A stretch of 64,000 bases of DNA, from NCBI RefSeq assembly GCF_000160135.1, contig NZ_GG729933.1, forward strand, positions 378,816-442,815, written 5' to 3'. The DNA is from Oribacterium sp. oral taxon 078 str. F0262. GTDB taxonomy: Bacteria > Bacillota > Clostridia > Lachnospirales > Lachnospiraceae. Both the position numbers and the translations under genes were made by a program. The notes beneath the pieces were generated by a model. That model was not told the origin of the DNA. It made no database searches and saw only the letters and a program-made list of their open reading frames with translations. Positions 1 through 64,000 of this stretch are shown here, piece after piece. The stretch's first letter is position 1. Each line of letters opens with the position of its first letter.

Positions 1-726
1 CATCTCTATAAGGACTTTGACCGGAAGACGGAGGTGCTCCGGGACATCAGCTTTTCGGTAAATAAGGGGGAGGCGGTCGCCATTATCGGCCCCTCCGGAA
101 CCGGAAAATCGACGCTGCTTCGTTGCTTGAACTACCTGACCATTCCCACAAGGGGAATCGTCACGGTCAATGGAGTCAGAGTCGACGCGGAAAGACATAC
201 GAAAAAAGAGGTAGAGACGCTTCGGAAGAATTCCTCGATGGTCTTTCAGCAGTTTAACCTTTTTAAGAATAAGACAGCGATCGAAAATGTCATGGAGGCG
301 ATGATCTTCGTCCAGCATATCCCGAAGAAGGAGGCGAAGGAGAGGGCAGAGGCGCTTCTTCAAAAGGTCGGGATGCTGGACCGGAGGGATTTCTACCCCT
401 CGAAGCTCTCCGGGGGACAGCAGCAGAGAGTTGGGATCGCGCGGGCTCTCGCAGTCAATCCGAGTGTCGTGCTCTTTGATGAGCCGACCTCGGCCCTGGA
501 TCCGGAATGGGTGAAGGAGGTCCTCCAGACGATACAGGAGATCGCGGAGGAGGGAGTGACCATGATCCTCGTGACCCACGAAATCCCCTTCGCCAGAGAG
601 GTCGCAAGCCGAGTGCTCTTTATGGACGGGGGCACGATTATGGAGGACGGGAAGCCGGAGGACATTCTGGATCATCCGGAGAATGAGCGGCTCAGACAGT
701 TTCTGAGCTTTGTGAGCCGAAGCTGA
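1..726 (+). CDS. Amino-acid ABC transporter ATP-binding protein (5'-truncated)
   Basis: ATPase that energises uptake through a polar amino-acid type ABC importer at the membrane. The reading frame is open from the first base, so the true start lies upstream of the window; the GTG at 34 is probably only an internal valine. Visible are Walker A (GPSGTGKST), Q-loop, signature LSGGQQQR and Walker B ending LFDEPTSALDPE, in the GlnQ/HisP pattern. Size fits the family, which is usually about 240-250 residues. Partner permease and binding protein must lie upstream or elsewhere. The substrate cannot be read from an ATPase. Confidence 0.93.
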   Translation, partial: HLYKDFDRKTEVLRDISFSVNKGEAVAIIGPSGTGKSTLLRCLNYLTIPTRGIVTVNGVRVDAERHTKKEVETLRKNSSMVFQQFNLFKNKTAIENVMEAMIFVQHIPKKEAKERAEALLQKVGMLDRRDFYPSKLSGGQQQRVGIARALAVNPSVVLFDEPTSALDPEWVKEVLQTIQEIAEEGVTMILVTHEIPFAREVASRVLFMDGGTIMEDGKPEDILDHPENERLRQFLSFVSRS

Positions 727-924
727 GAAAGCTCCGTTTTTTCCGGGCGTTTCCGATCGCGGGATCTGAGGATCCGAGGCTTCAGGGCAGCGTCCGCGTT
801 CCGGCCTCGATGGGAACAGGGGCCTGGCGCTTTGCCGGAAATAGACATATTTTTCAGGAGGAGCTTCCGCACAGCCTCTTTAGGAGAGTGCGGGAGAAGA
901 AGGAACAGAAACAGGAGGAGAGAA

Positions 925-2076
925 GTGGAACTGATCAAGGATCTGCCGTCGGTCTTCGACGGCTTTGCGGAGCAGAGAAAGAATTCCTTTCTGACCGTCA
1001 GGGAATATAAGGAAAAGGGGATTCCGATCGTCGGCTCCTACTGCACCTACTTTCCGAAGGAGATCGCGATGGCGGCGGGGGCCGCTCCGGTCAGCCTTTG
1101 CTCGACCTCGGATGAGACGATCCAGGATGCGGAGAAGGATCTCCCGAAGAACCTCTGCCCTCTCATAAAGTCGAGCTACGGCTTTGCCAAGACGCAGAAG
1201 TGCCCTTATTTTTATTTTTCCGATGTAGTGGTGGGGGAAACGACCTGCGACGGAAAGAAGAAGATGTATGAGCTCATGGGGGAGTTCAAGGATGTCTTCA
1301 TTCTGCGTCTTCCGAACCATCAGGATGAGGACGGCGTGCAGGCTTACCGGAAGGAGATCCTCCGCCTTAAGGACTATCTTTCGGAGAAGTTTCAGTGCGA
1401 GATTACGGAGGAGAAGGTCCGGGAGGCGGTCAGGATCAACAACAGGGCGAATGCCGCGCTGATGAATTTTTACGGAGTGATGCGGCACGATCCGGCGCCG
1501 GTCTATGGCTATGATATCTTTAAGGTTCTCTATGGCTCTACCTTCAAGTTCGACCGCAGTGCTCTGGCGGATGAGGTCGATTCGCTCCGGGAGCAGATCG
1601 AAAAGGATTACGCGGCGGGGAAGCACATCGAGAAACGGCCCAGGATCATCATCACAGGCTGCCCGATCGGCGGCGCGACGGAGAAGGTGATTCAGGCCGT
1701 CGAGGAGAACGGGGGCGTCGTTGTGGGATATGAAAACTGCAGCGGACAGAAGTCAGTGGGACTCCAGGTCGATGAGAGTGCGGAGGATATCTATGAGGCG
1801 ATTTCCCGCCGCTACCTGGCTATCGGCTGCTCCATCATGTCCCCGAATCCGAACCGTTTCCAAGCGCTGGGGGAGATGGTGGATGAGTACCGGGCGGACG
1901 GAGTCCTGGAGATGACGCTTCAGGCCTGTCACACCTATAATGTGGAGACGAATAAGATTCGGAGCTTCGTCACGGGGGAGAAGCAGATCCCTTATCTGAA
2001 TGTGGAGACGGATTATTCAAAGAGCGATATCGGACAGCTCAATACTCGTGTCGCCGCCTTTCTCGAGATGCTTTGA
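925..2076 (+). CDS. 2-hydroxyacyl-CoA dehydratase family / double-cubane cluster protein (YjiM-like)
   Basis: Member of the HgdB/FldB superfamily of Fe-S proteins. GTG 925 is chosen because an AGGAGGAG site lies just upstream and it gives 383 residues, which from memory is the length of E. coli YjiM; an ATG 93 bases earlier lacks a good site. Candidate cluster cysteines include Cys40, Cys59, Cys78, Cys93 and Cys108 (in ETTCDGKKKMYE), with more in the C-terminal half (ITGCPIGG, YENCSG, AIGCS). Double-cubane proteins normally work with an ATP-dependent activator of the HgdC/YjiL type. No activator gene is visible here; the neighbours are ABC transporter genes. Reaction unknown. Confidence 0.85.
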   Translation: MELIKDLPSVFDGFAEQRKNSFLTVREYKEKGIPIVGSYCTYFPKEIAMAAGAAPVSLCSTSDETIQDAEKDLPKNLCPLIKSSYGFAKTQKCPYFYFSDVVVGETTCDGKKKMYELMGEFKDVFILRLPNHQDEDGVQAYRKEILRLKDYLSEKFQCEITEEKVREAVRINNRANAALMNFYGVMRHDPAPVYGYDIFKVLYGSTFKFDRSALADEVDSLREQIEKDYAAGKHIEKRPRIIITGCPIGGATEKVIQAVEENGGVVVGYENCSGQKSVGLQVDESAEDIYEAISRRYLAIGCSIMSPNPNRFQALGEMVDEYRADGVLEMTLQACHTYNVETNKIRSFVTGEKQIPYLNVETDYSKSDIGQLNTRVAAFLEML

Positions 2077-2186
2077 GCCTGTGGCCCTGAGGACCCGGAG
2101 TGATGCGCTGCTGCCTTCATGGCAGGGGCGCAGGATTCCGGAAGTCCCCGCAGAGGCGCCGGGACGAGGATAGAGGAGTGAAAGAT

Positions 2187-2981
2187 ATGAATGGTGTAGA
2201 GATCGACAGTCTTTCCTTTTGTTATCGGGACAGTAAGCAGGAAATCCTCCATGAGATCGGAACCCCGGTCGAGGCGGGAGAATTCGTCTGTATCCTGGGA
2301 CAGTCCGGCTGCGGGAAGAGCACGCTGCTTCGGCTTCTCGCGGGGCTTGAGAAGCCGACGGGTGGGAGCATACGGATCGACGGGGAGGAGATCAGAGGAG
2401 CGAGCCTGTCTCGCGGCATGGTATTTCAGGACTATGGGCTTTTCCCCTGGATGAGCGCGGGGGAGAATATCGTTCTCGCCCTGAGGCAGCGCTTTCCCGA
2501 GATGACGAAGGCGGAGAAAAAGGCGCTTGCGCTTTCCATGCTGGAGAAGGTGGGGCTTCAGAGGGAGATCTATTCGAAGCTTCCAAAGAGCCTCTCCGGA
2601 GGGATGAAGCAGCGCTGCGCGATCGCTCAGGCCTTTGCGATTGACCCTCCCATTCTCCTCATGGATGAGCCCTTCGGAGCGCTGGATGCCGTGACCAGGG
2701 CAAAGCTCCAGGACCTCGTGCTGGAGCTCTGGGAGAGCGGGGAAAGGAGTCGGAAGAAGACGGTATTCTTCGTCACACATGATGTGGATGAGGCGATCCT
2801 GCTCGCGGATCACATCATCGTCCTCGGACAGAGGCCGAGCCGCATCATCTACGAGCTCAGGATTCCGGAGGAGAAAAGGGCGAAGAGGGAGACGCAGTTT
2901 GTGGACCCGGAGATCATCTCCATGAGAAACGAGCTGATTCGTCAGATCAATCAGGACGTGGAACAGCATATCGGGGAATAA
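2187..2981 (+). CDS. NitT/TauT-type ABC transporter ATP-binding protein
   Basis: ATPase of the nitrate/sulfonate/taurine importer class (SsuB/TauB-like), 264 residues from ATG 2187, which has GAGGAG eight bases upstream. Walker A GQSGCGKST, signature LSGGMKQR and Walker B LLMDEPFGALD are intact, and the FQDYGLFPW Q-loop is typical of this class. The cognate permease follows after 120 bases. No substrate-binding protein is seen in the pair, so the substrate is open. The frame continues for 25 codons after the stop to a second stop at 3057, without a start or homology I recognise. Confidence 0.92.
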   Translation: MNGVEIDSLSFCYRDSKQEILHEIGTPVEAGEFVCILGQSGCGKSTLLRLLAGLEKPTGGSIRIDGEEIRGASLSRGMVFQDYGLFPWMSAGENIVLALRQRFPEMTKAEKKALALSMLEKVGLQREIYSKLPKSLSGGMKQRCAIAQAFAIDPPILLMDEPFGALDAVTRAKLQDLVLELWESGERSRKKTVFFVTHDVDEAILLADHIIVLGQRPSRIIYELRIPEEKRAKRETQFVDPEIISMRNELIRQINQDVEQHIGE

Positions 2982-3101
2982 TCGGAGGAGTGCAGGAAAA
3001 AGAAAAATCCGGACTTCTACCGGAAAATACAGGAATTCTATGCGGAGCATGATGCGTAGCGAAGTGCCATTGCGTGCCGGGGCGGAAAGGAGAGGCGGAA
3101 A

Positions 3102-3872
3102 ATGAACGGAGCGGGAAAGATCATCGCGCGCTTTTTTAAGAGGTACTGGATCACAATTTTAGTATATCTTTTTCTGATCGGACTCTATGCCTATGTCGCA
3201 AATAATCACCTGATCAATGCCTTTCTCTTCCCGACGACGCAGGCGATCTGCAAGGCCTTTGCCGGGGACCGCTATATCATGCTCCTGAATCTGATTGCCT
3301 CTCTCTCGATCCTGGTTCCGGCCATCGTGATCTCTCTCTCGCTCGCGCTTTTGATCGGAGTGATCATGGGGATGAACCGGGGGCTCCGGGATGCGCTGCA
3401 CCCGGTGCTCTACACGATCAGTGTCGTCCCCTCCATCCTTCTCTCTCCCTTTGCGCTTTTGCTCGCGCCGAATTTCCGGACGGCGTCCCTCTTTCTCATC
3501 GTCTACGAGAGCGTCTGGGCGACGGTGTTCGGCACGATCACCGGCATTATGACGATTGACAGGCGCTATCTGGACAAGGCGGAGACACTGGAGCTCCACG
3601 GCTTCCGGAAGCTCTTCCGGGTCATGCTCCCCGCCGCGAGCCCGTCCATCATCTCCGGCTTTGTGAATTCTCTGAGCGGGACCTTCGTCATGCTGGTCTA
3701 TGCGGAGATGTACGGCGCGGAGTACGGCATGGGCTACTATGTCCGGCAGAATGCGATGCTCGGACTCTATGACAAGACCTGGGCCGGCTTCATCTTTATG
3801 ATCGTCATCCTGGTCATCATCATGCAGATCTTTGAAAAGATCCGGAACAGACTTCTTCTTTGGACGATGTAG
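3102..3872 (+). CDS. NitT/TauT-type ABC transporter permease
   Basis: Integral membrane permease of the SsuC/TauC class, 256 residues with about six membrane helices and the EAA-like cytoplasmic loop around ETLELHGFRKLFRVMLPAA, which docks on the ATPase. A GAAAGGAG site precedes the ATG. It pairs with the ATPase gene just upstream. No periplasmic-type binding protein gene follows; the next gene is on the other strand. Substrate not determinable. Confidence 0.92.
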   Translation: MNGAGKIIARFFKRYWITILVYLFLIGLYAYVANNHLINAFLFPTTQAICKAFAGDRYIMLLNLIASLSILVPAIVISLSLALLIGVIMGMNRGLRDALHPVLYTISVVPSILLSPFALLLAPNFRTASLFLIVYESVWATVFGTITGIMTIDRRYLDKAETLELHGFRKLFRVMLPAASPSIISGFVNSLSGTFVMLVYAEMYGAEYGMGYYVRQNAMLGLYDKTWAGFIFMIVILVIIMQIFEKIRNRLLLWTM

Positions 3873-3945
3873 ATGCCGCAGCGCCCTGCCCTAAAGGGAG
3901 AGCGCTGTAAGCGAAAGGAATCGGGGCAGAGCGCGCATAGGCGGA

Positions 3946-5021
3946 TCAGGAGAGGAGGGAAAGCTTTTCCTCCATCTCCTCCAAAAGCCGGAACTGGGTC
4001 CTTGCGCGGTCCAGATTGTGAGCAGGCCGGCTTGTATGGAAGTAATGATCGCCGCTGAGATAGTCCGTGAGGAAGCGCACGCCGCACTCGAGTGTCATCA
4101 GGCGCGCGCTCTCCGGGAGCATCCGGATCTCCTCCTCCGTGAGGCTTCCCCCGGAGCCCTCGAGATAGCCCTCCCGATAGAGCTCATAGAGCGGCAGGGA
4201 GAAGTGAACCTTTGAGAGATCCCGCTCGTCCTCCTCCGCGGTGCTCGCCCCGAAGCGGATGGAGTCCCCGAAGTCGAAGAGGGAGAGGCCGGGCATCACG
4301 GTGTCTAGGTCTATGATGCACACGGCCTTTCCGCTCTCGTCGTCGATCATGATGTTGTTGAGCTTTGTGTCATTGTGACAGACGCGGAGAGGGAGGCGGC
4401 CTTCTCGGAGAGCCGACATCGCTCTGTCCGCGAGCATTTCACGGGAGAGCGCGAAGCGGATCTCTCTCTCACAGCTTTTCGCGCGCCCGAGCGGATCTTC
4501 TGTCAGCGCTTCCCGAAAGCGGAGGAAGCGTTTTTTGTGTCATGAAAATCCGCTATGGTCTCTGTGAGAAGGGAGGCATCAAAATCCGAGAGGAGGAGCT
4601 GGAAATTTCCGAAGGCTCTCCCGCTCTCCCGGAAGTCCTCGGGGCGGCGCACGAGATTATAGCTGCTTGCCCGCTCGATAAAGAGATAGGCGCGCCAGCA
4701 TTCCCCGTCCGGGTCCCGGTAAAAGCTTTTCCCATCCCTTGTCGGGATGAGGTTCAGGCACTCCCTCTCCGGGTCTCCGCCGCGGCTTAGGATCTTTTCC
4801 CGGAGGAAGCTTGTCACGAGAGAGATATTTCGCATAAGGGCGGGGATATCCCGAAAAATATCCCGGTTCATTCGCTGCAGGATATAGGGGATTTCACAGT
4901 CTAAGCGGAAGGTATCGTTGATGTGACCGCTTCCGTAGGGGACACAGGAGCGAAGCTTTCCCTTGGTTTGGAAGGCCGCGGCAGCGCGGCGCAGGACATC
5001 TTTCGTGATTTCTGTTCTCAT
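3946..5021 (-). pseudogene. nahK: N-acetylhexosamine 1-kinase (NahK-like), single-base frameshift
   Basis: Anomeric kinase of the aminoglycoside-phosphotransferase fold that makes GlcNAc/GalNAc 1-phosphate. Two fragments in different frames (5021-4503 and 4550 down to 3946) join perfectly if one base is added to the run of six T at 4531-4536; the restored protein would be 358 residues, close to the 359 I recall for Bifidobacterium NahK. Family motifs are all present: YGSGHIND and ERASSYNLV in the first part, then VCHNDTKLNNI (catalytic loop), CIIDLDTVMPG and FDFGDSIRFGAST in the second. ATG 5021 follows GAGGTG. As sequenced it cannot make the full enzyme; sequencing error or slippage is possible. 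The sugar ABC transporter nearby fits amino-sugar use. Confidence 0.88.
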
Positions 5022-5187
5022 AGATCGATACACCTCAATATAGGGATTCGCGGCCGGTCCCGCTGTCCTTCCATCGGACCGGGAGCGATACAGGAAACGA
5101 TACTTCGTATCTGGACTGGAGGAGCATAGATGCGCTGCCCTGATACATCGCAGGACGCTCTCGTTCCGGCGCATAAGCGATTTACAG

Positions 5188-5210
5188 ATAAACGCCGGGG
5201 CGGCGTTTAT
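5188..5210. repeat. Perfect 9-bp inverted repeat (hairpin)
   Basis: ATAAACGCC and GGCGTTTAT flank a five-base loop. It sits in the gap between the divergent nahK remnant and the membrane protein gene. There is no long T tract, so a terminator role is uncertain. Confidence 0.5.
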
Positions 5211-5290
5211 GGACCGGACGGGCAGGATAGCTGCCGGAAAAACGTGGGACTCATACAGTAAGAGTATAGGAAATGCAGGGCGGATTTTCT

Positions 5291-5320
5291 TTGCACAATC
5301 CGGCCCTTTCCTTGTATAAT
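5291..5320 (+). promoter_or_regulatory. SigA-type promoter for the 5379 membrane protein gene
   Basis: TTGCAC, an 18-base spacer, then TATAAT. The element is 24/30 identical, with the same spacing, to the promoter of the araC gene at 10074-10103, suggesting common regulation. Confidence 0.7.
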
Positions 5321-5378
5321 CCCTTGCAGAGGAGGCGGCTCCGCCTTTTCGTGACTTTCATTGCCAAAGGAGAGAGGA

Positions 5379-6569
5379 ATGATCAGAATCGGAATCAAAA
5401 TTCCCGGAAAGGACGGTGTGCAGATCGAGCATATCGGGAAGGAGGAGAAGGATAGAGAAAGGGGGAGGCGGGATTCCTCCGGAAGGAGCTTTTACGAAAT
5501 CATCCGATTCCTCGGCGCTCTTTCGGAGAGCGCGCTGAAGATCATTGCCCTCTTTGGCGCCGCGGGAGCGATAGCCTGGGCATGGATCCGATATGAATGC
5601 GCCGTGGATGGGGAGAAATTCTACGGGATCCCGAGAGAGCTTTTGCTGCATCAGGAGGGGCTTCGCTATGTGATGGAATTTACGGCGTGCCTTTCCCTAT
5701 TCAGCTTTCTTTTCGGGAGTCCGTATCTTTGGAGAAGGCTTTGGGCTGAGCGAAGGAGCGGAGGAAAGGGGAGACCGGGAAGGGGAGCTTCCGGCTTTTT
5801 TGAGCGCTTTGGCATTTTCATCGAAAAGTGCGACCTTTTTCTCAGCTTCTTCCTTATCGGAGGCTTCACCGCCGGCTTTTTTCTCAGTCGCTTTTCTGTT
5901 CACATTTCCTCTTTTGTGAGCAGTCTTTCCTCCTCTTTCGAAGAAATCCCGTATCTATCGGAAATAAGCGCATGGACAGATGGGATATCCCGAAATACAT
6001 GGGAACTGCTTCTCTATGCCGTGGGTGCCCTGATCTATCTCTCTTATTTTTTTACATGGATAAGAAAGGATTCCATGCGGGAGAGGATGGAGAGGGAAGG
6101 CCTTCCCCTTGAGATGAGAGGAGGAAGGCTGGAAGGAAGGATCCGAAGCATCGGGAGAGGCTTTCTCGGGATTATTCAAATGCTCGGGAAGGGTCTTTTC
6201 CGAGCGGCCCGAACGCTTTGGAGCGCATTTTTTATCCTGGGCCTTGTGTGCGTCAATCTGGGATTTTTATCTTTTTTGTTCGATCATTTTTACCGGCAGC
6301 AGCTTTTTTCCGAGAAGCGGGACTATGAAATGATTTCACTGCATCCGGAGAGCGGCGATCCGGAGGAGGACTATCTCCTCATCTCGGAATCGGGGGACAG
6401 ACTGCTGGTGATGAAGATCGAGGGGGACAGAAAGACAAACAGATTCTATCTCAAGAGAGGGAGCTATTCCTTCCGGAAGAGGGATGAGCAGGATTTTTCC
6501 CCTCTTCACTTTCGGGAGCTGCGGCTGAGCGAGGACGGGGAGGAGATCGATCTCTTCCTCAGCCCTTGA
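5379..6569 (+). CDS. Membrane protein of unknown function
   Basis: I do not recognise this 396-residue protein. ATG 5379 has an AAAGGAGAGAGG site immediately upstream, better than the TTG 18 bases earlier. A charged N-terminus of about 50 residues is followed by about five hydrophobic segments (near residues 58-75, 95-115, 155-178, 210-225 and 285-310) and a soluble, acidic C-terminal domain of roughly 85 residues. Its 3' end overlaps the convergent sugar permease gene by 11 bases. The promoter resembles the araC promoter of the sugar-transport cluster, so a link to that system is an inference. Confidence 0.75.
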   Translation: MIRIGIKIPGKDGVQIEHIGKEEKDRERGRRDSSGRSFYEIIRFLGALSESALKIIALFGAAGAIAWAWIRYECAVDGEKFYGIPRELLLHQEGLRYVMEFTACLSLFSFLFGSPYLWRRLWAERRSGGKGRPGRGASGFFERFGIFIEKCDLFLSFFLIGGFTAGFFLSRFSVHISSFVSSLSSSFEEIPYLSEISAWTDGISRNTWELLLYAVGALIYLSYFFTWIRKDSMRERMEREGLPLEMRGGRLEGRIRSIGRGFLGIIQMLGKGLFRAARTLWSAFFILGLVCVNLGFLSFLFDHFYRQQLFSEKRDYEMISLHPESGDPEEDYLLISESGDRLLVMKIEGDRKTNRFYLKRGSYSFRKRDEQDFSPLHFRELRLSEDGEEIDLFLSP

Positions 6570-7437
6570 TGCCGCCCCCCGTCACTCCGGCGATGATCCT
6601 CTCGGAGAGGAAGAGATAGAGAAGGAGCGTCGGCAGGAAGACGATGGTGACAGAGGCGAACATGCCGGCCCAGTCACCGGTGTATTTCATGGAATTGATC
6701 ATGGAGTAGAGACCGACCGCGACGGACCTCACCTTGTCGGAATTTCCGAAGATCAGAGAGATGAAATATTCGTTCCAGATATTTACGAAGTTAAAGATTG
6801 TGACGGTGATGATGCCCGGCTGCGCCATCGGGAGCATGATGAGCCAGAAGGCCTTCCCCATCGGACAGCCGTCGATCGACGCGGCTTCCTCGAAGGAGCG
6901 GGAGAGATTTGCGAAAAAGGCCGTCAGAAAGATCGTGGTATAGGGGACATTGATGCCGGTGTAGAGGAAAATGAGGGTCAGACGGTTTAAAAGCGTGTGG
7001 TTTAGGACATCCAGCCCGGCCACGAGAGAGAAAAGCGGCAGCACGATCATGACGACGGGCACCCCCATGGAGCCCGCGAAGGCGCTTTGGATGATGGAAT
7101 TTCCCGGGAAATCAAAGCGGGAGAGCGCATAGGCCGCAGGAGAAGCGATCAGAATCAGCAGGGCGCAGGAGGAGAGGGAGTAGAAGAGCGAATTAAAGAA
7201 GATGGTCGAGACATCGGAGTTCACCCAGGCCTTTCGGAAGTTCTCCAGATGAAAGCCGCTTTGCAGGAGATGATTCGAGAAGATCTCCTTCGTCGTAGAG
7301 AAGCTTGCGAGGAAGACCCAGCCGAGGAGCAGGAAGGTGAAGACGCACCAGAGGATAACGATGAAGTAGCCCGGAAGGAGCTTAAGCTCCCGGGAGAGGC
7401 GCAGCTGCCCCGATGAGATTTTCTCAGCCTTTTTCAT
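6559..7437 (-). CDS. Carbohydrate ABC transporter permease (MalG type)
   Basis: Second permease of a CUT1 sugar importer, 292 residues and about six membrane helices. ATG 7437 follows AGGAGGAAAGCT; the frame is open further upstream but without a site. The EAA loop (EEAASIDGCPMGKAFWLIMLP) is clear. The order on this strand is binding protein, MalF-type permease, MalG-type permease. There is no ATPase gene, as is common where a shared MsmK-like ATPase serves several importers. Confidence 0.94.
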   Translation of the reverse strand: MKKAEKISSGQLRLSRELKLLPGYFIVILWCVFTFLLLGWVFLASFSTTKEIFSNHLLQSGFHLENFRKAWVNSDVSTIFFNSLFYSLSSCALLILIASPAAYALSRFDFPGNSIIQSAFAGSMGVPVVMIVLPLFSLVAGLDVLNHTLLNRLTLIFLYTGINVPYTTIFLTAFFANLSRSFEEAASIDGCPMGKAFWLIMLPMAQPGIITVTIFNFVNIWNEYFISLIFGNSDKVRSVAVGLYSMINSMKYTGDWAGMFASVTIVFLPTLLLYLFLSERIIAGVTGGGIKG

Positions 7438-7602
7438 AGCTTTCCTCCTCGGATTTTTGTGAAAACCCGCATTTTCCATCCTGTTTTCAATACCTTTTTC
7501 GCTCCAAGGTCTCATACTCCCGGAGGTCCACCGCGCTCTCGGCGGCTTCCGCACTTCGAGCTTTTCCCTTATGCCCCTTACGTTTTTTTCTATTTTGCTC
7601 TC

Positions 7603-8559
7603 TCAGAACTCCAGATCCCGGTCTCTGAGAAGCCGGTTTGCCAGCCGGAAGATAAGGATGACCGCGAGGCTCAGCAATACGCCCACCGCGGCCCCGGTAC
7701 CCGCATTCCGCTCCGTGACGCTGTTTCCCGCCCCGAAGACCTGCATATAGAGATAGACCATCGGTGTGATTGTCCGGGTATCCGCCGTGACTGTGGAAAA
7801 AAGCTGGGACCAGACGAAGAAGCCGACGCTCGTCACAGACCACATCGTAAGATTGGTCCGGAACATTCCCTTTAAGAGAGGCAGGGTGATATAGCGAAAC
7901 TGCTGGAATCGGCCCGCACCATCCAGAGTCGCCGCCTCATAATATTCCGTTCCGATCCGTTCGATTCCGCTCATGAAAATCAGCATGTGATAGCCGATCA
8001 TGCCAAAGCAGTAGGCGAGAAGCAGGGACTCGAATTTATGGGCGCTGTCCAGCCATTGAATCTTTGAGAGGCTTTTCATGCCAAGTGAGCTGAAAACGGT
8101 TTTCAGCAGGCCGAATTTCGGGCTGTAGACATATTGGAGCCACATGGTGGCGAGCGCGACCGCACTCACGATATTGGGAAGATAGATGACGGCCCGGAAG
8201 AAGCGCTTGCCCCGGATCCCGCTCTCCAGAATCACCGCGAAAAGAAGAGAGAGGCTCAGAACGAGGATTCCTCCCAGGAACCAGATCCGGAAGAGATTCC
8301 AAAGGGAGATCCGAAATAGGGCGGTGCGGAAGAGCTTCTCATAGTTCTGAAGCCCGACAAAGCTCCATTTCGGGATCGGATCCGTGATCCCCTCGATCCG
8401 GAAGAAGCTCATGAGGATCGTGCGGAGGATGGGGTAGAGAAAGACAGAGAAGAAGAAAAAGAGCGCGGGCAGGACGAAAAGGATCGGCGCGTTTCCCGCC
8501 CTCCTTTTCCCTGCGGCTGCCGTTCCCTGACCTCTCTGCCCGCTGCTTTGCTTTCTCAC
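7603..8559 (-). CDS. Carbohydrate ABC transporter permease (MalF type)
   Basis: First permease of the CUT1 sugar importer, 318 residues, starting at GTG 8559 behind a GGAGGAG site. The basic N-terminus, first helix (ILFVLPALFFFFSVFLYP) and the EAATLDGAGRFQQFRYITLP loop are typical. A gap of 165 bases separates it from the MalG-type gene and holds no gene I can support. Confidence 0.94.
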   Translation of the reverse strand: MRKQSSGQRGQGTAAAGKRRAGNAPILFVLPALFFFFSVFLYPILRTILMSFFRIEGITDPIPKWSFVGLQNYEKLFRTALFRISLWNLFRIWFLGGILVLSLSLLFAVILESGIRGKRFFRAVIYLPNIVSAVALATMWLQYVYSPKFGLLKTVFSSLGMKSLSKIQWLDSAHKFESLLLAYCFGMIGYHMLIFMSGIERIGTEYYEAATLDGAGRFQQFRYITLPLLKGMFRTNLTMWSVTSVGFFVWSQLFSTVTADTRTITPMVYLYMQVFGAGNSVTERNAGTGAAVGVLLSLAVILIFRLANRLLRDRDLEF

Positions 8560-8677
8560 GCTGTCTCCTCCGCTGCGATCTTTCCTCTTTATGATGCTCT
8601 TTTCAGGATGTCTGCTTCACGGTGAGATTATCTTCTGCCGTGACAGCCTTTGCATCCTCCGGTTCTTTTTTGATCCC

Positions 8678-9991
8678 TTATTTCTGAAGGTTTTTCACGA
8701 AGTCCTCGGCGCTGATCTCTCCTCCGCAGAGCTTTTGCATATTTTCCTTCAGGATCGGGGTCATGTCTACATTGTCCTCCGCGGATGCCGCCCAGGGATA
8801 ACGGGTCTTTAAGCTGTCCATGACGGGCTTTACCGCGGCGAGCTGCTTCGGCCAATCGCTGTTTTCGGAGTCCGCCGGGATTCCCAGGGATTCCTCGGAG
8901 AGCTTTTTATCAAATTCTCCCTTTGTGACATACTCGATGAAGCGGAAGGCCGCCTCCGGGTTCTTGGAATCCTTGCTGATCGCAAAGACCTGTGCGCCGT
9001 AGTTGGAGGCCTCCGTGCCGTCCTTTCCGCCGGGGACCGCCGGATAGCTGAAGCAGCCCCATTTAAAATCGTCCCCCGTCATATCCTTTACCTCATTCGG
9101 GAGCCAGGAGCCGTTCAGATAGATCGCGGCGCTGCCGAGCGCGAGCTCCTGGTTCTGTCCCGCCGGCCAGACATTGGAGGAGATGTTCTCCGAGAAATAG
9201 CCCTTTTTCGCGAAGTCCTCGTAGGCCTTTGCCACCTCCAGCACGGAGGGATCGTCCCATTTCCCGTTTTTCACGATCTCAGAGGCCTTTTCATAGCCGT
9301 TGATCCGGGAGAGATGGTAGCCGAACATGCTGAGGATATAGGCGTCATCCGATGTGATCGGGACATAGCCCTTGTCCTTGAGCTTCTGGCAGTCTTCTCC
9401 GAGCTCCTCCCAGGTCTTTGGAACCTCGCTGATTCCGGCCTCGTCGAAGAGGGACTGATTGTAGAAGAAGGCGAAGACATTCGGCTGGTAGGGGATGGAT
9501 TTCAGCTTTCCGCCTCCGACCTCCCGGCAGGCGGCGATGAGGCCCGCATTCGCACTTTTTTCGTAGTCATGGGATTTCGAGAGCTCCTCCAGATCCAGGA
9601 TATAATCCCCCCAGGTTTTATTCACGCGGTCAATGTCCTCGTCGAAGAGGTCGATCCTGCTCCCCGCGTCGAGAGCCGGCTGCAATCCCTCCCGGATTCC
9701 GGTTCTGCCCTTGAACTGTACGTCCAGCGGGATCCCCGTGTCCTTTGAGAACTTCTCCGCGGCCTCCCGTATGACCTTGCCCTGCGGTTCGGTGGCCTCC
9801 CACATGGACCAATAGACGAGGCCCTTTCCGTCTTCCGCGGAAGAGTCGCTCTTCGCCTCCGAAGCATCCGCCTGCTTCTCTGCAGCCTTTTCCGTGGAGG
9901 CGGACTCCGTGCTTCCTCCCCCGCAGGATGCGAGGGCAAGGCCTGTCAGAACTGCCAGGGCCGCCGCTCCAAGCTGTCTTTTTTTCATCAT
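8678..9991 (-). CDS. Sugar ABC transporter substrate-binding lipoprotein
   Basis: Extracellular solute-binding protein family 1, 437 residues. A signal peptide ends in the lipobox LASC, so the protein is anchored outside the membrane by Cys23. A Ser/Ala/Glu-rich linker to about residue 55 precedes the binding domain. AGGGAGG lies upstream of the ATG pair. It is the first gene of the importer operon and probably uses the leftward promoter of the divergent region at 10053-10081. Next to a nahK-like gene, an amino-sugar-containing glycan is a reasonable but unproven substrate. Confidence 0.93.
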   Translation of the reverse strand: MMKKRQLGAAALAVLTGLALASCGGGSTESASTEKAAEKQADASEAKSDSSAEDGKGLVYWSMWEATEPQGKVIREAAEKFSKDTGIPLDVQFKGRTGIREGLQPALDAGSRIDLFDEDIDRVNKTWGDYILDLEELSKSHDYEKSANAGLIAACREVGGGKLKSIPYQPNVFAFFYNQSLFDEAGISEVPKTWEELGEDCQKLKDKGYVPITSDDAYILSMFGYHLSRINGYEKASEIVKNGKWDDPSVLEVAKAYEDFAKKGYFSENISSNVWPAGQNQELALGSAAIYLNGSWLPNEVKDMTGDDFKWGCFSYPAVPGGKDGTEASNYGAQVFAISKDSKNPEAAFRFIEYVTKGEFDKKLSEESLGIPADSENSDWPKQLAAVKPVMDSLKTRYPWAASAEDNVDMTPILKENMQKLCGGEISAEDFVKNLQK

Positions 9992-10052
9992 TTACCTCCC
10001 TGATTTTTAGCATAAACACGATATACAAGAGATTCTGCTACGCTCAGTATAG

Positions 10053-10103
10053 AAAATATGACGAAAAAATTCTTTGTACAATTCCGTCCATTCTTTGTAT
10101 AAT
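10053..10103. promoter_or_regulatory. Divergent promoters sharing a TTGTACAA palindrome
   Basis: Rightward: TTGTAC at 10074-10079, 18-base spacer, TATAAT at 10098-10103, driving araC. Leftward: TTGTAC (complement of 10076-10081), 17-base spacer, TATTTT (complement of 10053-10058), driving the binding protein. Both -35 boxes sit in the same palindrome, so one bound regulator could control both. Confidence 0.6.
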
Positions 10104-10269
10104 TGCAGTCATGGGAGCGGGTGGAAGGAGAGGATTGGCCGCGGCTTCTCTGAGGGGAAGTCCGTGCCGTATCTTCTCAGGGGGATGGCGCGGTTTTCTT
10201 TGGGGAAGGACGGGGAAACGCCGGGAGAAGGAAAGGGAAAAGGGAAGGACGGAGGCCGGGAAGCAAGCG

Positions 10270-11190
10270 ATGGAGATGCAGGAGGAAGAGAAGCGGGAAG
10301 AGCAGTATGAGGGGGTGCGGCTGTGCGACGTCATTTCGATCGAAGAGATTGTGTCCGTACATTATTTTCAATATAAGAGTAATTTCGCCTTCCCGGGGGA
10401 GTCCCATGACTTTTGGGAGCTGATCTGTGTGGATTACGGGGAGATCCGCGTCGTGGCTGGGGAGAGGGAGATCCCGCTTCGGCAGGGAGAGCTGTATTTT
10501 CACAGACCGGGTGAGTTCCACAATGTCCTCACCGATGGAAGGATCTCTCCGAGTCTTGTGGTGATCGGCTTTTTCTGCCGCTCTTCCCCTATGGAGCGCT
10601 TTTCCGGGAAGCTTCTCTCCGTAGATGAGAGGGAGAAGGAGCTTCTTGGAAGGATCGTGCGGGAGGCCTCCTCCGTTTTTTCCGGGAGGATGGACGATCC
10701 CTATCAGAAAAAACTGCGCTTTTCCAGGAAGGCTCCCTTTGGCGGGGCACAGCTGATCCGCCAATATCTCTCGGAGCTTCTTATCTCCCTCTACCGGAGG
10801 AGCTTTTCCCGCGTCCCCGCAGAAAGGGGGCGGGGAGAGAGGGGGGAGAGAGGCGAAAGATATCGGCGGATCGTCCGCTATATGGAGAGCCATATCCGGG
10901 AGAAGATGACGATTTCCAGGATCTGCCGGGACAATCTGATCGGAAGCTCGCAGCTTCAGAAGATCTTCCGGAAGAATGCGGGGATCGGGGCGATAGAGCT
11001 TTTCTCCCGCATGAAGATCGAAGAGGCAAAGCGCATGATCCGGGAGGGGGGATGCAATATGACAGAGATCTCGGACCGCCTGGGCTATAGCTCCGTCCAC
11101 TACTTCTCCCGCCAGTTCAAAAAGCTCGCCGCCATGTCTCCGACCGCGTATGAGAGCTCAATCCGCTCGCTGTCGGAGAAGAAGGGCTAG
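10270..11190 (+). CDS. AraC-family transcriptional regulator
   Basis: Regulator with an N-terminal cupin-like sensing domain (HDFWELICVDYGE through FHRPGEFHNV) and a C-terminal AraC double helix-turn-helix (from about residue 205, ending in the signature GYSSVHYFSRQFKKLAAMSPTAY). It is divergent from the sugar importer and probably controls it. The start is uncertain: ATG 10270 or 10276 fit the domain layout but have only weak sites; the frame is open back to 9928 and an ATG at 10111 lies just after the promoter. The length from 10270 is 306 residues. Confidence 0.88.
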   Translation: MEMQEEEKREEQYEGVRLCDVISIEEIVSVHYFQYKSNFAFPGESHDFWELICVDYGEIRVVAGEREIPLRQGELYFHRPGEFHNVLTDGRISPSLVVIGFFCRSSPMERFSGKLLSVDEREKELLGRIVREASSVFSGRMDDPYQKKLRFSRKAPFGGAQLIRQYLSELLISLYRRSFSRVPAERGRGERGERGERYRRIVRYMESHIREKMTISRICRDNLIGSSQLQKIFRKNAGIGAIELFSRMKIEEAKRMIREGGCNMTEISDRLGYSSVHYFSRQFKKLAAMSPTAYESSIRSLSEKKG

Positions 11191-11214
11191 GGCTCCGCTT
11201 GGCAAAAAGAGGGC

Positions 11215-12000
11215 TTACTCCTCCCCCCACTGATACAGAGCGAGCCGATTATTGTATTTTCGGAGGAGGGTGCCGATCAGACGGCTCAGGAATGTGGATT
11301 TTTGCATTTCGTCGGAGAAATTTGTTTCGGAGAGAAGATGGAAGGCGGGATTCATGCTCTCCAGCTCCCGGCCGTTCTCGCAGCCCCAGCCGAATTCAGC
11401 CCTGCTGTATCTTAGGGTATCGTGCCTTTTTTTATTCATGGAGCGCTGCCGCATCAGCTCTGCGGCGAGGAAACCCTTCGGGAAGCCCTTTTGGAGCGAG
11501 CGGAGGACCGAGCTGATCTGTTCCCTGGAAAAATACATGAAAAGCCCTTCCGCGACAGCAATTACCGGACGGTCCTTCGGGAAATCCTGAAAGCAATTCT
11601 CATCCATGATATCTTTGCTGAGAGTATGCTCTCTCTCCCGCTCGCCAAAGACCCTCCTTCTGACCTCGATGGAATCCGGAAGATCAATATTGTACCAGTC
11701 TATAGCCCCATTATCCATCCTTGAGAAGCGGTCATCCAGACCGCAGCCCAGATTCAGGCAGAGGGCGTTCGGGTATTGGGAGATCAGTTTTTTTACCGTG
11801 CTGTCAAAGAGGATGCTTCTTGCGACGACGCACTCATGCGTTATGAGCCTGTCCAGATTTTTCGGATCAATCTGCAGCTTCTCCATGATCTCTACTGCCT
11901 TGGGATCCTGAATTCTCGCATTTTTTCTCCGGCTCTCCGAAGCGCGCACTGCGAGGGGGATCAGCGCGGTTCCCTGAACATCTCCGAGCTTTAGATCCAT
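11215..12000 (-). CDS. SAM-dependent methyltransferase, LCM family
   Basis: Class I methyltransferase of the leucine carboxyl methyltransferase group (TcmP/PpmI-like), 261 residues. The N-terminal DVQGTALIPLAVRASES, the SAM-binding CLNLGCGLDDRF and the acidic WYNIDLP motifs are visible, as is AEGLFMYF. AGGAGTCCTT precedes the ATG. Substrate unknown; many relatives modify small molecules. It lies tail to tail with araC and divergent from the BCCT transporter. Confidence 0.85.
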   Translation of the reverse strand: MDLKLGDVQGTALIPLAVRASESRRKNARIQDPKAVEIMEKLQIDPKNLDRLITHECVVARSILFDSTVKKLISQYPNALCLNLGCGLDDRFSRMDNGAIDWYNIDLPDSIEVRRRVFGEREREHTLSKDIMDENCFQDFPKDRPVIAVAEGLFMYFSREQISSVLRSLQKGFPKGFLAAELMRQRSMNKKRHDTLRYSRAEFGWGCENGRELESMNPAFHLLSETNFSDEMQKSTFLSRLIGTLLRKYNNRLALYQWGEE

Positions 12001-12093
12001 AAGGACTCCTTTCTCTTCCTTGAATCAGCGTTTCCTTCATTCCGTTCCATGATACACTCTCTGAAAATCGAGGTCAATGAAGAGTGGAATTTC

Positions 12094-12122
12094 TTGACAG
12101 GTCTTATTCCCCGTGCTATATT
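12094..12122 (+). promoter_or_regulatory. SigA promoter of the BCCT transporter
   Basis: TTGACA, 17-base spacer, TATATT. The RNA would start about 20 bases before the AAAGGAGG ribosome binding site of the gene at 12151. Confidence 0.8.
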
Positions 12123-12150
12123 GTTCAAAATAAAAAAAGGAGGAAAGAAA

Positions 12151-13839
12151 ATGAACAAAAGAATAGCAGAGAAGGGGAAGGACATTCGAAAAATCGACTG
12201 GGGAATCACTCTCATCCCTGTATTTTCTCTTCTCGTTCTCTCCGCTCTTTTCTTCCTTCTGCCGGAGGATTCCAATAGAGTCCTTTCGCAGATTCGCGCT
12301 TTCATTGGGGAGGAGTTCGGCGTCCTCTATCTGGCGCTCGGGCTTGGGATCTTTCTCTTCTCCCTCTGGCTCGCCTTCTCCGATATCGGGAAGCTGGTGC
12401 TCGGGGAGGTGGGTGAGAAGCCGAAATACAGCTTTTTTGCCTGGGGCTCCATGATGTTTACGGCGGGGCTTGCGGCGGATATCCTCTTTTATTCTCTCTG
12501 TGAATGGATCCTGTATGCGAAGGATCCGCATATCGCGGAGCTCGGAACTGCGCAGGACTGGGCCTCCACCTTTACGCTCTTTCACTGGGGGCTGACTCCC
12601 TGGGCCTTTTACCTTGTGCTGGCCGCGGCCTTTGGCTTCATGCTTCATGTCAGAAGGCGGGAAAGGCAGAGGTATTCCGAGGCCTGCCGCCCGCTTCTTG
12701 GGAAGCATACCGACGGAATGGCGGGACGGCTGATCGATCTCCTCGCGGTATTCGCCCTTCTCGCGGGGACGGCCACGACCTTTTCCGTCGCGACGCCGCT
12801 TATGTCGGAGGCTGTGCGGAGTCTCACGGGCACTGCACTCCCCCAGAGAGAGATCACGATTCTCATCCTGATTTTGACCTGTATCGTCTATACCTATTCG
12901 GTGATGCGGGGCATGCAGGGGATCTCCTTCCTCGCGAAGACCTGCACCTTCCTCTTTTACGGGATTCTTCTCTATGTTCTTCTCTTCGGAGGAGAGTGCC
13001 GCTATATTCTGGAGACCGGATTTTCCGCGATCGGAAGACTCCTTCAGAACTTTCTCGTTCTCTCCACCGATTCCGATCCGACGAGGCGGACAGGCTTTCC
13101 GCAGAACTGGACGATCTTTTACTGGGCCTATTGGATGGTCTGGTGCGTAGCGGCTCCCTTCTTCATCGGCTCGATCTCCCGGGGGCGGACGATACGCCAG
13201 ACGATACTGGGAGGCTATCTCTTCGGCGTGGGGAGCACCTGGATCAGCTTTATTATCCTCGGGAATTACTCTCTTGGCCTGCAGGAGCTGGGGAAGCAGA
13301 ACCTCCTCTCCTTCTATGAAACGAGCGCTTCTCTCTACGAGACGATCATCGTCGCTTTGCGGAATCTCCCCTTTGCTCCGCTGCTCCTCGTAATCCTGAT
13401 TCTCACAATGATCGCCTTTTATGCGACCTCCTTTGACTCCATCGCGCTGGTAGCTTCCCAATACAGCTATCGCAGGCTTCCGGATGGGGAGGAGCCGGCG
13501 AATTCCGTCAAAGGCCTCTGGGCCTTTCTCCTCATCCTCCTGCCTCTGGCCCTTGTATTCTCGGAGAGCTCGATGGCGAACCTGCAGTCTGTCTCCATCA
13601 TCGCGGCCTTCCCGATCGGCTTCGTGATCCTCCTGATCTCTCTGAGCTTCTGGAAGGATGTGAAATGCTATCAGGCAGAGCTCTCCGCATCCCGAAACGG
13701 CGGGGAGGATGGAATCGGAAAAGAGAAAAGCAGGATTCTCGAAGAGATAGAGAAAAGCGGGCGGATGGAGGACTCCCCCTCTGAAAAAGAGATCGAAGAG
13801 CTCATCGTGAACTGGGAGAGGGCCTACGGAGAGGCCTGA
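12151..13839 (+). CDS. BCCT-family betaine/carnitine/choline transporter
   Basis: Secondary transporter for quaternary ammonium compounds, 562 residues and about twelve membrane helices. ATG 12151 follows AAAGGAGGAAAG. The family segment with repeated aromatic residues (YWAYWMVWCVAAPFFIGSIS followed by RGRTIRQ) is clear. The C-terminal tail of about 60 residues is cytoplasmic, hydrophilic and rich in Glu, as in osmosensing members. Single gene with its own promoter. Exact substrate and ion coupling cannot be read off. Confidence 0.93.
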   Translation: MNKRIAEKGKDIRKIDWGITLIPVFSLLVLSALFFLLPEDSNRVLSQIRAFIGEEFGVLYLALGLGIFLFSLWLAFSDIGKLVLGEVGEKPKYSFFAWGSMMFTAGLAADILFYSLCEWILYAKDPHIAELGTAQDWASTFTLFHWGLTPWAFYLVLAAAFGFMLHVRRRERQRYSEACRPLLGKHTDGMAGRLIDLLAVFALLAGTATTFSVATPLMSEAVRSLTGTALPQREITILILILTCIVYTYSVMRGMQGISFLAKTCTFLFYGILLYVLLFGGECRYILETGFSAIGRLLQNFLVLSTDSDPTRRTGFPQNWTIFYWAYWMVWCVAAPFFIGSISRGRTIRQTILGGYLFGVGSTWISFIILGNYSLGLQELGKQNLLSFYETSASLYETIIVALRNLPFAPLLLVILILTMIAFYATSFDSIALVASQYSYRRLPDGEEPANSVKGLWAFLLILLPLALVFSESSMANLQSVSIIAAFPIGFVILLISLSFWKDVKCYQAELSASRNGGEDGIGKEKSRILEEIEKSGRMEDSPSEKEIEELIVNWERAYGEA

Positions 13840-13956
13840 GACAGCGCGGCACTGCCCTTGCCCTTCTGCCGCTCTCCCGCCCAGAAGAGGACGCATTTCC
13901 TCCGGAAGCTGGGATCAAAATACATGATACTGCAAAAAATACAAAAGGGACGTTCC

Positions 13957-13985
13957 TTGCATAGACTTGACAGACGGGGTACAAT
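13957..13985 (+). promoter_or_regulatory. Promoter before the YesL-like gene
   Basis: TTGCAT, 17-base spacer, TACAAT. A TTGACA at 13967 offers an alternative -35 with a poorer -10. The RNA would begin with the long stem-loop at 14001. Confidence 0.55.
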
Positions 13986-14000
13986 GTGATTACAAGCGCC

Positions 14001-14051
14001 TAAGCGCATCCCCGCTCTCAGCGCTTGCGCGAAAGAGTGGGGATGCGCTTA
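14001..14051 (+). ncRNA. Structured 5' leader: long stem-loop
   Basis: TAAGCGCATCCCC (14001-14013) pairs perfectly with GGGGATGCGCTTA (14039-14051); the stem extends inward through CTCT/AGAG and encloses a small GCGC-TT-GCGC hairpin. It lies some 15 bases after a promoter and 140 bases before the YesL-like gene. No T tract follows, so it is not a standard terminator. Class unknown. Confidence 0.45.
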
Positions 14052-14194
14052 AGGCGCGCAGCGGGCATGAGCAAGAAGCGGGGGAGGTATTTATCCCCCG
14101 CGGAATGCGAATGAACGCCCGGATTGCGGGAGCGGGAAGCGCGGAGCAATCCGAGTAATCCAGAGAACGGGCGGCAAAAGAGCGGGGGATAGAG

Positions 14195-14980
14195 ATGTTT
14201 CAGGGACTATTCAATTATGACAATCCGGTCTGGAGATTTATCGGACGGCTTGCAGACATGATGCTTCTCAATCTCCTTTGGCTTTTGTGCTGCCTCCCCG
14301 TTTTCACGATCGGGGCTTCCACGACTGCGCTTTACTACTGCACCATGAAAATCGTACGGGAAGAAGACAATGGGGTCATCCACATGTTTTTCAAAAGCTT
14401 TAAGGAGAATTTCCGCCAGGCCGTCTGCCTTTTTCTTCTTATGCTTCTTGTGGGGCTTCTTCTCCTTGCAGACCATTTTTTCTTTCTCCGGATCTTCCGG
14501 GGCCCGAGGCCTTGGGGGATGTTTTTTCACGCCGTGATCCTTATGCTCACGATGCTTTGGCTCATCGTTTTCCTTTATCTTTGGCCGGTGCTCGCCCGCT
14601 TTGAGAACAGCTTGTGGCGCACGCTGAAAAACGCTCTTTTACTTGCCGTCGGAAATCTGGGCTTTACCATCCTGATGCTGCTTCTGGACGGCGCGCTCAT
14701 CCTCGTTTCACTGTCCAGCATCTATTGGATCCCCATCCTCACACCCCTTCTCTTTCTGATCGGGTATCCGGCTGTCGCCTGGCTGAATTCTGCCTTTTTT
14801 GAGAAGATCTTCGCCCGCCTTATTCCGAAGGAGAAAAGAGAGGAGGAGCTCCGCCCCATCCTGGAGAATTGGAAGGAGGGCGATGAGTCTCGGGAAGACT
14901 GCGCGGAAGACTCTTCCCTGTCCGCCGCTCTTCGGGATCTTAAGAGGGGAGAGGAAGAGCAGGAGGAAGAAGAGCTTTGA
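14195..14980 (+). CDS. YesL-like DUF624 membrane protein
   Basis: Integral membrane protein of the YesL/DUF624 family, 261 residues. The diagnostic N-terminus (LFNYDNPVWRFIGRLADMM then LLWLLCCLPVFTIGAS) is present, with about five helices and a long acidic C-terminal tail. Relatives often sit next to sugar ABC transporters, but their molecular role is not established. The 3' end abuts the CPBP-family gene. A long leader with a stem-loop precedes it. Confidence 0.85.
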   Translation: MFQGLFNYDNPVWRFIGRLADMMLLNLLWLLCCLPVFTIGASTTALYYCTMKIVREEDNGVIHMFFKSFKENFRQAVCLFLLMLLVGLLLLADHFFFLRIFRGPRPWGMFFHAVILMLTMLWLIVFLYLWPVLARFENSLWRTLKNALLLAVGNLGFTILMLLLDGALILVSLSSIYWIPILTPLLFLIGYPAVAWLNSAFFEKIFARLIPKEKREEELRPILENWKEGDESREDCAEDSSLSAALRDLKRGEEEQEEEEL

Positions 14981-15042
14981 CGGATGCGAAAACGGGGAGG
15001 GCCGATCGCTCCAAGGAATGGATAGAGAGAAAGGACTTGATT

Positions 15043-15774
15043 ATGAAACTTTGGAACAGCTGGAAGGAAGACCGGGGTATTCTGCTTTGGTATTTCCTGG
15101 GATATCTTCTGCTTCTCAGTATTTTGCTCGCTCTTATATCGAGCTTCACTCCCTGGAAGATGGAGACTCTCCCTTATCTTCTCCTTTATTTCCTTGGCAA
15201 TGTGCTGATGCTTTGTAAGGTGATTCTTGTAAAACGGGAGGAGCTTTCCGACGGCATCGGAAGAGCCTTTCGGAGGCCGTTTCGGAATTTCGCTTATATC
15301 CTGCTCTGCAATCTTCTTGTATATCTCATCAATGTCCCGCTGGCTCTCCTTATGCAAAAGATCGGCGTCACAAACCAAAACCAGATGGAGATCTTCGGCA
15401 TCTTCGGACAGAGCAGGGCCTGGCAGTTCGTTGTCATTTTCCTCGCGCTGATCTTTGCGCCGGTCGTTGAGGAGACCGTTTTCCGGGGGATCATCTTTGC
15501 GAGACTCCGCCAGAGAGGACGCCTCATCGCCTACGCGGCATCTATGACCCTTTTCTCCCTGGTGCACGGCCTTGCGGCGATCCTCAGCGGAAAGCCCCGG
15601 GATATGCTGGCGATTATGGTATACCTGCCGCTTTCCTTCATGCTCTGCCGGCTCTATGAAAAGAAGCGGAATATTCTGGCTTCGATGGGGCTTCATTTTT
15701 TGAATAATGGGATAGCGGTGCTTCTTATGTATCTTATGCCGGAGCTTGTAAAGCTTTCCCAAAAAGCGGGATGA
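15043..15774 (+). CDS. CPBP-family intramembrane metalloprotease (Abi/CAAX)
   Basis: Probable membrane-embedded glutamic-type protease, 243 residues, with about seven helices. The three family motifs are intact: EETVFRG, FSLVHG and the GLHFLNN box. ATG 15043 follows AGAAAGGA; an upstream TTG at 14977 overlaps the YesL-like stop and has a poorer site. Coupled to the preceding gene. Relatives act in CAAX-like processing or peptide/bacteriocin immunity; no bacteriocin gene is seen nearby. Confidence 0.88.
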   Translation: MKLWNSWKEDRGILLWYFLGYLLLLSILLALISSFTPWKMETLPYLLLYFLGNVLMLCKVILVKREELSDGIGRAFRRPFRNFAYILLCNLLVYLINVPLALLMQKIGVTNQNQMEIFGIFGQSRAWQFVVIFLALIFAPVVEETVFRGIIFARLRQRGRLIAYAASMTLFSLVHGLAAILSGKPRDMLAIMVYLPLSFMLCRLYEKKRNILASMGLHFLNNGIAVLLMYLMPELVKLSQKAG

Positions 15775-15779
15775 TGTGC

Positions 15780-15835
15780 GGTGTTCCTCAAGCTTCAGCT
15801 TGAGAGAAGGCATTCGTTTCGCTTGTGCCAACACC
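15780..15835 (+). other. Possible three-way-junction RNA element in the 15.8-16.3 kb gap
   Basis: GGTGTT (15780-15785) pairs with AACACC (15830-15835), enclosing two hairpins: CTCAAGCT/AGCTTGAG and GGCA/TGCC. It starts six bases after the CPBP gene stop, so it could be a 3' structure. No T tract and no riboswitch class recognised. Apart from the hairpin at 16074 I see nothing else in 15775-16293. Confidence 0.35.
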
Positions 15836-16073
15836 CTTCCCGGCGGCTGTAAGCTGCAGAAATGCCATAGCTTGTCAAGCGGAATCAGTGGGATTTTGAG
15901 AGAGAGTAAATCCGCGGAGAGTCCCGAGTGGAAAAGAACTTTTCCCTCAGGCCTGCAGAGGGGGGCAGACCTTTAATAATAAAAGGCTGTTCTCCTTCTG
16001 TATGCCTGGGTATAAAAGAATCCCGCCTGCGATCTTTGCGGCGGGGCAGAAATTTATCCCTGAAATGGGAGGA

Positions 16074-16099
16074 GGGCAGGGATCCTTTGATCCCTGCCC
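16074..16099. terminator. Strong GC hairpin before the HAD gene
   Basis: GGGCAGGGATC pairs perfectly with GATCCCTGCCC around a CTTT loop. The following sequence is only moderately T-rich (TCTTTTT 18 bases later), so it may be a terminator for the preceding genes. A TATAAT at 16154 may start the next gene, but no good -35 is seen. Confidence 0.45.
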
Positions 16100-16293
16100 G
16101 AGTATTATGAAAAAAATCTTTTTGGCTGGATAACTGCTCTTTGTTATCCTAGGTATAATATAGTTTTCAGAAGTGAATAAACTATGTTTTCGGTGTAAAC
16201 AAATTGGAAACAAAGTGTGAACGGGAAATGAATGCCGGAAAAGCGTGCGCATTCATAAGGGAAGCGGTGAGACTTGTCTTCCGGGGGAGAGAA

Positions 16294-16956
16294 ATGGAAA
16301 AATCAGTAATTTTTGATGTGGACGGAACGCTTTGGGACTCCTCCGACGCGGTCACGGAGTCCTGGAATGAGGTGCTGTCCCGATATCCGGGCTGCAGAAA
16401 GACGCCGCTTACGAGAGAGGATATGTACCGTTATATGGGGCATACCATGGAAGAAATCGGACGGATGATACTTCCGGGACTCCTTCAGGAAGAGCGCTGC
16501 CGGATCATGGAGGAATGCATGCAGCACGAGAATGCCTACCTGGCGCTGCACAGCGGGAGCTTCTATCCGGGGACGGTGAAAATGCTTCGGGTACTTCGGG
16601 AGGAAGGGATCCGGCTCTATATCGTCTCAAACTGCCAGAAGGGATATATCGAGACACTGCTTCACTGCGGAGGGCTTTCTCTGGGAGAGGAGGGTGACTT
16701 TCAGGATATCGAGTGCTTTGGAAATACCGGAAAAGGGAAGGGAGAGAATATCGCGGCTTTGATGGAGAGGAATCGGATCAGCCGGGAGGGAGCCTTCTAC
16801 GTGGGGGATACCGTCATGGATGAAAGAGCGGCCCGCAGCGCGGGGATCCCCTTTATCCATGCGGCCTATGGCTTCGGAGAGGCGGAGGAGCCCGCCGCAA
16901 GGCTCTGTGATATCCGGGAGCTCCCGGAGCTTCTGAAGAGCCTTGTTTTTTCGTAA
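16294..16956 (+). CDS. HAD-superfamily phosphatase (Gph-like)
   Basis: Haloacid dehalogenase-type hydrolase, 220 residues. Motif I is FDVDGTLWDSS, motif II IVSNCQ, motif III lysine around NTGKGKGEN and motif IV FYVGDTVMDERAA; a helical cap lies between motifs I and II. ATG 16294 follows GGGGGAGAGAA; the frame is open to 16204 without a better site. Relatives include phosphoglycolate phosphatase and beta-phosphoglucomutase; substrate unknown. Confidence 0.9.
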   Translation: MEKSVIFDVDGTLWDSSDAVTESWNEVLSRYPGCRKTPLTREDMYRYMGHTMEEIGRMILPGLLQEERCRIMEECMQHENAYLALHSGSFYPGTVKMLRVLREEGIRLYIVSNCQKGYIETLLHCGGLSLGEEGDFQDIECFGNTGKGKGENIAALMERNRISREGAFYVGDTVMDERAARSAGIPFIHAAYGFGEAEEPAARLCDIRELPELLKSLVFS

Positions 16957-16984
16957 ATGCTGCCTCTTGTGTGAATGTCAGATG

Positions 16985-17400
16985 CCTATCGGCCTTCCAT
17001 GCTCATGACGCCTAGCCCGTCCGATGCCTCTGTGTCTGCCCGTGTGCCCGTTCCTTTGCGCTGGATGTAAGATGCTGTGCATAGATTTTGTAAAAGTCGA
17101 TTGCTTCGGGCTTCGCCCTTTCGCAATCGCCGCCGTCATTCGCATTCCAGGCCTATCGGCCTTCCATGCTCATGACGCTTAGCCCGTCCGATGTCTCTGT
17201 GTCTGCCCGTGAGCCCGTTCCTTTGCGCTGGATGTAAGATGCTGTGCATAGATTTTGTAAAAGTCGATTGCTTCGGGCTTCGCCCTTTCGTAATCGCCGC
17301 CGTCATTCGCATTCCAGGCCTATCGGCCTTCCATGCTCATGACGCCTAGCCCGTCCGATGCCTCTGTGTCTGCCCGTGCAAGCACGGCAGACACAGAGGC
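16985..17400. repeat. 167-bp tandem intergenic repeat (2 full copies plus a partial) with nested palindromes
   Basis: Unit starts are at 16985, 17152 and 17319, an exact 167-base period; the first two units differ at about four positions. Each junction carries an interrupted palindrome (CGTCAT, GCAT, AGGCC against GGCCT, ATGC, ATGACG; 17134-17177 and 17301-17344). Each unit also holds CGATTGC...GCAATCG enclosing GGGC-TTC-GCCC. The third copy ends in a long hairpin (17360-17379 with 17382-17400). No coding frame is evident. The rest of the gap to 17893 holds a CTCCTTCC/GGAAGGAG hairpin (17431-17473), an AAATTAG/CTAATTT hairpin (17486-17512) and a promoter. Confidence 0.9.
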
Positions 17401-17691
17401 GCCGTCCGGGACTTTTACAAACAAATGGAACTCCTTCCGATGTCATTCCTGAGAAGTCACGTCAATGGAAGGAGCCCCTGATTTGAAATTAGAGCTGAGT
17501 GGCTGCTAATTTCTGGAATCAATATACCGCGGATTCTCCGGAAATGCAAGTGGAAAATGAGAAAAATAAGAATAAAAAGACGGAAAATGAGAAAAATAGC
17601 GGGAAAATTGTCGTGAAGTTTTCGGAAAAAGCGGTGGAGTGGGGGAAGGGAAGAGCCTCGATAATGTGACTAATTTATATTAAAATATAGA

Positions 17692-17720
17692 TTGAAAATC
17701 TAACAGAAATGCCATAGAAT
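17692..17720 (+). promoter_or_regulatory. Promoter of the TSUP-proline racemase pair
   Basis: TTGAAA, 17-base spacer, TAGAAT, inside an AT-rich stretch. It implies a leader of about 165 bases before ATG 17894. Confidence 0.6.
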
Positions 17721-17893
17721 AGAGACGTCTCCGTTTGGGATAGCGTCAAAGTGTAATTTCCGGAAAATGGGGGAAGCGCAGAGAATGCGGCATGGGCCGC
17801 AGAGCTGAAGTGATGGGATCCGCAGTTTGTCGTTGTTTTTTACGATGTCTGGGATCATTTCACGGAAGGGAAGGACAGAGGAGGATAAAAAAT

Positions 17894-18799
17894 ATGGTTA
17901 GCAATCTTTTATTGGGGGGACTCGGGATTTTGGCTGTGATTTTTGCAGTCTATTTTGTCAGAGATATCCTGGCCCACCGCGGAGAACTGGAGAAGGGGAC
18001 CAACGGTCTTCTCTCGGCGTTGATCGGTTTCGGAATCAATTTTTTGGACACGCTCGGCATTGGTTCCTTCGCGCTTGGCCTCGCTCTCTACAAGAGCCTT
18101 CATCAGGTGGATGACAGGAAGATCCCGGGGACTCTGAATGTCTCCTGTGTTCCTCCCGTCATAGCGGAGGCCTGCTTCTTCATTTCGGCGGTGCAGGTAG
18201 AGCCGCTCACGCTGGCCGCAATGCTTGTTTCCGCGACTCTCGGCGCATGGATCGGTGCCGGTGCGGTCTCGAAGCTCTCAAAGCAGAAGGTTCAGCTCTT
18301 TATGGGTATCGCCCTCGTGGTGATCGGCGTTGTCATCGTCTGCCAGACGGTAGGCTTGGTTCCCGGAAAAGGAGAGGCGATCGGTCTTCATGGAGTGAAG
18401 CTCATCATTGCGGTCGTGATCAATTTCTTCCTCGGCGCGATCATGACGCTCGGCGTGGGACTCTATGCCCCTTGCTTTGCTCTGGTCTCGCTGCTGGGGA
18501 TGGATCCGAAGGTCGCTTTTCCGATCATGATGGGATCCTGTGCTTATCTCATGCCGGTGGCGTCCATCCGCTTTATCAAGGAGGGGATGTATAACCGGAA
18601 GATGTCGCTTTTCGCCGTGATCCCGAGCGTTATCGGCGTATTTATCGCGAGCCGTCTCGTGCTCGGTCTCTCTCATGAGGTGCTCAGCATCGTCATCGTC
18701 ATCGTCATGGCATACTCGGCACTTTCGATGTTCTATTCTCTCTACAAGGAGAAAAAGGCCGGAGAGACAGAAGCGGAGGGCGGAGAGAAGAAGGTCTGA
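17894..18799 (+). CDS. TSUP-family permease (TauE/SafE-like)
   Basis: Membrane transporter of the TSUP (sulfite exporter TauE/SafE) family, 301 residues and about eight helices. ATG 17894 follows AGAGGAGGATAAAAA; the frame is open to 17792 without a site. Repeated family segments are GFGINFLDTLGIGSFA in the first half and GVGLYAPC in the second. It is followed 122 bases later by proline racemase, so it may move proline, hydroxyproline or a related organic anion; that is inference from context. Confidence 0.88.
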   Translation: MVSNLLLGGLGILAVIFAVYFVRDILAHRGELEKGTNGLLSALIGFGINFLDTLGIGSFALGLALYKSLHQVDDRKIPGTLNVSCVPPVIAEACFFISAVQVEPLTLAAMLVSATLGAWIGAGAVSKLSKQKVQLFMGIALVVIGVVIVCQTVGLVPGKGEAIGLHGVKLIIAVVINFFLGAIMTLGVGLYAPCFALVSLLGMDPKVAFPIMMGSCAYLMPVASIRFIKEGMYNRKMSLFAVIPSVIGVFIASRLVLGLSHEVLSIVIVIVMAYSALSMFYSLYKEKKAGETEAEGGEKKV

Positions 18800-18921
18800 G
18801 CCCGGACAAGACAGCGAATCAGCGCTTCCCATCAGAGGATATAATAGAAATAGAAGAGGAGATTTTTGGCGCGGGAGTGACCGCGGAGGAATAAGGAACT
18901 TGAAGATGGAGGAAGATAAGC

Positions 18922-19929
18922 ATGAATCTTTTCAGAAGCATCCAGGCAGTTGACACGCACACGGCGGGTGAGGCCACCAGAATTGTGATCGGCGGCGTCC
19001 CGAATATCAAGGGGAAGTCCATGCCGGAAAAGAGGCAGTGGCTGGAGGAGAATATGGACCAGCTGAGGACCTCTCTCATGCTGGAGCCAAGGGGACACAA
19101 TGATATGTTCGGTGCGATCCTCACTCAGCCGACGGATCCGGAGGCGGACTACGGAATCATTTTCATGGATGGCGGCGGATACCTGAATATGTGCGGACAT
19201 GGGACGATCGGTGCCATGACGACTGCGGTGGAGACGGGGATGGTCCCCGTGACGGAGCCTGTCACAAAGATCATCCAGGAGGCGCCGGCCGGCATTATCC
19301 GCGGCGAGGTTCAGGTGGAGAACGGCAGGGCGAAGCGCGTGAGCTTCCAGAATGTCCCGGCTTTTCTCTATAAGAAGGACCAGGAGGTGGAGCTTCCCGG
19401 CCATGGAAAGATTCGATTTGACCTTTCCTTTGGCGGCTCCTTCTTCGCGATCGTGAGGGCGGACCAGGTCGGCCTCGAGATCAAGCCGGAGAACGCGGAG
19501 CTTTTGAGTAAGCTTGGAATTCAGCTGAGGGAGATCATCAACAGGGAGATCCCGGTGCAGCACCCTCTGCTTTCGCATATCCACAGTGTCGACCTCGTCG
19601 AATGGTGGTCCGAGACGGAGACCAAGGGAGCCAGTCTCAGAAACTGTGTCGCCTTCGGACAGGGGCAGATTGACCGCTCCCCCTGCGGAACGGGAACCAG
19701 CGCGAAGCTTGCGACTTTATTTGCGCGCGGGGAACTGAAGGAGCATGAGAAATTTTATTATGAGTCGATTCTCGGCACGATCTTCGAGGGAGAGATCGTG
19801 GGGACGGCGAAGGTCGGAGATTACGATGCGGTCATTCCGAAGATCTCCGGGAGCGCCTATATAACCGGCTTCAATCAGCTTGTTCTGGATGATGATGATC
19901 CCGTGAAGTACGGTTTCCTGCTGAAGTAA
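18922..19929 (+). CDS. prdF: Proline racemase (or 4-hydroxyproline epimerase)
   Basis: Cofactor-independent racemase that interconverts L- and D-proline, feeding D-proline reductase in Stickland fermentation. It is 335 residues, the length I recall for the Clostridium sticklandii enzyme. Both catalytic cysteines are present: Cys91 in NMCGHGTIG and the second in DRSPCGTGTSA, so it is not a 3-hydroxyproline dehydratase, which has Thr at the first position. Hydroxyproline 2-epimerase cannot be fully excluded. It follows the TSUP permease and ends at a strong terminator. No D-proline reductase genes are in the window. Confidence 0.9.
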   Translation: MNLFRSIQAVDTHTAGEATRIVIGGVPNIKGKSMPEKRQWLEENMDQLRTSLMLEPRGHNDMFGAILTQPTDPEADYGIIFMDGGGYLNMCGHGTIGAMTTAVETGMVPVTEPVTKIIQEAPAGIIRGEVQVENGRAKRVSFQNVPAFLYKKDQEVELPGHGKIRFDLSFGGSFFAIVRADQVGLEIKPENAELLSKLGIQLREIINREIPVQHPLLSHIHSVDLVEWWSETETKGASLRNCVAFGQGQIDRSPCGTGTSAKLATLFARGELKEHEKFYYESILGTIFEGEIVGTAKVGDYDAVIPKISGSAYITGFNQLVLDDDDPVKYGFLLK

Positions 19930-19951
19930 TTCTCTAAGCTTTTTCGGAAAT

Positions 19952-19990
19952 AAGCCCCCTGTGGATCAAAGGATCCGCGGGGGGCTTTTT
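19952..19990 (+). terminator. Rho-independent terminator after proline racemase
   Basis: AAGCCCCC...GGATC pairs with GATCC...GGGGGCTT around an AAAG loop, followed directly by TTTTT. Confidence 0.85.
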
Positions 19991-20104
19991 ATGCGGCGTA
20001 AGGCGCCCTCGCGCAGACAGAGCAGCGAAGCCGCGGCCGCCCGCCGGGGGCAGTATTTTACAGTGCTTTCGGAAGACCCAACATGAAATTTTATCGAGGC
20101 CTTC

Positions 20105-21322
20105 CTAGAAGTCGACCTCCGTATCGTAGTAGCAGGCCTTCAGGAGCTTTTCCATCTCCTCCTGTGTCGGAATCCTGGGATTCGATCCGGTGCAGGCGTC
20201 TCCGATCGCACGCTCCGCGATACCGGGCAGTCTCTCAAGGAAGATCTTCTCCGGGACAAAGCCCTGCTCCGTCGGGAGGGAATCCGCGCCGTAATTTCGG
20301 ATGCAGTGGGGGATATTGAGCGCATCATTCATGCGGCGGAGCTCTGCGATGAGAAGGCTCAGCTTTTCATCCTCATTTTTTCCGCCAAGGTGCATGTAAT
20401 CTGCGATGACAGCGTAGCGCTTCTTCGCCTCCGCATTCTTTGCGTTGAAGGCGATGACCTTCGGAAGATACATCGCGTTTGCCGCGCCGTGGATCAGATG
20501 CGCTCCGCAGTCCGCAAATGCGGCGCCGGTCTTGTGCGCCATGGAGTGGACGATGCCGAGCAGGGCATTGGAGAAGGCCATGCCGGCGAGGCACTGCGCG
20601 TTGTGCATCGTATCCCTCGCACTCATGTCCTCCTGGTAGGAGGGGATGAGATTCTTCTGAACGAGCTCGATCGCGTGGATGGCGAGGGGGTCCGTAAAAT
20701 CACAATGCGCCGTCGAGACATAAGCTTCAATCGCGTGTGTCAGCGCATCCATACCGGTGTGGGCGACCAGCTTCTTCGGCATGGTCTCCGCGAGCTCCGG
20801 GTCGACGATGGCGATATCCGGAGTGATTTCAAAATCCGCGATCGGATACTTTGTTCCCTTTTTATAGTCTGTGATGATGGAGAAGGCCGTGACCTCCGTG
20901 GCGGTGCCGGAGGTGGAGGAGATGGCGCAGAAGTGGGCCTTCCTCCGAAGCTTTGGAAGACCGAAGACCTTGCACATATCTTCAAAGCTGCAGTCGGGGT
21001 ATTCGTAGCGGATCCACATCGCCTTTGCCGCATCGATCGGAGAGCCTCCGCCCATCGCGACGATCCAGTCGGGGCGGAAGCGCTGCATCGCCTCTGCGCC
21101 CTTCATAACCGTATCTACGGAAGGGTCGGATTCGATCCCCTCATAGAGCTCGACCTCCATACCGGCTTCCTTCAGATAAGAGACGGCCTTGTCCAGGAAG
21201 CCGAAGCGCTTCATGGAGCCTCCGCCGACAAGGAGCATCGCCCTCTTTCCCTCGAGCTTCTTCAGTGTCTCCAGAGCTCCTTTTCCATGATAAATATCCC
21301 GCGGTAAAGTAAATCTTGCCAT
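20105..21322 (-). CDS. Iron-containing alcohol dehydrogenase
   Basis: Group III NAD(P)-dependent alcohol dehydrogenase, 405 residues. ATG 21322 follows GGAAAGGAGAG; the frame runs further upstream without a site. The NAD-binding AMGGGSPIDAAKA, the family signature SSTSGTATEVTAFSII, and metal ligands Asp/His in HTGMDALTHAIEAYV and HSMAHKTGAAF, plus GAANAMYLP, are intact. Probably reduces aldehydes (ethanol or butanol formation) to reoxidise NADH. Convergent with proline racemase; a Rex-like box lies about 100 bases upstream of the start. Confidence 0.93.
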   Translation of the reverse strand: MARFTLPRDIYHGKGALETLKKLEGKRAMLLVGGGSMKRFGFLDKAVSYLKEAGMEVELYEGIESDPSVDTVMKGAEAMQRFRPDWIVAMGGGSPIDAAKAMWIRYEYPDCSFEDMCKVFGLPKLRRKAHFCAISSTSGTATEVTAFSIITDYKKGTKYPIADFEITPDIAIVDPELAETMPKKLVAHTGMDALTHAIEAYVSTAHCDFTDPLAIHAIELVQKNLIPSYQEDMSARDTMHNAQCLAGMAFSNALLGIVHSMAHKTGAAFADCGAHLIHGAANAMYLPKVIAFNAKNAEAKKRYAVIADYMHLGGKNEDEKLSLLIAELRRMNDALNIPHCIRNYGADSLPTEQGFVPEKIFLERLPGIAERAIGDACTGSNPRIPTQEEMEKLLKACYYDTEVDF

Positions 21323-21420
21323 ACGCTCTCTCCTTTCCCGGATAGAATCCGGTCCCAAAGGGCGGCCCTGCACCGTCCTTTGGAAGCATAGCACCATAGG
21401 AGGAGCTTGAAAAGGAGTTT

Positions 21421-21438
21421 TTGTTAAATAAATAACGA
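21421..21438. promoter_or_regulatory. Candidate Rex (redox) operator upstream of the alcohol dehydrogenase
   Basis: TTGTTAAATAAATAACGA matches the clostridial Rex pattern TTGTTAA-N4-TTAACAA at 12 of 14 half-site positions. Rex commonly controls alcohol dehydrogenases in Clostridia; the site is in an AT-rich region, so chance is possible. Confidence 0.35.
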
Positions 21439-21531
21439 CAATATATTGAGAATTTCTATAATAAATAATTGAAAAGACGAAAGCTCCCGCGAAACGGGGG
21501 GAGGAGATGGAAAAGAGCTGAGAAGCGGGAC

Positions 21532-21591
21532 TTGACAAATACCCATAGGGGGTATAATATCCTTTTGAAAAGATATACCCCTAATGGGTAT
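21532..21591 (+). promoter_or_regulatory. Copper-responsive promoter with two CsoR-type operators
   Basis: TTGACA at 21532 with a -10 at 21553-21560 (TATAAT at 15 bases or TAATAT at 17). Two palindromes of form ATACCC-N5-GGGTAT lie at 21539-21555, between -35 and -10, and at 21575-21591. This G/C-tract dyad is the classic CsoR pattern and fits the csoR-copA genes that follow. Confidence 0.85.
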
Positions 21592-21762
21592 CTACCTCGG
21601 CTTTGAAGAGCGGCGGAGAAGGCTTTGACCGCAGCCTGAAAGCTTTGGATTTCAGAAGCTTCGGACTGTGGGGAGAAGATCTGCCGCTTGGCGGAAAAAA
21701 CACTGCAGGGAGAAGGAAGCCGTACACAGCTTCGGCATGGCTTTTGGCTTATGGAGGTGAGG

Positions 21763-22125
21763 ATGGAGAAGCAGGAGACAGAAGACAGAGATTTCTTCGA
21801 TGCGGAGTCGGCGGAGGGAGACATTTCCCCGGAGTCCTGCTGCGGACCTCGCCGGAAGAAGCGGAGCGAAGAGGAGCAAAGAGCTCTTCTTTTACGGCTT
21901 AAGAGGGTGGAGGGACAGATCCGGGGGATAGAGAGGATGGTGGAGAGGGATGCCTACTGTCCGGACATTCTGGTTCAGGTCTCCGCTGCGACAAGCGCTT
22001 TAAACAGCTTCAATAAGAGCTTGCTCTCTTGTCACATCCATAGCTGCGTCGCGGAGGATATCCGGGAGGGAAAGGACGAGGCCATCGATGAGCTCTGCGC
22101 CCTCCTCCAAAGGCTGATGCGCTGA
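21763..22125 (+). CDS. csoR: CsoR-family copper-sensing repressor
   Basis: Small all-helical repressor that releases DNA when it binds Cu(I), 120 residues. ATG 21763 sits two bases after GGAGGTGA; an ATG at 21751 is less likely. The Cys-His-Cys ligand set is present (YCPDIL, then SCHIHSC), as is LLLRLKRVEGQIRGIERM. The N-terminus carries about 30 extra acidic residues with a CC pair (SCCGPRRKK). First gene behind the dual-operator promoter and upstream of copA. Confidence 0.93.
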   Translation: MEKQETEDRDFFDAESAEGDISPESCCGPRRKKRSEEEQRALLLRLKRVEGQIRGIERMVERDAYCPDILVQVSAATSALNSFNKSLLSCHIHSCVAEDIREGKDEAIDELCALLQRLMR

Positions 22126-22231
22126 AGAGCGGAGCGGCAGGCCGCCGGGAAAACGGAGCTTCGCCGAGGGCTTTTCTGCGGGGCAGACCCAGGGAAATGG
22201 CAGAATGAGAGAGATAAGGGGAGAAAAAAGG

Positions 22232-24892
22232 ATGGAAAAAGAGCAGGGGAAAATAAGGCAGTACAATGTGAGCGGCATGAGCTGCGCGTCCTGTCAGGCG
22301 CATGTGGAAAAGGCGGTCTCCAGGCTTCCCGGGGTGAAGTCTGTCTCCGTCTCCCTCCTCACGAATTCCATGTCGGTAGAGGGGACTGCGGGAGATGCCG
22401 AGATCGAGAGAGCTGTGGAGAACGCGGGATACAGGGCGGTCCCGAAGGAGAGAGCAGAGAAGAGGGAGGAGGCGGACGGAGGAGAGGAAGCGCTCCGGGA
22501 CCGGGAGACAGCGAAGCTTTTTCGAAGACTTAAGCTCTCTCTCGTCTTTTTGCTCCTTCTTATGTATCTCAGCATGGGGCATAAGATGCTGGGACTGCCG
22601 ATCCCGGGCTTTTTGCAGCACAATCCCATCGGGCTTTCGCTCACACAGCTTTTGCTTGCGGGCGTCGTGATGATGATTAACCGGGCCTTTTTCCTCTCGG
22701 GCTTTCGCTCCCTTCGCCATGGGGCCCCGAACATGGATACCCTTGTGGCGCTTGGCTCCGGGATATCCTTTCTCTGGTCTCTTTATATTCTTTACCGGAT
22801 GAGCTGGCTTGTCTCCAACGGGGCGCAGAGTCAGGAGCTCATGGAGCTCTATCATAATCAGCTCTACTTCGAATCCGCAGCCATGATCCCGGCTCTGATC
22901 ACAGTCGGAAAGACCCTGGAGTCTCTCTCCAAGGGGAGGACGACGGACGCCTTGAAGAATCTGATGAAAATGGCGCCGAAGACCGCGCTTCTCGAGCGGG
23001 ACGGAAGGGAGGTCGAGACGCCGATTGAGGAGGTGAGAGCGGGAGATATCTTTCTCGTAAAACCCGGGGAGTCCATCCCGGTGGACGGCGTGATCGTGGA
23101 CGGCGGCGGCGCGGTGGATGAGTCCGCGCTGACTGGGGAATCCGTTCCTGTGGATAAAAAGGAGGGGGATCGGGTGAGCGCGGCGACGATCAACCGATCC
23201 GGATTTATCCGGGCGAGAGCGACGAGGGTCGGGGAGGATACGACCTTCTCCCAGATCATCAAGATGGTCAGCGACGCGGCCGCGACCAAGGCCCCGATCG
23301 CGAGAGTGGCGGATCGGGTCTCCGGAGTTTTCGTACCTATGGTCATGCTGATCGCGCTCCTTGTGCTTGCGGGCTGGCTTTTCGCCGGACAGAGCTTTGC
23401 CTTTTCCCTGGAGAGAGCGATCAGTGTGCTCGTGATCTCCTGCCCCTGCGCGCTCGGCCTCGCGACTCCGGTCGCGATCATGGTCGGAAACGGAGTGGGG
23501 GCCCGAAACGGAATCCTTTTTAAGACCTCGGAGGCCTTGGAAAATGCGGGGAAGCTCCGGATCATAGCTTTGGATAAGACAGGGACAATCACTGAGGGGA
23601 GACCGGAGGTGAGTGATCTGATCCCGGCGGAAAATGTCTCGGTGAGGGAGCTTCTCTTCCTCGCCGCCTCCCTCGAGAAGAGGAGTGAGCATCCTCTCGC
23701 CGGGGCTGTTACGAGAAGAGCCGAGGAGGAGCATGTCGATGCGGGAGAGCTCCGCGATTTCCGCGTCCTCGCCGGAAACGGCCTCACGGGGAGACTTGGA
23801 GACAGCGTACTGCACGGGGGATCCGGGAGCTTTATCTCCACTTTGGCGAAGCTTCCCCCAAAGCTCTCGGAGAGAGCCGCAGCCCTTTCAGCGGAGGGAA
23901 AGACAGCACTTTATTTTGAAAGGGACGGAGAGGTTCTGGGGATGATCGCCGTCTCGGATCGCATCAAGGAGGATTCCGCGGAGGCCGCGGCGGAGCTTCG
24001 GCGGATGGGGATTTCCCTTGTCATGCTGACCGGAGACAATGAGAGAACGGCGAAGGCGATCGGCCGGGAGGCCGGGGTGGATCGGATCATAGCGGGTGTA
24101 CTGCCCGATGGAAAGGAGGCTGTGATCCGGGAGCTCCAGAAGGAGGGCATGACCGGGATGGTGGGGGATGGCATCAATGATGCCCCGGCTCTTGCGAGAG
24201 CGGACATCGGGATCGCGATCGGCGCGGGGACGGATGTCGCGATCGACTCCGCGGACCTGGTACTCATGAACTCACGCCTCACGGATGTCTCCGCCGCGGT
24301 GCGCTTAAGCCGTGCGACGCTTCGGAATATCCATGAGAACCTCTTCTGGGCCTTTGCCTATAATGCGATTTTGATCCCGATCGCAGCCGGGCTCCTCCCG
24401 ATGCTGAGGATCAGCCCCATGCTGGGGGCGGCGGCGATGTCTCTGTCCAGCTTCACGGTGTGCATGAATGCGCTTCGTCTGAATCTTTTTCCGATCCATG
24501 GAAGGGGAAAGGGGAGGGCCTGGGGAGGAGAGCTTGAGTCCGAGGCATCCTCGGCGGCAGGAGGAGCGGGCAGGGAAAAAGCGGAAGAGAAGCCGCTGCC
24601 CGCCCCCTGCCACGAGGAGGAGAGCAGAAACGATCCAAACAGGATGGAGAGCGAAGGACCGCTTTCCGGAAAGGAAGAAAAGATGAAAGAGACGCTGAAG
24701 ATTAAGGGAATGATGTGTGAGCACTGTGAGAGACATGTGAAGGAGGCCCTGGAAAAGCTCCCCGGAGTGGAGAACGCGCTGGTCTCCCATGAGAGCGGCA
24801 CTGCGCTTCTCACTCTCAGACAGGAGATCCCGGAGGAGATACTCAGAAAGGCGGTGGAGGAGGCCGGATACGAATTTGTCGGAATCCGGTAG
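22232..24892 (+). CDS. copA: Copper-exporting P1B-type ATPase with C-terminal CopZ-like domain
   Basis: Cu(I) efflux pump in the membrane, 886 residues. ATG 22232 follows AAGGGGAG; an ATG at 22205 is possible. Order: N-terminal HMA domain (GMSCASC, residues 15-21), eight helices, TGESVPV actuator loop, CPC metal site in SCPCALGLATP, phosphorylation DKTGTIT, SEHPLAGA, and GDGINDAPALA. Unusually, a hydrophilic linker of about 60 residues after the last helix leads to a second HMA domain (KIKGMMCEHCERHVKEAL). That domain is the size of a free CopZ chaperone, has an internal start with its own ribosome site, and may be a fusion of the usual separate copZ. Confidence 0.95.
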   Translation: MEKEQGKIRQYNVSGMSCASCQAHVEKAVSRLPGVKSVSVSLLTNSMSVEGTAGDAEIERAVENAGYRAVPKERAEKREEADGGEEALRDRETAKLFRRLKLSLVFLLLLMYLSMGHKMLGLPIPGFLQHNPIGLSLTQLLLAGVVMMINRAFFLSGFRSLRHGAPNMDTLVALGSGISFLWSLYILYRMSWLVSNGAQSQELMELYHNQLYFESAAMIPALITVGKTLESLSKGRTTDALKNLMKMAPKTALLERDGREVETPIEEVRAGDIFLVKPGESIPVDGVIVDGGGAVDESALTGESVPVDKKEGDRVSAATINRSGFIRARATRVGEDTTFSQIIKMVSDAAATKAPIARVADRVSGVFVPMVMLIALLVLAGWLFAGQSFAFSLERAISVLVISCPCALGLATPVAIMVGNGVGARNGILFKTSEALENAGKLRIIALDKTGTITEGRPEVSDLIPAENVSVRELLFLAASLEKRSEHPLAGAVTRRAEEEHVDAGELRDFRVLAGNGLTGRLGDSVLHGGSGSFISTLAKLPPKLSERAAALSAEGKTALYFERDGEVLGMIAVSDRIKEDSAEAAAELRRMGISLVMLTGDNERTAKAIGREAGVDRIIAGVLPDGKEAVIRELQKEGMTGMVGDGINDAPALARADIGIAIGAGTDVAIDSADLVLMNSRLTDVSAAVRLSRATLRNIHENLFWAFAYNAILIPIAAGLLPMLRISPMLGAAAMSLSSFTVCMNALRLNLFPIHGRGKGRAWGGELESEASSAAGGAGREKAEEKPLPAPCHEEESRNDPNRMESEGPLSGKEEKMKETLKIKGMMCEHCERHVKEALEKLPGVENALVSHESGTALLTLRQEIPEEILRKAVEEAGYEFVGIR
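24683..24892 (+). CDS. Possible internally initiated CopZ-like copper chaperone
   Basis: In frame within copA, ATG 24683 has GGAAAGGAAG five bases upstream and would yield a 69-residue HMA protein with MxCxxC (GMMCEHCER), the normal size of CopZ. Either the ribosome makes a free chaperone from the same gene, or this is the fossil start of a once separate copZ whose upstream stop was lost. Both are inference. Confidence 0.45.
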   Translation: MKETLKIKGMMCEHCERHVKEALEKLPGVENALVSHESGTALLTLRQEIPEEILRKAVEEAGYEFVGIR

Positions 24893-24977
24893 GACAGCGG
24901 ATCCGGTGGACCGCCTGAGGAAAAGATGCTATTCTCTTTTTTGAAATCGGAGGGGAGCAGCTGAAGAGGAGAATGCC

Positions 24978-25742
24978 ATGCCCGCAGCAAAGTATGATGC
25001 GATTTACAGGGACCTGAGAGAGGAGATCGAGAATCAGCGTTATGAGTATCAGAGCATGCTCCCCTCAGAGCATCAGCTCATCCGGCACTACGGCTGCTCC
25101 CGAAATACGGTCCGCAGGGCTCTCCAGCAGCTTGCAGAGGACGGCTATGTCCAGATCATTCATGGGAAGGGAGCGGTGGTCCTGTTCCGCAGAAAGGAGC
25201 AGGCGGAGTTTTTGATCGGCGGAATCGAGAATCTCCGCGAGGCCGCCGCGAGGAACCGCCTGGAATTAAAGACGAAGGTGATCTTCTTTGCGGAGCTTTT
25301 AGTAGAGGAGCGGATTCAGCGCCGCACGGATTTTCCGATCGGGGCGGAGATCTATTATCTTCAGAGGCTTCGCTACCTGGACGGAGAGGCTTTGATTTTG
25401 GATCACAACTATTTTCTGAAGAGCATTGTGAGGAATCTCACGAAAGAAATCGCCGAGGGCTCCATCTATGAATATATGGAGTATGTCCTCGGAGAGACGA
25501 TTGTCACCACGAAAAGAAAGTACACGGTGGAAAGGATCACGGAAATTGATGGGAAATACATGGATATGAAGGACTATAACTGTCTCGCCGTGGTCTCCAG
25601 CCATACCTATAATAAGGATGGCGTCATGTTTGAGTATACGCAGTCGCGGCACCGCCCGGACCGCTTTGCCTTTTACGAGCAGGCAAAGCGGCTGAAATAC
25701 GGGGCGTCTTCTATTTCAGGAGCTTTTCATAGCTTTCACTGA
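24978..25742 (+). CDS. treR: GntR/UTRA-family trehalose operon repressor
   Basis: Repressor that senses trehalose 6-phosphate. N-terminal GntR winged helix (residues 1-70, PSEHQLIRHYGCSRNTVRRALQQL) and C-terminal UTRA effector domain. 254 residues, about 15 longer than usual TreR; the last ten codons run antisense through the 3' end of the sod gene, suggesting loss of an earlier stop. Two TreR-type operators lie before the PTS gene 700 bases downstream. The leader 24893-24977 shows no clear promoter. Confidence 0.88.
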   Translation: MPAAKYDAIYRDLREEIENQRYEYQSMLPSEHQLIRHYGCSRNTVRRALQQLAEDGYVQIIHGKGAVVLFRRKEQAEFLIGGIENLREAAARNRLELKTKVIFFAELLVEERIQRRTDFPIGAEIYYLQRLRYLDGEALILDHNYFLKSIVRNLTKEIAEGSIYEYMEYVLGETIVTTKRKYTVERITEIDGKYMDMKDYNCLAVVSSHTYNKDGVMFEYTQSRHRPDRFAFYEQAKRLKYGASSISGAFHSFH

Positions 25743-26328
25743 CCTTTTTCCAGTCGAGAACCTCCCAGAAGGCCTTCACATAGTCGGCCCGGAGGTTTTT
25801 GTACTTCAGGTAATAGGCGTGCTCCCAGACGTCGATCGCGAGGATCGGGACGAAGCCCTTTCCCTCCATCAGGGGATTGTCCTGATTGGCGCTTGAGGAA
25901 AGCTGAAGCTTTCCATCGGAATTTGCGGAGAGCCAGGCCCAGCCGGATCCAAAGAGTGAGACCGCGAGGGCGCTGAGCTTCTCCTTCACGCTGTCCGTCC
26001 CGCCGAGCTGTGTCCGGATGGCGTCCGCGAGCTTTCCGACAGGCTCCCGGTGCTTTTCGGGGCTCAGGGACTGGAAGTAGATATTGTGGTTGTAAAAGCC
26101 TCCTCCGTTGTTCCGCACCGCCTTCCGGACGGCCTCGTCGGATATTTCGTCGAGGGAGGAGAGCAGCTTTTCGATGGAGTCCGGACGGATGCCGGCATTC
26201 TCCAGGGCGGCATTCAGATTTTTGGTATAGGCCGCGTGGTGCTTGCTGTAGTGCGTTTCCATCGTGAGGGCGTCGAGGAAGGGCTCCAGGGCATCGTAGC
26301 TGTAGCCGAGCTTTTGCTGTTCGAACAT
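25711..26328 (-). CDS. sodA: Fe/Mn superoxide dismutase
   Basis: Cytoplasmic enzyme that dismutates superoxide, 205 residues. Metal ligands are His26 (THYSKHH), the His in FYNHNIYF, and Asp and His in AIDVWEHAYYLKY. Fe or Mn preference cannot be read with confidence. It lies antisense between treR and the PTS gene and overlaps the treR 3' end by 32 bases. An AGGAGATCTT site precedes its ATG. The placement looks like an insertion into a trehalose locus. Confidence 0.95.
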   Translation of the reverse strand: MFEQQKLGYSYDALEPFLDALTMETHYSKHHAAYTKNLNAALENAGIRPDSIEKLLSSLDEISDEAVRKAVRNNGGGFYNHNIYFQSLSPEKHREPVGKLADAIRTQLGGTDSVKEKLSALAVSLFGSGWAWLSANSDGKLQLSSSANQDNPLMEGKGFVPILAIDVWEHAYYLKYKNLRADYVKAFWEVLDWKKVSESYEKLLK

Positions 26329-26441
26329 AAGATCTCCTTTCTGAGACTCATTTCATCCCCGCGGCAGGGAAAGTCCGCGGGGGTGTTTTCATGCTGATAC
26401 GACTATAGCATAGTTTTTCCTTATCAGACAGGAAAATTTGC

Positions 26442-26498
26442 TTGACCAATTTGTTTAAACAAGATAAGATGTAGGAAAGGAGAAATTTGTTTATACAA
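26442..26498 (+). promoter_or_regulatory. Trehalose promoter with two TreR operators
   Basis: TTGACC (26442-26447), 17-base spacer, TAAGAT (26465-26470). TTGTTTAAACAA (26451-26462) lies in the spacer and TTGTTTATACAA (26487-26498) downstream, 36 bases apart. Both resemble the TreR box TTGTATATACAA of Bacillus. Confidence 0.75.
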
Positions 26499-26533
26499 GT
26501 AGATGAAAGGCATGGATTTTCGAAGGAGGGCTT

Positions 26534-28456
26534 ATGGGGAAATTTACGGAGTCGTCGGAGCGTTTGCTTCGGGCGATCGGCGGAAAAGACAATATCCACG
26601 CGGTCTCCCACTGCATCACCAGGATGAGGTTTGTGCTCAATGATCCAAAGATCGCAAATATTCCGGAGATCGAGTCGATCCCCTGTGTGAAGGGGACCTT
26701 TACGCAGGCGGGGCAGTTTCAGGTCATCATCGGAAATGAGGTGGCGGATTTCTATCAGGATTTCGTCGCGGTTTCAGGCGTCTCCGGTGTCTCGAAGAGC
26801 GAGGTAAAGAGCGCAGCGAAGAGAAACCAGAATCCGCTTCAGAGAGTCATGACCTCCATCGCGGAGATCTTTGCCCCGATCATCCCGGCGATCGTCGTCG
26901 GAGGTTTGATCCTGGGCTTTCGAAATGTGATCGACAGCCTGAATATCTTTAACGGGGCGACTCTGGTATCGCAGAGCCAGTTCTGGGCGGGAGTGGACAG
27001 CTTCCTCTGGCTGCTCGGTGAGGCCGTCTTCCATGTCGGCATCCCGGTGGGGATCTGCTGGTCTGTGATGAAAAAGATGGGGGGGACGGAGATCCTGGGC
27101 CTGATCCTCGGTCTCACCCTGGTCTCGGGACAGCTCCTCAACGCCTACGCTGTCGCAGGGACCGCGGCGGCGGATATTCCGAAATGGGATTTTGGCTTCG
27201 TAAAGGTCAATATGATCGGCTATCAGGCGCAGGTCATCCCGGCGATTCTCGCTGCCTTTACGCTGGTCTATCTGGAGCGCTTCTTTAAACGGGTCACGCC
27301 TAAGGTGGTGTCCATGATTGTGACGCCTTTTATGAGCCTGCTTCTCTCCGTGATGGCAGCGCACTTCGTGCTCGGCCCGATCGGCTGGCGCATCGGCTCC
27401 GTGATTTCTGCAGTGGTTTACGCGGGGATCAGCGGACCCTACCGTGTCATCTTCGGGGCGGTCTTCGGCTTCTTCTATGCGCCCCTTGTCATCACGGGAC
27501 TGCATCATATGTCCAATGCCATCGACCTCCAGCTGATTTCCGATTTCGGAGGGACCATGCTCTGGCCCATGATCGCGCTTTCCAATATCGCGCAGGGCTC
27601 CGCAGTTCTCGGCATGATCGTGCTGCAAAGGAGAAACGCGAAGGCACAGGAGATCAATATTCCGTCCTGCATCTCCTGCTATCTCGGCGTGACAGAGCCG
27701 GCGATGTTTGGTATCAACCTGAAATATGTCTTTCCGTTTTTCTCCGCCATGGCGGGGTCCTGCGTCGCCGGAGTTCTGAGCACGGCATTTTCTGTCAATG
27801 CCTCCGCGATCGGAGTCGGCGGACTCCCGGGGATCCTCTCCATCAAGCCGGAGAGCATGGGGATGTTTGCGCTCTGCATGTTGGTCGCTGTCGTGCTTCC
27901 CTTCCTTCTGACCTATGGAATCGGACGGAGAAAGGGAGTTGACAGGGAGGAGGAAAGAGGGAACGGAGCTCCTGAAAAGGAATCTCCCGCCGCGGAGGCT
28001 TCCGGCGCTCCCCTTCATTTAAAGGCCTTTCTGAGCGGGAAAACGGTTCCGATCGAAGAGGTTCCGGACGAGGTTTTCTCCAAGAAAACATTGGGAGAGG
28101 GCATGGCGATTGAGCCGACGGACAATGTCCTTCTCGCTCCGGCGGACGGCAGCGTCAGCGTCGTCATGGAGGAGAGCAATCATGCGGTCGGGCTGAGCCT
28201 TCCGAATGGGACGGAAATCCTTCTCCACATTGGGCTGGACACCGTCGCAATGAACGGGGACGGCTTTCAGAGCTTCGTGAAGATGGGGGAGAAGGTCAGA
28301 GAGGGTCAGGAGCTCATCCGCTTTGATCCGGAAAAGATCCGCGCCGCGGGACATCCCCTCATTACCGTTCTCGTCGTCACAGAGGGGCCGGAGCTCTCCT
28401 TTGAGACCGGGAAGGAGGTCAGGGCCGGAAAGGACGAGATCGCGAGGAGTGTATAA
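26534..28456 (+). CDS. treP: PTS trehalose-specific enzyme IIBCA
   Basis: Imports trehalose while phosphorylating it to trehalose 6-phosphate. 640 residues in the order EIIB (phosphocysteine in VSHCITRMRF), EIIC (about ten helices) and EIIA (HAVGL and the active His in LLHIGLDTV). Most trehalose PTS proteins lack their own EIIA; here it is fused after a variable linker near residue 480. AAGGAGGGCTT precedes the ATG. Operon with phosphotrehalase ten bases downstream. Confidence 0.93.
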   Translation: MGKFTESSERLLRAIGGKDNIHAVSHCITRMRFVLNDPKIANIPEIESIPCVKGTFTQAGQFQVIIGNEVADFYQDFVAVSGVSGVSKSEVKSAAKRNQNPLQRVMTSIAEIFAPIIPAIVVGGLILGFRNVIDSLNIFNGATLVSQSQFWAGVDSFLWLLGEAVFHVGIPVGICWSVMKKMGGTEILGLILGLTLVSGQLLNAYAVAGTAAADIPKWDFGFVKVNMIGYQAQVIPAILAAFTLVYLERFFKRVTPKVVSMIVTPFMSLLLSVMAAHFVLGPIGWRIGSVISAVVYAGISGPYRVIFGAVFGFFYAPLVITGLHHMSNAIDLQLISDFGGTMLWPMIALSNIAQGSAVLGMIVLQRRNAKAQEINIPSCISCYLGVTEPAMFGINLKYVFPFFSAMAGSCVAGVLSTAFSVNASAIGVGGLPGILSIKPESMGMFALCMLVAVVLPFLLTYGIGRRKGVDREEERGNGAPEKESPAAEASGAPLHLKAFLSGKTVPIEEVPDEVFSKKTLGEGMAIEPTDNVLLAPADGSVSVVMEESNHAVGLSLPNGTEILLHIGLDTVAMNGDGFQSFVKMGEKVREGQELIRFDPEKIRAAGHPLITVLVVTEGPELSFETGKEVRAGKDEIARSV

Positions 28457-28466
28457 GGAAGACAGA

Positions 28467-30116
28467 ATGAACGATTTCAGGAAAAGCACGGTCTACCAGA
28501 TTTACATCAAGTCCTTCGCGGATTCCAATGGAGACGGCATCGGCGATCTGAACGGCATCCGGGAAAAGCTTCCCTATCTGAAGGATCTCGGTATTGATTA
28601 TATCTGGGTCACGCCCTTTTTCCGCTCTCCGATGCGCGACAACGGCTATGACATTTCGGATTATTACTCGGTGAATCCCGTCTTTGGGACGATGGAGGAC
28701 GCGGTGAATCTGATCCGGGAGGCCGGGGAGCTCGGGATCGGGATGATGTTTGACATGGTCTTTAATCACAGCTCCACGGAGCACGAATGGTTTCAGCGGG
28801 CGCTCCGCGGTGAGAAAAGATATATGGATTATTACATCTTCCGGGATCCCGTATCCGGGGGTGCGCCATGCAACTGGCAGTCGAAGTTCGGCGGAAGCGC
28901 CTGGGAATATGTCCCCTCGCTTGGGAAGTATTATCTGCATCTTTTCGACAGGACGCAGGCGGACCTCAACTGGGAGAACCCGGAGCTTCGGGAGGAGCTT
29001 CGGAAAATCATACTCTTTTGGAAGGAAAAGGGGCTCCGGGGCTTTCGCTTCGATGTCGTAAATCTGATCTCAAAGCCGGAGGAATTTCCGGATGATGAGG
29101 AAGGGGACGGCAGGAGGTTCTATACCGATGGGAGACATGTGCACCGCTTCTTAAAGGAGCTCGTACAAAAGACCGGAATCGATGGGATGGTGACGGTCGG
29201 AGAGATGTCTTCCACCTCGATCGAGAACTGCATTCTCTATACAAGGCCCTCCGAGAAGGAGCTCTCCATGTGCTTTAGCTTCCATCATCTGAAGGTGGAT
29301 TACAAGGATGGAAACAAATGGGCCCTGATGGCGCCGGATCTTCGGGAGCTCAGGAGACTTTTCTCGGAGTGGCAGGAAAAGATGCAGGAGGGAGGCGGCT
29401 GGAATGCGCTTTTCTGGTGCAATCATGACCAGCCGAGAGTGCTTTCCCGCTTTGGCGACGAGGGAAAATACTGGAAGCAGTCCGCGAAGATGCTCGCGAT
29501 CTTTATCCATCTGATGCGGGGGACGCCCTATGTCTACCAGGGAGAGGAGCTCGGCATGACGAATCCGGGCTATCAGAGGATCGAGGATTATCGGGATGTG
29601 GAGAGCATAAACTACTATGGGATTCTCCGAAAGGACGGGCACAGCAGGGAGGACGCCCTCCGGATTCTCGCGGCCCGATCGAGAGATGACAGCCGGACGC
29701 CGATGCAGTGGGACGGTGGGAGATATGCCGGCTTTTCAAAGGAAGAGCCATGGATAGCGGTACCGGAAAACCACAGCTTCATCAATGCCGCCTCAGAGGA
29801 GGCGGACGAGGACTCTATCCTGCACTGCTACCGGGAACTGATCCTTCTCAGAAAGAAGCTCCCGCCCATCTCGGAGGGACGGATTCACTTTACGGATTCC
29901 GGGAATGAGAAGGTCCTGAGCTATGAGAGGAGCCTCGGGGAAGAGCGCCTCCTCGTCTTCGGAAGCTTCTCCGCGGATGAGGAGAGGGCAGAGGGAATTC
30001 CTTCCCGGAAAGAAGGATGGGAGCTCCTCATCGGGAATTATCCCGAGGACGGGAGGAAGGACGGGAAGCTCCGCCCCTACGAAGCGGCGGCCTTCCTCCG
30101 GAAGGGAGAGAGCTAG
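28467..30116 (+). CDS. treC: Alpha,alpha-phosphotrehalase (trehalose-6-phosphate hydrolase)
   Basis: GH13 enzyme that splits trehalose 6-phosphate into glucose and glucose 6-phosphate, 549 residues. ATG 28467 follows AAGGAAGACAGA. Catalytic residues are the Asp in GFRFDVVN, the Glu in VTVGEMSS and the Asp in WCNHDQPR; the N-terminal STVYQIYIKSF and DFNxS-like regions match the family. The context with treP and treR decides between phosphotrehalase and related oligo-1,6-glucosidases. Confidence 0.93.
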   Translation: MNDFRKSTVYQIYIKSFADSNGDGIGDLNGIREKLPYLKDLGIDYIWVTPFFRSPMRDNGYDISDYYSVNPVFGTMEDAVNLIREAGELGIGMMFDMVFNHSSTEHEWFQRALRGEKRYMDYYIFRDPVSGGAPCNWQSKFGGSAWEYVPSLGKYYLHLFDRTQADLNWENPELREELRKIILFWKEKGLRGFRFDVVNLISKPEEFPDDEEGDGRRFYTDGRHVHRFLKELVQKTGIDGMVTVGEMSSTSIENCILYTRPSEKELSMCFSFHHLKVDYKDGNKWALMAPDLRELRRLFSEWQEKMQEGGGWNALFWCNHDQPRVLSRFGDEGKYWKQSAKMLAIFIHLMRGTPYVYQGEELGMTNPGYQRIEDYRDVESINYYGILRKDGHSREDALRILAARSRDDSRTPMQWDGGRYAGFSKEEPWIAVPENHSFINAASEEADEDSILHCYRELILLRKKLPPISEGRIHFTDSGNEKVLSYERSLGEERLLVFGSFSADEERAEGIPSRKEGWELLIGNYPEDGRKDGKLRPYEAAAFLRKGES

Positions 30117-30681
30117 GCATCCCGCTCTCTTATTTTCCGGTTGGATTCCGGTACCTGTGAATTCCGGCGCTTTGTCTGGTCTGCGGGGAGCGCTCATGAT
30201 TTAGCGCTTCTCCTCGTCTGTAAAGGCCGATTGCCCGGGCGCGGCCGCTCCTGCCGTCTGCCTTCCGGCTTTTCGGGCCTGCATGTTCAATGCCGCAGCG
30301 CATCTCATCTATGCGGGCATTGGACGGGGCTTTTACGGCAAAGTTTATGTATTATTTGCGAAGCAAGGCGGGAAATGGGGCAAAATCGCCTGTTATATGA
30401 TGCTGTTTTCATGCGGATATGCTATAATAAGTCAAACGCCGAAAGTGATTCCGCATGGTTCCGCTGTTTCGCGGCTCCCATCCATGCCGCCTCTTATCTG
30501 CATACCGGCTGCTATTTCGTTCCATAGCCGTAAGAGGGCGTATCATAGAGTCTTTCATCCACTCCTGTGCGAGCAGATCATGGATGGGGGACTTTTGATA
30601 CTGGAATCATAAGATGACGAAAGTCGCACGGGTCTGTACAGCAGGGGTATCAGGCCGAAAGCAGTGGACATGGAGGAGAAC
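30117..30681. other. 565-bp gap without a convincing gene
   Basis: GC-rich first half, then a TATAAT at 30423-30428 lying between the arms of an inverted repeat, CATGCGGA (30410-30417) and TCCGCATG (30450-30457). No good -35 is seen. It is probably the promoter/leader region of the nfn pair. Open frames on both strands show no family I recognise. Confidence 0.4.
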
Positions 30682-31566
30682 ATGTACAAAATCACAAAAG
30701 TTGAGCATCTGGTAGACAAGGACTGGCTCATGGTCGTGGAGGCGCCCTTTGTCGCAAGGAACGCGGAGCCGGGACAGTTCATGATCGCGAAGCTGGGGGA
30801 GCTTGGGGAGAGGATTCCCTTCACCATCGCGGATTATGACAGAAAGGCCGGGACGATCACCATTGTCTTTCAGGTCGTCGGAGCTTCCACGGAGAAGATG
30901 AGCAAGCTGAAGGAGGGAGAGTATTTTACGGATATTGTGGGCCCTCTCGGCAGACCCTCTGAGCTCATTGAGACCCCGATCGAGGAGCTGAAGAAGGAGA
31001 GCATCATTTTCATTGCGGGCGGCGTGGGCGCTGCTCCCGTTTACCCGCAGGTCAAGTGGCTGCATGAGCACGGCGTTGAGGCGGATGTCATCCTCGGCGC
31101 AAGAAATAAGGATCTTCTCATCATGGAGAAGGAGCTCCGCTCCGTCTCGAAAAATGTCTATGTGACGACGGATGACGGCTCCTACGGCGCAAAGGGTGTC
31201 GTGACGGATGTCCTGAAGAAGCTGGTCCTGGAGGAGGGCAGGAAGTACACGAAGTGCATCGCGATCGGACCGGTGATCATGATGAAGTTCGCCTGTCTGA
31301 CCACAAAGGAACTTGGCATCCCGACCGTTGTCTCCATGAACCCGATCATGATCGACGGGACCGGCATGTGCGGCGCCTGCCGCCTCGTTGTCGGTGACAA
31401 AGTAAAGTTTGCCTGTGTGGACGGACCGGAATTCGACGGCCATCTCGTCGATTTCAATCTCGCTATGAAGCGCCAGCAGACCTATAAGACCGAGGAGGGC
31501 AGGGCGATGCTCGAGCTCCTCGAGGCGGAGAAGGCGCATGGCGGCTGCGGCAACTGCAATGGATGA
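30682..31566 (+). CDS. nfnA: NfnA-type FAD/2Fe-2S subunit (sulfide/dihydroorotate dehydrogenase-like)
   Basis: Small subunit of the electron-bifurcating NADH-dependent reduced ferredoxin:NADP oxidoreductase, 294 residues. ATG 30682 follows GGAGGAGAAC. FAD domain (ERIPFTIADYD), NAD-binding IFIAGGVGAAPVYPQ and the 2Fe-2S cysteines (GTGMCGACRLVVG and the later FACVDGPEF) are seen. Immediately followed by the large subunit. Older annotations call the pair glutamate synthase subunits, but no gltB-like gene is present. Confidence 0.9.
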   Translation: MYKITKVEHLVDKDWLMVVEAPFVARNAEPGQFMIAKLGELGERIPFTIADYDRKAGTITIVFQVVGASTEKMSKLKEGEYFTDIVGPLGRPSELIETPIEELKKESIIFIAGGVGAAPVYPQVKWLHEHGVEADVILGARNKDLLIMEKELRSVSKNVYVTTDDGSYGAKGVVTDVLKKLVLEEGRKYTKCIAIGPVIMMKFACLTTKELGIPTVVSMNPIMIDGTGMCGACRLVVGDKVKFACVDGPEFDGHLVDFNLAMKRQQTYKTEEGRAMLELLEAEKAHGGCGNCNG

Positions 31567-31580
31567 TCGGAGGTGAGAGA

Positions 31581-32981
31581 ATGGCTGTGAATATGATGAA
31601 GAACAAGGTTCCGGTTCCGGAGCAGGATCCGAAGGTGCGCGCCACCAATTTCAAGGAGGTCTGCCTCGGCTATGACGATGCCCAGGCGAAGGAGGAGGCC
31701 TCCCGCTGTCTGAACTGCAAAAATCCCCGCTGTGTGGTCGGCTGCCCGGTCTCCATTCAGATCAATGAGTTTATCCATGAGATCAATGAGGGAAATATCG
31801 AGAAGGCGGCGGATGTCATCGCCCGCTCCTCGGCCCTTCCCGCTGTCTGCGGAAGAGTCTGCCCGCAGGAGACGCAGTGCGAGGGTGTGTGCGTGAGAGG
31901 GATCAAGGGAGAGCCTGTCGCGATCGGAAAGCTCGAGCGCTATGTGGCCGACTGGGCGAGGGAGCACGGCTATGTCGCCGCGAAGCCCGGAGAGCCGAAC
32001 GGCAGGAAGGTCGCCGTCATCGGAGCGGGTCCCTCCGGGCTGACCTGCGCGGGAGATCTCGCGAAGCTCGGCTACGAGGTGACGATCTTTGAGGCCTTCC
32101 ATGAGCCGGGCGGCGTGCTTCTCTATGGGATCCCGGAGTTCCGTCTTCCAAAGGACAGGGTGGTTATCCCGGAGATCGAGAATGTGAAAAAGCTCGGAGT
32201 GAAGATCGAGACCAATGTTCTGGTCGGAAGATCCATCACGGTGGACGAGCTCCTGAATGAGGAGGGCTTCGACGCGGTCTTCCTCGGGACCGGGGCGGGG
32301 CTTCCGAAGTTTATGAATATTCCGGGTGAGACCGCGAACGGTGTCTACTCCGCGAATGAGTTCCTCACGAGAAATAATCTGATGAAGGCCTATCGGGAGG
32401 ATGCGGATACGCCGATCAAATGCGGAAAGAAGGTCGTCGTGGTCGGCGGCGGAAATGTGGCGATGGACGCGGCGAGGACCGCGCTTCGCCTCGGCGCGGA
32501 GGTGCATGTCGTCTATCGGAGATCCGAGGCGGAGCTCCCCGCGAGACAGGAGGAGGTTCACCACGCGAAGGAGGAGGGGATCATCTTTGATCTTCTGCAA
32601 AATCCGGTGGAGATCCTCACCGATGAAAATGACTGGGTGAAGGGCATCAAAGTCATCAAGATGGAGCTCGGAGAGCCGGATGCCTCCGGAAGAAGAAGGC
32701 CGGTGGAGATCCCGGGATCCGAATATGTCATCGACTGTGACTCCGTGATCATGTCCCTCGGCACCTCTCCGAACCCGCTGATCAGCGCTACTACGAAGGG
32801 CCTGGATACGAACAGCCACGGATGCATCATCGCGAAGGAGGAGAACGGAGAGACCTCAAAGAAGGCGGTCTATGCCGGAGGAGATGCCGTGACCGGCGCC
32901 GCGACCGTCATCCTGGCGATGGGAGCCGGAAAGGCGGCGGCGAAGGGGATTGATGAATTCCTGCGGGGAGAAAAGAAATAA
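31581..32981 (+). CDS. nfnB: NfnB-type large subunit (NADPH-dependent glutamate synthase-like)
   Basis: FAD and 4Fe-4S flavoprotein, 466 residues, partner of NfnA in balancing NADPH, NADH and ferredoxin. ATG 31581 follows GGAGGTGAGAGA. N-terminal cluster cysteines (CLNCKNPRCVVGCPV and GRVCPQETQCEGVC), first dinucleotide fold VAVIGAGPSGLTCAGDLAKLG, second VVVVGGGNVAMDAARTALRLG and the C-terminal YAGGDAVTGAATVILAMGAGK. Ends at a clear terminator. Confidence 0.92.
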   Translation: MAVNMMKNKVPVPEQDPKVRATNFKEVCLGYDDAQAKEEASRCLNCKNPRCVVGCPVSIQINEFIHEINEGNIEKAADVIARSSALPAVCGRVCPQETQCEGVCVRGIKGEPVAIGKLERYVADWAREHGYVAAKPGEPNGRKVAVIGAGPSGLTCAGDLAKLGYEVTIFEAFHEPGGVLLYGIPEFRLPKDRVVIPEIENVKKLGVKIETNVLVGRSITVDELLNEEGFDAVFLGTGAGLPKFMNIPGETANGVYSANEFLTRNNLMKAYREDADTPIKCGKKVVVVGGGNVAMDAARTALRLGAEVHVVYRRSEAELPARQEEVHHAKEEGIIFDLLQNPVEILTDENDWVKGIKVIKMELGEPDASGRRRPVEIPGSEYVIDCDSVIMSLGTSPNPLISATTKGLDTNSHGCIIAKEENGETSKKAVYAGGDAVTGAATVILAMGAGKAAAKGIDEFLRGEKK

Positions 32982-33002
32982 GACAGAGAAAACCTTGCGA
33001 AG

Positions 33003-33027
33003 GGCCGGGTGTTTGCCCGGCCTTTTT
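33003..33027 (+). terminator. Terminator of the nfn operon
   Basis: GGCCGGG pairs with CCCGGCC around TGTTTG, followed by TTTTT. Confidence 0.9.
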
Positions 33028-33062
33028 CTGAGCAAATTTTGAGGAAATGTCTATACTGGAGC

Positions 33063-33091
33063 TTGAAGCCGCAGGCGGATTGGCTTATACT
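33063..33091 (+). promoter_or_regulatory. Promoter abutting a heptamer repeat
   Basis: TTGAAG, 17-base spacer, TATACT. The predicted transcription start (about 33098) falls inside the CAGTGCT repeat that begins five bases after the -10. Confidence 0.65.
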
Positions 33092-33094
33092 CAT

Positions 33095-33172
<78 letters not shown>

Positions 33173-33206
33173 GGGCTGGACCACGGTATCAGAAGAAGGG
33201 GAGAGT

Positions 33207-34187
33207 ATGACGGTAAAGGATGTAAATCGTAAGATCGCGGAGCAGACCGGTCTTAGCTTTGACAAGGACAGTGGGATCAGCGCCGGCTACTTCAATGGCT
33301 ACCATGTCGCGGTGATCATGGACGCGAATGTCCGAAAGATCGTGGTGTCCGTCTCGATGGGGGCAGGACAGAAGCCGGAAAAGGAGGTTTTGAAGCAGGC
33401 GCCGAAGGAGTATAAAAAGACGCTCGGAAAGCTGATTTTGCAGGGGCACCGCGCGAGCTTTCTGGCGAAGAGCGGACTTACGGCGAAGTCACAGATCGAA
33501 AGATGCGCGGAGGGGATCCGGGACCTCACGACATTTTTGCATCAAAATGGTTTGCAGGACTGCAGCGAGCTCAGCGGCCGCACGGACGAAAACGGCTGCT
33601 ATTTTGTCGGGGGGAGTCTTCGTTTTCTGACAAAGGAGGAGTATGCCCAGGAGAGGAACCGCACGCAGTCGGAGTTTGAGAAGAACAATGGAAAGAGAGG
33701 GAATTTTATCGCGGGAATCGTCGGGGCACTGCTCGGGAGCTTTATCGGCATTGCGGTGATGGTCTTTATCGGGCAGCTCGGCTATGTTTCTCTCTGGGCA
33801 GGGATAGTCATGGGGGTCTGCGTCACCAAGGGCTATGAGCTTCTCGCGGGGAAGTTCGATATCCTCGGAATGATTCTCTCCGTCCTTGTCATGGCGCTCA
33901 TGGTTTATCTCGGTAACAATCTGGACTGGGCGATCTCCATCATGAGGGCCTATGAAGTGAATCTCTTCGATGCATTTCCGGCAGTGGGAGTGGTCGTCAG
34001 GGAATCGGGGAGTACAGCGGTCTACTATCAAAATCTGGCGCTCTACTATCTCTTTACGCTGCTCGGGGCGATCCCGACCATGGTCGGATTTTTAATGCAC
34101 AAGAAGCTTCTCGGGGTCTCCTATCCGATCGGAGCGGAGAGCGGAGAGGCGCCGGTCAATGGGACAGAGCAGTGGCAGGGCTTCTAG
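33207..34187 (+). CDS. Membrane protein of unknown function
   Basis: 326 residues; ATG 33207 follows AAGGGGAGAG. The first 165 residues are soluble, with a predicted alpha/beta character; then about four to five membrane helices (first near NFIAGIVGALLGSFIGIAVMVF). No family recognised. Its expression may depend on the heptamer repeat upstream. It is monocistronic, followed by tRNA-Pro. Confidence 0.78.
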   Translation: MTVKDVNRKIAEQTGLSFDKDSGISAGYFNGYHVAVIMDANVRKIVVSVSMGAGQKPEKEVLKQAPKEYKKTLGKLILQGHRASFLAKSGLTAKSQIERCAEGIRDLTTFLHQNGLQDCSELSGRTDENGCYFVGGSLRFLTKEEYAQERNRTQSEFEKNNGKRGNFIAGIVGALLGSFIGIAVMVFIGQLGYVSLWAGIVMGVCVTKGYELLAGKFDILGMILSVLVMALMVYLGNNLDWAISIMRAYEVNLFDAFPAVGVVVRESGSTAVYYQNLALYYLFTLLGAIPTMVGFLMHKKLLGVSYPIGAESGEAPVNGTEQWQGF

Positions 34188-34237
34188 GGGGGACGGATTT
34201 ATCTTCCGCAAAATAAAAGTAAATTCCCGTAAATCTC

Positions 34238-34266
34238 TTGCTTTTCTCTGGATTTTGCGATAATAT
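34238..34266 (+). promoter_or_regulatory. Promoter of tRNA-Pro
   Basis: TTGCTT, 17-base spacer, TAATAT, ending eleven bases before the tRNA. Confidence 0.6.
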
Positions 34267-34276
34267 TAACGGGCAT

Positions 34277-34349
34277 CGGGATGTAGCGCAGGTGGTAGCG
34301 CGCTTGACTGGGGGTCAAGAGGCCGCAGGTTCAAGTCCTGTCATTCCGA
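34277..34349 (+). tRNA. tRNA-Pro (GGG)
   Basis: 73 bases; acceptor CGGGATG pairs with CATTCCG, anticodon stem CTTGA/TCAAG with loop CTGGGGG (anticodon GGG), T arm GCAGG-TTCAAGT-CCTGT. The CCA end is not encoded. Confidence 0.93.
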
Positions 34350-34355
34350 TCCCGG

Positions 34356-34383
34356 CGAGGAGCAGAGATGCTCCTCGTTTTTT
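34356..34383 (+). terminator. Terminator of tRNA-Pro
   Basis: CGAGGAGC pairs with GCTCCTCG around AGAGAT, followed by TTTTTT. Confidence 0.9.
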
Positions 34384-34500
34384 ATATAAATCTGCCGCCC
34401 GGACTTTAGGAATCGGAGGAGATTGCAAGAGAGCCGGGGAGAGAAGGTGTCGACGTTTGAATGCCGTGAAGGGATTCATTCCGCTATGGAAAGGACCGAG

Positions 34501-35520
34501 ATGAAATTAGTCAGTTTTGCGATTCCCTGTTACAACTCCGCCGCCTATATGAGGCATTGTATCGAGAGTATCCTGCCCGGCGGCGATGAGCTTGAGATCA
34601 TCATTGTTGACGACGGATCGGGAAAGGACAATACGCTGGAAATCGCGGAGGAGTATGAGGCGAAGTACCCGGGGGTCTGCAGGGCGGTCCATCAGGAGAA
34701 CGGGGGACACGGCGAGGCGGTCAATGCGGGACTGCGGAACGCAAAGGGGCTTTTCTTTAAGGTGGTTGACTCCGATGACTGGCTGGACAGCGAGGTCCTT
34801 CTCCGCGTGCTTGAGAAGCTTCGGGAGCAGGTCCTCGCCGGTACTCCGGTCGATATGTTTGTCGCAAATTTCGTCTACGACAAGGTCGGGCAGGAGCGAA
34901 AGAAGGTCATGCGCTATAAGACGGCCTTCCCCGAGGACAGGATCTTCGGCTGGAAGGAGGTGAAGCACTTTCTGCTCGGCCAATACATCCTCATGCATTC
35001 CGTCATCTACCGCACGGAGATGCTCCGGGACTGCGGGCTGGAGCTCCCAAAGCACACCTTTTACGTGGACAATATCTTTGTCTACCAGCCGCTCCCCTTC
35101 GTGAAGAATATCTATTATATGGATGAAAATCTCTATCACTATTTCATCGGAAGAGAGGATCAGTCGGTCAATGAGCAGGTCATGATCGGACGGATCGATC
35201 AGCAGATCCGGGTCAATCAATTCATGGCGGATTGCTGCAATCTCGCGGCGGTGCAGCCACCCAAGCTCCGAAACTATATGTTTCACTATCTGGAGATCAT
35301 CACAACGATCTCCTCTGTGCTCGCGATCCGTTCCGGGACAGAAGAAAACATGGAGAAGAAGCGGAAGCTCTGGGAGTACTTTCGGAAGAAGGATCTGAAG
35401 CTTTGGTGGCGGCTCAGGATGGGCTTTCTCGGGCAGGGCGTGAACCTCCCCGGAAAAGTCGGAAACCGCCTCACCATCATGGCCTATAAACTGAGTCAGA
35501 AGTTCTATGGCTTCAACTGA
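34501..35520 (+). CDS. Family 2 glycosyltransferase
   Basis: GT-A fold glycosyltransferase, 339 residues. ATG 34501 follows AAAGGA. Motifs: FAIPCYNSAAYMRHCIESIL, IIVDDGSGKDNT (first Asp pair), HQENGGHGEAVN and the metal-binding VVDSDDWLD. No membrane anchor is obvious. It probably acts on a surface polysaccharide or glycolipid. It stands alone between tRNA genes, so acceptor and donor are unknown. Confidence 0.9.
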   Translation: MKLVSFAIPCYNSAAYMRHCIESILPGGDELEIIIVDDGSGKDNTLEIAEEYEAKYPGVCRAVHQENGGHGEAVNAGLRNAKGLFFKVVDSDDWLDSEVLLRVLEKLREQVLAGTPVDMFVANFVYDKVGQERKKVMRYKTAFPEDRIFGWKEVKHFLLGQYILMHSVIYRTEMLRDCGLELPKHTFYVDNIFVYQPLPFVKNIYYMDENLYHYFIGREDQSVNEQVMIGRIDQQIRVNQFMADCCNLAAVQPPKLRNYMFHYLEIITTISSVLAIRSGTEENMEKKRKLWEYFRKKDLKLWWRLRMGFLGQGVNLPGKVGNRLTIMAYKLSQKFYGFN

Positions 35521-35528
35521 GAAAAGGA

Positions 35529-35557
35529 TTGACAAAGCAATGCCCGTTTAGTAGACT
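35529..35557 (+). promoter_or_regulatory. Promoter of the tRNA-Val/tRNA-Met unit
   Basis: TTGACA, 17-base spacer, TAGACT, 25 bases before tRNA-Val. Confidence 0.8.
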
Positions 35558-35582
35558 AAGGAGGTCGCGAAAAGTGCGGACA

Positions 35583-35655
35583 GGGGTCTTAGCTCAGCTG
35601 GGAGAGCATCTGCCTTACAAGCAGAGGGTCACAGGTTCGAGCCCTGTAGGCCCCA
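35583..35655 (+). tRNA. tRNA-Val (TAC)
   Basis: 73 bases; acceptor GGGGTCT/AGGCCCC, anticodon stem TCTGC/GCAGA with loop CTTACAA, T arm ACAGG-TTCGAGC-CCTGT. CCA not encoded. Confidence 0.95.
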
Positions 35656-35707
35656 GTGTCCGGCCCGGGGCGCGGCTAATCGCGATTCGGGTCGGATGGT
35701 TTGAGAA

Positions 35708-35781
35708 GGCGAGATAGCTCAGCTGGCTAGAGCACGCGGTTCATACCCGCGGTGTCGAGGGTTCAAGTCCCCCTCTCGCTA
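35708..35781 (+). tRNA. tRNA-Met (CAT), elongator type
   Basis: 74 bases; acceptor GGCGAGA/TCTCGCT, anticodon stem CGCGG/CCGCG with loop TTCATAC. It lacks the unpaired first base and GGG/CCC anticodon stem of an initiator. A CAT anticodon could also mark tRNA-Ile2, but the body resembles elongator Met. Confidence 0.92.
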
Positions 35782-35788
35782 CGAAAAG

Positions 35789-35844
35789 AAAAATGGCTTA
35801 AATGCGTGGATTCCCAGGAAAATCAACGTGTTTAAGCCATTTTT
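35789..35844. terminator. Terminator after tRNA-Met, left edge of the island
   Basis: AAAAATGGCTTAAA (35789-35802) and TTTAAGCCATTTTT (35831-35844) form a perfect 14-bp stem with T tracts in both directions, so it can stop transcription both ways. Confidence 0.75.
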
Positions 35845-35881
35845 ACTGCCGTAAAATATCGCTTCTGATAGCGCAAAAACA

Positions 35882-35910
35882 TTGATTTTATATTTGCCAT
35901 CAGGTATAAT
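35882..35910 (+). promoter_or_regulatory. Promoter of the DUF4143 ATPase
   Basis: TTGATT, 17-base spacer, TATAAT. Confidence 0.75.
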
Positions 35911-35961
35911 GTGATTGCGAACTTGAATAATAATATTGACAAGTTATCAATGAAGGACGTT

Positions 35962-37263
35962 ATGGAGATTAAAAGAGATTCCTACCTGAAGCAGCTGATC
36001 GGCTATGCATGGGACGGACAGGTGAAGGTCATTACCGGTGTGCGCCGGTGCGGGAAGTCTTATCTGCTGCGGACCCTGTATAAGAATTATCTGTTGGAAA
36101 ACGGAATAAGCGAGGATCATATTATCGTCATTGAACTTGACCTTGCAAGGGATATTCGCTATCGCAACCCATTGGAGCTGACAGCGTATGTGAAGGAACG
36201 CATTGGCAATCAGAAAGAACAGTTTTATCTATTCGTGGATGAGATACAGATGTCAGACGAGGTTCCGAACCCCTATAACCCGAATGGAAAGCCTATCACT
36301 TTCTATGATGCGCTCAATGATCTGAAAACCATTTCCGATCTTGACGTCTATGTGACCGGAAGTAATTCACGGATGTTGTCCAGTGATATTCTGACTGAAT
36401 TTCGTGGCCGCAGCGACGAGGTGCGCGTACATCCGCTTTCCTTCGCGGAGTATTATGCTGCAGCCGGAGGTGACAAGGCGGATGCCTTTGACAATTATGC
36501 CTTTTACGGCGGGATGCCGCTCATTCTTTCAAGACCGGATGATGAGGCTCGCATGGCTTATCTGAAAGCATTGTTTACTGAAGTATATATCAAAGACATC
36601 GTAGAGCGGAAAAAAATCACTCGTATAGACGTTCTGTCTGACATTTTGGATCTGCTCTGTTCTTCGGTAGGTTCGCTTACAAATCCGAATAATGTGGCAA
36701 ACGCGATCAACTCCATGCAAAAGCTGAAGAGCAAAGACCAAATCGCTCCCAATACCGTGAAATCCTATATGGCTCACCTGGAAGATGCCTTTCTTTTCAG
36801 TGAATGCAAACGCTATGATGTGAAGGGCAAGAGCTATTTCGAGTATCCGAACAAATACTATTGTGAAGATATCGGCCTTCGCAACGCGAGGATCGGCTTT
36901 CGCCAGCAGGAAATGACGCATATCATGGAGAACATCATCTATAACGAGTTGGCAATCCGCCGTGCCAGCGTGGATATTGGAATCGTATATTCCAATGAAA
37001 AAGATGAAAAAGAGAAGCAAAAAAGAACCGCAAGGGAGATTGACTTTGTTGTATCCAAAGGTGATAAAAAGATGTATATCCAATCTGTCTATGCCATGGA
37101 AAATTCGGAAAAAATCAATACCGAGATGAGACCGTTTTCTCTGACTGGCGATTCCTTTCCGAAAATTGTAGTACGCCACGATGTGAGAAAGCGATGGTAT
37201 GACGAAAACGGCGTGTTAAACATCGGGGTCATAGACTTTCTTCTGGATGACAGTCTTATTTGA
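35962..37263 (+). CDS. AAA-type ATPase with DUF4143
   Basis: Cytoplasmic ATP-binding protein, 433 residues. Walker A GVRRCGKSYLL, Walker B YLFVDEIQ, sensor VTGSNS and the arginine-containing TEFRGR are seen; the C-terminal DUF4143 nuclease-like fold (ENIIYNELAIRR to REIDFVV) follows. ATG 35962 has AAGGA four bases upstream and matches the usual MxIKRDxYL start; ATG 35950 is also possible, and GTG 35911 directly follows the -10 and is unlikely. Function of the family is not settled. First gene of the AT-richer island. Confidence 0.88.
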   Translation: MEIKRDSYLKQLIGYAWDGQVKVITGVRRCGKSYLLRTLYKNYLLENGISEDHIIVIELDLARDIRYRNPLELTAYVKERIGNQKEQFYLFVDEIQMSDEVPNPYNPNGKPITFYDALNDLKTISDLDVYVTGSNSRMLSSDILTEFRGRSDEVRVHPLSFAEYYAAAGGDKADAFDNYAFYGGMPLILSRPDDEARMAYLKALFTEVYIKDIVERKKITRIDVLSDILDLLCSSVGSLTNPNNVANAINSMQKLKSKDQIAPNTVKSYMAHLEDAFLFSECKRYDVKGKSYFEYPNKYYCEDIGLRNARIGFRQQEMTHIMENIIYNELAIRRASVDIGIVYSNEKDEKEKQKRTAREIDFVVSKGDKKMYIQSVYAMENSEKINTEMRPFSLTGDSFPKIVVRHDVRKRWYDENGVLNIGVIDFLLDDSLI

Positions 37264-37387
37264 ATAATCACATATTTGGACTTTAGACCGATTGGTTTCA
37301 GGAGAAATCAGCCAGTTTTCACATAGCCGGGTGTTTCTCCGCGAAGGAACATCCGACTTTTTCTATTGTTAATGGAGGTGAGATCAA

Positions 37388-37459
37388 ATGGCAAACGAGG
37401 AACTGAACACAAAGCTCTACGAAAAGATGTTTGCCGAGCAGGATGTCTACCGAAGCTGA
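37388..37459 (+). pseudogene. DUF3848-like N-terminal remnant
   Basis: AATGGAGGTGAG ribosome site followed by 23 codons (MANEELNTKLYEKMFAEQD...) that resemble the start of DUF3848 proteins of mobile elements, then TGA. Further on, a frame ending in ENALKYFQRIE (to 37551) is also found near 49279, suggesting shared remnants. Confidence 0.5.
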
Positions 37460-37585
37460 CCAAAGTCTGAAGACAGCAGGCAGCCACAGTGTCCGGAGGA
37501 GAAAGCGGCGGCGATTGAAAATGCATTGAAATATTTTCAGAGGATTGAATAGAAAATAGCAATGGACAGTCATTTGTAATGCATA

Positions 37586-37621
37586 CAGCTGATGGAATCC
37601 TCTGTTTCTGTCAGCTGTTTT
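37586..37621 (+). terminator. Terminator upstream of the WYL regulator
   Basis: CAGCTGA pairs with TCAGCTG, followed by TTTT. A matching structure is found in the duplicate at about 49316-49353. Confidence 0.6.
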
Positions 37622-37636
37622 CAGTTGTACATCAAT

Positions 37637-37667
37637 TATAATAAACGTGACATATAGATGTCATGTT
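37637..37667 (+). promoter_or_regulatory. -10 box and palindromic operator of the WYL regulator
   Basis: TATAAT (37637-37642) followed by AACGTGACAT-ATAG-ATGTCATGTT (37644-37667), a 10-4-10 palindrome with one mismatch. The same arrangement is found at 49374-49404, pointing to autoregulation. Confidence 0.65.
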
Positions 37668-37695
37668 TTGCTTGATATGATACATACGGAGCATA

Positions 37696-38637
37696 ATGAG
37701 AATGAAGATAGACAGGCTGATCGGGATACTGTCAGTGCTGCTGCAGAAAGAGAAAACTACGGCACCGGAGCTGGCAGATAGGTTTGAGGTTTCAAAAAGA
37801 ACAATAAACCGTGATATTGAAGATCTTTGCAGGGCGGGCATTCCTATCCGTACAGCACAAGGCATTGGCGGCGGAATCAGCATTATGGACGGATACCGGA
37901 TGGACAGGACAATCCTGACATCAAAGGATATGCAGATGATCCTTGCAGGGCTGCGGAGTCTGGACAGCGTGAGCGGAAGTAGTTATTACGGTCAGCTGAT
38001 GGAAAAGATCCAGGCTGGTTCCTCTGAGTTTATCACCGGCAGGGATTCCATTCTGATCGATCTGTCATCATGGTACCGGGATTCGCTGGCTCCAAAGATA
38101 GAGATTATACAGGATGCAATCGGAGACAGGCGCTTGATCAAGTTCCGGTATTATGCTCCATCAGGGGAGAGTGAGCGAACGGTTGAACCATATTATCTGG
38201 TGTTTCGCTGGTCGAGCTGGTATCTTTGGGCGTGGTGCTTGAAAAGGAAGGACTTTAGGCTGTTCAAACTGAACCGTATGGATGGTGTTCAAATAACGGA
38301 AAAGAATTTTGAATGCAGAGAGGCGACTATGCCGGATCTCTCAAATGAAAAAATCTTTCCGGGTGGGATCAAAGTGAAGGCATTATTTGAAGCGGATCAG
38401 AAGTGGCGGTTGGTAGAAGAGTTCGGGACTTCATGTTTTACGGAAAATGATGATGGCAGACTTCTCTTTACAGCGGATTATACGGACATGGAGAATCTGA
38501 TCACTTGGATTTTGACATTCGGAGATAAAGCGGAGGTAATTGAACCTGAGGAAGTTCGTGAGAAGGTCAGAACTGCGATAGAAGCCATGATAAAGAATTA
38601 CAGGAGGAATAAAAGGCATGAAATATCCCTGGATTGA
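37696..38637 (+). CDS. YafY-type HTH/WYL-domain transcriptional regulator
   Basis: 313 residues. N-terminal HTH_11 (residues 5-60, APELADRFEVSKRTINRDIEDL) and a WYL ligand-sensing domain (IKFRYYAPSGE, VEPYYLVFRWSSWYLWAWC). GGAG lies four bases before ATG 37696; ATG 37702 is the equivalent of the only ATG in the partial duplicate at 49440. A palindrome just after the -10 suggests it represses itself. Overlaps the next gene by 20 bases. Confidence 0.9.
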   Translation: MRMKIDRLIGILSVLLQKEKTTAPELADRFEVSKRTINRDIEDLCRAGIPIRTAQGIGGGISIMDGYRMDRTILTSKDMQMILAGLRSLDSVSGSSYYGQLMEKIQAGSSEFITGRDSILIDLSSWYRDSLAPKIEIIQDAIGDRRLIKFRYYAPSGESERTVEPYYLVFRWSSWYLWAWCLKRKDFRLFKLNRMDGVQITEKNFECREATMPDLSNEKIFPGGIKVKALFEADQKWRLVEEFGTSCFTENDDGRLLFTADYTDMENLITWILTFGDKAEVIEPEEVREKVRTAIEAMIKNYRRNKRHEISLD

Positions 38638-38983
38638 AGAGTATCTGATGGAAAAAACAGGTGTGACCAAAGATTTACAGGCGGAATGGAACTGGATTCG
38701 ATTTCAGATCGGTGGGAAGATGTTTGCCGCGATATGTCTGGATGATAATGATGAGCCTTATTACATTACGCTGAAGCTTGAGCCGCTGGAGGGGGATTTC
38801 TGGCGGAAACAGTATGAAGATATAATCCCTGGCTACTATATGAATAAGCAGCATTGGAATTCAGTAAAGGCTGATGGAGAGGTGCCGGATGACATCCTGA
38901 AAGATCTGCTTGATAAGGCATATCAGATAGTGCTTGGGAACTTCAGTAAGAAGAAACAAAAGGAGATATTGGGAGATGAATGA
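38618..38983 (+). CDS. MmcQ/YjbR-family protein
   Basis: 121-residue protein of the MmcQ/YjbR (CyaY-like fold) family. Features are KYPWIEEYL, the central FAAICLDDNDEPYYITLKLEP and a HWNSV motif near residue 83. GGAGGAATAAAAGGC precedes the ATG, inside the WYL gene end, so translation is probably coupled. Often called a DNA-binding protein; function unknown. Confidence 0.85.
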   Translation: MKYPWIEEYLMEKTGVTKDLQAEWNWIRFQIGGKMFAAICLDDNDEPYYITLKLEPLEGDFWRKQYEDIIPGYYMNKQHWNSVKADGEVPDDILKDLLDKAYQIVLGNFSKKKQKEILGDE

Positions 38984-39147
38984 TTTGATCGAATTTATCA
39001 GCTGCTGTGGGTCTGATTGCAGTGCCTGCTATTGCTATGGTGAAATGTGTAAGGGCTGTAATGCCGTGTGCGATAAGGTGTTTTATCCTGCATTCCCGCG
39101 ATTCCACACTAGGATATCACTATGATAAGTGCCGCAAAGCCGCATAA
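38976..39147 (+). pseudogene. DUF3795 remnant, cysteine-rich, disrupted 3' end
   Basis: ATG 38976 (overlapping the preceding stop) gives FISCCGSDCSACYCYGEMCKGCNAVC, the start of a DUF3795 protein, then loses homology. A YHYDKCRKAA ending lies in another frame up to 39147, so an internal deletion or frameshift is likely. The 39148-39417 gap holds only a hairpin. Confidence 0.6.
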
Positions 39148-39268
39148 ATACTGATAAAACCGAGTATCTGTGCATGGGGGCTTACGCTTTTTTATCGGCT
39201 AAACTATTGAGTTCTCAAGGTTCACAGACATTTCCCATGTGGGAAGTTTCAGTAACCTTTTCTTGAAC

Positions 39269-39308
39269 GGCGGCTTTCCCGACTTTTCCGGGTTAGCCGC
39301 CGCGCTTT
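39269..39308 (+). terminator. GC hairpin with T-rich tail before the peptide-resistance operon
   Basis: GGCGGCT pairs with AGCCGCC and encloses CCCG/CGGG; CTTTTATAT follows. Confidence 0.6.
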
Positions 39309-39417
39309 TATATCCTTTTCAACTTTTTTGAAATCATGATAGTTTCTTGATAATTGTCCCGTATCCTGTGCTTGTAAACAAAAAGCTATAGTTTGCAAGA
39401 AAGGAACGGTTCATACG

Positions 39418-40119
39418 ATGAGAGACAATATCCTTGAAACAAGAGAATTGACGAAAAACTTCTCCGGGCAGTTTGCTGTGAACGGTGTTTCGCTGGAAAT
39501 CAAGAGAAATACCATTTATGGTTTGCTTGGCCCTAATGGTGCGGGAAAATCCACCACCCTGAAGCTGATCCTGGGTCTGCTCCGTCCCACAAAAGGGGAA
39601 ATCCTCTTTGATGGAGAGCCTTGGAAGCGGGAGCATCTTGCCAAAATCGGCTCGCTGATCGAGGAGCCTGCATTATATGGAAACCTGACAGCCGAGGAAA
39701 ACCTGCTTGTTCACACAAAACTGTTGGGCGTCCCGAAAGATAAAATCTACGAGGTTTTGGAAACCGTCGATCTGAAGGACACCGGCAGCAAATGTGCCTC
39801 CCAATTCTCACACGGCATGAAGGAACGGCTTGGGATCGCCATTGCCCTGCTGAATGATCCCTTTCTGCTGATACTGGACGAGCCGACCAACGGGCTTGAT
39901 CCGGTAGGCATCCAGGAACTGCGTGAACTGATTGCCACTTTCCCGAAAAAAGGAATGACAGTGATCTTTTCCAGCCACATTCTTTCCGAGGTGGAGCAGG
40001 TCGTGGATGAGATCGGCATCATCAATAAAGGGCAGCTGATGTTCCAGGGGACACCAAACCGGGACGAGGATCTGGAGGCGTTCTTCATGGAGGTGATCAA
40101 AGGAGGTGCGCGCAGATGA
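39418..40119 (+). CDS. Lantibiotic/antimicrobial-peptide ABC transporter ATPase (LanF/CprA-like)
   Basis: ATPase of a peptide-resistance exporter, 233 residues. Walker A GPNGAGKST, the signature region QFSHGMKERLGIA and Walker B LLILDEPTNGLDP place it in the BcrA/LanF group. It begins an operon with two permeases, a lipoprotein, a response regulator and a kinase, like cprABC-KR of Clostridioides difficile. Four-base ATGA overlap with the next gene. Confidence 0.92.
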   Translation: MRDNILETRELTKNFSGQFAVNGVSLEIKRNTIYGLLGPNGAGKSTTLKLILGLLRPTKGEILFDGEPWKREHLAKIGSLIEEPALYGNLTAEENLLVHTKLLGVPKDKIYEVLETVDLKDTGSKCASQFSHGMKERLGIAIALLNDPFLLILDEPTNGLDPVGIQELRELIATFPKKGMTVIFSSHILSEVEQVVDEIGIINKGQLMFQGTPNRDEDLEAFFMEVIKGGARR

Positions 40120-40880
40120 ATGGGTTACGGTCTGAACTGTTGAAATATAGAAGAACCTTCACAAAGAAACTTGTGATCCTGCTTCCCCTGTTCTTTGTCC
40201 TTCAGGCGATGCCCGGCATCTGGCTCATGCCGAAGGATGTTGTGCGAGGCTGGGAACACGTGAATACGATGGTATTCAATATCTGGACGGTCGTATTCCT
40301 GCCTCTTGGCATTGCCTTATTCGCATATCTGATCGATATGCAGGAAAGGAAGGCCGGCAATTATCGCAGCTTACGCGCACATGCGTATTCCCCCGGACAG
40401 ATTTGGGTCAACAAAGTGACCGCTATGGTAATATTTACTTTCATCGCAACGCTGATCCTCTTTGTAGCGACGATCTGTTCCGGATTGATCACGATCACCG
40501 ATGGGAAATGGGATATTCCGTGGAAAACGATCTTTACCGCAGATTTCCTTGCGTGGCTCTCGTGCCTTGCGATCATCCCGATCCAGCTATGGGCTGCGAC
40601 GTGGAAAGGCATGTTTGCCAGCATGGGGGTAGGCTTTGCCGGACTGATCGCAGGTATGTTCGTCGTTAAAAAATCATGGTGGTTTATACTTCCGTGGAGT
40701 TGGGGGACGCGCATGATGTGTCCTGTCCTGCAATTAGATCCAAATGGTGTCATGTTGGAGGCGGGCGATCCGCTCTTGGATGCATCTGTCCTGCCTGTCG
40801 GGATCATCCTTTCCGTTGTCGGCTTTTTCGTAGTGACCGGCCTCACCGCATTGTGGTTTCAAAGGAGGGAGTTGAAATGA
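40116..40880 (+). CDS. Lantibiotic immunity permease (LanE/MutE-like)
   Basis: 254-residue ABC-2 type permease with about six helices, typical of the MutE/EpiE family that removes lantibiotics from the membrane. Overlaps the ATPase gene and the next permease by four bases each, so the three are translationally coupled. Confidence 0.9.
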   Translation: MNGLRSELLKYRRTFTKKLVILLPLFFVLQAMPGIWLMPKDVVRGWEHVNTMVFNIWTVVFLPLGIALFAYLIDMQERKAGNYRSLRAHAYSPGQIWVNKVTAMVIFTFIATLILFVATICSGLITITDGKWDIPWKTIFTADFLAWLSCLAIIPIQLWAATWKGMFASMGVGFAGLIAGMFVVKKSWWFILPWSWGTRMMCPVLQLDPNGVMLEAGDPLLDASVLPVGIILSVVGFFVVTGLTALWFQRRELK

Positions 40881-41665
40881 TTTCAGTATTGTCATCTGAA
40901 TGGACCAAAACAAAGCGGACGGCGATCCGTTGGCTGACCTTTCTGGTTCCTGTTCTGTTTTCTCTGGCAGGAGTAGTATATATATCCATGCGAAGCGACC
41001 TGGAAGAAATCTATGTGTTTCAGGGATATTTTATCGCTTGGGCTGCACTCGTTGTTCCTCTGGCTATCAGCATTCTTGCGGCTTTCATCGTGCAGGAAGA
41101 AGAACTGGCCGGTAACTTCACAGGGTATCTCAGCACAAGCATTCCCCGAAGATCCCTGTACGCCGGAAAGTTTTGGACGCTGTTTCTCTGCAATACGGTC
41201 AGTACAGTGATTGCCCTGATAGTATTTTGTATCGGGATGAGTATCGCTTCTCCGGGAACCGTGAACGGATGGGTCATGTTCATCTTTGCAATGATCCTCG
41301 AACTTTTCGGGACCCTGCCGCTTATGGCGCTCCATTTGTGGCTGAGTTTTAGCTGGGGAACGGGAGCGTCTATCGGCATCGGCATGGGCGGCCTTGTGAC
41401 GGCTGCTATCATTGGAACAACCGTACTTGGCGATAAAGTCTGGATGTTCATTCCCTGGGCGTGGCCGTTCCGGCTGGCAAAGCTGCCGGGAGCCTACTTG
41501 GGATTTACTGCCGGAATGAATATACCTCCGGCGGAAATATCATCGGGCGCTGTTTTGCAGCAGCTTATCATTGGCACAGCTGCCGTCCTGATCTGCCTGA
41601 TCGCTTGTTATGTCGGCGGAGTAATCTGGTTTAACAAATGGGAAGGGAGAAAGCATTATGAATAA
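40877..41665 (+). CDS. Lantibiotic immunity permease (LanG/MutG-like)
   Basis: 262-residue second permease with about six helices. ATG 40877 follows AAAGGAGGGAGTTG and overlaps the previous stop; the open frame further upstream is inside the other permease and is not used. It completes the LanFEG-type unit. Confidence 0.9.
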   Translation: MISVLSSEWTKTKRTAIRWLTFLVPVLFSLAGVVYISMRSDLEEIYVFQGYFIAWAALVVPLAISILAAFIVQEEELAGNFTGYLSTSIPRRSLYAGKFWTLFLCNTVSTVIALIVFCIGMSIASPGTVNGWVMFIFAMILELFGTLPLMALHLWLSFSWGTGASIGIGMGGLVTAAIIGTTVLGDKVWMFIPWAWPFRLAKLPGAYLGFTAGMNIPPAEISSGAVLQQLIIGTAAVLICLIACYVGGVIWFNKWEGRKHYE

Positions 41666-42404
41666 GAACTTTTTCGGGTATGTTGCGGTTTTTACACTTT
41701 GCTGCACCCTGCTTTTAAGCGGCTGTGCCGTTCAGAACCTGCAAACAAAGCAGAGCGATCCAAACGCGGAAGCTCTGCCCGTGATTGAAACGATACCGTG
41801 GGCGGCACACCAAACGGCTTCCTATGTGATCTACAACAGCAAAGGCAATGAATACGGTACTGCAGAAATTGACATCACCGTGGACTTGACCGCCCAGACC
41901 TGCGATATTCAGAAAACAAAGAGCTATGAGGACGAAACGGTGATCAAGAGCGGCGTCACGATAGCGATGGACACGCTCATGCCCCTTTCCTCCTATTACA
42001 ACAAAGCGGCCCCTTATGAAAAATTTGAGGTGAGTACGAAATATTCAGACCGCTGGGAGGTGGAAACAAACGGGGCGAAATCTTCGAATCAAACGGTTTC
42101 CCTGCCAGCCGCCTATTACGATAACGAATCTCTCATGGTCATTTTAGGTGCCGTCTTCTATGAGAACGGGAAAACCTACAAGCTGAACGACACCATTCCC
42201 CTGACTGCCAGCATCTCCATGCTGAAGATCAAATACGAGGGAACGGAAACTATCTCGGTTCCCTATGGCGAGGCAGAATGCTTTAAGGTATCCTTTGGAG
42301 AAACAACGCTCTGGTTCTCTACAGAAACCCGTATCCTGTATCAATACCAGGATGGCGGATCAGGCGGGATCGTGTTCAAACTGGCCGAATATACGGCCGG
42401 CTGA
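41658..42404 (+). CDS. Lipoprotein of unknown function in the peptide-resistance operon
   Basis: 248 residues with a signal peptide ending in the lipobox LLSGC. The mature part is beta-rich, with regular alternation (YVIYNSKGNEYGTAEIDITV), and may bind a ligand outside the membrane. Overlaps the permease gene by eight bases. Could trap the peptide or act as an immunity lipoprotein (LanI-like), by position only. Confidence 0.8.
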   Translation: MNKNFFGYVAVFTLCCTLLLSGCAVQNLQTKQSDPNAEALPVIETIPWAAHQTASYVIYNSKGNEYGTAEIDITVDLTAQTCDIQKTKSYEDETVIKSGVTIAMDTLMPLSSYYNKAAPYEKFEVSTKYSDRWEVETNGAKSSNQTVSLPAAYYDNESLMVILGAVFYENGKTYKLNDTIPLTASISMLKIKYEGTETISVPYGEAECFKVSFGETTLWFSTETRILYQYQDGGSGGIVFKLAEYTAG

Positions 42405-42480
42405 CGGCCGCAGACTTGACTTGTGCAGATGATCCGGCGTAACCTGTATGTCAGCAGCAGTAAAAAGGAGCTGATAGTAA

Positions 42481-43173
42481 ATGAGTAAGATACTGATTAT
42501 TGACGATGAAAAAGAGCTGGTTACGCTCCTGCAGGACGAGCTTGAGGCGCGGGGTCATCAGGTTTTGGCAGCCTATAACGGAGCAGACGGCGTGTCCCTT
42601 GCGAAAAAGCAGCCGGAGCTCATTGTCCTTGATATTATGATGCCGGAGATGGACGGATTTGAGGTCTGCCGGAAAATCCGTGACGAGCTGTTATGCCCCA
42701 TCCTGTTCCTGAGTGCAAAGCAGGCGGAGAGTGATAAAATCCGCGCTTTGACACTCGGCGGGGACGATTATATCTCCAAACCGTTCGGGCTCAGGGAGCT
42801 TCTGGCAAGGATCGACGCGAACCTCCGAAGGGAACAGCGGTCGCAATACATCAACGCTGAAAAGAAGCGCACAAAGCTGTACTTCAATGAACTCGGCATT
42901 GACCTGCTGGAGCATAGCGTAAAAATCAGTGGGGAAGCGATCCCCCTGTCCAAACGGGAGTATGACATCGTTGAGCTTCTGGCGCTCCATGCCGGTCAGG
43001 TCTTTTCCAGGGAACATATCTACGAAAGAGTATGGGGATACGACTTAGAAGGAGACTCCTATACCGTTGTGGAGCATATCCGAAAAATACGGAAGAAGTT
43101 TTCCGAGGTATCCCCTGATACGGAGTATATTTCCACGGTATGGGGCATCGGCTACAAATGGAACCGCATATAG
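42481..43173 (+). CDS. OmpR-family response regulator
   Basis: 230 residues. Receiver domain with phosphoacceptor Asp in LIVLDIMMPEMDG and Lys in DDYISKPFG; C-terminal winged helix (LSKREYDIVELLALH to VEHIRKIRKKF). AAGGAG lies ten bases before the ATG. Pairs with the kinase 14 bases downstream and probably controls the transporter genes upstream (CprR/LanR-like). Confidence 0.94.
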   Translation: MSKILIIDDEKELVTLLQDELEARGHQVLAAYNGADGVSLAKKQPELIVLDIMMPEMDGFEVCRKIRDELLCPILFLSAKQAESDKIRALTLGGDDYISKPFGLRELLARIDANLRREQRSQYINAEKKRTKLYFNELGIDLLEHSVKISGEAIPLSKREYDIVELLALHAGQVFSREHIYERVWGYDLEGDSYTVVEHIRKIRKKFSEVSPDTEYISTVWGIGYKWNRI

Positions 43174-43187
43174 GAGGTGGTGAGCGC

Positions 43188-44621
43188 ATGAAAAAACAAT
43201 CTCTTGTCGGCGGCTTCCGTATGACGGTTACATGGATCGCCGCCGCATCCATCGTGGCCACGCTGATCACATGGTCCCTTGCCGCCGCCCTGTATCTGAT
43301 GGAACAGAACAGGGGCATTTACCCGGCAAACTATTATGAACTGCAGATTCCGTCCATCGATCAGTATGTGCGCGGTGAAAACACAAGATTACTGTCCCAG
43401 GAAAATGAGATGGGGCTGAAGAATTCCATCGAAGGTGACGGCATTTCCTATCAGGTCGTTGACAGCAGCGCAGCCGTCCTCTATGGGACAAATACCGACC
43501 CGATCTTCTCCTCGGAAGCAGACCTGATTAACCATCTGAACACCACAGAGGTCTATTCGGATAAGAATACATACCTGCATGTGATCCCGCTTACGGGCGA
43601 GGACGGGAAAATGGAGGGTGCCGTTGCCCTCGTTTATGAGGTGAAAATATCCGCTTCAGGCAGCGGCGGCCGATGGGTATTGGGCGTGATTGCCGTCGCC
43701 CTGTTTTCACCTGTATTATATATCATCCTGTTTACAATGTTGTTTTCCAAGCAGTTCATTAAGCGGATCAATCGGCCTTTGCAGCTTTTAATGGAGGCGG
43801 CAGGAAAGATAAAGGACAAGGATCTGGATTTCGAGATCCACTATTATTCAGAAAACGAATTGGGGAAACTCTGTACTGCTTTTTCCGAGATGCAGGAGGA
43901 ATTAAAAACTTCCCTTTCCACTCAGTGGGAAATGGAACGGGAGCGTGTGGAGATGGTTGAGGCATTGGCGCATGACTTAAAGACCCCGATTTCCATTGTT
44001 CTGGCTTACACAGAATCCCTGCTGGACAGTAAAAACATGAATCCGGAAAGATCACAGCGGTATTTGTCTGTCATTGAGGAAAACGCCCAAAAATGCAGCA
44101 ACCTCGTCCGGCAAATGCAGGCCGCTTCCGAGTCCGAGCAGGCCGGAAAAAAACTAGAACTCACAGAGGTGGATTTATATGAATTCCTCTCCCGGAAAGT
44201 AAAGCATTACGAATTACAGGCGAAGGAAAAAGCCGTGTCAATTGAGTTGTGTGATGATGCCAGCATATATGGTGCATATTCCCTTGATACGGACAAGCTG
44301 GATCGCATCTTTGATAATCTCGTATCCAACAGTCTGCGCTACACGCCTGCAAATGGGAAAATCCTGATCTCCGCTTCCGCGGATCAAAAAGCCATCACAT
44401 ATCGGGTGTGTGATACGGGGTGCGGATTCAGCAAAAGGGATTTAGAGCGCGCAACGGAACGATTTTACCGGGGTGACGAAGCCCGGCAAAGCGGCGAAGG
44501 CCACTCCGGCCTGGGGCTGTATACGTTAAAACAGTTGGTACACCAGCTTGGCGGCAGAGTCGAGCTTTCAAACAGAAAGGATGGTGGAGCATGCGTACAA
44601 TTCAGTCAGAAAATCTTTTGA
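43188..44621 (+). CDS. Sensor histidine kinase (CprK/LanK-like)
   Basis: 477 residues. ATG 43188 follows AGGAGGTGGTGAGCGC. Two helices (about residues 12-35 and 160-185) flank an extracellular loop of about 125 residues; then HAMP, H-box EALAHDLKTPIS, N-box DNLVSNSLRYTP and G-boxes (DTGCGF, GEGHSGLGLYTL). Likely senses cationic antimicrobial peptides. Confidence 0.94.
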   Translation: MKKQSLVGGFRMTVTWIAAASIVATLITWSLAAALYLMEQNRGIYPANYYELQIPSIDQYVRGENTRLLSQENEMGLKNSIEGDGISYQVVDSSAAVLYGTNTDPIFSSEADLINHLNTTEVYSDKNTYLHVIPLTGEDGKMEGAVALVYEVKISASGSGGRWVLGVIAVALFSPVLYIILFTMLFSKQFIKRINRPLQLLMEAAGKIKDKDLDFEIHYYSENELGKLCTAFSEMQEELKTSLSTQWEMERERVEMVEALAHDLKTPISIVLAYTESLLDSKNMNPERSQRYLSVIEENAQKCSNLVRQMQAASESEQAGKKLELTEVDLYEFLSRKVKHYELQAKEKAVSIELCDDASIYGAYSLDTDKLDRIFDNLVSNSLRYTPANGKILISASADQKAITYRVCDTGCGFSKRDLERATERFYRGDEARQSGEGHSGLGLYTLKQLVHQLGGRVELSNRKDGGACVQFSQKIF

Positions 44622-44643
44622 GTGGGAACGAACAGCGTTTTTC

Positions 44644-44832
44644 ATGAAGGGGTCAAAGTGGATTCTTTGCCCCATCTGCGGCGGAAAGACCAGGACAAAA
44701 ATCCGCAAGGATACAGAGTTAAAGAACTTTCCGTTGTTTTGCCCCAAGTGCCGCAAGGAAACACTTATCAATCTAATACAGGGTAATATTACTATCATCA
44801 AAGAGCCAGACGCTAAGACGCAGAGCCGATGA
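44644..44832 (+). CDS. Cysteine-rich KTR-domain protein
   Basis: 62 residues with two CxxC knuckles (CPICGGKTRTKIR and CPKCRKE), matching the short KTR family often carried on mobile elements. No strong ribosome site is seen before ATG 44644; the frame is open upstream into the kinase gene. Function unknown. Confidence 0.8.
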   Translation: MKGSKWILCPICGGKTRTKIRKDTELKNFPLFCPKCRKETLINLIQGNITIIKEPDAKTQSR

Positions 44833-44930
44833 TCAACAGTCTATGACTGTGATCGTCGGCTCATTTCATTTATACGGAGACGGTTTGCTTATGAAAAAGG
44901 CTATGGAGAGCCAGAAACAAAAAAGCAGCC

Positions 44931-45268
44931 TCACAGCTGCTTTTCAGGGGCGGTATTGATAAGGGCCGTTGCAGTGGCCTTGATAACTTCCAAGGCCCTC
45001 TCATCTGCATTGCAGAGCATACGGAGAAGGTGATCGACCTCGGTATCGTCAGTCCGCTTCTCCGGGTAGAAGAAAATATCGGCAGAAACATTCAATGTCC
45101 GGATCATCCGATAGAGAACATTATAACTTGGCCTTTTCCCTTCGTTCTCGATCCGGTACAGATAGCGTTCGGAGATACCCGCTTTTCCGCCGGTTCTTCA
45201 ATGCTTATTCCGGCTCTTTCTCGTGCTGATTTGACGATATGGCCCGGCGATTCAGGATTAATATGCAC
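44931..45268 (-). pseudogene. XRE-family regulator, single-base frameshift
   Basis: GTG 45268 behind GGAGGTGA starts IVKSARERAGISIEE; a second frame continues GISERYLYRIENEGKRPSYNVLYRMIRTLNVSADIFF to the stop at 44931. Adding one base to the TTTT at 45183-45186 joins them into a 112-residue XRE regulator. As sequenced it is broken in the recognition helix. Confidence 0.75.
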
Positions 45269-45374
45269 TCTCAGTTCACCTCCATCTATAATTTTATCCT
45301 TTTCTGCCCAGTTGATAATGGCATGAGAATTCAATTATAGATGGTATAACAGTTCAAATCTTGAGAGATAAAAG

Positions 45375-45412
45375 CAAGACCGCCCTGTCAAAACTTCGAT
45401 AGGAGGGTCTTG
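45375..45412 (-). terminator. Hairpin in the 45.3-45.7 kb gap
   Basis: CAAGACC pairs with GGTCTTG; read leftward it is followed by CTTTTATCT. The rest of 45335-45715 holds no gene I can support. Confidence 0.4.
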
Positions 45413-45715
45413 TTATACGTTGGTCTCATTTTGACCATACTCAGCTCATTAAAAGCAGCTGTTTTTCCATCGGCTGACTAACAGGGCGGCTCAGTTAAAA
45501 AAAGCGCTTGCGCCGCCCGGTACTCCTATGCGTCACAAGCTGAACTGTTAGTTCAGTATAAACATGAATTAAATGGCTTCTATGCACCTGTATCACGCCT
45601 TTTCAGGTTGTGGTGCGGGTGTTTTTTCATATACAGGAGGCAGCATCATTTCCACCGCCGCAGCCCTCCGAATCGTGCGAAGCCCAAAGGTTTTCACGCG
45701 ATTTGGAGGTGCTAA

Positions 45716-46174
45716 ATGGATGATAACAAAAGGAAACTATGGGTCAACGGTCAGTTCATTGAGGTTTCCGAGGAGGTCTATCAGGTCTATATGCAGGGTG
45801 ATCGCAAGATGCGCTACTTTGAGACGGATTTGAAGACGGAGCGGACCATACTGGCCGAGGACGGTACTGTGCAGCGGATCATTCCCGGCCGGGAGGATTC
45901 TCTGGATCGGTTGATAGATGACAATGCCGGGCAATTTTCGGATGCCGGTGAAAGTGTGGAGGATGCCGTACTTCGCAAGCTGGCTGAAGATGAGCTGCAC
46001 CGGGCGTTGGAAAAGTTGACCGATGAGGAATACTGGGCTTATGACAGCACTTCTGTATCCAGTTATTCCGAGAGCCTAAGGCAGGTCAAGTACGGCAAGA
46101 ATAAGGATGGGGAAAAGCTTTTGCAGATCAATCTGGCCCTGATCTTCGGAGAAAACTCCGGCCTGCCGTTCTAG
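45716..46174 (+). pseudogene. In-frame chimera: mobile-element sigma-like N-terminus fused to an IS1634-type transposase fragment
   Basis: GGAGGTGCTAA precedes the ATG. Residues 1-103 (KLWVNGQFIEVSEEVYQVYM, KMRYFETDLKTE, DSLDRLIDD) resemble the small sigma-like proteins of conjugative elements; from about residue 105 the sequence (YDSTSVSSYSESLRQVKYG to LIFGENSGLPF) is transposase. The helix-turn-helix of the sigma part and most of the transposase are missing. A deletion junction near 46027 is likely. Confidence 0.65.
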
Positions 46175-46205
46175 AGGAATCTCTCTTTCCTACAAGCAGG
46201 AAGCC

Positions 46206-46622
46206 ATGGATTCCGTCCGAGAGAGATATGGATTCTTTGTCCTGATCAGTAACGAAGTGAAAGATCCGGTCACGGCACTCCGCCTATACAGGATGCGCGA
46301 TGTCATCGAAAAAGCTTTCCGGAACATCAAGGAGCGTCTAAACCTGCGCAGAACATTAACTTCTTCCGAAAGTTCACTGGAAGGCAAGCTTTTTGTTGAA
46401 TTTGTGGCACTGATTTACCTTTCCTACATCAAGAAAAAGATGGAGGAAGCAGGATTATTTTCAAGGTATACGATGCAGGAACTTCTTGATGAGCTCGATG
46501 TCATCGAATGCTTCCGGGAACCCGGAAAGGCAGCAATTCAGGGCGAAGTCCTAAAGAAGCAGGAACAAATATATCGCGATCTCGGCGTGGAGCCGCCGCT
46601 GGCAGCACAGGAGATGAAGTAA
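46206..46622 (+). pseudogene. IS1634-family transposase C-terminal remnant
   Basis: 138 codons covering the end of an IS1634/IS4-type DDE transposase (FFVLISNEVKDPVTALRLYR, VIEKAFRNIKERLNLRR, FVEFVALIYLSYIKKKM). The middle of the enzyme is deleted between this and the upstream fragment. 46623-46830 contains a short frame RFIDDDKDLFGIRWLL that I cannot assign. Confidence 0.75.
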
Positions 46623-46830
46623 CTCTCAATCTACATAGTTATGTGCTGCGGGAATCCAGGTTACCGCTTCATCGACGATGATAAAGATCTTTTCGGCATC
46701 CGCTGGCTGCTGCACAGAATGGATATCTATAAACTCCGAAATAAGTATTGAAAAATAGACATTTATATGGTATATATTTCTTGATTCTTTTTGAAAGGCA
46801 CATGACCTTCATGTGATGGTGAAGCAATGA

Positions 46831-46859
46831 TTGACAGATAATCGATTTCGGGATATGTA
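46831..46859 (+). promoter_or_regulatory. Promoter of the ABC-F leader
   Basis: TTGACA, 17-base spacer, TATGTA. It would give a leader of about 220 bases before the ABC-F start. Confidence 0.6.
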
Positions 46860-46922
46860 AACTGTGGATGTCCTATGGGCGTGCCATACTCATAATTGGT
46901 TTGCGTAGACTGAATGAAGATT

Positions 46923-47088
46923 GTCTGTTTTTTTGAGCGGATCTGGAGAAAGGTTTTTTGATCGCAGTGAGCATTCCGGCTGCATATCTTCTGTGCCCTT
47001 TCTTGCAGCATTCTACGTAAACTTAGAAACCGTCCCGCTCTGACAGACTATCAATCAGTCTATGCGTGTCAGAGAGGGGTGTTTTTTT
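46923..47088 (+). promoter_or_regulatory. Transcription attenuator upstream of the ABC-F gene
   Basis: Terminator: CTCTGACA (47038-47045) pairs with TGTCAGAG (47067-47074), inner GACT/AGTC, then TTTTTTT at 47082-47088. Competing anti-terminator: GTCTGT (46923-46928) and GAGCGG (46935-46940) pair with ACAGAC (47043-47048) and CCGCTC (47035-47040). The ribosome site of the ABC-F gene lies in the right arm of the terminator. Confidence 0.7.
46958..47020 (+). CDS. Putative leader peptide of the ABC-F gene
   Basis: TTG start behind GGAGAAAGG, 20 codons, TAA. The peptide is hydrophobic (IAVSIPAAYLLCPF). Its position between the anti-terminator arm and the terminator fits a ribosome-stalling leader. 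Small size makes chance possible. Confidence 0.45.
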   Translation: MIAVSIPAAYLLCPFLQHST

Positions 47089-48634
47089 GTTACAGGTCAA
47101 ATCGCTTACTATAATACATACCAAAGATTTTAGAACGATCCTTCAGGACTTTGACCTTGTGCTGAACGCCGGTGACAAGGCCGTCCTGGTCGGTGAAGAA
47201 GGGAATGGAAAGTCTACTTTGCTGAAGTGGATCTATGATCCTTCACTGGTAGAAGGCTATGTTGAAGCGAATGGAGTGCGAACCATACAGGGAGAGCTTT
47301 TGGGATATCTTTCGCAGGAGCTTCGGGATGAAGATAAAAGAAAAACTGTTTATGAGTATTTTTCGGGCCTTCCGGCCTTCTGGGATGCAAATCCTTCTGA
47401 GCTGAAGAAAACAGCAGCGGAAATGGGATTTATGGATTCCCTGTTTTATTCCGATCAGGAAATGCAGACGCTTTCGGGAGGAGAAAGGGTCAAGGTTCAG
47501 ATGGCGGGTTTACTTCTTGCACATCCGGATCTCCTTCTTCTGGATGAGCCGTCAAACGATATTGATCTGGAGACGCTTCAGTGGCTGGAGAAAATGATCA
47601 ACCGGTTTCCAGGCGGGATCCTTTTCATTTCCCATGACGAGACATTGATAGAGCGGACGGCAAACCGTGTGATCCTGATCGAACAGCTGCGGCGAAAAAC
47701 AGCTTCCAGATTGACTGTGGCCAACGTGCCGTTTCGGACCTTTATGGAGGAACGGCGGAGGGCGTTCGATAAACAGGCGCAGGAGGCTTATAACGAGCGC
47801 AGAGATGAGAAAAAGGCCATGGAACGGTTTCGCCGCATTGAACAAACGGTGGAATCGGATCTTCGGAATATATCAAGGCGGGATCCGAGCGGCGGACGGC
47901 GGCTGAAGAAAAAAATGAAGGCTGTGAAATCCCTGGAGAAGCGCTACGAAAGGGAACATGGAGAGATGACCGAAGTCCCGGAAACAGAGGCCCCTATTAC
48001 GATACGATTTGAGCGGCAGAAGGCCATGCCGGCCGGAAAAACAGTGATAGAATTTCGATTGACTGAACTGAAGTCGCCGGAGGGAAGGACTCTTGCAGAA
48101 AACATTGTGCTGGAGGTGAGAGGGCCTGAGAAAGTTTGTATCATCGGGGATAACGGCGTGGGAAAGACAACGCTGATCCGGAAGCTTGCAGAAGAACTTC
48201 TTTTGAGGCAGGATCTGACAGCCTGTTATATGCCTCAGAATTATGAGGAAAGACTTCCGTTCGACCTGACGCCGGTGGAATATCTGGCGCCTTCAGGAAG
48301 AAAAGAAGATGTGACGATGGTACGGACATATCTCGGATCCATGAAATATACGTCGGATGAGATGTTCCATCCGATCAGGGAGCTTTCAGGCGGTCAGAAA
48401 GCAAAACTCTTTCTCCTGAAGATCAGTCTGACAGAGGCTAATGTCCTGATTCTGGATGAACCGACCAGAAACTTTTCGCCGCTCTCGGGTCCGGAAGTAC
48501 GCAAGATCCTGAAACAGTTCCCGGGGGCCATCATCAGCGTTTCCCACGACCGAAAATACATCTCCGAGGTCTGCGACAAAGTTTACAGGATGAGCGCGGA
48601 GGGGCTGACCTTACTCGAAAAAACCCAATTATAA
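47087..48634 (+). CDS. ABC-F ribosomal protection protein (Lsa/Vga-like)
   Basis: Cytoplasmic ATPase that dislodges ribosome-targeting antibiotics, 515 residues from TTG 47087, which has GAGAGGGG seven bases upstream; GTG 47066 is an alternative inside the hairpin. Two ABC domains: GEEGNGKST with LSGGE and LLLLDEPSND; GDNGVGKTT with LSGGQKAKLFL and LDEPTRNFSPLSGPEV. The NFSPLS form after the second Walker B is typical of Lsa/Vga-type resistance factors. A basic interdomain linker (about residues 190-300) would reach the peptidyl transferase centre. Drug class not readable. Confidence 0.88.
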   Translation: MLQVKSLTIIHTKDFRTILQDFDLVLNAGDKAVLVGEEGNGKSTLLKWIYDPSLVEGYVEANGVRTIQGELLGYLSQELRDEDKRKTVYEYFSGLPAFWDANPSELKKTAAEMGFMDSLFYSDQEMQTLSGGERVKVQMAGLLLAHPDLLLLDEPSNDIDLETLQWLEKMINRFPGGILFISHDETLIERTANRVILIEQLRRKTASRLTVANVPFRTFMEERRRAFDKQAQEAYNERRDEKKAMERFRRIEQTVESDLRNISRRDPSGGRRLKKKMKAVKSLEKRYEREHGEMTEVPETEAPITIRFERQKAMPAGKTVIEFRLTELKSPEGRTLAENIVLEVRGPEKVCIIGDNGVGKTTLIRKLAEELLLRQDLTACYMPQNYEERLPFDLTPVEYLAPSGRKEDVTMVRTYLGSMKYTSDEMFHPIRELSGGQKAKLFLLKISLTEANVLILDEPTRNFSPLSGPEVRKILKQFPGAIISVSHDRKYISEVCDKVYRMSAEGLTLLEKTQL

Positions 48635-48944
48635 TCTGAAAAAGCCGGGAACGGATTATATGGATCTGTACCTGATCCACCAGCCCTACGGAGAGTACGT
48701 CAATGTGACACCAAAGATTTGGAATCATTGGATCCCGCAATTTGATTCCGTATCGAGCGCCAATCAGGTCGAGTATAATCCATATTTTCAGCAGAAGGAA
48801 TTGCGCAGCCTGCTGACCGAAAATGATTTGAAGGAGGAAGCTCTCGGAAAAGCAGTAAAATGGGCCATATCGGACGGGATTGCCGCTCAGACAGTCCAAG
48901 AAAACGTTCGCACCCCCCTTTTTTACTGGGATATGCAGAGCTGA
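48633..48944 (+). pseudogene. Aldo/keto reductase remnant
   Basis: Right after the ABC-F stop, DYMDLYLIHQPYGEY and VSSANQVEYNPYFQQKELRSLL match two conserved blocks of aldo/keto reductases, but the sequence between them and both ends are missing. No start. A decayed fragment with internal deletions. Confidence 0.7.
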
Positions 48945-49101
48945 ACTCTTTCCTCCGGGCATTCATAATCTGGACAGGGAAGAGTATGACGGAGTATAGG
49001 CTGGATATTGAATCAAGAATGATATCTTATGGGGATTTTTCCGCATACTTCTGAAGTTATGGGGTATTTTCCTCTTAGCGTTGGCATTCAAAGTACTATC
49101 T

Positions 49102-49141
49102 TAGGCCATGTGAAGATGAGCTAGGCCATGTGAAGATGAGC
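49102..49141 (+). repeat. Exact 20-bp direct repeat
   Basis: A 20-base unit beginning TAGGCCATG and ending GATGAGC occurs twice head to tail, at the start of the duplicated segment. Likely a rearrangement scar. Confidence 0.85.
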
Positions 49142-49149
49142 TGCCTTTT

Positions 49150-49466
49150 TCCCAAACTTTCCGAAGCCAAGTCTTACATCGGTGTGAAGGCCGAAATAGA
49201 TAAGCTGGATCTGACAGCGGCGGAAAGTAAAGCAAGCTGCGACGACGAAAATGCAATGAGATATTTTCAGAGGATAGAATAAAGTGCAGACATGAACAGT
49301 CATTTGTTATGCATGCAGCGGATGGAAGCTCCCGTTTCTGTCAGCTGTTTTTTGTGCGGCGATTTGAAAGTGGTATAATAAACACGACATACTGTTGTCG
49401 TGTTCGGATTGATATGATACCTGCGGAGCGCGAGCAGAATGAAGATAGACAGACTGATCGAGATTG
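49150..49466 (+). repeat. Diverged duplicate of the 37.5-37.73 kb segment with truncated WYL regulator
   Basis: The stretch repeats, with changes, the ENAxxYFQRIE-stop ending, the CAGC...CAGCTGTTTT terminator, the -10/operator and the first codons (MKIDRLIEI) of the WYL regulator, then breaks off and leads to the GyrI-like gene. It is the relic of a second WYL regulator. Confidence 0.75.
49374..49404 (+). promoter_or_regulatory. Extended -10 and palindromic operator, copy B
   Basis: TGG-TATAAT (49371-49379) followed by AACACGACAT-ACTG-TTGTCGTGTT (49381-49404), with nine perfect pairs. It matches copy A at 37637-37667 in position and symmetry and could put the GyrI-like/SPL operon under the intact WYL regulator. 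Confidence 0.65.
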
Positions 49467-49516
49467 CTTCATGGAATAGGCGTTTTGAATAGAAGGATGC
49501 AAGGAGGTAGAATACT

Positions 49517-50209
49517 GTGGCATTTGATTTTAAGAAGGAATATAAAGAACTTTACATGCCAAAGGATAAGCCTGGTATCGTGACAGTGCCGAGCATGCAT
49601 TATGTCGCTGCGCGCGGATCGGGAGATCCGAATCAGGAGGATGGAGAGTACAGGCAGTCTATCGGATTGCTGTATGGAATTTCCTTTACGATCAAGATGA
49701 GCAGGAAGGGAGAGCATCGGATAGAGGGATACTTCGATTATGTTGTGCCGCCGCTGGAAGGATTCTGGTGGCAGTCTGAGCGGAAGGCAGCGGATGCCAT
49801 GCTGCGAAGCGACCGATCCGGCCGGCGGGAAAGCGTGGCTGGAATTGACTATGCGCATAAGGAAAACTTCCATTGGATTTCCGTGATGCGCCTTCCGGAT
49901 TTCGTGACAGAGGATGATTTCAGCTGGGCTGTGAATGAGGCGACGAAAAAGAAAAAGCTGGATTTTTCCAGGGCGGAGCTTTTGACAGTCGAAGAAGGCC
50001 TATGCGTCCAATGCATGCATATCGGTTCTTATGATGATGAGCCTGCTACAGTTAAGAGGATGCATGAGTTCATGGAACAGCAGGGTTATGAGCTGGATCT
50101 TACGGATAAACGGCTGCATCATGAGATTTATCTCAGTGATGCCAGAAAGGTCGCCCCGGAGAAGCGAAAGACCGTGATAAGGCATCCGATTAAGATAAAG
50201 GGGAGCTGA
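49517..50209 (+). CDS. GyrI-like small-molecule-binding protein
   Basis: 230-residue protein of the GyrI-like (SHS2/BacR effector) fold. GTG 49517 follows AGGAGGTAGAATACT. Typical motifs are KPGIVTVPSMHYVAARGSGDP at the N-terminus and HIGSYDDEPATVKRMHEFM near residue 175, plus HHEIYLSDARKVAPEKRKT. Relatives bind or hydrolyse xenobiotics; function here unknown. Two bases separate it from the radical SAM gene. Confidence 0.87.
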   Translation: MAFDFKKEYKELYMPKDKPGIVTVPSMHYVAARGSGDPNQEDGEYRQSIGLLYGISFTIKMSRKGEHRIEGYFDYVVPPLEGFWWQSERKAADAMLRSDRSGRRESVAGIDYAHKENFHWISVMRLPDFVTEDDFSWAVNEATKKKKLDFSRAELLTVEEGLCVQCMHIGSYDDEPATVKRMHEFMEQQGYELDLTDKRLHHEIYLSDARKVAPEKRKTVIRHPIKIKGS

Positions 50210-50211
50210 AA

Positions 50212-51090
50212 ATGCATTTTGCAAAAGCGAGAGGAATTCTGAATGGCAGCGGCGGATACTTCGGAATGAACATATACCGGGGATGCAGCCATGGCTGTAT
50301 ATACTGTGACAGCAGGAGCAGCTGCTATCAGTTCGCGCATCCTTTTGAAGATATCGAGGTGAAGAAGAATGCGCCGGAGCTTCTGGAAAGGGCACTGAAG
50401 TCGAAAAGAAAAAGGTGCATGATCGGAACAGGAGCGATGTCGGATCCATATATGCACTGCGAGGAAGAGCTGCGGCTGACAAGACGATGCCTGGAGATCA
50501 TTCTGGAAAATGGTTTTGGGGCTGCGGTTCAGACAAAATCGGATCTCATCCTTCGGGATATCGACCTGCTGTCAGAGATTAACCGGTCTGCAAAGTGTGT
50601 CGTAGAGATAACTCTCACAACTTACGACGATGAGCTGTGCCGGATTTTAGAGCCGAATGTCTGCAATACAAAGCGCCGGATCGAGGTGCTGGCAGAAATG
50701 CAGAGCAGAGGCATTCCAACGATTGTCTGGCTTACACCGATTCTACCGTTTATCAATGATGCAGAGGAGAATATCACGGCAATTTTGAATGAGTGCGTCA
50801 GAGTCGGCGTAAAGGGTATTATTGATTTCGGTATGGGACTTACACTTCGGGAAGGCGATCGGGAATACTATTATGCAGCACTTGATAAGCATTTCCCGGG
50901 AATGAAAGAGCGGTATATCAGACGGTATGGGAATGCATATGAGCTGCCGAGTCCGAATGCGAAAGAATTGTCGGGAATATTCCGAAATATCTGTAGGGAT
51001 AATGGAATCCTGTCGACACCGGATGATTGCTTTCGGTTTCTGCAGGAATTTCCTGAGCGGTATCTGCAGATGAGCATATTTGATCTGTGA
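50212..51090 (+). CDS. SPL-family radical SAM protein
   Basis: 292 residues related to spore photoproduct lyase. The radical SAM cluster motif CSHGCIYC lies near residues 25-32, after YRGCSHG. The SPL-type region MIGTGAMSDPYMHCE and the ITLTTYDDEL strand follow. True SPL repairs thymine dimers, but most short homologues have no known substrate. Tight operon with the GyrI-like gene. ATG 50212 has AAGGGGAG upstream. Confidence 0.88.
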   Translation: MHFAKARGILNGSGGYFGMNIYRGCSHGCIYCDSRSSCYQFAHPFEDIEVKKNAPELLERALKSKRKRCMIGTGAMSDPYMHCEEELRLTRRCLEIILENGFGAAVQTKSDLILRDIDLLSEINRSAKCVVEITLTTYDDELCRILEPNVCNTKRRIEVLAEMQSRGIPTIVWLTPILPFINDAEENITAILNECVRVGVKGIIDFGMGLTLREGDREYYYAALDKHFPGMKERYIRRYGNAYELPSPNAKELSGIFRNICRDNGILSTPDDCFRFLQEFPERYLQMSIFDL

Positions 51091-51178
51091 CTGTGGGTCT
51101 TTCAAAGGACACGGGGTACTCCGCGGATCTGCTTTCTGCCTGCATTGAGGATAGCAGGGAAAAAGAGGAGGATGGGGT

Positions 51179-51325
51179 ATGGCATCAACGAAAGAGCAGT
51201 TTGATTTTATCTTAGAGCAGCTGTCTGGACCTGATGAAGTCAGCTTCCGTGCGTTATACCCTTATACGAAAGCCGGAAGAAAAGGGTCTCTTGGACTACC
51301 CTCTGATTTGAAGGAGAACTTTTAA
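51179..51325 (+). pseudogene. TfoX N-terminal-domain remnant
   Basis: GAGGAGGATGGGGT precedes an ATG and 48 codons. MASTKEQFDFILEQLSGPDEVSFRAL resembles TfoX/Sxy N-terminal domain proteins, then homology ends and the frame closes. Probably the truncated third gene of the GyrI-like/SPL operon. Confidence 0.55.
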
Positions 51326-51326
51326 A

Positions 51327-51355
51327 TTGACAAATGCGAATCTCTCATCTAATAT
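51327..51355 (+). promoter_or_regulatory. Promoter before a degenerate stretch and the membrane-protein cluster
   Basis: TTGACA, 17-base spacer, TAATAT. The following 51356-51682 holds decayed coding sequence in shifting frames: GYIRWRKNGKGDRQDIAKRR... up to 51556, then KAPDGRYFHLTALRTGISVF up to 51661. I cannot assign either. Confidence 0.6.
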
Positions 51356-51682
51356 CGAAGAGTAAACCCTTTTGGAGGATAATATTATGCCTGAAATCCA
51401 ATTATGAGCTTCTTAAGGGGGCTATATACGCTGGAGAAAAAACGGCAAAGGAGACCGGCAAGATATCGCAAAACGCCGCCTTGAAATTAACTATGATAAT
51501 ATGAAATGCAAGACCCTCAAAACTAGAGGTGAGTACAAGGAAGAAGTGCTTTTGTGACACTTATGGATTAAATTTTATAAAGCTCCTGATGGAAGGTACT
51601 TTCATCTTACTGCGCTAAGGACAGGCATTTCCGTCTTTGATTGGATGTATGAGATAAACTGATTTTTTCCGGGGGGAGACTA

Positions 51683-52174
51683 ATGAATGCGATTGCGATA
51701 AAGAAGGAGCTGATAAAATTAGGGACTGGGGAGCTTGCTGCGCTTGTATCGTTCTGGTTATGTTTTTTTGCTATGAAAGCGTGGCTTGTAGATTCTAAAA
51801 TGATAATTCTTATCCTGTATCCGCTGTCCGTTTTGAGCTTTATTTTAATGCAGGGTTCTATTTACTGGTTCATTTTATTAAAGAGAATGTCTGACCCTCT
51901 GTTTCTTATAAAATATACTGGAAATACATATAAAATACTCAAAGTAATAGATGCAGTTCTGTTGTGTATAGGAGTCCCAATCCTCCTGCTGAATGGCAGC
52001 AATCTCATTGTAACAGCAGTGTCCGTCTTTCTCTTGTTGTTCTCTGTTATTGAGTGGATAAATTACTATATCGTGAGGCTGTCTTACAATTATAATCCAA
52101 CCGTTTTTATTCAGCGTTTGAAAAATAAAACGCTGAAAAAAAGCAGAATAGCGAGGGAGATCGATAAGCGATAA
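51683..52174 (+). CDS. Small membrane protein of unknown function
   Basis: 163 residues with four to five hydrophobic helices and a basic C-terminus (RLKNKTLKKSRIAREIDKR). GGGGGAG lies upstream of the ATG. Base composition is AT-rich, as in the next three genes. No family recognised. Confidence 0.7.
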   Translation: MNAIAIKKELIKLGTGELAALVSFWLCFFAMKAWLVDSKMIILILYPLSVLSFILMQGSIYWFILLKRMSDPLFLIKYTGNTYKILKVIDAVLLCIGVPILLLNGSNLIVTAVSVFLLLFSVIEWINYYIVRLSYNYNPTVFIQRLKNKTLKKSRIAREIDKR

Positions 52175-52229
52175 ATTCCAGCTTGCAACTGAAATTTTTT
52201 TGTATTTTGCGAAGGGAGAATATTGATTT

Positions 52230-52604
52230 ATGCTTTCAATATTAGGTGCAGTAATATTTGGAGTTATAGCGGCTATGACAGTTCTTGTTGCCTGTGGTTT
52301 GCCTTTGGGCGAATTTACAATGGGCGGACAATATAAAATCTTACCTGAGAAATTTAGAGTTGCGGCAGTCATTTCGGTGGCTATCCAAATTTTTGCAATG
52401 ATAATTATTCTGCAAGCCGGAGGTTTTATGCCCTTGTGGCTGCCTTTTAAGGCTACTAAATATATTTGTTTCTTCTTTGCCGCTTACCTGTCTTTGAATA
52501 CTATTATGAACATGCTTTCAAAGAGCAGGAAAGAAAAATATGTTATGACTCCGCTTTCACTGATAGCCGGAATATGTTTTTGGATAACGGCATTTCAGAT
52601 GTAG
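52230..52604 (+). CDS. Small membrane protein of unknown function
   Basis: 124 residues with four helices (LGAVIFGVIAAMTVLVACG first) and a short PLGEFTMGGQYKILPEKFR loop that recurs in small DUF membrane proteins of Firmicutes. GAAGGGAG site upstream. Probably in one unit with the previous gene. Confidence 0.72.
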   Translation: MLSILGAVIFGVIAAMTVLVACGLPLGEFTMGGQYKILPEKFRVAAVISVAIQIFAMIIILQAGGFMPLWLPFKATKYICFFFAAYLSLNTIMNMLSKSRKEKYVMTPLSLIAGICFWITAFQM

Positions 52605-52775
52605 TATGTAAAATGAGGATAATCTGCAGTGCGTCTCAAATCAGAAATTATCGAGTAATAGTATGAGGCAAAGGCAAAGACTTGGATCATTATCATTGAT
52701 GGGGGGAGTCAATACGAAAACTAATAATTCAAGCTTGAATATTTTCCTCAGAGATTCTTATGGAAGAGTATAACT

Positions 52776-53996
52776 ATGAAAAAACTTTGGCTTTATATTT
52801 TTATACCAATGGCTTTGTTGATTGCCTGTACCGGGCGGCAGGGATTAAATTCCGTGGAAACCTTTGAACATACAGATACCGATAAACAAACAAATGCTGT
52901 TTCTGACGGTATTACAGAAAATCGGTTTACTGATACGGAAATGGGTGAAATAAGGGATTTAATAACTTCGATGGAGGCGGAAACTCCTGAAATCAAATAT
53001 GCGGATATGGATCAATCTCTTTTGGGGTTCTATACAAGGCCTATAAAAAATGACTATAAGTTTTTAGGACGGTTTTCTGGTAACGGATACGCCTACATTC
53101 TCGGAATATCTAAGACCGAAACTGCTGTTTTGAGAGAGTTAGATTGCAGGATTGAGGAAATCGGATATGTTCAGTTAGGAAAATGGATGGATAGCCAGAT
53201 GGGTAACGAGGAGAGCTTTGAGGAAATATATGATTTTCCGGGGATTCTGTCTTTTTATCAAGGTAGAGACGGGAGGCTTTTGTACTTGGGTATTAGACAA
53301 TATTCGGATTTGGGTGATATAAAATATTCAGATATGAATTTGGGCAAGGTGTTTGATGAGATAGTAAATAAAAATAGGTCGGAATATATTAGTCAATTGC
53401 ACGAAAAGCAATTAAGAGCCCTTAAGCCGTTTAAGACGCCATATATATCGATGTATAAGTGGGAACACGGAGAAGATTTTTATGCATACAAACCGATCTC
53501 ATACGATGAACTGACTGCAATTACAGAGGACAAGAGCAAGGTTGATCCGTCAAAAATAAATCGTGAATGTGTGCATTTATATGATTATAATGGGGATCCT
53601 ATGCCTTTTATGGATTCTGTTAATCGATCCCTTTATGAAAAAATTGAAGATTTTTATGAAGTCCGTTCTTTAGATGAGATTACAGATATTTCTTCCATAA
53701 AACTGATTCGAAAAACCCGAGGACGGCAGAGCAAGATTGTAAACATAGAAGATGCGGATACCGTTGATAAAATAATAAAGATTTTAAAAAGCTCTGATGT
53801 ATCTTATATGGGGAGGTCATCTTATGAAGATTTATTGATTCTTACAAAAGAGGATGGAAGTGAGATAGAATTGCAGATTTCACCGTATTACTCCGGTTTA
53901 ATGACCGGTGAAGGATTTATTTTGGGGAACTCTGTTTGCTACAGTCCCGGACAAGAAGAATGGCTTAACTTAATGGAAAAATATTTCAGTGAATGA
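52776..53996 (+). CDS. Lipoprotein of unknown function
   Basis: 406 residues with a signal peptide ending in lipobox LLIAC (Cys18). The mature part is acidic and rich in Tyr and Asp, without a family I recognise. The ribosome site is weak (GGAAGAG ten bases upstream). AT-rich. 172 bases separate it from the upstream membrane protein; no promoter stands out. Confidence 0.72.
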   Translation: MKKLWLYIFIPMALLIACTGRQGLNSVETFEHTDTDKQTNAVSDGITENRFTDTEMGEIRDLITSMEAETPEIKYADMDQSLLGFYTRPIKNDYKFLGRFSGNGYAYILGISKTETAVLRELDCRIEEIGYVQLGKWMDSQMGNEESFEEIYDFPGILSFYQGRDGRLLYLGIRQYSDLGDIKYSDMNLGKVFDEIVNKNRSEYISQLHEKQLRALKPFKTPYISMYKWEHGEDFYAYKPISYDELTAITEDKSKVDPSKINRECVHLYDYNGDPMPFMDSVNRSLYEKIEDFYEVRSLDEITDISSIKLIRKTRGRQSKIVNIEDADTVDKIIKILKSSDVSYMGRSSYEDLLILTKEDGSEIELQISPYYSGLMTGEGFILGNSVCYSPGQEEWLNLMEKYFSE

Positions 53997-54074
53997 TATA
54001 GTAACGATAAAGCGGATAAGACAATAAGCCGGTACAAGATGGACGAGATATCGCGGAAGAGGGGGAATCGAGAG

Positions 54075-55100
54075 ATGATAAGGAAATTTTGTCTTTGTTT
54101 TAGTTTGATCTTGATGGTAATGCTGAGCGGCTGCGGCAAAAACGAGGCGCAGAATAAAGGGGCGTCTGATCTTGAAAAGGGAATCAGCGAGACCGGGAAC
54201 AGCAGTCATGGTCAATCAGCAGATAAAGAAGAGCTTTCCTCGAAAGCATCCGGCAAGACAGATTCCGAAGAGGAGTCTGCCATTTTCCGTTTTGATGACT
54301 GTCTTTTGATGAAAAACAGAGGCTTGGTAGTAGTAGGCAATGCAAAAGACACTCTCAGGACGGGAGACTTTGTCTTGCTGGAAACAGAGGATGGTCTATG
54401 TCCGGCGAAGGTAACAGCAATTGAACAGGGAAGAAATTTAATTTCTTCCGTCGGTGAAAATGACGGAAGAGCCGGGGTTTTGTTAAATGGTATCGTCGCG
54501 AAAGAGGTGAAGGATAAAATGGGATCTTCTTCCGGCAGCTTATTCCGCTATGATGAGACGAAGATACAGACGGATTACTTGGATACGAAAAAAGCCGGGG
54601 AGCTTGGTCTGAAGGAAGACCCCGACTTGGAAAGCTTTACAACAAAAGATGAAATGAAGATTAGCTTTCATAAGCTGTCCCCCAGTTCTTTTTTGAATGC
54701 AGATTATGATGCTGATACGATGGAAATTGACACCATCTATACCTATTCTCCCGACGGGAGTCAGGTAAATTTAGACAGCAAGACTTATATCTCTTTTCAG
54801 CAAATCACGGAGAATCCGGAGGACTGGGAGGCGTTTACGGAAAGGTGTAAAAAAGCATATCCAAGTATTGAGAAATTCCAGCTCCGGACGATCAATAGCA
54901 ATGGATTTGATTATCTTGTTTTTGGAGAGAGTAAAGATTATTACTATGAGTTTGTCTATGCTATGGATTTGGACTACTCCGTTTTGCTCACTGTCTCCAA
55001 AGAAGAAATGACTGAGGAACAAAGGGAAAGAGCCATTTGCGAATTTCATCATATGATTAAGACAATGCAGTTCGATACCTCTGAAAGAGACTTAGATTAA
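54075..55100 (+). CDS. Lipoprotein of unknown function
   Basis: 341 residues; ATG 54075 follows GAGGGGGAATCGAG. Signal peptide ends in lipobox MLSGC (Cys20), followed by a Ser/Glu-rich linker to about residue 65 and a beta-rich domain (GDFVLLETEDGLCPAKVTAIEQG). No family recognised. Last gene of the AT-rich membrane/lipoprotein cluster. Confidence 0.75.
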   Translation: MIRKFCLCFSLILMVMLSGCGKNEAQNKGASDLEKGISETGNSSHGQSADKEELSSKASGKTDSEEESAIFRFDDCLLMKNRGLVVVGNAKDTLRTGDFVLLETEDGLCPAKVTAIEQGRNLISSVGENDGRAGVLLNGIVAKEVKDKMGSSSGSLFRYDETKIQTDYLDTKKAGELGLKEDPDLESFTTKDEMKISFHKLSPSSFLNADYDADTMEIDTIYTYSPDGSQVNLDSKTYISFQQITENPEDWEAFTERCKKAYPSIEKFQLRTINSNGFDYLVFGESKDYYYEFVYAMDLDYSVLLTVSKEEMTEEQRERAICEFHHMIKTMQFDTSERDLD

Positions 55101-55316
55101 GGTCGGGCTAAAACTGAAAATCCGGTTCTGGTCAAGCTTTTTTGCAGCACTTATGGCTGATAAATTATCGCTTGTTTTGCGTGATGTCATCCTTGACGGA
55201 AGCTGTTTTTGAAACGCTGTGATCTCTGGCCGGTGCGGTGCAGGATTGTGGTGACAAATCAGGCTGAGGTACAAGCGCAAACGAAAGCAGAACGGCATTA
55301 CGAAAGGAGGATAAAA

Positions 55317-55430
55317 ATGCCGGAAGCCGGAAGATTTTCTGAAGCGGGATTTTCGCTCACAAATCAATTACCTCAAAGTCCTTTATGGATGTTTGATAGG
55401 ATAGGCATGTACATAAGAGAAATACGGTGA
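55317..55430 (+). CDS. Small ORF with strong ribosome site
   Basis: AAAGGAGGATAAAA precedes an ATG and 37 codons (MPEAGRFSEAGFSL...). The 3' half is antisense to the end of the ABC permease gene. It may be a truncated gene start rather than a functional peptide. Confidence 0.3.
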   Translation: MPEAGRFSEAGFSLTNQLPQSPLWMFDRIGMYIREIR

Positions 55431-56007
55431 CGCCAATTGCAAATAGGACAAGCTGCGCTATGCTCAAATTGGAAGGGTCATTCAAGCTTCCCAGACCGGG
55501 AAGATGATGCAGGATCTCCCCCACGCTTATTATGATGAAATTGACAATGCAGAATATTAAAAAGGGTTTTCCGATCTTGTATGCTGTCTTAAAAAAGCCC
55601 GCGAGAAAAATACTGTTAAATGCTGCAAATACAATTAGTGCATATCCAAGATAAGCCGCGTTTGCATTCATCAATGGATTTGCAGCATAAGGAGCGGCAG
55701 CTCCTAAAGCTTTCATTCTGATAATCGTCAGCGATGTATATAAAATAAAAGCCATGGATTCGATGAACAAAACGAATAAATATTTAGCTGTGACCACGTC
55801 TTGTTTTTTGACCGGCAGCATAACCGTGTATGTAATATCGTCGTATTCCCGGATCTGCTGGTAGGTATGGAAAATGCCAAGGCAGATAAAAAAGGAAGAG
55901 ACAAGAATGGGATATCTTGGAATCATTGTCATAGCCGAAAAGGCGATAAAGCAATAGCTCAAAGGGTTTGCCGACAGCTTCATTTCCTTATAAAGAAGTT
56001 TTTTCAT
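55357..56007 (-). CDS. ABC-2 type permease
   Basis: 216-residue permease with six helices. ATG 56007 follows GAGGTGAATCTGTG and overlaps the ATPase stop by one base; the open frame above is inside the ATPase gene. Works with the ATPase to export an unknown substrate. Confidence 0.85.
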   Translation of the reverse strand: MKKLLYKEMKLSANPLSYCFIAFSAMTMIPRYPILVSSFFICLGIFHTYQQIREYDDITYTVMLPVKKQDVVTAKYLFVLFIESMAFILYTSLTIIRMKALGAAAPYAANPLMNANAAYLGYALIVFAAFNSIFLAGFFKTAYKIGKPFLIFCIVNFIIISVGEILHHLPGLGSLNDPSNLSIAQLVLFAIGVTVFLLCTCLSYQTSIKDFEVIDL

Positions 56008-56750
56008 CACAGATTCACCTCTTCTCTTTCGATGTGTACCATGATATCTTCCAGCGTCGGCGCACCGCCGATTTCTCTTGCATAATAACGGATAAAATCT
56101 TCTTTTTCTGCGGATAAAAGCAATGCTCCATTTTTGATATAGCTGATAGTATCCGCACATTTCTCCAAATCACTGGTGATATGGGTGGAAAATAAAATTG
56201 CGACATCCTTTTCGGCAAGCTTCCGGAAAATTTCATTCATTTCATCTCTGGACACCGGGTCCAGCCCGCTTGTCGGCTCATCCAAAATCAAGAGCTTCGC
56301 ATGATGGGAAAGAGCCAGGCTAAGGTAGAATTTCACCTTCATGCCCTCGGAAAGCTCCATAATCTTTTTATTTTTGTCAAGCTTAAAGGCGTCAAGGTAA
56401 TGACGATATGCCTCATCATCCCAATTCTCATAGAAGATACGGGTAATGGCGACAATATCCTTTAGCTTTTCTCTTTTGTAATAGTCGATTCCGCCCACCG
56501 CATAACCAATCTGCTGTTTGATTTTGGCCTCATTATCGAGATAATTCATTCCGAGAATATGAACGCTGCCTGCGTCGGGATGTACAAGATTCAGAATGGA
56601 TTTGAGCGTTGTCGTCTTACCTGCGCCATTTCTGCCTATAAAGCCCATAACTTCACCGGCCTTAATACGAAAGCTGATTGGCTTTAATTCAAAAGTCGGA
56701 TAAATTTTCGAAAGGCCATTTACTTCCAGAAGGTATCCCATATCATTCAT
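56007..56750 (-). CDS. ABC transporter ATP-binding protein (export type)
   Basis: 247 residues. Walker A GRNGAGKTTTLK, signature region ELSEGMKVKFYLSLALS (LSEGM, a common variant in YtrB-like ATPases) and Walker B LLILDEPTSGLDP. GAGG lies four bases before ATG 56750, inside the end of the AbrB gene; ATG 56741 is an alternative. Middle gene of an AbrB-ATPase-permease operon. Confidence 0.9.
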   Translation of the reverse strand: MNDMGYLLEVNGLSKIYPTFELKPISFRIKAGEVMGFIGRNGAGKTTTLKSILNLVHPDAGSVHILGMNYLDNEAKIKQQIGYAVGGIDYYKREKLKDIVAITRIFYENWDDEAYRHYLDAFKLDKNKKIMELSEGMKVKFYLSLALSHHAKLLILDEPTSGLDPVSRDEMNEIFRKLAEKDVAILFSTHITSDLEKCADTISYIKNGALLLSAEKEDFIRYYAREIGGAPTLEDIMVHIEREEVNL

Positions 56751-56955
56751 CCTCTGTCTCTTGAAAAGCTGCTTCCATCAAGTGTGCGAATGCTCCCTTT
56801 GGCGGTATGGCAATGCCTCGTTTTTCATCGCCGAGAAGCAGAATGGTATCACCGGGTTTGATATTAAAGATTTCCCGTGCCTGTTTTGGTATTACTATCT
56901 GCCCTTTTTCCCCAACTGTGGCTGTCCAGGCATATTTCCCCTTTGGTGCCTTCAT
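56743..56955 (-). CDS. AbrB/MazE/SpoVT-family transition regulator
   Basis: 70-residue DNA-binding protein with the swapped-hairpin AbrB fold (TATVGEKGQIVIPKQAREIFNIKPGDTILLLGD). ATG 56955 follows GGGG ten bases upstream. First gene of the operon with the ABC transporter; the perfect palindrome overlapping its promoter suggests autoregulation. Confidence 0.88.
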   Translation of the reverse strand: MKAPKGKYAWTATVGEKGQIVIPKQAREIFNIKPGDTILLLGDEKRGIAIPPKGAFAHLMEAAFQETEDE

Positions 56956-56981
56956 GATGATTGATCCCCTGTAATAATGTG

Positions 56982-57024
56982 ATATGGTATGATTTGTATA
57001 ACTAATCATACCATATGATTTCAA
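56982..57024 (-). promoter_or_regulatory. Promoter and perfect 13-bp palindromic operator of the AbrB-ABC operon
   Basis: ATATGGTATGATT (56982-56994) and AATCATACCATAT (57004-57016) are exact inverted repeats with a nine-base centre. On the minus strand TTGAAA (57019-57024) and TATACA in the centre, 18 bases apart, form the promoter, so the operator covers it. 57025-57170 shows no gene. Confidence 0.75.
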
Positions 57025-57170
57025 AAAAGCAAGTGCTGATGATGGATTATAAGGCTCACCGCTGTTTCCAGCAATATACTCGGCAATTTTGAAAAACCTT
57101 GCTGCACATAGCCTTTTTAGAGAAATCTTGATTTAATGCAATGGGCGCTTGGACAAAAAGGCATTATCGT

Positions 57171-57716
57171 TTAGATCCTTTCCGCAAGAGAGGCGGCCTG
57201 TTTACAGCCGTCTGTTTTCTCAATGTCCCCCGGGTTTTGCACACCGGGGATCAATACCTCGCCCACCATATGCCACTGCAGCAGGGTAGCAGTGCGTTCG
57301 ATGGAAAAGCGCACGCCATCCATTACAGAGATATCATGTTCTGCGCAGCAGCAGATCAGGGCACAGCCTTTCCCGGCGATATTTTCATGCTCCATACCGA
57401 AGGGGAACATCTTGTCGATCACTGCTTTGATTTTTGCCGGGATAGAGTACCAGTACACCGGCATAGTATAGACGACGGTATCCGCCTCTAAAACAATAGG
57501 GGCAATAGAATTAAAATCATCGTCAAAGGCACAGGCTTTCCCGCTTTTAAAGCAGTTTTCGCAGGCACGGCATCCGCCCACATTTAAGGAGTTCGCGTCA
57601 AAGCGGATGACACTGTGACCCCTTGCTTCTGCTTCCTTGATGAAGGCGTCTGTCATGGCGAAGCTGTTCCCGTTTTTTCGGGGGCTGCCGGTGATGACTG
57701 CGATTTTCTTTCCCAT
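57171..57716 (-). CDS. NADPH-dependent FMN reductase-like flavoprotein
   Basis: 181 residues of the flavodoxin/NADPH-FMN reductase fold. ATG 57716 follows AGGAGGGATTTTC. FMN-binding TGSPRKNGNSFAMTDAF, a cysteine cluster (GGCRACENCFKSGKACAFDDDF, ferredoxin-like spacing) and PVYWYSIPAKIKAVIDKMF are visible. Iron-sulfur-flavoprotein-like reductases often sit opposite an HxlR regulator and detoxify quinones or nitro compounds. Confidence 0.9.
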   Translation of the reverse strand: MGKKIAVITGSPRKNGNSFAMTDAFIKEAEARGHSVIRFDANSLNVGGCRACENCFKSGKACAFDDDFNSIAPIVLEADTVVYTMPVYWYSIPAKIKAVIDKMFPFGMEHENIAGKGCALICCCAEHDISVMDGVRFSIERTATLLQWHMVGEVLIPGVQNPGDIEKTDGCKQAASLAERI

Positions 57717-57832
57717 GAAAATCCCTCCTGCTCTTCTCCTGCTCTTTTTGCTCCTTGTCGGCTGGCAGAGCACGTTTACTTTCTCCGAGGCCTGCATTAT
57801 AATTTTATTCAGAATGAGATTTTCGGCAAGTA

Positions 57833-57875
57833 CGCACATTGAGGTGCGATACTTACAGGGGAGTCAGATACTTAC
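57833..57875. promoter_or_regulatory. Candidate HxlR operators in the divergent region
   Basis: GATACTTAC occurs at 57848-57856 and 57867-57875, 19 bases apart. AAGTACGCA just upstream and TGCGATACTT form an imperfect inverted repeat. They lie between the two divergent genes. Confidence 0.45.
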
Positions 57876-57892
57876 TTTTCGGAGAGTGTAAA

Positions 57893-58225
57893 ATGCATGG
57901 AAAATGTATCGATAAGGAATGTCTGAGTTCCACGGGGTTCGGTTATACCCTGTCGTTAATCAACGGGAAATATAAAATGACGATCCTCTATACCTTAATG
58001 TCGTTTGGCGTGGTTCGCTTTAATGAGATGAAAAAATATATCGGAGGGATTTCTTATAAGACCTTAAGCTCTGCCCTGAAGGAACTGGAGGCCGATCGGC
58101 TTGTACACAGAGAGGAGTATCCGCAGATCCCGCCTAAGGTAGAATACAGTCTGACAGACAGAGGGAAATCCCTTATTCCCATTCTGGATGGGATGTGTGA
58201 GTGGGGGGATAAAAACAGGATCTAG
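57893..58225 (+). CDS. HxlR-family transcriptional regulator
   Basis: 110-residue winged-helix regulator. ATG 57893 follows GGAGAGTGTAAA. Cys residues at positions 5 and 10 (MHGKCIDKEC) precede LSLINGKYKMTILYTLM and FNEMKKYIGGISYKTLSSALKELEADRLV; such N-terminal cysteines can sense reactive electrophiles. Divergent from the flavoprotein, which it probably controls. Confidence 0.9.
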   Translation: MHGKCIDKECLSSTGFGYTLSLINGKYKMTILYTLMSFGVVRFNEMKKYIGGISYKTLSSALKELEADRLVHREEYPQIPPKVEYSLTDRGKSLIPILDGMCEWGDKNRI

Positions 58226-58341
58226 TGGCGCGCTGTCTCTCGAGATGCATTATTAGCTGACTTCGTCTGCAGCGCTGCGTCACAAGGAAAATCATAGCGG
58301 AGCACCCGGATAAGGGCCGGCTCAGGAACAAAGACCCGGAG

Positions 58342-58409
58342 CATGTCAAACGAAATCGCGCCGAGGAGTGCGCTCGCGCGGATCAGCGCATTGCTTTCCG
58401 TTTGACATG
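58342..58409. repeat. Intergenic inverted-repeat element
   Basis: CATGTCAAACG (58342-58352) and CGTTTGACATG (58399-58409) are perfect 11-bp inverted repeats around a GC-rich core with CGCG-rich sub-repeats. I recall similar TGTCAAACG/CGTTTGACA elements between genes of other Lachnospiraceae, but cannot check this. Confidence 0.6.
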
Positions 58410-58417
58410 TCACCTGG

Positions 58418-58489
58418 ATGCACTCTTTTGGGCTGTGCTTTCACATAATCTGGGTGCGTTCTTTCAGACTGTGCTTTCGCATAATGAAG
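58418..58489 (+). repeat. 36-bp direct repeat, two copies
   Basis: Units start at 58418 and 58454 and share GCxxTCTTTxxGxCTGTGCTTTCxCATAAT. The period is a multiple of three; an open frame 58402-58659 reads the units as two 12-residue repeats (LDALFWAVLSHN and LGAFFQTVLSHN) but has no ribosome site. 58226-58732 has no gene I trust. Confidence 0.6.
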
Positions 58490-58643
58490 TACTCCGGAAA
58501 GGAAGTGAGCATTTTGGACCTTCATTTCTTGATGCCGATGCGCCGATAATCTCATGGGAAGCAGCTGCGCATGATCCCTGCGCGGTTTTACCTGATCTTA
58601 TTGATGAAGATCCCGACAGCGAGCCGCAAAAAAGTGGTAAAAG

Positions 58644-58706
58644 ATGGCAGTGGAGATAATTGTGGTTATCCTGAGCATACTGCTTTTCATTATGTGCAGG
58701 ACTTGA
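58644..58706 (+). CDS. Possible 20-residue hydrophobic peptide
   Basis: ATG, one membrane-helix-like segment (MAVEIIVVILSILLFIMCRT), TGA. It resembles type I toxin or small membrane peptides in size and character only. No ribosome site is visible, so doubt is high. Confidence 0.25.
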   Translation: MAVEIIVVILSILLFIMCRT

Positions 58707-58732
58707 TTTGTACCTAAGGAGACGGGACGGCA

Positions 58733-59968
58733 TCAGACAGAGGAATTCCGGGAGAGCTCAAGTATGAGCTCTTGGAGTGCATCCGCCGTACGGTCGATCT
58801 CCTCCTCCGTATTGAAGTATCCGATGGAGAGGCGGAGACTGCCCTCCGGGAAACTGCCGAATGCCCTGTGGGCGGAGGGAGCGCAGTGGAGCCCGACTCT
58901 GCTCGAGATGTGAAAGCGCTCATCGAGCCGGAATGCGAGCTCCGAGAGCGGAAGCCCGGGGGCCTGAAGAGAGAGGACAGGGCAGTAGGCGGGAGCCTGC
59001 GGAGCGGCTTCAAGCGCATCGTGGGCGCTGTCTTCTCCCTTTGGGGAAGAGGACGGGGCATCCGGATGGCCGAGGATCCGGAGCGCCGGAATTTCGCGGA
59101 GCCTTTTCAGGAGACGCTCTGTGAGGGCGGCCTCCCGCCCCGCAATATTCTCAATGCCGGTTCTCTCCAAAAAGGAGAGCGCCGCGGAGAGCCCGTAAAT
59201 TCCGGGGAGATTCATCGTGCCTGCCTCCAGACGGTCCGGAAGGAAGTCCGGCATCTCCTCGCTGTCCGAGCGGCTTCCGGTGCCGCCGGAGATCAGGGGA
59301 GAAAGCTCTTCGCCGAGACCGTCCCGGAGCAGGACTCCCCCGATTCCCTGGGGGCCGAGAAGGCTCTTGTGTCCGGTGAAGCAGAGCGCGTCGATCTGCA
59401 TTTTTTCCATATCGATCGGTACCGAGCCCGCCGTCTGGGCGCAGTCCAGGACGAAGAGGAGCTTATGGCGGCGGCAGAAATTTCCGAGAAGAGCTGCGGG
59501 ATGGATGAGGCCGCTCACATTGGAGGCATGGGTGCATACGAGGGCGCGCGTATTGTCCCGGAGCAGCCCCTCCAGAAGCGAAAGCTTCATCTGCCCCATG
59601 GAATCCGTCGGGATCCTTGTGAAGCTTATGCCCCGGCTTCGAAGCTGCATGAGAGGGCGCATCACGGCGTTATGCTCCAGGGAGGAGACGAGAACATGAT
59701 CTCCCTCCTTCAGAAAGCCCTTCAGGACGAGATTTAAGGAGGCGGTCACGCCGGAGGAGAAAATGAGATTTCTGGGATCCGGCCCGCGGAAAAGCGCACA
59801 GAGGCGCTCCCTCGTTTCAAAAACCGTATTTTCCGCCCGGTAGGCATTCCGGTAGCCGCCCCGGTTGATATTTGTGCCGATATTTTTCATAAAGTCATAG
59901 ACTGCCTCGGCGACCTCGGGCGGTTTGGGAAAGGAGGTCGCGGCATTGTCGAGATAGATGGGGGTCAT
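58733..59968 (-). CDS. Class V aminotransferase / cysteine desulfurase-like (EF2568 type)
   Basis: PLP enzyme of 411 residues. N-terminal [16 protein letters not shown] region SGVTASLN and [15 protein letters not shown] lysine in [15 protein letters not shown] and active cysteine in [11 protein letters not shown]. This subgroup is commonly found with YedE/YedF in selenium-using bacteria and may release sulfur or selenium from cysteine or selenocysteine. AGGAGGAAAAT precedes the ATG. Divergent from the YedE-TusA-DUF3343 operon. Confidence 0.9.
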
Positions 59969-60050
59969 TCCTATTTTCCTCCTTATTTATCAGCAAATTC
60001 TATAAGTTTCCCTTCTGATTTAAATAATAAAATATCATATTTCTTAAAAT

Positions 60051-60061
60051 TATGCTAGAAT
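60051..60061 (+). promoter_or_regulatory. Extended -10 promoter of the yedE operon
   Basis: TATGCTAGAAT carries TGC before TAGAAT (extended -10). The -35 region is AT-rich and weak. Confidence 0.45.
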
Positions 60062-60112
60062 CGGTGGTGAAAATTATGCCAGATGGATGGGCAGAGGAAA
60101 GAAGGAGGGAAT

Positions 60113-61177
60113 ATGAATGTGAAAGCGGAACGGATCACGATCGCCGTCGCAGGCGCCGTGATCGGTCTTGTCTCAGTGGCGCTGGTTCTCCTGGGGAATC
60201 CGGCGAACATGGGATTTTGTCTCGCCTGTTTTATCCGGGACACGGCGGGAGGTCTGGGGCTTCACAGGGCAGAGGCGGTACAATACATCCGGCCGGAGCT
60301 GATCGGACTGATTCTGGGGGCGATGCTGCTCTCTTTGTTCCGGGGGGAGTTTTCCGTGCGGGGAGGCTCCGCGCCGATGACGAGATTTCTTCTGGGATTT
60401 TTCGTGATGATCGGCTGTCTGATGTTCCTCGGCTGCCCCTTTCGGACGGTGCTTCGGCTCGCGGGAGGGGATTTCAACGCGATCTTCGGTCTTCTGGGAT
60501 TTATATGCGGGATTGTCGCAGGGATCTATTTCCTGAACAGAGGCTATTCCCTGAAGAGAAGCTATCAGCAGACCCGCCCCGAAGGGCTGATCCTTCCGGC
60601 GATTCAGCTCGTTTTTCTCGCGCTTGTACTTGCGGCCCCGGCCTTTATCTTCTTCACGAAGGAAGGACCCGGTGCGAAGCACGCGGCGGTTCTGATCTCG
60701 CTTCTCGCGGGACTTTTGGTCGGAGCACTGGCACAGCACACGAGGATGTGCATGGTCGGCGGGATCCGGGATTTCATCCTCTTCCGTGAGCCGAAGCTTC
60801 TGATCGGCTTTTGCATGATCTTCGTCGCGGCATTTCTCGCCAATCTCATGAGCGGGCATTTTCACCCTGGCTTTGCCGATCAGCCGGTCGCGCATACGGA
60901 AAGTCTATGGAATTTCCTCGGCATGCTTCTCGCCGGCTATGGCTGCTGTCTCCTGGGCGGCTGTCCGCTTCGGCAGATGGTCATGGCGGGAGAGGGAAAT
61001 ACGGATTCTGCGGTGACTTACCTTGGGCTCTTCGTCGGTGCGGCCTTCGCGCATAACTTCGCGTTGGCATCTTCCGGGAAGGGCTCGACACCGAACGGCC
61101 GGATTGCCGTGATTTTGGGACTTGTCGTAGTGACGGTGATCGCGGTTTCCAATACTTTCAATAAGAAGGAAGCTTAA
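60113..61177 (+). CDS. yedE: YedE-type selenium/sulfur transporter
   Basis: Membrane protein of the YeeE/YedE family, 354 residues and about nine helices, probably importing a sulfur or selenium species. ATG 60113 follows AAGGAGGGAAT. Conserved cysteines: GFCLACFIRD, FLGCPFR, RMCMVGGIRDF and GCCLLGGCPLRQMVMAGEGN. The operon with a TusA-like carrier and DUF3343 points to the selenium-associated subgroup. Confidence 0.9.
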   Translation: MNVKAERITIAVAGAVIGLVSVALVLLGNPANMGFCLACFIRDTAGGLGLHRAEAVQYIRPELIGLILGAMLLSLFRGEFSVRGGSAPMTRFLLGFFVMIGCLMFLGCPFRTVLRLAGGDFNAIFGLLGFICGIVAGIYFLNRGYSLKRSYQQTRPEGLILPAIQLVFLALVLAAPAFIFFTKEGPGAKHAAVLISLLAGLLVGALAQHTRMCMVGGIRDFILFREPKLLIGFCMIFVAAFLANLMSGHFHPGFADQPVAHTESLWNFLGMLLAGYGCCLLGGCPLRQMVMAGEGNTDSAVTYLGLFVGAAFAHNFALASSGKGSTPNGRIAVILGLVVVTVIAVSNTFNKKEA

Positions 61178-61219
61178 GGGAGAAAGCCGGGGGCTTTCGG
61201 AAAGGAGGGGAGAGAAGCT

Positions 61220-61423
61220 ATGATCGATGTGAGAGGGCTGTCCTGCCCGCAGCCGGTAATCCAGGTGAAGAAGGCGCTGGAGAAAAAGGAAGCGAGCTAT
61301 GAGGTGCTGCTGGACAGCATGGTTTCTGTGGAGAATGTAAAGCGTTTTGCCGCGAGTGCGGGCTACAAGGCGGAGTTCCGGGAGGAAAACGGCGAGTACC
61401 GCATGAATCTGAGCAAGCTATGA
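61220..61423 (+). CDS. TusA/SirA-family sulfur (selenium) carrier
   Basis: 67 residues with the CPxP motif (RGLSCPQPVIQVKKAL) whose Cys carries persulfide or selenide. AAAGGAGGGGAG precedes the ATG. The full YedF has a second DsrE-like domain, which is absent here; only the TusA half is present. ATGA overlap with the next gene. Confidence 0.92.
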   Translation: MIDVRGLSCPQPVIQVKKALEKKEASYEVLLDSMVSVENVKRFAASAGYKAEFREENGEYRMNLSKL

Positions 61424-61671
61424 GAGAGTATATCGCGACCTTCTATAATCATTTCGGCGCGGTGCGCTTCGAGCGGGAGCTTCGCAAGATGGGAGCTCCC
61501 GCGAGGATGATGCCGGTCCCCCGGGACCTGAGCTCCTCCTGTGGGACGGCGGTGAAATTTCAGCGGGAGGAGAGTGATTTTTCCGATTTCCGGGACGAGC
61601 ACGGGGAGATCGAGCAAATTGCGGAGATCCTGGAGAAGTCCTACCGCGTGCTCTGGAAAAGTCAGAGCTGA
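61420..61671 (+). CDS. DUF3343 putative Se/S carrier protein
   Basis: 83 residues of the DUF3343 family. Family features are IATFYNHFGAVRFERELRKMG, PVPRDLSSSCGTAVKF with a conserved Cys, and a helical end. It starts inside the TusA-like stop codon, so the two are co-translated. The family is linked to selenium metabolism by context. Confidence 0.87.
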   Translation: MREYIATFYNHFGAVRFERELRKMGAPARMMPVPRDLSSSCGTAVKFQREESDFSDFRDEHGEIEQIAEILEKSYRVLWKSQS

Positions 61672-61746
61672 GAGGATGATTCTCCTCTTGCATTCCGGAT
61701 CAAATTGCGCTACACTATACAGGTCGCAGGGAGAGCGATTCTTTTA

Positions 61747-61819
61747 GGGGGTGTAGCTCAGCTGGGAGAGCGCAGCGTTCGCAACGCTGAGGTCGCGAGT
61801 TCGAATCTCGTCGTCTCCA
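61747..61819 (+). tRNA. tRNA-Ala (CGC)
   Basis: 73 bases; acceptor GGGGGTG/CGTCTCC with wobble pairs, anticodon stem CAGCG/CGCTG with loop TTCGCAA, T arm GCGAG-TTCGAAT-CTCGT. CCA not encoded. Confidence 0.93.
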
Positions 61820-61825
61820 CTGTAT

Positions 61826-61860
61826 GGACCGTATTCGGACTTTCGGGTGCGGTCCTTTTT
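61826..61860 (+). terminator. Terminator of tRNA-Ala
   Basis: GGACCG pairs with CGGTCC, followed by TTTTT. Confidence 0.75.
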
Positions 61861-62043
61861 GATCTGATAAAGCTGCCGGGGGCCGGCTTATGCAGTGGGC
61901 GCGGCCCGGAGCCTCGAAGGAAAAGAGGAAGGGAAAGACAGTGTGCGGCCGGGCGCAGGGAAGAGATCCATGAGGCGTATGGAGGCTGCGGCGAAATAAG
62001 GATGGGACAGCATGCGGCCGGATGCAGGGAAGAGAGGGAGAGG

Positions 62044-62619
62044 ATGGAGCGCTTTTTGAGAAAGCCGCCGAAGAAAAGAAAGAAGGACGGACGCATACAG
62101 ACAGAGGGCGGAGAGCTCCTTTCCTCCTACCAGAGGAAGCTCAGGGAACGTCTCTCCTCGGAAGCGGAGAGCGAGGAGAGCGCCAAGTCAGCGCATGGGC
62201 AGGATCGATCGGACGGTGAAGGCGGGAGAGGGGAGAGGGGGCGGGAGCCCGACTATCGCTTTGAGCCCTGCCGGGAGAGCTTTTGCTGCATCCATTGCGG
62301 GCGGGAAATCCGGGCCGAAGGGGCAGGCTCTGCGCACAGGAATCACTGCCCCCACTGTCTTCACAGTCTCCATGTGGATCGGGAGCCGGGGGACCGCGCG
62401 TCGGACTGCCGCGGGGAGATGGAGGCGATCGCTGTCTGGGTGAAGGAGGACGGAGAGTGGGCCCTCATTCACCGCTGCAAAAAGTGCGGAAAGCTGAGCG
62501 CAAACCGCGTCCTCTCGGATGACAATCCGCTTGCCCTCATGCAGCTTGCCGTAAAGGCTCTCGCGAATCCTCCCTTTCCTCTCCGCTTCCTGGAGGACTA
62601 CCTCCGGGGAGTCCGCTGA
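62044..62619 (+). CDS. RNHCP-domain zinc-ribbon protein
   Basis: 191 residues. A basic N-terminus (ERFLRKPPKKRKKDGR) and low-complexity Ser/Glu/Gly linker to about residue 90 precede the RNHCP domain: FCCIHCG, RNHCPHCLHSLHVD and CKKCGKL, likely zinc knuckles. ATG 62044 follows AGAGGGAGAGG; ATG 62002 is possible. Function unknown; relatives may act near ribosomes or RNA. Confidence 0.82.
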   Translation: MERFLRKPPKKRKKDGRIQTEGGELLSSYQRKLRERLSSEAESEESAKSAHGQDRSDGEGGRGERGREPDYRFEPCRESFCCIHCGREIRAEGAGSAHRNHCPHCLHSLHVDREPGDRASDCRGEMEAIAVWVKEDGEWALIHRCKKCGKLSANRVLSDDNPLALMQLAVKALANPPFPLRFLEDYLRGVR

Positions 62620-62788
62620 GCCTTGGGAAGCTTGGATTCTTCGCTTGATTTTGCCGGCGGCAGGGACATGCGCTCCTCCGGGCTCAAGAGGAGTGCGGGA
62701 TGGGAGGCTGTCATCCGGCTTCACAGAAGGTAAAAAGGATGCTATACTTTAGCCATTTAGGAGAAGGATATCTCGGAAAAGGAGCCGG

Positions 62789-63523
62789 ATGGAGAGAATC
62801 AGAAAGCTTATCAAAAAATATCGCTGCGCCTGGGTGCTGTACTATGGGATCCTCTATCTTCTTTGGTTTTGGGTCCTGGAGAAATCCGTCACGAAAGCGA
62901 CAGGCTTTCATGTCATGCATACTCGCTTTGATGATATGATTCCCTTTTGCGAATATTTCATCGTACCTTACTTTCTGTGGTTTATCTATATCTTCGGGGG
63001 GGTACTGTATTTCCTTTTTGTGAATCGTTCGGATTTTTATCATGTCACGGCCTTCCTCTACAGCGGGATGATACTCAGCCTCGTGATCTGCACCATCTAT
63101 CCGAACGGGACGGATCTCCGCCCGGCGCTTATGCCGCATAAGAATATCTTTACGGACTGGGTGGCCTGGCTTTACCGGACGGATACCTGTACCAATGTTT
63201 TTCCGAGCGTTCACGTCTACAATTCCATTGCGATGCATATTGCGATTATGAAGAGTAAGGACATCGCGGGGCTTAAGCATGGAGCGCTGATCCGGAGAGG
63301 CTCCTTTCTGCTGGCGCTCCTCATCTGTCTCGCGACGCTCTTTTTAAAGCAGCATTCGCTTTTGGATGTGAGCGCATCCTGTATTCTCGCGAGTATTGTC
63401 TATGGATTTGTCTATGGCTATCCTGTCTTTGAAGAGGATGGGGTCCCCGATGGGGAGCTCGCAGCGGAGCGGGAGCTTTCCAAGCGCCGTCTCCGGCTGA
63501 TCTCAAAGAGAAGGGAGAGCTAG
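62789..63523 (+). CDS. PAP2-family membrane phosphatase
   Basis: 244 residues, about six helices. PAP2 catalytic residues: FPSVHVYNS (SxxHxxxS) and KQHSLLDV (HxxxD); the first motif (KxxxxxxRP) is represented by GTDLRPALMP. AAAAGGAGCCGG precedes the ATG. Probably dephosphorylates a lipid phosphate such as undecaprenyl diphosphate or phosphatidate. Confidence 0.87.
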   Translation: MERIRKLIKKYRCAWVLYYGILYLLWFWVLEKSVTKATGFHVMHTRFDDMIPFCEYFIVPYFLWFIYIFGGVLYFLFVNRSDFYHVTAFLYSGMILSLVICTIYPNGTDLRPALMPHKNIFTDWVAWLYRTDTCTNVFPSVHVYNSIAMHIAIMKSKDIAGLKHGALIRRGSFLLALLICLATLFLKQHSLLDVSASCILASIVYGFVYGYPVFEEDGVPDGELAAERELSKRRLRLISKRRES

Positions 63524-63536
63524 GAAGGACTGCATT

Positions 63537-64000
63537 ATGGGGGAGAGAAAGAGCAGGGTAGTGATCGCCGGTGTGGGAAATGTGGGTGCCACCACGGCCT
63601 ACAGCATCATAAACCAGGGGCTCTGCGAGGAGATTGTGCTGATCGATGTGAATCGGGAGAAGGCGCTGGCAGAGGCGATGGATATGGAGCATTCCACCTA
63701 CTTCATGAACCGGAATATCAAGGTGAGGGAGGGGGGATATGAGGACTGCCGGGAGGCGGATATCGTCGTGATCACCGCGTCGGCCCCGATGCCGAAGAAC
63801 TCGAACAACCGCCTGGAGATGCTTGCGCCCAGCATGGGAATCATAAGGAGCATCGTCACGGAGGTCATGAAGAGCGGCTTTTCCGGGATCTTCGTCGTCG
63901 TGTCGAATCCGGTCGATATCATGACTTATTATTGCTGGAAGATCTCCGGCCTTCCAAAGGAGCGGGTGATCGGGAGCGGTACCACGCTGGACACGGCGCG
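63537..64000 (+). CDS. Lactate/malate-type dehydrogenase, 3'-truncated by the window
   Basis: 154 complete codons of an NAD-dependent 2-hydroxyacid dehydrogenase. The fold starts VVIAGVGNVGATTAYSI, the NAD-selecting Asp is in VLIDVN, and VVVSNPVDIMTYYCWKISG and IGSGTTLDTAR match L-lactate dehydrogenases. The substrate loop (TASAPMPKNSNNRLEML) has neither the usual Gln of lactate nor Arg of malate enzymes, so specificity may be for a bulkier 2-oxoacid. The catalytic His lies beyond the window. Confidence 0.88.
   Translation, partial: MGERKSRVVIAGVGNVGATTAYSIINQGLCEEIVLIDVNREKALAEAMDMEHSTYFMNRNIKVREGGYEDCREADIVVITASAPMPKNSNNRLEMLAPSMGIIRSIVTEVMKSGFSGIFVVVSNPVDIMTYYCWKISGLPKERVIGSGTTLDTA

Follow-up and report, generated by a model that had tools for sequence, protein, structure and literature searches.

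The ABC-F gene of the window, as we call the whole 64,000-nucleotide stretch of DNA analysed here, very probably lies behind a ribosome-sensing attenuator with three states, which acts on both transcription and translation and is under the control of a four-codon leader open reading frame (ORF), M-I-D-R-stop, at 46827-46841. Judged by conserved sequence and by simulated folding of the RNA, this four-codon ORF appears to be the ribosome sensor. An earlier note on the same DNA had also placed the gene behind a ribosome-sensing attenuator whose antiterminator and terminator exclude each other, a reading that stands; its choice of a 20-codon ORF as the sensor does not. The range it described, 46831-47090, begins inside the four-codon ORF, so that the start codon and ribosome site of this ORF fall outside it. 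Two further elements were missing from it, a long anti-antiterminator hairpin at the 5′ edge of the range and a third block of complementarity between the leader and the terminator.

Layout of the locus

The features of the locus are collected in Table 1. A promoter had been proposed before the ABC-F gene; a promoter-like element is found there, and the consensus over 14 aligned leaders is TTGAAA-17-TATAAT. The strong terminator, with the ABC-F ribosome site GAGAGGGG in its right arm, was likewise recovered as described. A simple consensus scan for promoters and terminators listed neither of the two, because its rules demand a -10 element ending in T and a loop of 3-8. The terminator's T-run overlaps the TTG start codon, whose two T close the run, so that termination would hit the start codon; the corresponding column in 13 near homologues reads TTG in 12 and ATG in one. 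The T-run 3′ of the anti-antiterminator hairpin is, from its sequence, a possible pause or early termination point, and is retained as an unbroken run of seven only in some near homologues.

Table 1 Features of the ABC-F leader in the window
Feature	Position	Strand	Basis
Promoter-like element: -35 TTGAAA (46748-46753), 17 nt, -10 TATATA (46771-46776)	46748-46776	+	sequence
Short 5′ hairpin, CACATGA/TCATGTG	46799-46815	+	fold; near invariant in 14 leaders
Leader-ORF ribosome site, GGTGAAG	46818-46824	+	sequence and near homologues
Leader ORF, ATG ATT GAC AGA TAA (M-I-D-R-stop)	46827-46841	+	homologue conservation
Anti-antiterminator hairpin	46833-46929	+	fold in 14/14; double changes in 23 diverse leaders
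Helix A of anti-antiterminator hairpin	46834-46843/46919-46928	+	
Helix B of anti-antiterminator hairpin	46847-46851/46910-46914	+	
Helix C of anti-antiterminator hairpin	46854-46862/46899-46907	+	
Antiterminator 5′ strand: 46903-46913, GTCTGT (46923-46928), GAGCGG (46935-46940)	46903-46940	+	fold, conserved pairing
T-run 3′ of anti-antiterminator hairpin	46928-46934	+	sequence
20-codon TTG ORF, outside the switch	46958-47020	+	unconserved; masks without in silico effect
Antiterminator 3′ strand: CCGCTC (47035-47040), ACAGAC (47043-47048), 47055-47065	47035-47065	+	conserved pairing
Intrinsic terminator: stem 47034-47078, seven-T run 47082-47088	47034-47088	+	fold, conserved pairing
ABC-F ribosome site GAGAGGGG, within terminator right arm	47072-47079	+	sequence; arm aligned in 14 leaders
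ABC-F gene, TTG start	47087-48634	+	NCBIfam/Pfam, fold

A four-codon ORF is conserved in the leader

The leader ORF encodes M-I-N-R in all 13 near homologues (L009-L021), where it is spelled ATG ATY AAC AGA TAA/TGA with GGTGA in front and lies 228-261 nt upstream of the gene. A protein search of species genomes matched 159 relatives, the best 80 of which were retained; two of these 80 loci had too little upstream DNA, which left 78 upstream regions. Among these best 80 of 159 relatives, a ribosome site followed by M(x)1-2 R-stop was present in 41 of the 78 regions; 100 dinucleotide shuffles gave 0.58 on average and never more than 3, and the reverse strand gave a single case. This test uses the position of the protein only and is free of RNA models, and it thereby avoids the bias of our covariance models R1 and R2, which contain the leader-ORF columns, so that leader conservation among their own matches is partly built in. 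The exact motif is absent from the other 37 of the 78 regions; several of these have other tiny ORFs (MLV, MRK, MRI, MIK) and some have none visible.

At the strong places found with the RNA model (at least 40 bits with R2), a leader ORF is present in 103 of 105, and is four codons long in 85, three in 17 and two in one (L174, where MIF is also present). Its last codon is Arg in 92 of the 103 (AGA 83, CGA 8, AGG 1), a count to be read with the script's preference, where several fitting ORFs stood at one place, for one ending in R or K. Codons 2 and 3 vary freely (MIIR, MFIR, MINR, MYRR), and peptide-specific arrest is therefore not implied. The Arg-stop codons also make helix A of the hairpin, so part of their conservation is structural, and this same point is what favours a metabolite riboswitch or a protein-binding leader, with the mini-ORF an accident of a conserved stem. 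We regard that explanation as quite improbable, since the ATG, the ribosome site and the frame are kept beyond the stem, the ORF has four or three codons in 102 of 103 cases, the Arg outlasts codon changes, and the downstream genes are mostly ABC-F genes behind a leader with no Rfam family.

An overlapping mini-ORF at 46802 (MTFM-stop) might instead be the sensor or a co-sensor, and in 12 of the 13 near homologues an ORF does begin at this ATG, 25 nt ahead of the start of MINR, with differing peptides of 4-6 codons (MIYM, MIFM, MMLMWR). It is, however, missing in L013 and unlisted for the more distant L027, L030, L031, L034 and L035, its ATG belongs to the CACATG/CATGTG hairpin, and masks at P-sites 46800 and 46806 are inert in simulated folding (AT1 0.14); such a role is extremely improbable. 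Another mini-ORF, MVKQ (46816), is present in the window copy and in only some near homologues (L009, L012, L020), and was set aside.

Alternative pairings of hairpin, antiterminator and terminator

The earlier note had matched two upstream blocks to the left arm of the terminator, GTCTGT to ACAGAC and GAGCGG to CCGCTC, and had proposed RNA folding as a check. Both pairings are present in the sequence and both appear in the minimum-energy structure of 46900-47100 (-61.1 kcal/mol, z -2.45, with 4 of 200 shuffles as good), together with the third block, 46903-46913/47055-47065. In each of the 14 near leaders a long hairpin joins the Arg-stop codons (ACAGATAATC in the window) to GATTGTCTGT, and the 135-nt segments from the ribosome site on fold with -36 to -54 kcal/mol. 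One arm of this hairpin is the same GTCTGT that pairs with the terminator, and the hairpin is therefore an anti-antiterminator. As read from their sequences, the antiterminator and the terminator are mutually exclusive.

The anti-antiterminator was examined in 23 diverse leaders, in an alignment (A5) fitted to the model structure, which favours that structure in pair counts. Thirteen of its 23 pairs have changes on both sides, and cells with double changes number 39, compared with 11.3 ± 3.3 in shuffles and 0-10 after a shift of the partner by 1-3 columns. L131 and all matches with E above 0.038 were left out of A5; its 23 rows include two, L016 and L027, that also served to build R1. The first base of the Arg codon forms A-U in nine of these leaders and C-G in two, is unpaired in three and falls in a gap in nine.

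The antiterminator and terminator helices are nearly invariant in the 14 near leaders. Conservation of the complementary arms in homologues was a check named beforehand, and it came out in favour of the pairing: the share of cells with standard pairs is 96.4% for the antiterminator and 96.2% for the terminator, and falls to 31-43% and 28-50%, respectively, once the partner is displaced by 1-3 columns. Double changes among these 14 leaders affect no antiterminator pair and one terminator pair, and neither count exceeds shuffles. An ordinary, constitutively leaky terminator with chance complementarity deserves hardly any credence, given that the three-state pairing and the leader ORF are conserved in 14 leaders and that the RNA model recovers the module across genera.

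Simulated folding with and without a ribosome

A ribosome with the leader AUG in its P site was modelled as a 30-nt mask, 46813-46842, after the toeprint reported for VmlR, which lies 16 nt 3′ of the A (available portion of PMC9226507). Without a ribosome, the full-length window RNA gave 1.0 for the anti-antiterminator, 0.94 for the terminator and 0.0 for AT1, and AT1 was 0.13 when the RNA ended at 47066. With the mask on the AUG of the four-codon ORF and the same RNA end, helix A was gone, AT1 was 0.99 and AT2 0.96. At RNA end 47090 the AUG mask gave the two outcomes, antiterminator and terminator, about evenly (0.41-0.55 each, varying with one mask nucleotide); a ribosome three codons beyond the AUG gave AT1 0.91 and terminator 0.08 at this length. 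The effect is not exclusive to the four-codon ORF, as P-sites from 46824 to 46902, tried every 6 nt, give AT1 of at least 0.82 at 47066, 46878 excepted.

The earlier note's sensor behaved differently. It had proposed that stalling on the 20-codon ORF would favour antitermination, and 30-nt masks at seven positions along this ORF gave values like those without a ribosome (AT1 0.08-0.13, terminator 0.94). The ORF is present as letters and has an SD-like GGAGAAAGG before its TTG at 46958, which speaks for it; the start codon is found in 0 of 13 near homologues, among which the surrounding region (46945-47033) measures 57-91 nt, lengths that break the 20-codon frame. It also sits between the antiterminator strands, downstream of the anti-antiterminator. 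That it is the drug-sensing leader is very improbable, and we rejected it as a candidate.

The same calculations were made for 14 leaders. In the free state the terminator reached at least 0.74 in 13, and in the masked state AT1 reached at least 0.71 at intermediate length in 13; in L018 the modelled terminator hardly forms (0.02), and in L020 the antiterminator is low (0.15). At intermediate length without a ribosome, the antiterminator was already dominant (AT1 > 0.5) in 7 of the 14. With a ribosome on the AUG and the RNA at full length, the terminator prevailed again (at least 0.81) in 10 of 14, and since the terminator regains its place at full-length equilibrium, antitermination would have to be kinetic.

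Proposed mechanism

We infer that the leader ORF is translated in the cell, that ribosomes on it are arrested by drug, and that antitermination follows. In the absence of drug, the ribosome would quit the leader ORF at once and the Arg-stop codons would pair into the anti-antiterminator hairpin. The terminator would then form and RNA polymerase would halt at the ABC-F start codon, and any read-through RNA would keep the ABC-F ribosome site buried in the terminator. In the presence of drug, a ribosome arrested at the leader AUG or a later codon would cover the RNA to about 46842 and with it almost the whole of helix A's 5′ side. The 3′ arm released in this way (GTCTGT to GAGCGG, then 46903-46913) could capture the terminator's left arm and loop as they emerge, so that transcription would proceed with the ABC-F ribosome site free. 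By analogy with VmlR, CplR and Are5sc, the inducers would be drugs of early arrest, namely lincosamides, pleuromutilins or streptogramin A.

The same switch might respond to slow translation in general (a block of initiation, or a shortage of amino acids or ribosomes) rather than to a specific drug class, a version that we consider rather unlikely. The free variation of leader codons 2 and 3, by which no peptide-specific arrest is implied, would suit it, and according to the accessible text of PMC9226507 ribosome assembly defects also induce VmlR; the cargo, which consists mainly of ABC-F genes, argues against it.

Distribution of the RNA module and its downstream genes

Covariance model R1 was built from 14 sequences and R2 from 23 leaders. 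Among 397 genomes of the family, R1 gave 14 matches in 13 genomes (E<=0.01): nine, the window included, before window-type ABC-F genes, four before Lsa-like ABC-F genes, and one (L131) near a contig end, where the downstream sequence resembles, by eye, a broken Lsa-like start. The Lsa-like class takes its name from its best NCBIfam match, the Lsa family, at 522.7 bits with a cut-off of 750, for a protein clipped by the end of the locus. R2 gave 51 matches in 46 of 392 genomes of the order (E<=0.001) and was found in 11 of 391 genomes of the class, two of them outside the order; in one genus the module occurs in 52 of 79 genomes, with as many as three copies in a genome, and in another family it occurs weakly in 4 of 16 genomes (E<=0.01). 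These genome samples overlap, and stricter search filters were applied above 40 genomes. The window genome has one copy.

Opposite-strand matches at the same places were dropped (13 of 74 and 6 of 60 in two result sets) and duplicate places counted once (L122/L133, L129/L138, L178/L202, L179/L203). Of the 113 distinct places that resulted, the 105 with at least 40 bits in R2 were counted as strong and the eight lower ones left out of the counts. Downstream genes were classed by the best tblastn match in the 1.9 kb that follow on the same strand, which is not always the first ORF, and Pfam names were assigned to five cargo proteins. By this measure ABC-F is the best match at 91 of 105 strong places: window-type at 48, Lsa-like at 30 and a third type at 13, one tested member of which passes the NCBIfam cut-off for ribosomal protection-like ABC-F proteins (455 vs 380 bits). 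Other strong places precede a GNAT acetyltransferase of one type (five), a uracil-DNA-glycosylase-like gene (two) or a DJ-1/PfpI gene (one), and six fall in none of these classes (L131, L200, L214, L218, L232, L233), with a permease at L214 and another GNAT at L218 by eye. At one of the five GNAT places, L207, a truncated window-type ABC-F gene comes first and the GNAT gene follows at +809, a layout which suggests that the acetyltransferase may have come under the leader through loss of the ABC-F gene. Weaker R2 matches precede a GNAT of another type (L178, 33.4 bits) and a DUF2785 gene (L179, 32.8 bits).

Behind 96 of the 105 strong places a terminator could be located. In 95 of these 96, P2, the 3′ arm of the hairpin, pairs better with the left arm and loop of the terminator than the mean over shuffles; p<=0.05 is reached in 57 of 96, or 49 of 83 distinct cases, and a reverse-complement control, with 52 of 96, did not discriminate. 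In a narrower test with a clipped P2, p<=0.05 was reached in 29 of 90, the figure of 57 of 96 coming from a longer P2 and a slightly wider terminator search. Run on 37 leaders, the terminator finder chose a wrong short hairpin for the window and returned none for seven. Rfam release 15 has no family at gathering score over the window leader; with E up to 5 the leader region gave two matches, both far below threshold, and 20 related loci gave no match. A blastn search of plasmids and phages with the leader (E<=1e-3) gave no match, and the ABC-F protein had none in plasmids at E<=1e-60.

We tentatively propose that the MxxR leader may be an exchangeable sensor of ribosome arrest. It would form an RNA class of the window's order (probably Lachnospirales), taken up by three ABC-F subfamilies or more as well as by acetyltransferase, uracil-DNA-glycosylase-like, DJ-1/PfpI and DUF2785 genes. 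The non-ABC-F genes behind it would then be undiscovered drug-response genes, and the leader could be used to find them, serving as a sequence handle for further genes of this kind. Lachnospiraceae are major commensals of the gut and rumen, and ABC-F proteins can determine how susceptible a cell is to lincosamides, pleuromutilins and streptogramins. If our reading of the leader is right, inducible resistance in Lachnospiraceae would commonly stand under one recognisable RNA module, as in the genus in which 52 of 79 genomes carry it, with a sensor whose length of just four codons makes it easy to miss.

Comparison with known systems

By the published descriptions of those leaders, the switch logic is of a known kind, the VmlR/CplR type. 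Macrolides at MsrD arrest a particular leader peptide, which is not early arrest. What the streptococcal MsrD leader shares with the switch proposed here, according to the available extract of PMC10314930, is an ABC-F gene regulated by a ribosome drug (macrolides). As far as the accessible sections of PMC10201436 describe it, the CplR leader of Clostridioides difficile has a tiny leader ORF in a 5′ hairpin, a terminator that buries the ribosome site of the gene and ends at its start codon, and attenuation of both transcription and translation, as proposed here; its leader consensus is MR[I/M], whereas ours is mostly M-x-x-R (MIDR in the window, MINR in near homologues). The VmlR leader of Bacillus subtilis, in the excerpt of PMC9226507, likewise combines a leader ORF within an anti-antiterminator hairpin, an antiterminator and an intrinsic terminator, and NusG-dependent pausing has been shown there; unlike in the window, a separate hairpin partly sequesters the ribosome site of the gene, and the leader is MIN. 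The Are5sc and TiaA leaders of Streptomyces coelicolor also have short leader ORFs (MLV for Are5sc), at which toeprinting showed start-codon arrest by lincosamides, tiamulin and pristinamycin IIA, but their leader sequences are different and their proteins are those of actinomycetes (PMC12421871, in the part available).

New here is the MxxR module, which matches no Rfam family; the principle itself is known. Our search of the open-access literature, in which the motif itself was not queried, found no description of the MxxR leader or of this RNA group, and the leader is absent from the accessible portions of a paper on new bacterial RNAs (PMC11109978) and of the uORF4u paper (PMC10219788).

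The ABC-F protein

NCBIfam and Pfam profiles identify the product of 47087-48634 as an ABC-F protein. It scores 371.5 bits with the NCBIfam model for ribosomal protection-like ABC-F proteins, just under the cut-off of 380, and 213 bits with the CplR model, below its cut-off of 780. The best sequence matches are VgaL and VmlR2, with VgaL the nearest among solved structures (193 bits). The predicted structure (mean pLDDT 90.3) has two ABC domains with a two-helix linker between them, and its fold matches are led by PoxtA and VmlR2, followed closely by human ABCF1, Uup, EttA, Sal(B), VgaL, YheS and YbiT. A resistance function is therefore likely rather than certain. The gene is accessory: within the genus it occurs in 1 of 17 genomes, namely that of the window (E<=1e-80), and within the family in 54 of 397 (E<=1e-130).

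Genes and loci around the leader

The leader, a conserved RNA module proposed as an attenuator, is immediately preceded on its 5' side by an IS1634-type transposase remnant (45716-46622) that is split over two ORFs. Directly 3' of the ABC-F gene lies a 94-aa ORF, for which Pfam and NCBIfam gave no match and which, judged by eye, resembles an aldo/keto reductase fragment. Further downstream, the radical SAM protein is closest to the PA0069 type, with a score under the cut-off of that model.

At four related-genome loci with leader-module matches (L144, L199, L213 and L225) a GNAT acetyltransferase immediately follows the leader, and at L207 it is placed after a truncated ABC-F; these five represent a possible swap of cargo. 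The leaders of L200 and L234 seem orphaned, an intact long ORF being absent directly 3' of the terminator. By eye, a repeat-like stretch, CGCTC.GC..GGATG, was spotted in the terminator-gene interval of L127, L162, L167, L214 and L218.

The window also holds four copies of Clostridiales-1 RNA, two of which adjoin each other.

Features in the window
Feature	Position	Strand	Family
Clostridiales-1 RNA	13987-14161	+	RF01699
Clostridiales-1 RNA	17089-17222	-	RF01699
Clostridiales-1 RNA	17255-17420	-	RF01699
Clostridiales-1 RNA	30446-30609	-	RF01699
IS1634-type transposase remnant	45716-46174 and 46206-46622		
94-aa ORF	48660-48944		
GyrI-like protein, then radical SAM protein	49517-51090		PF06445 (GyrI-like)
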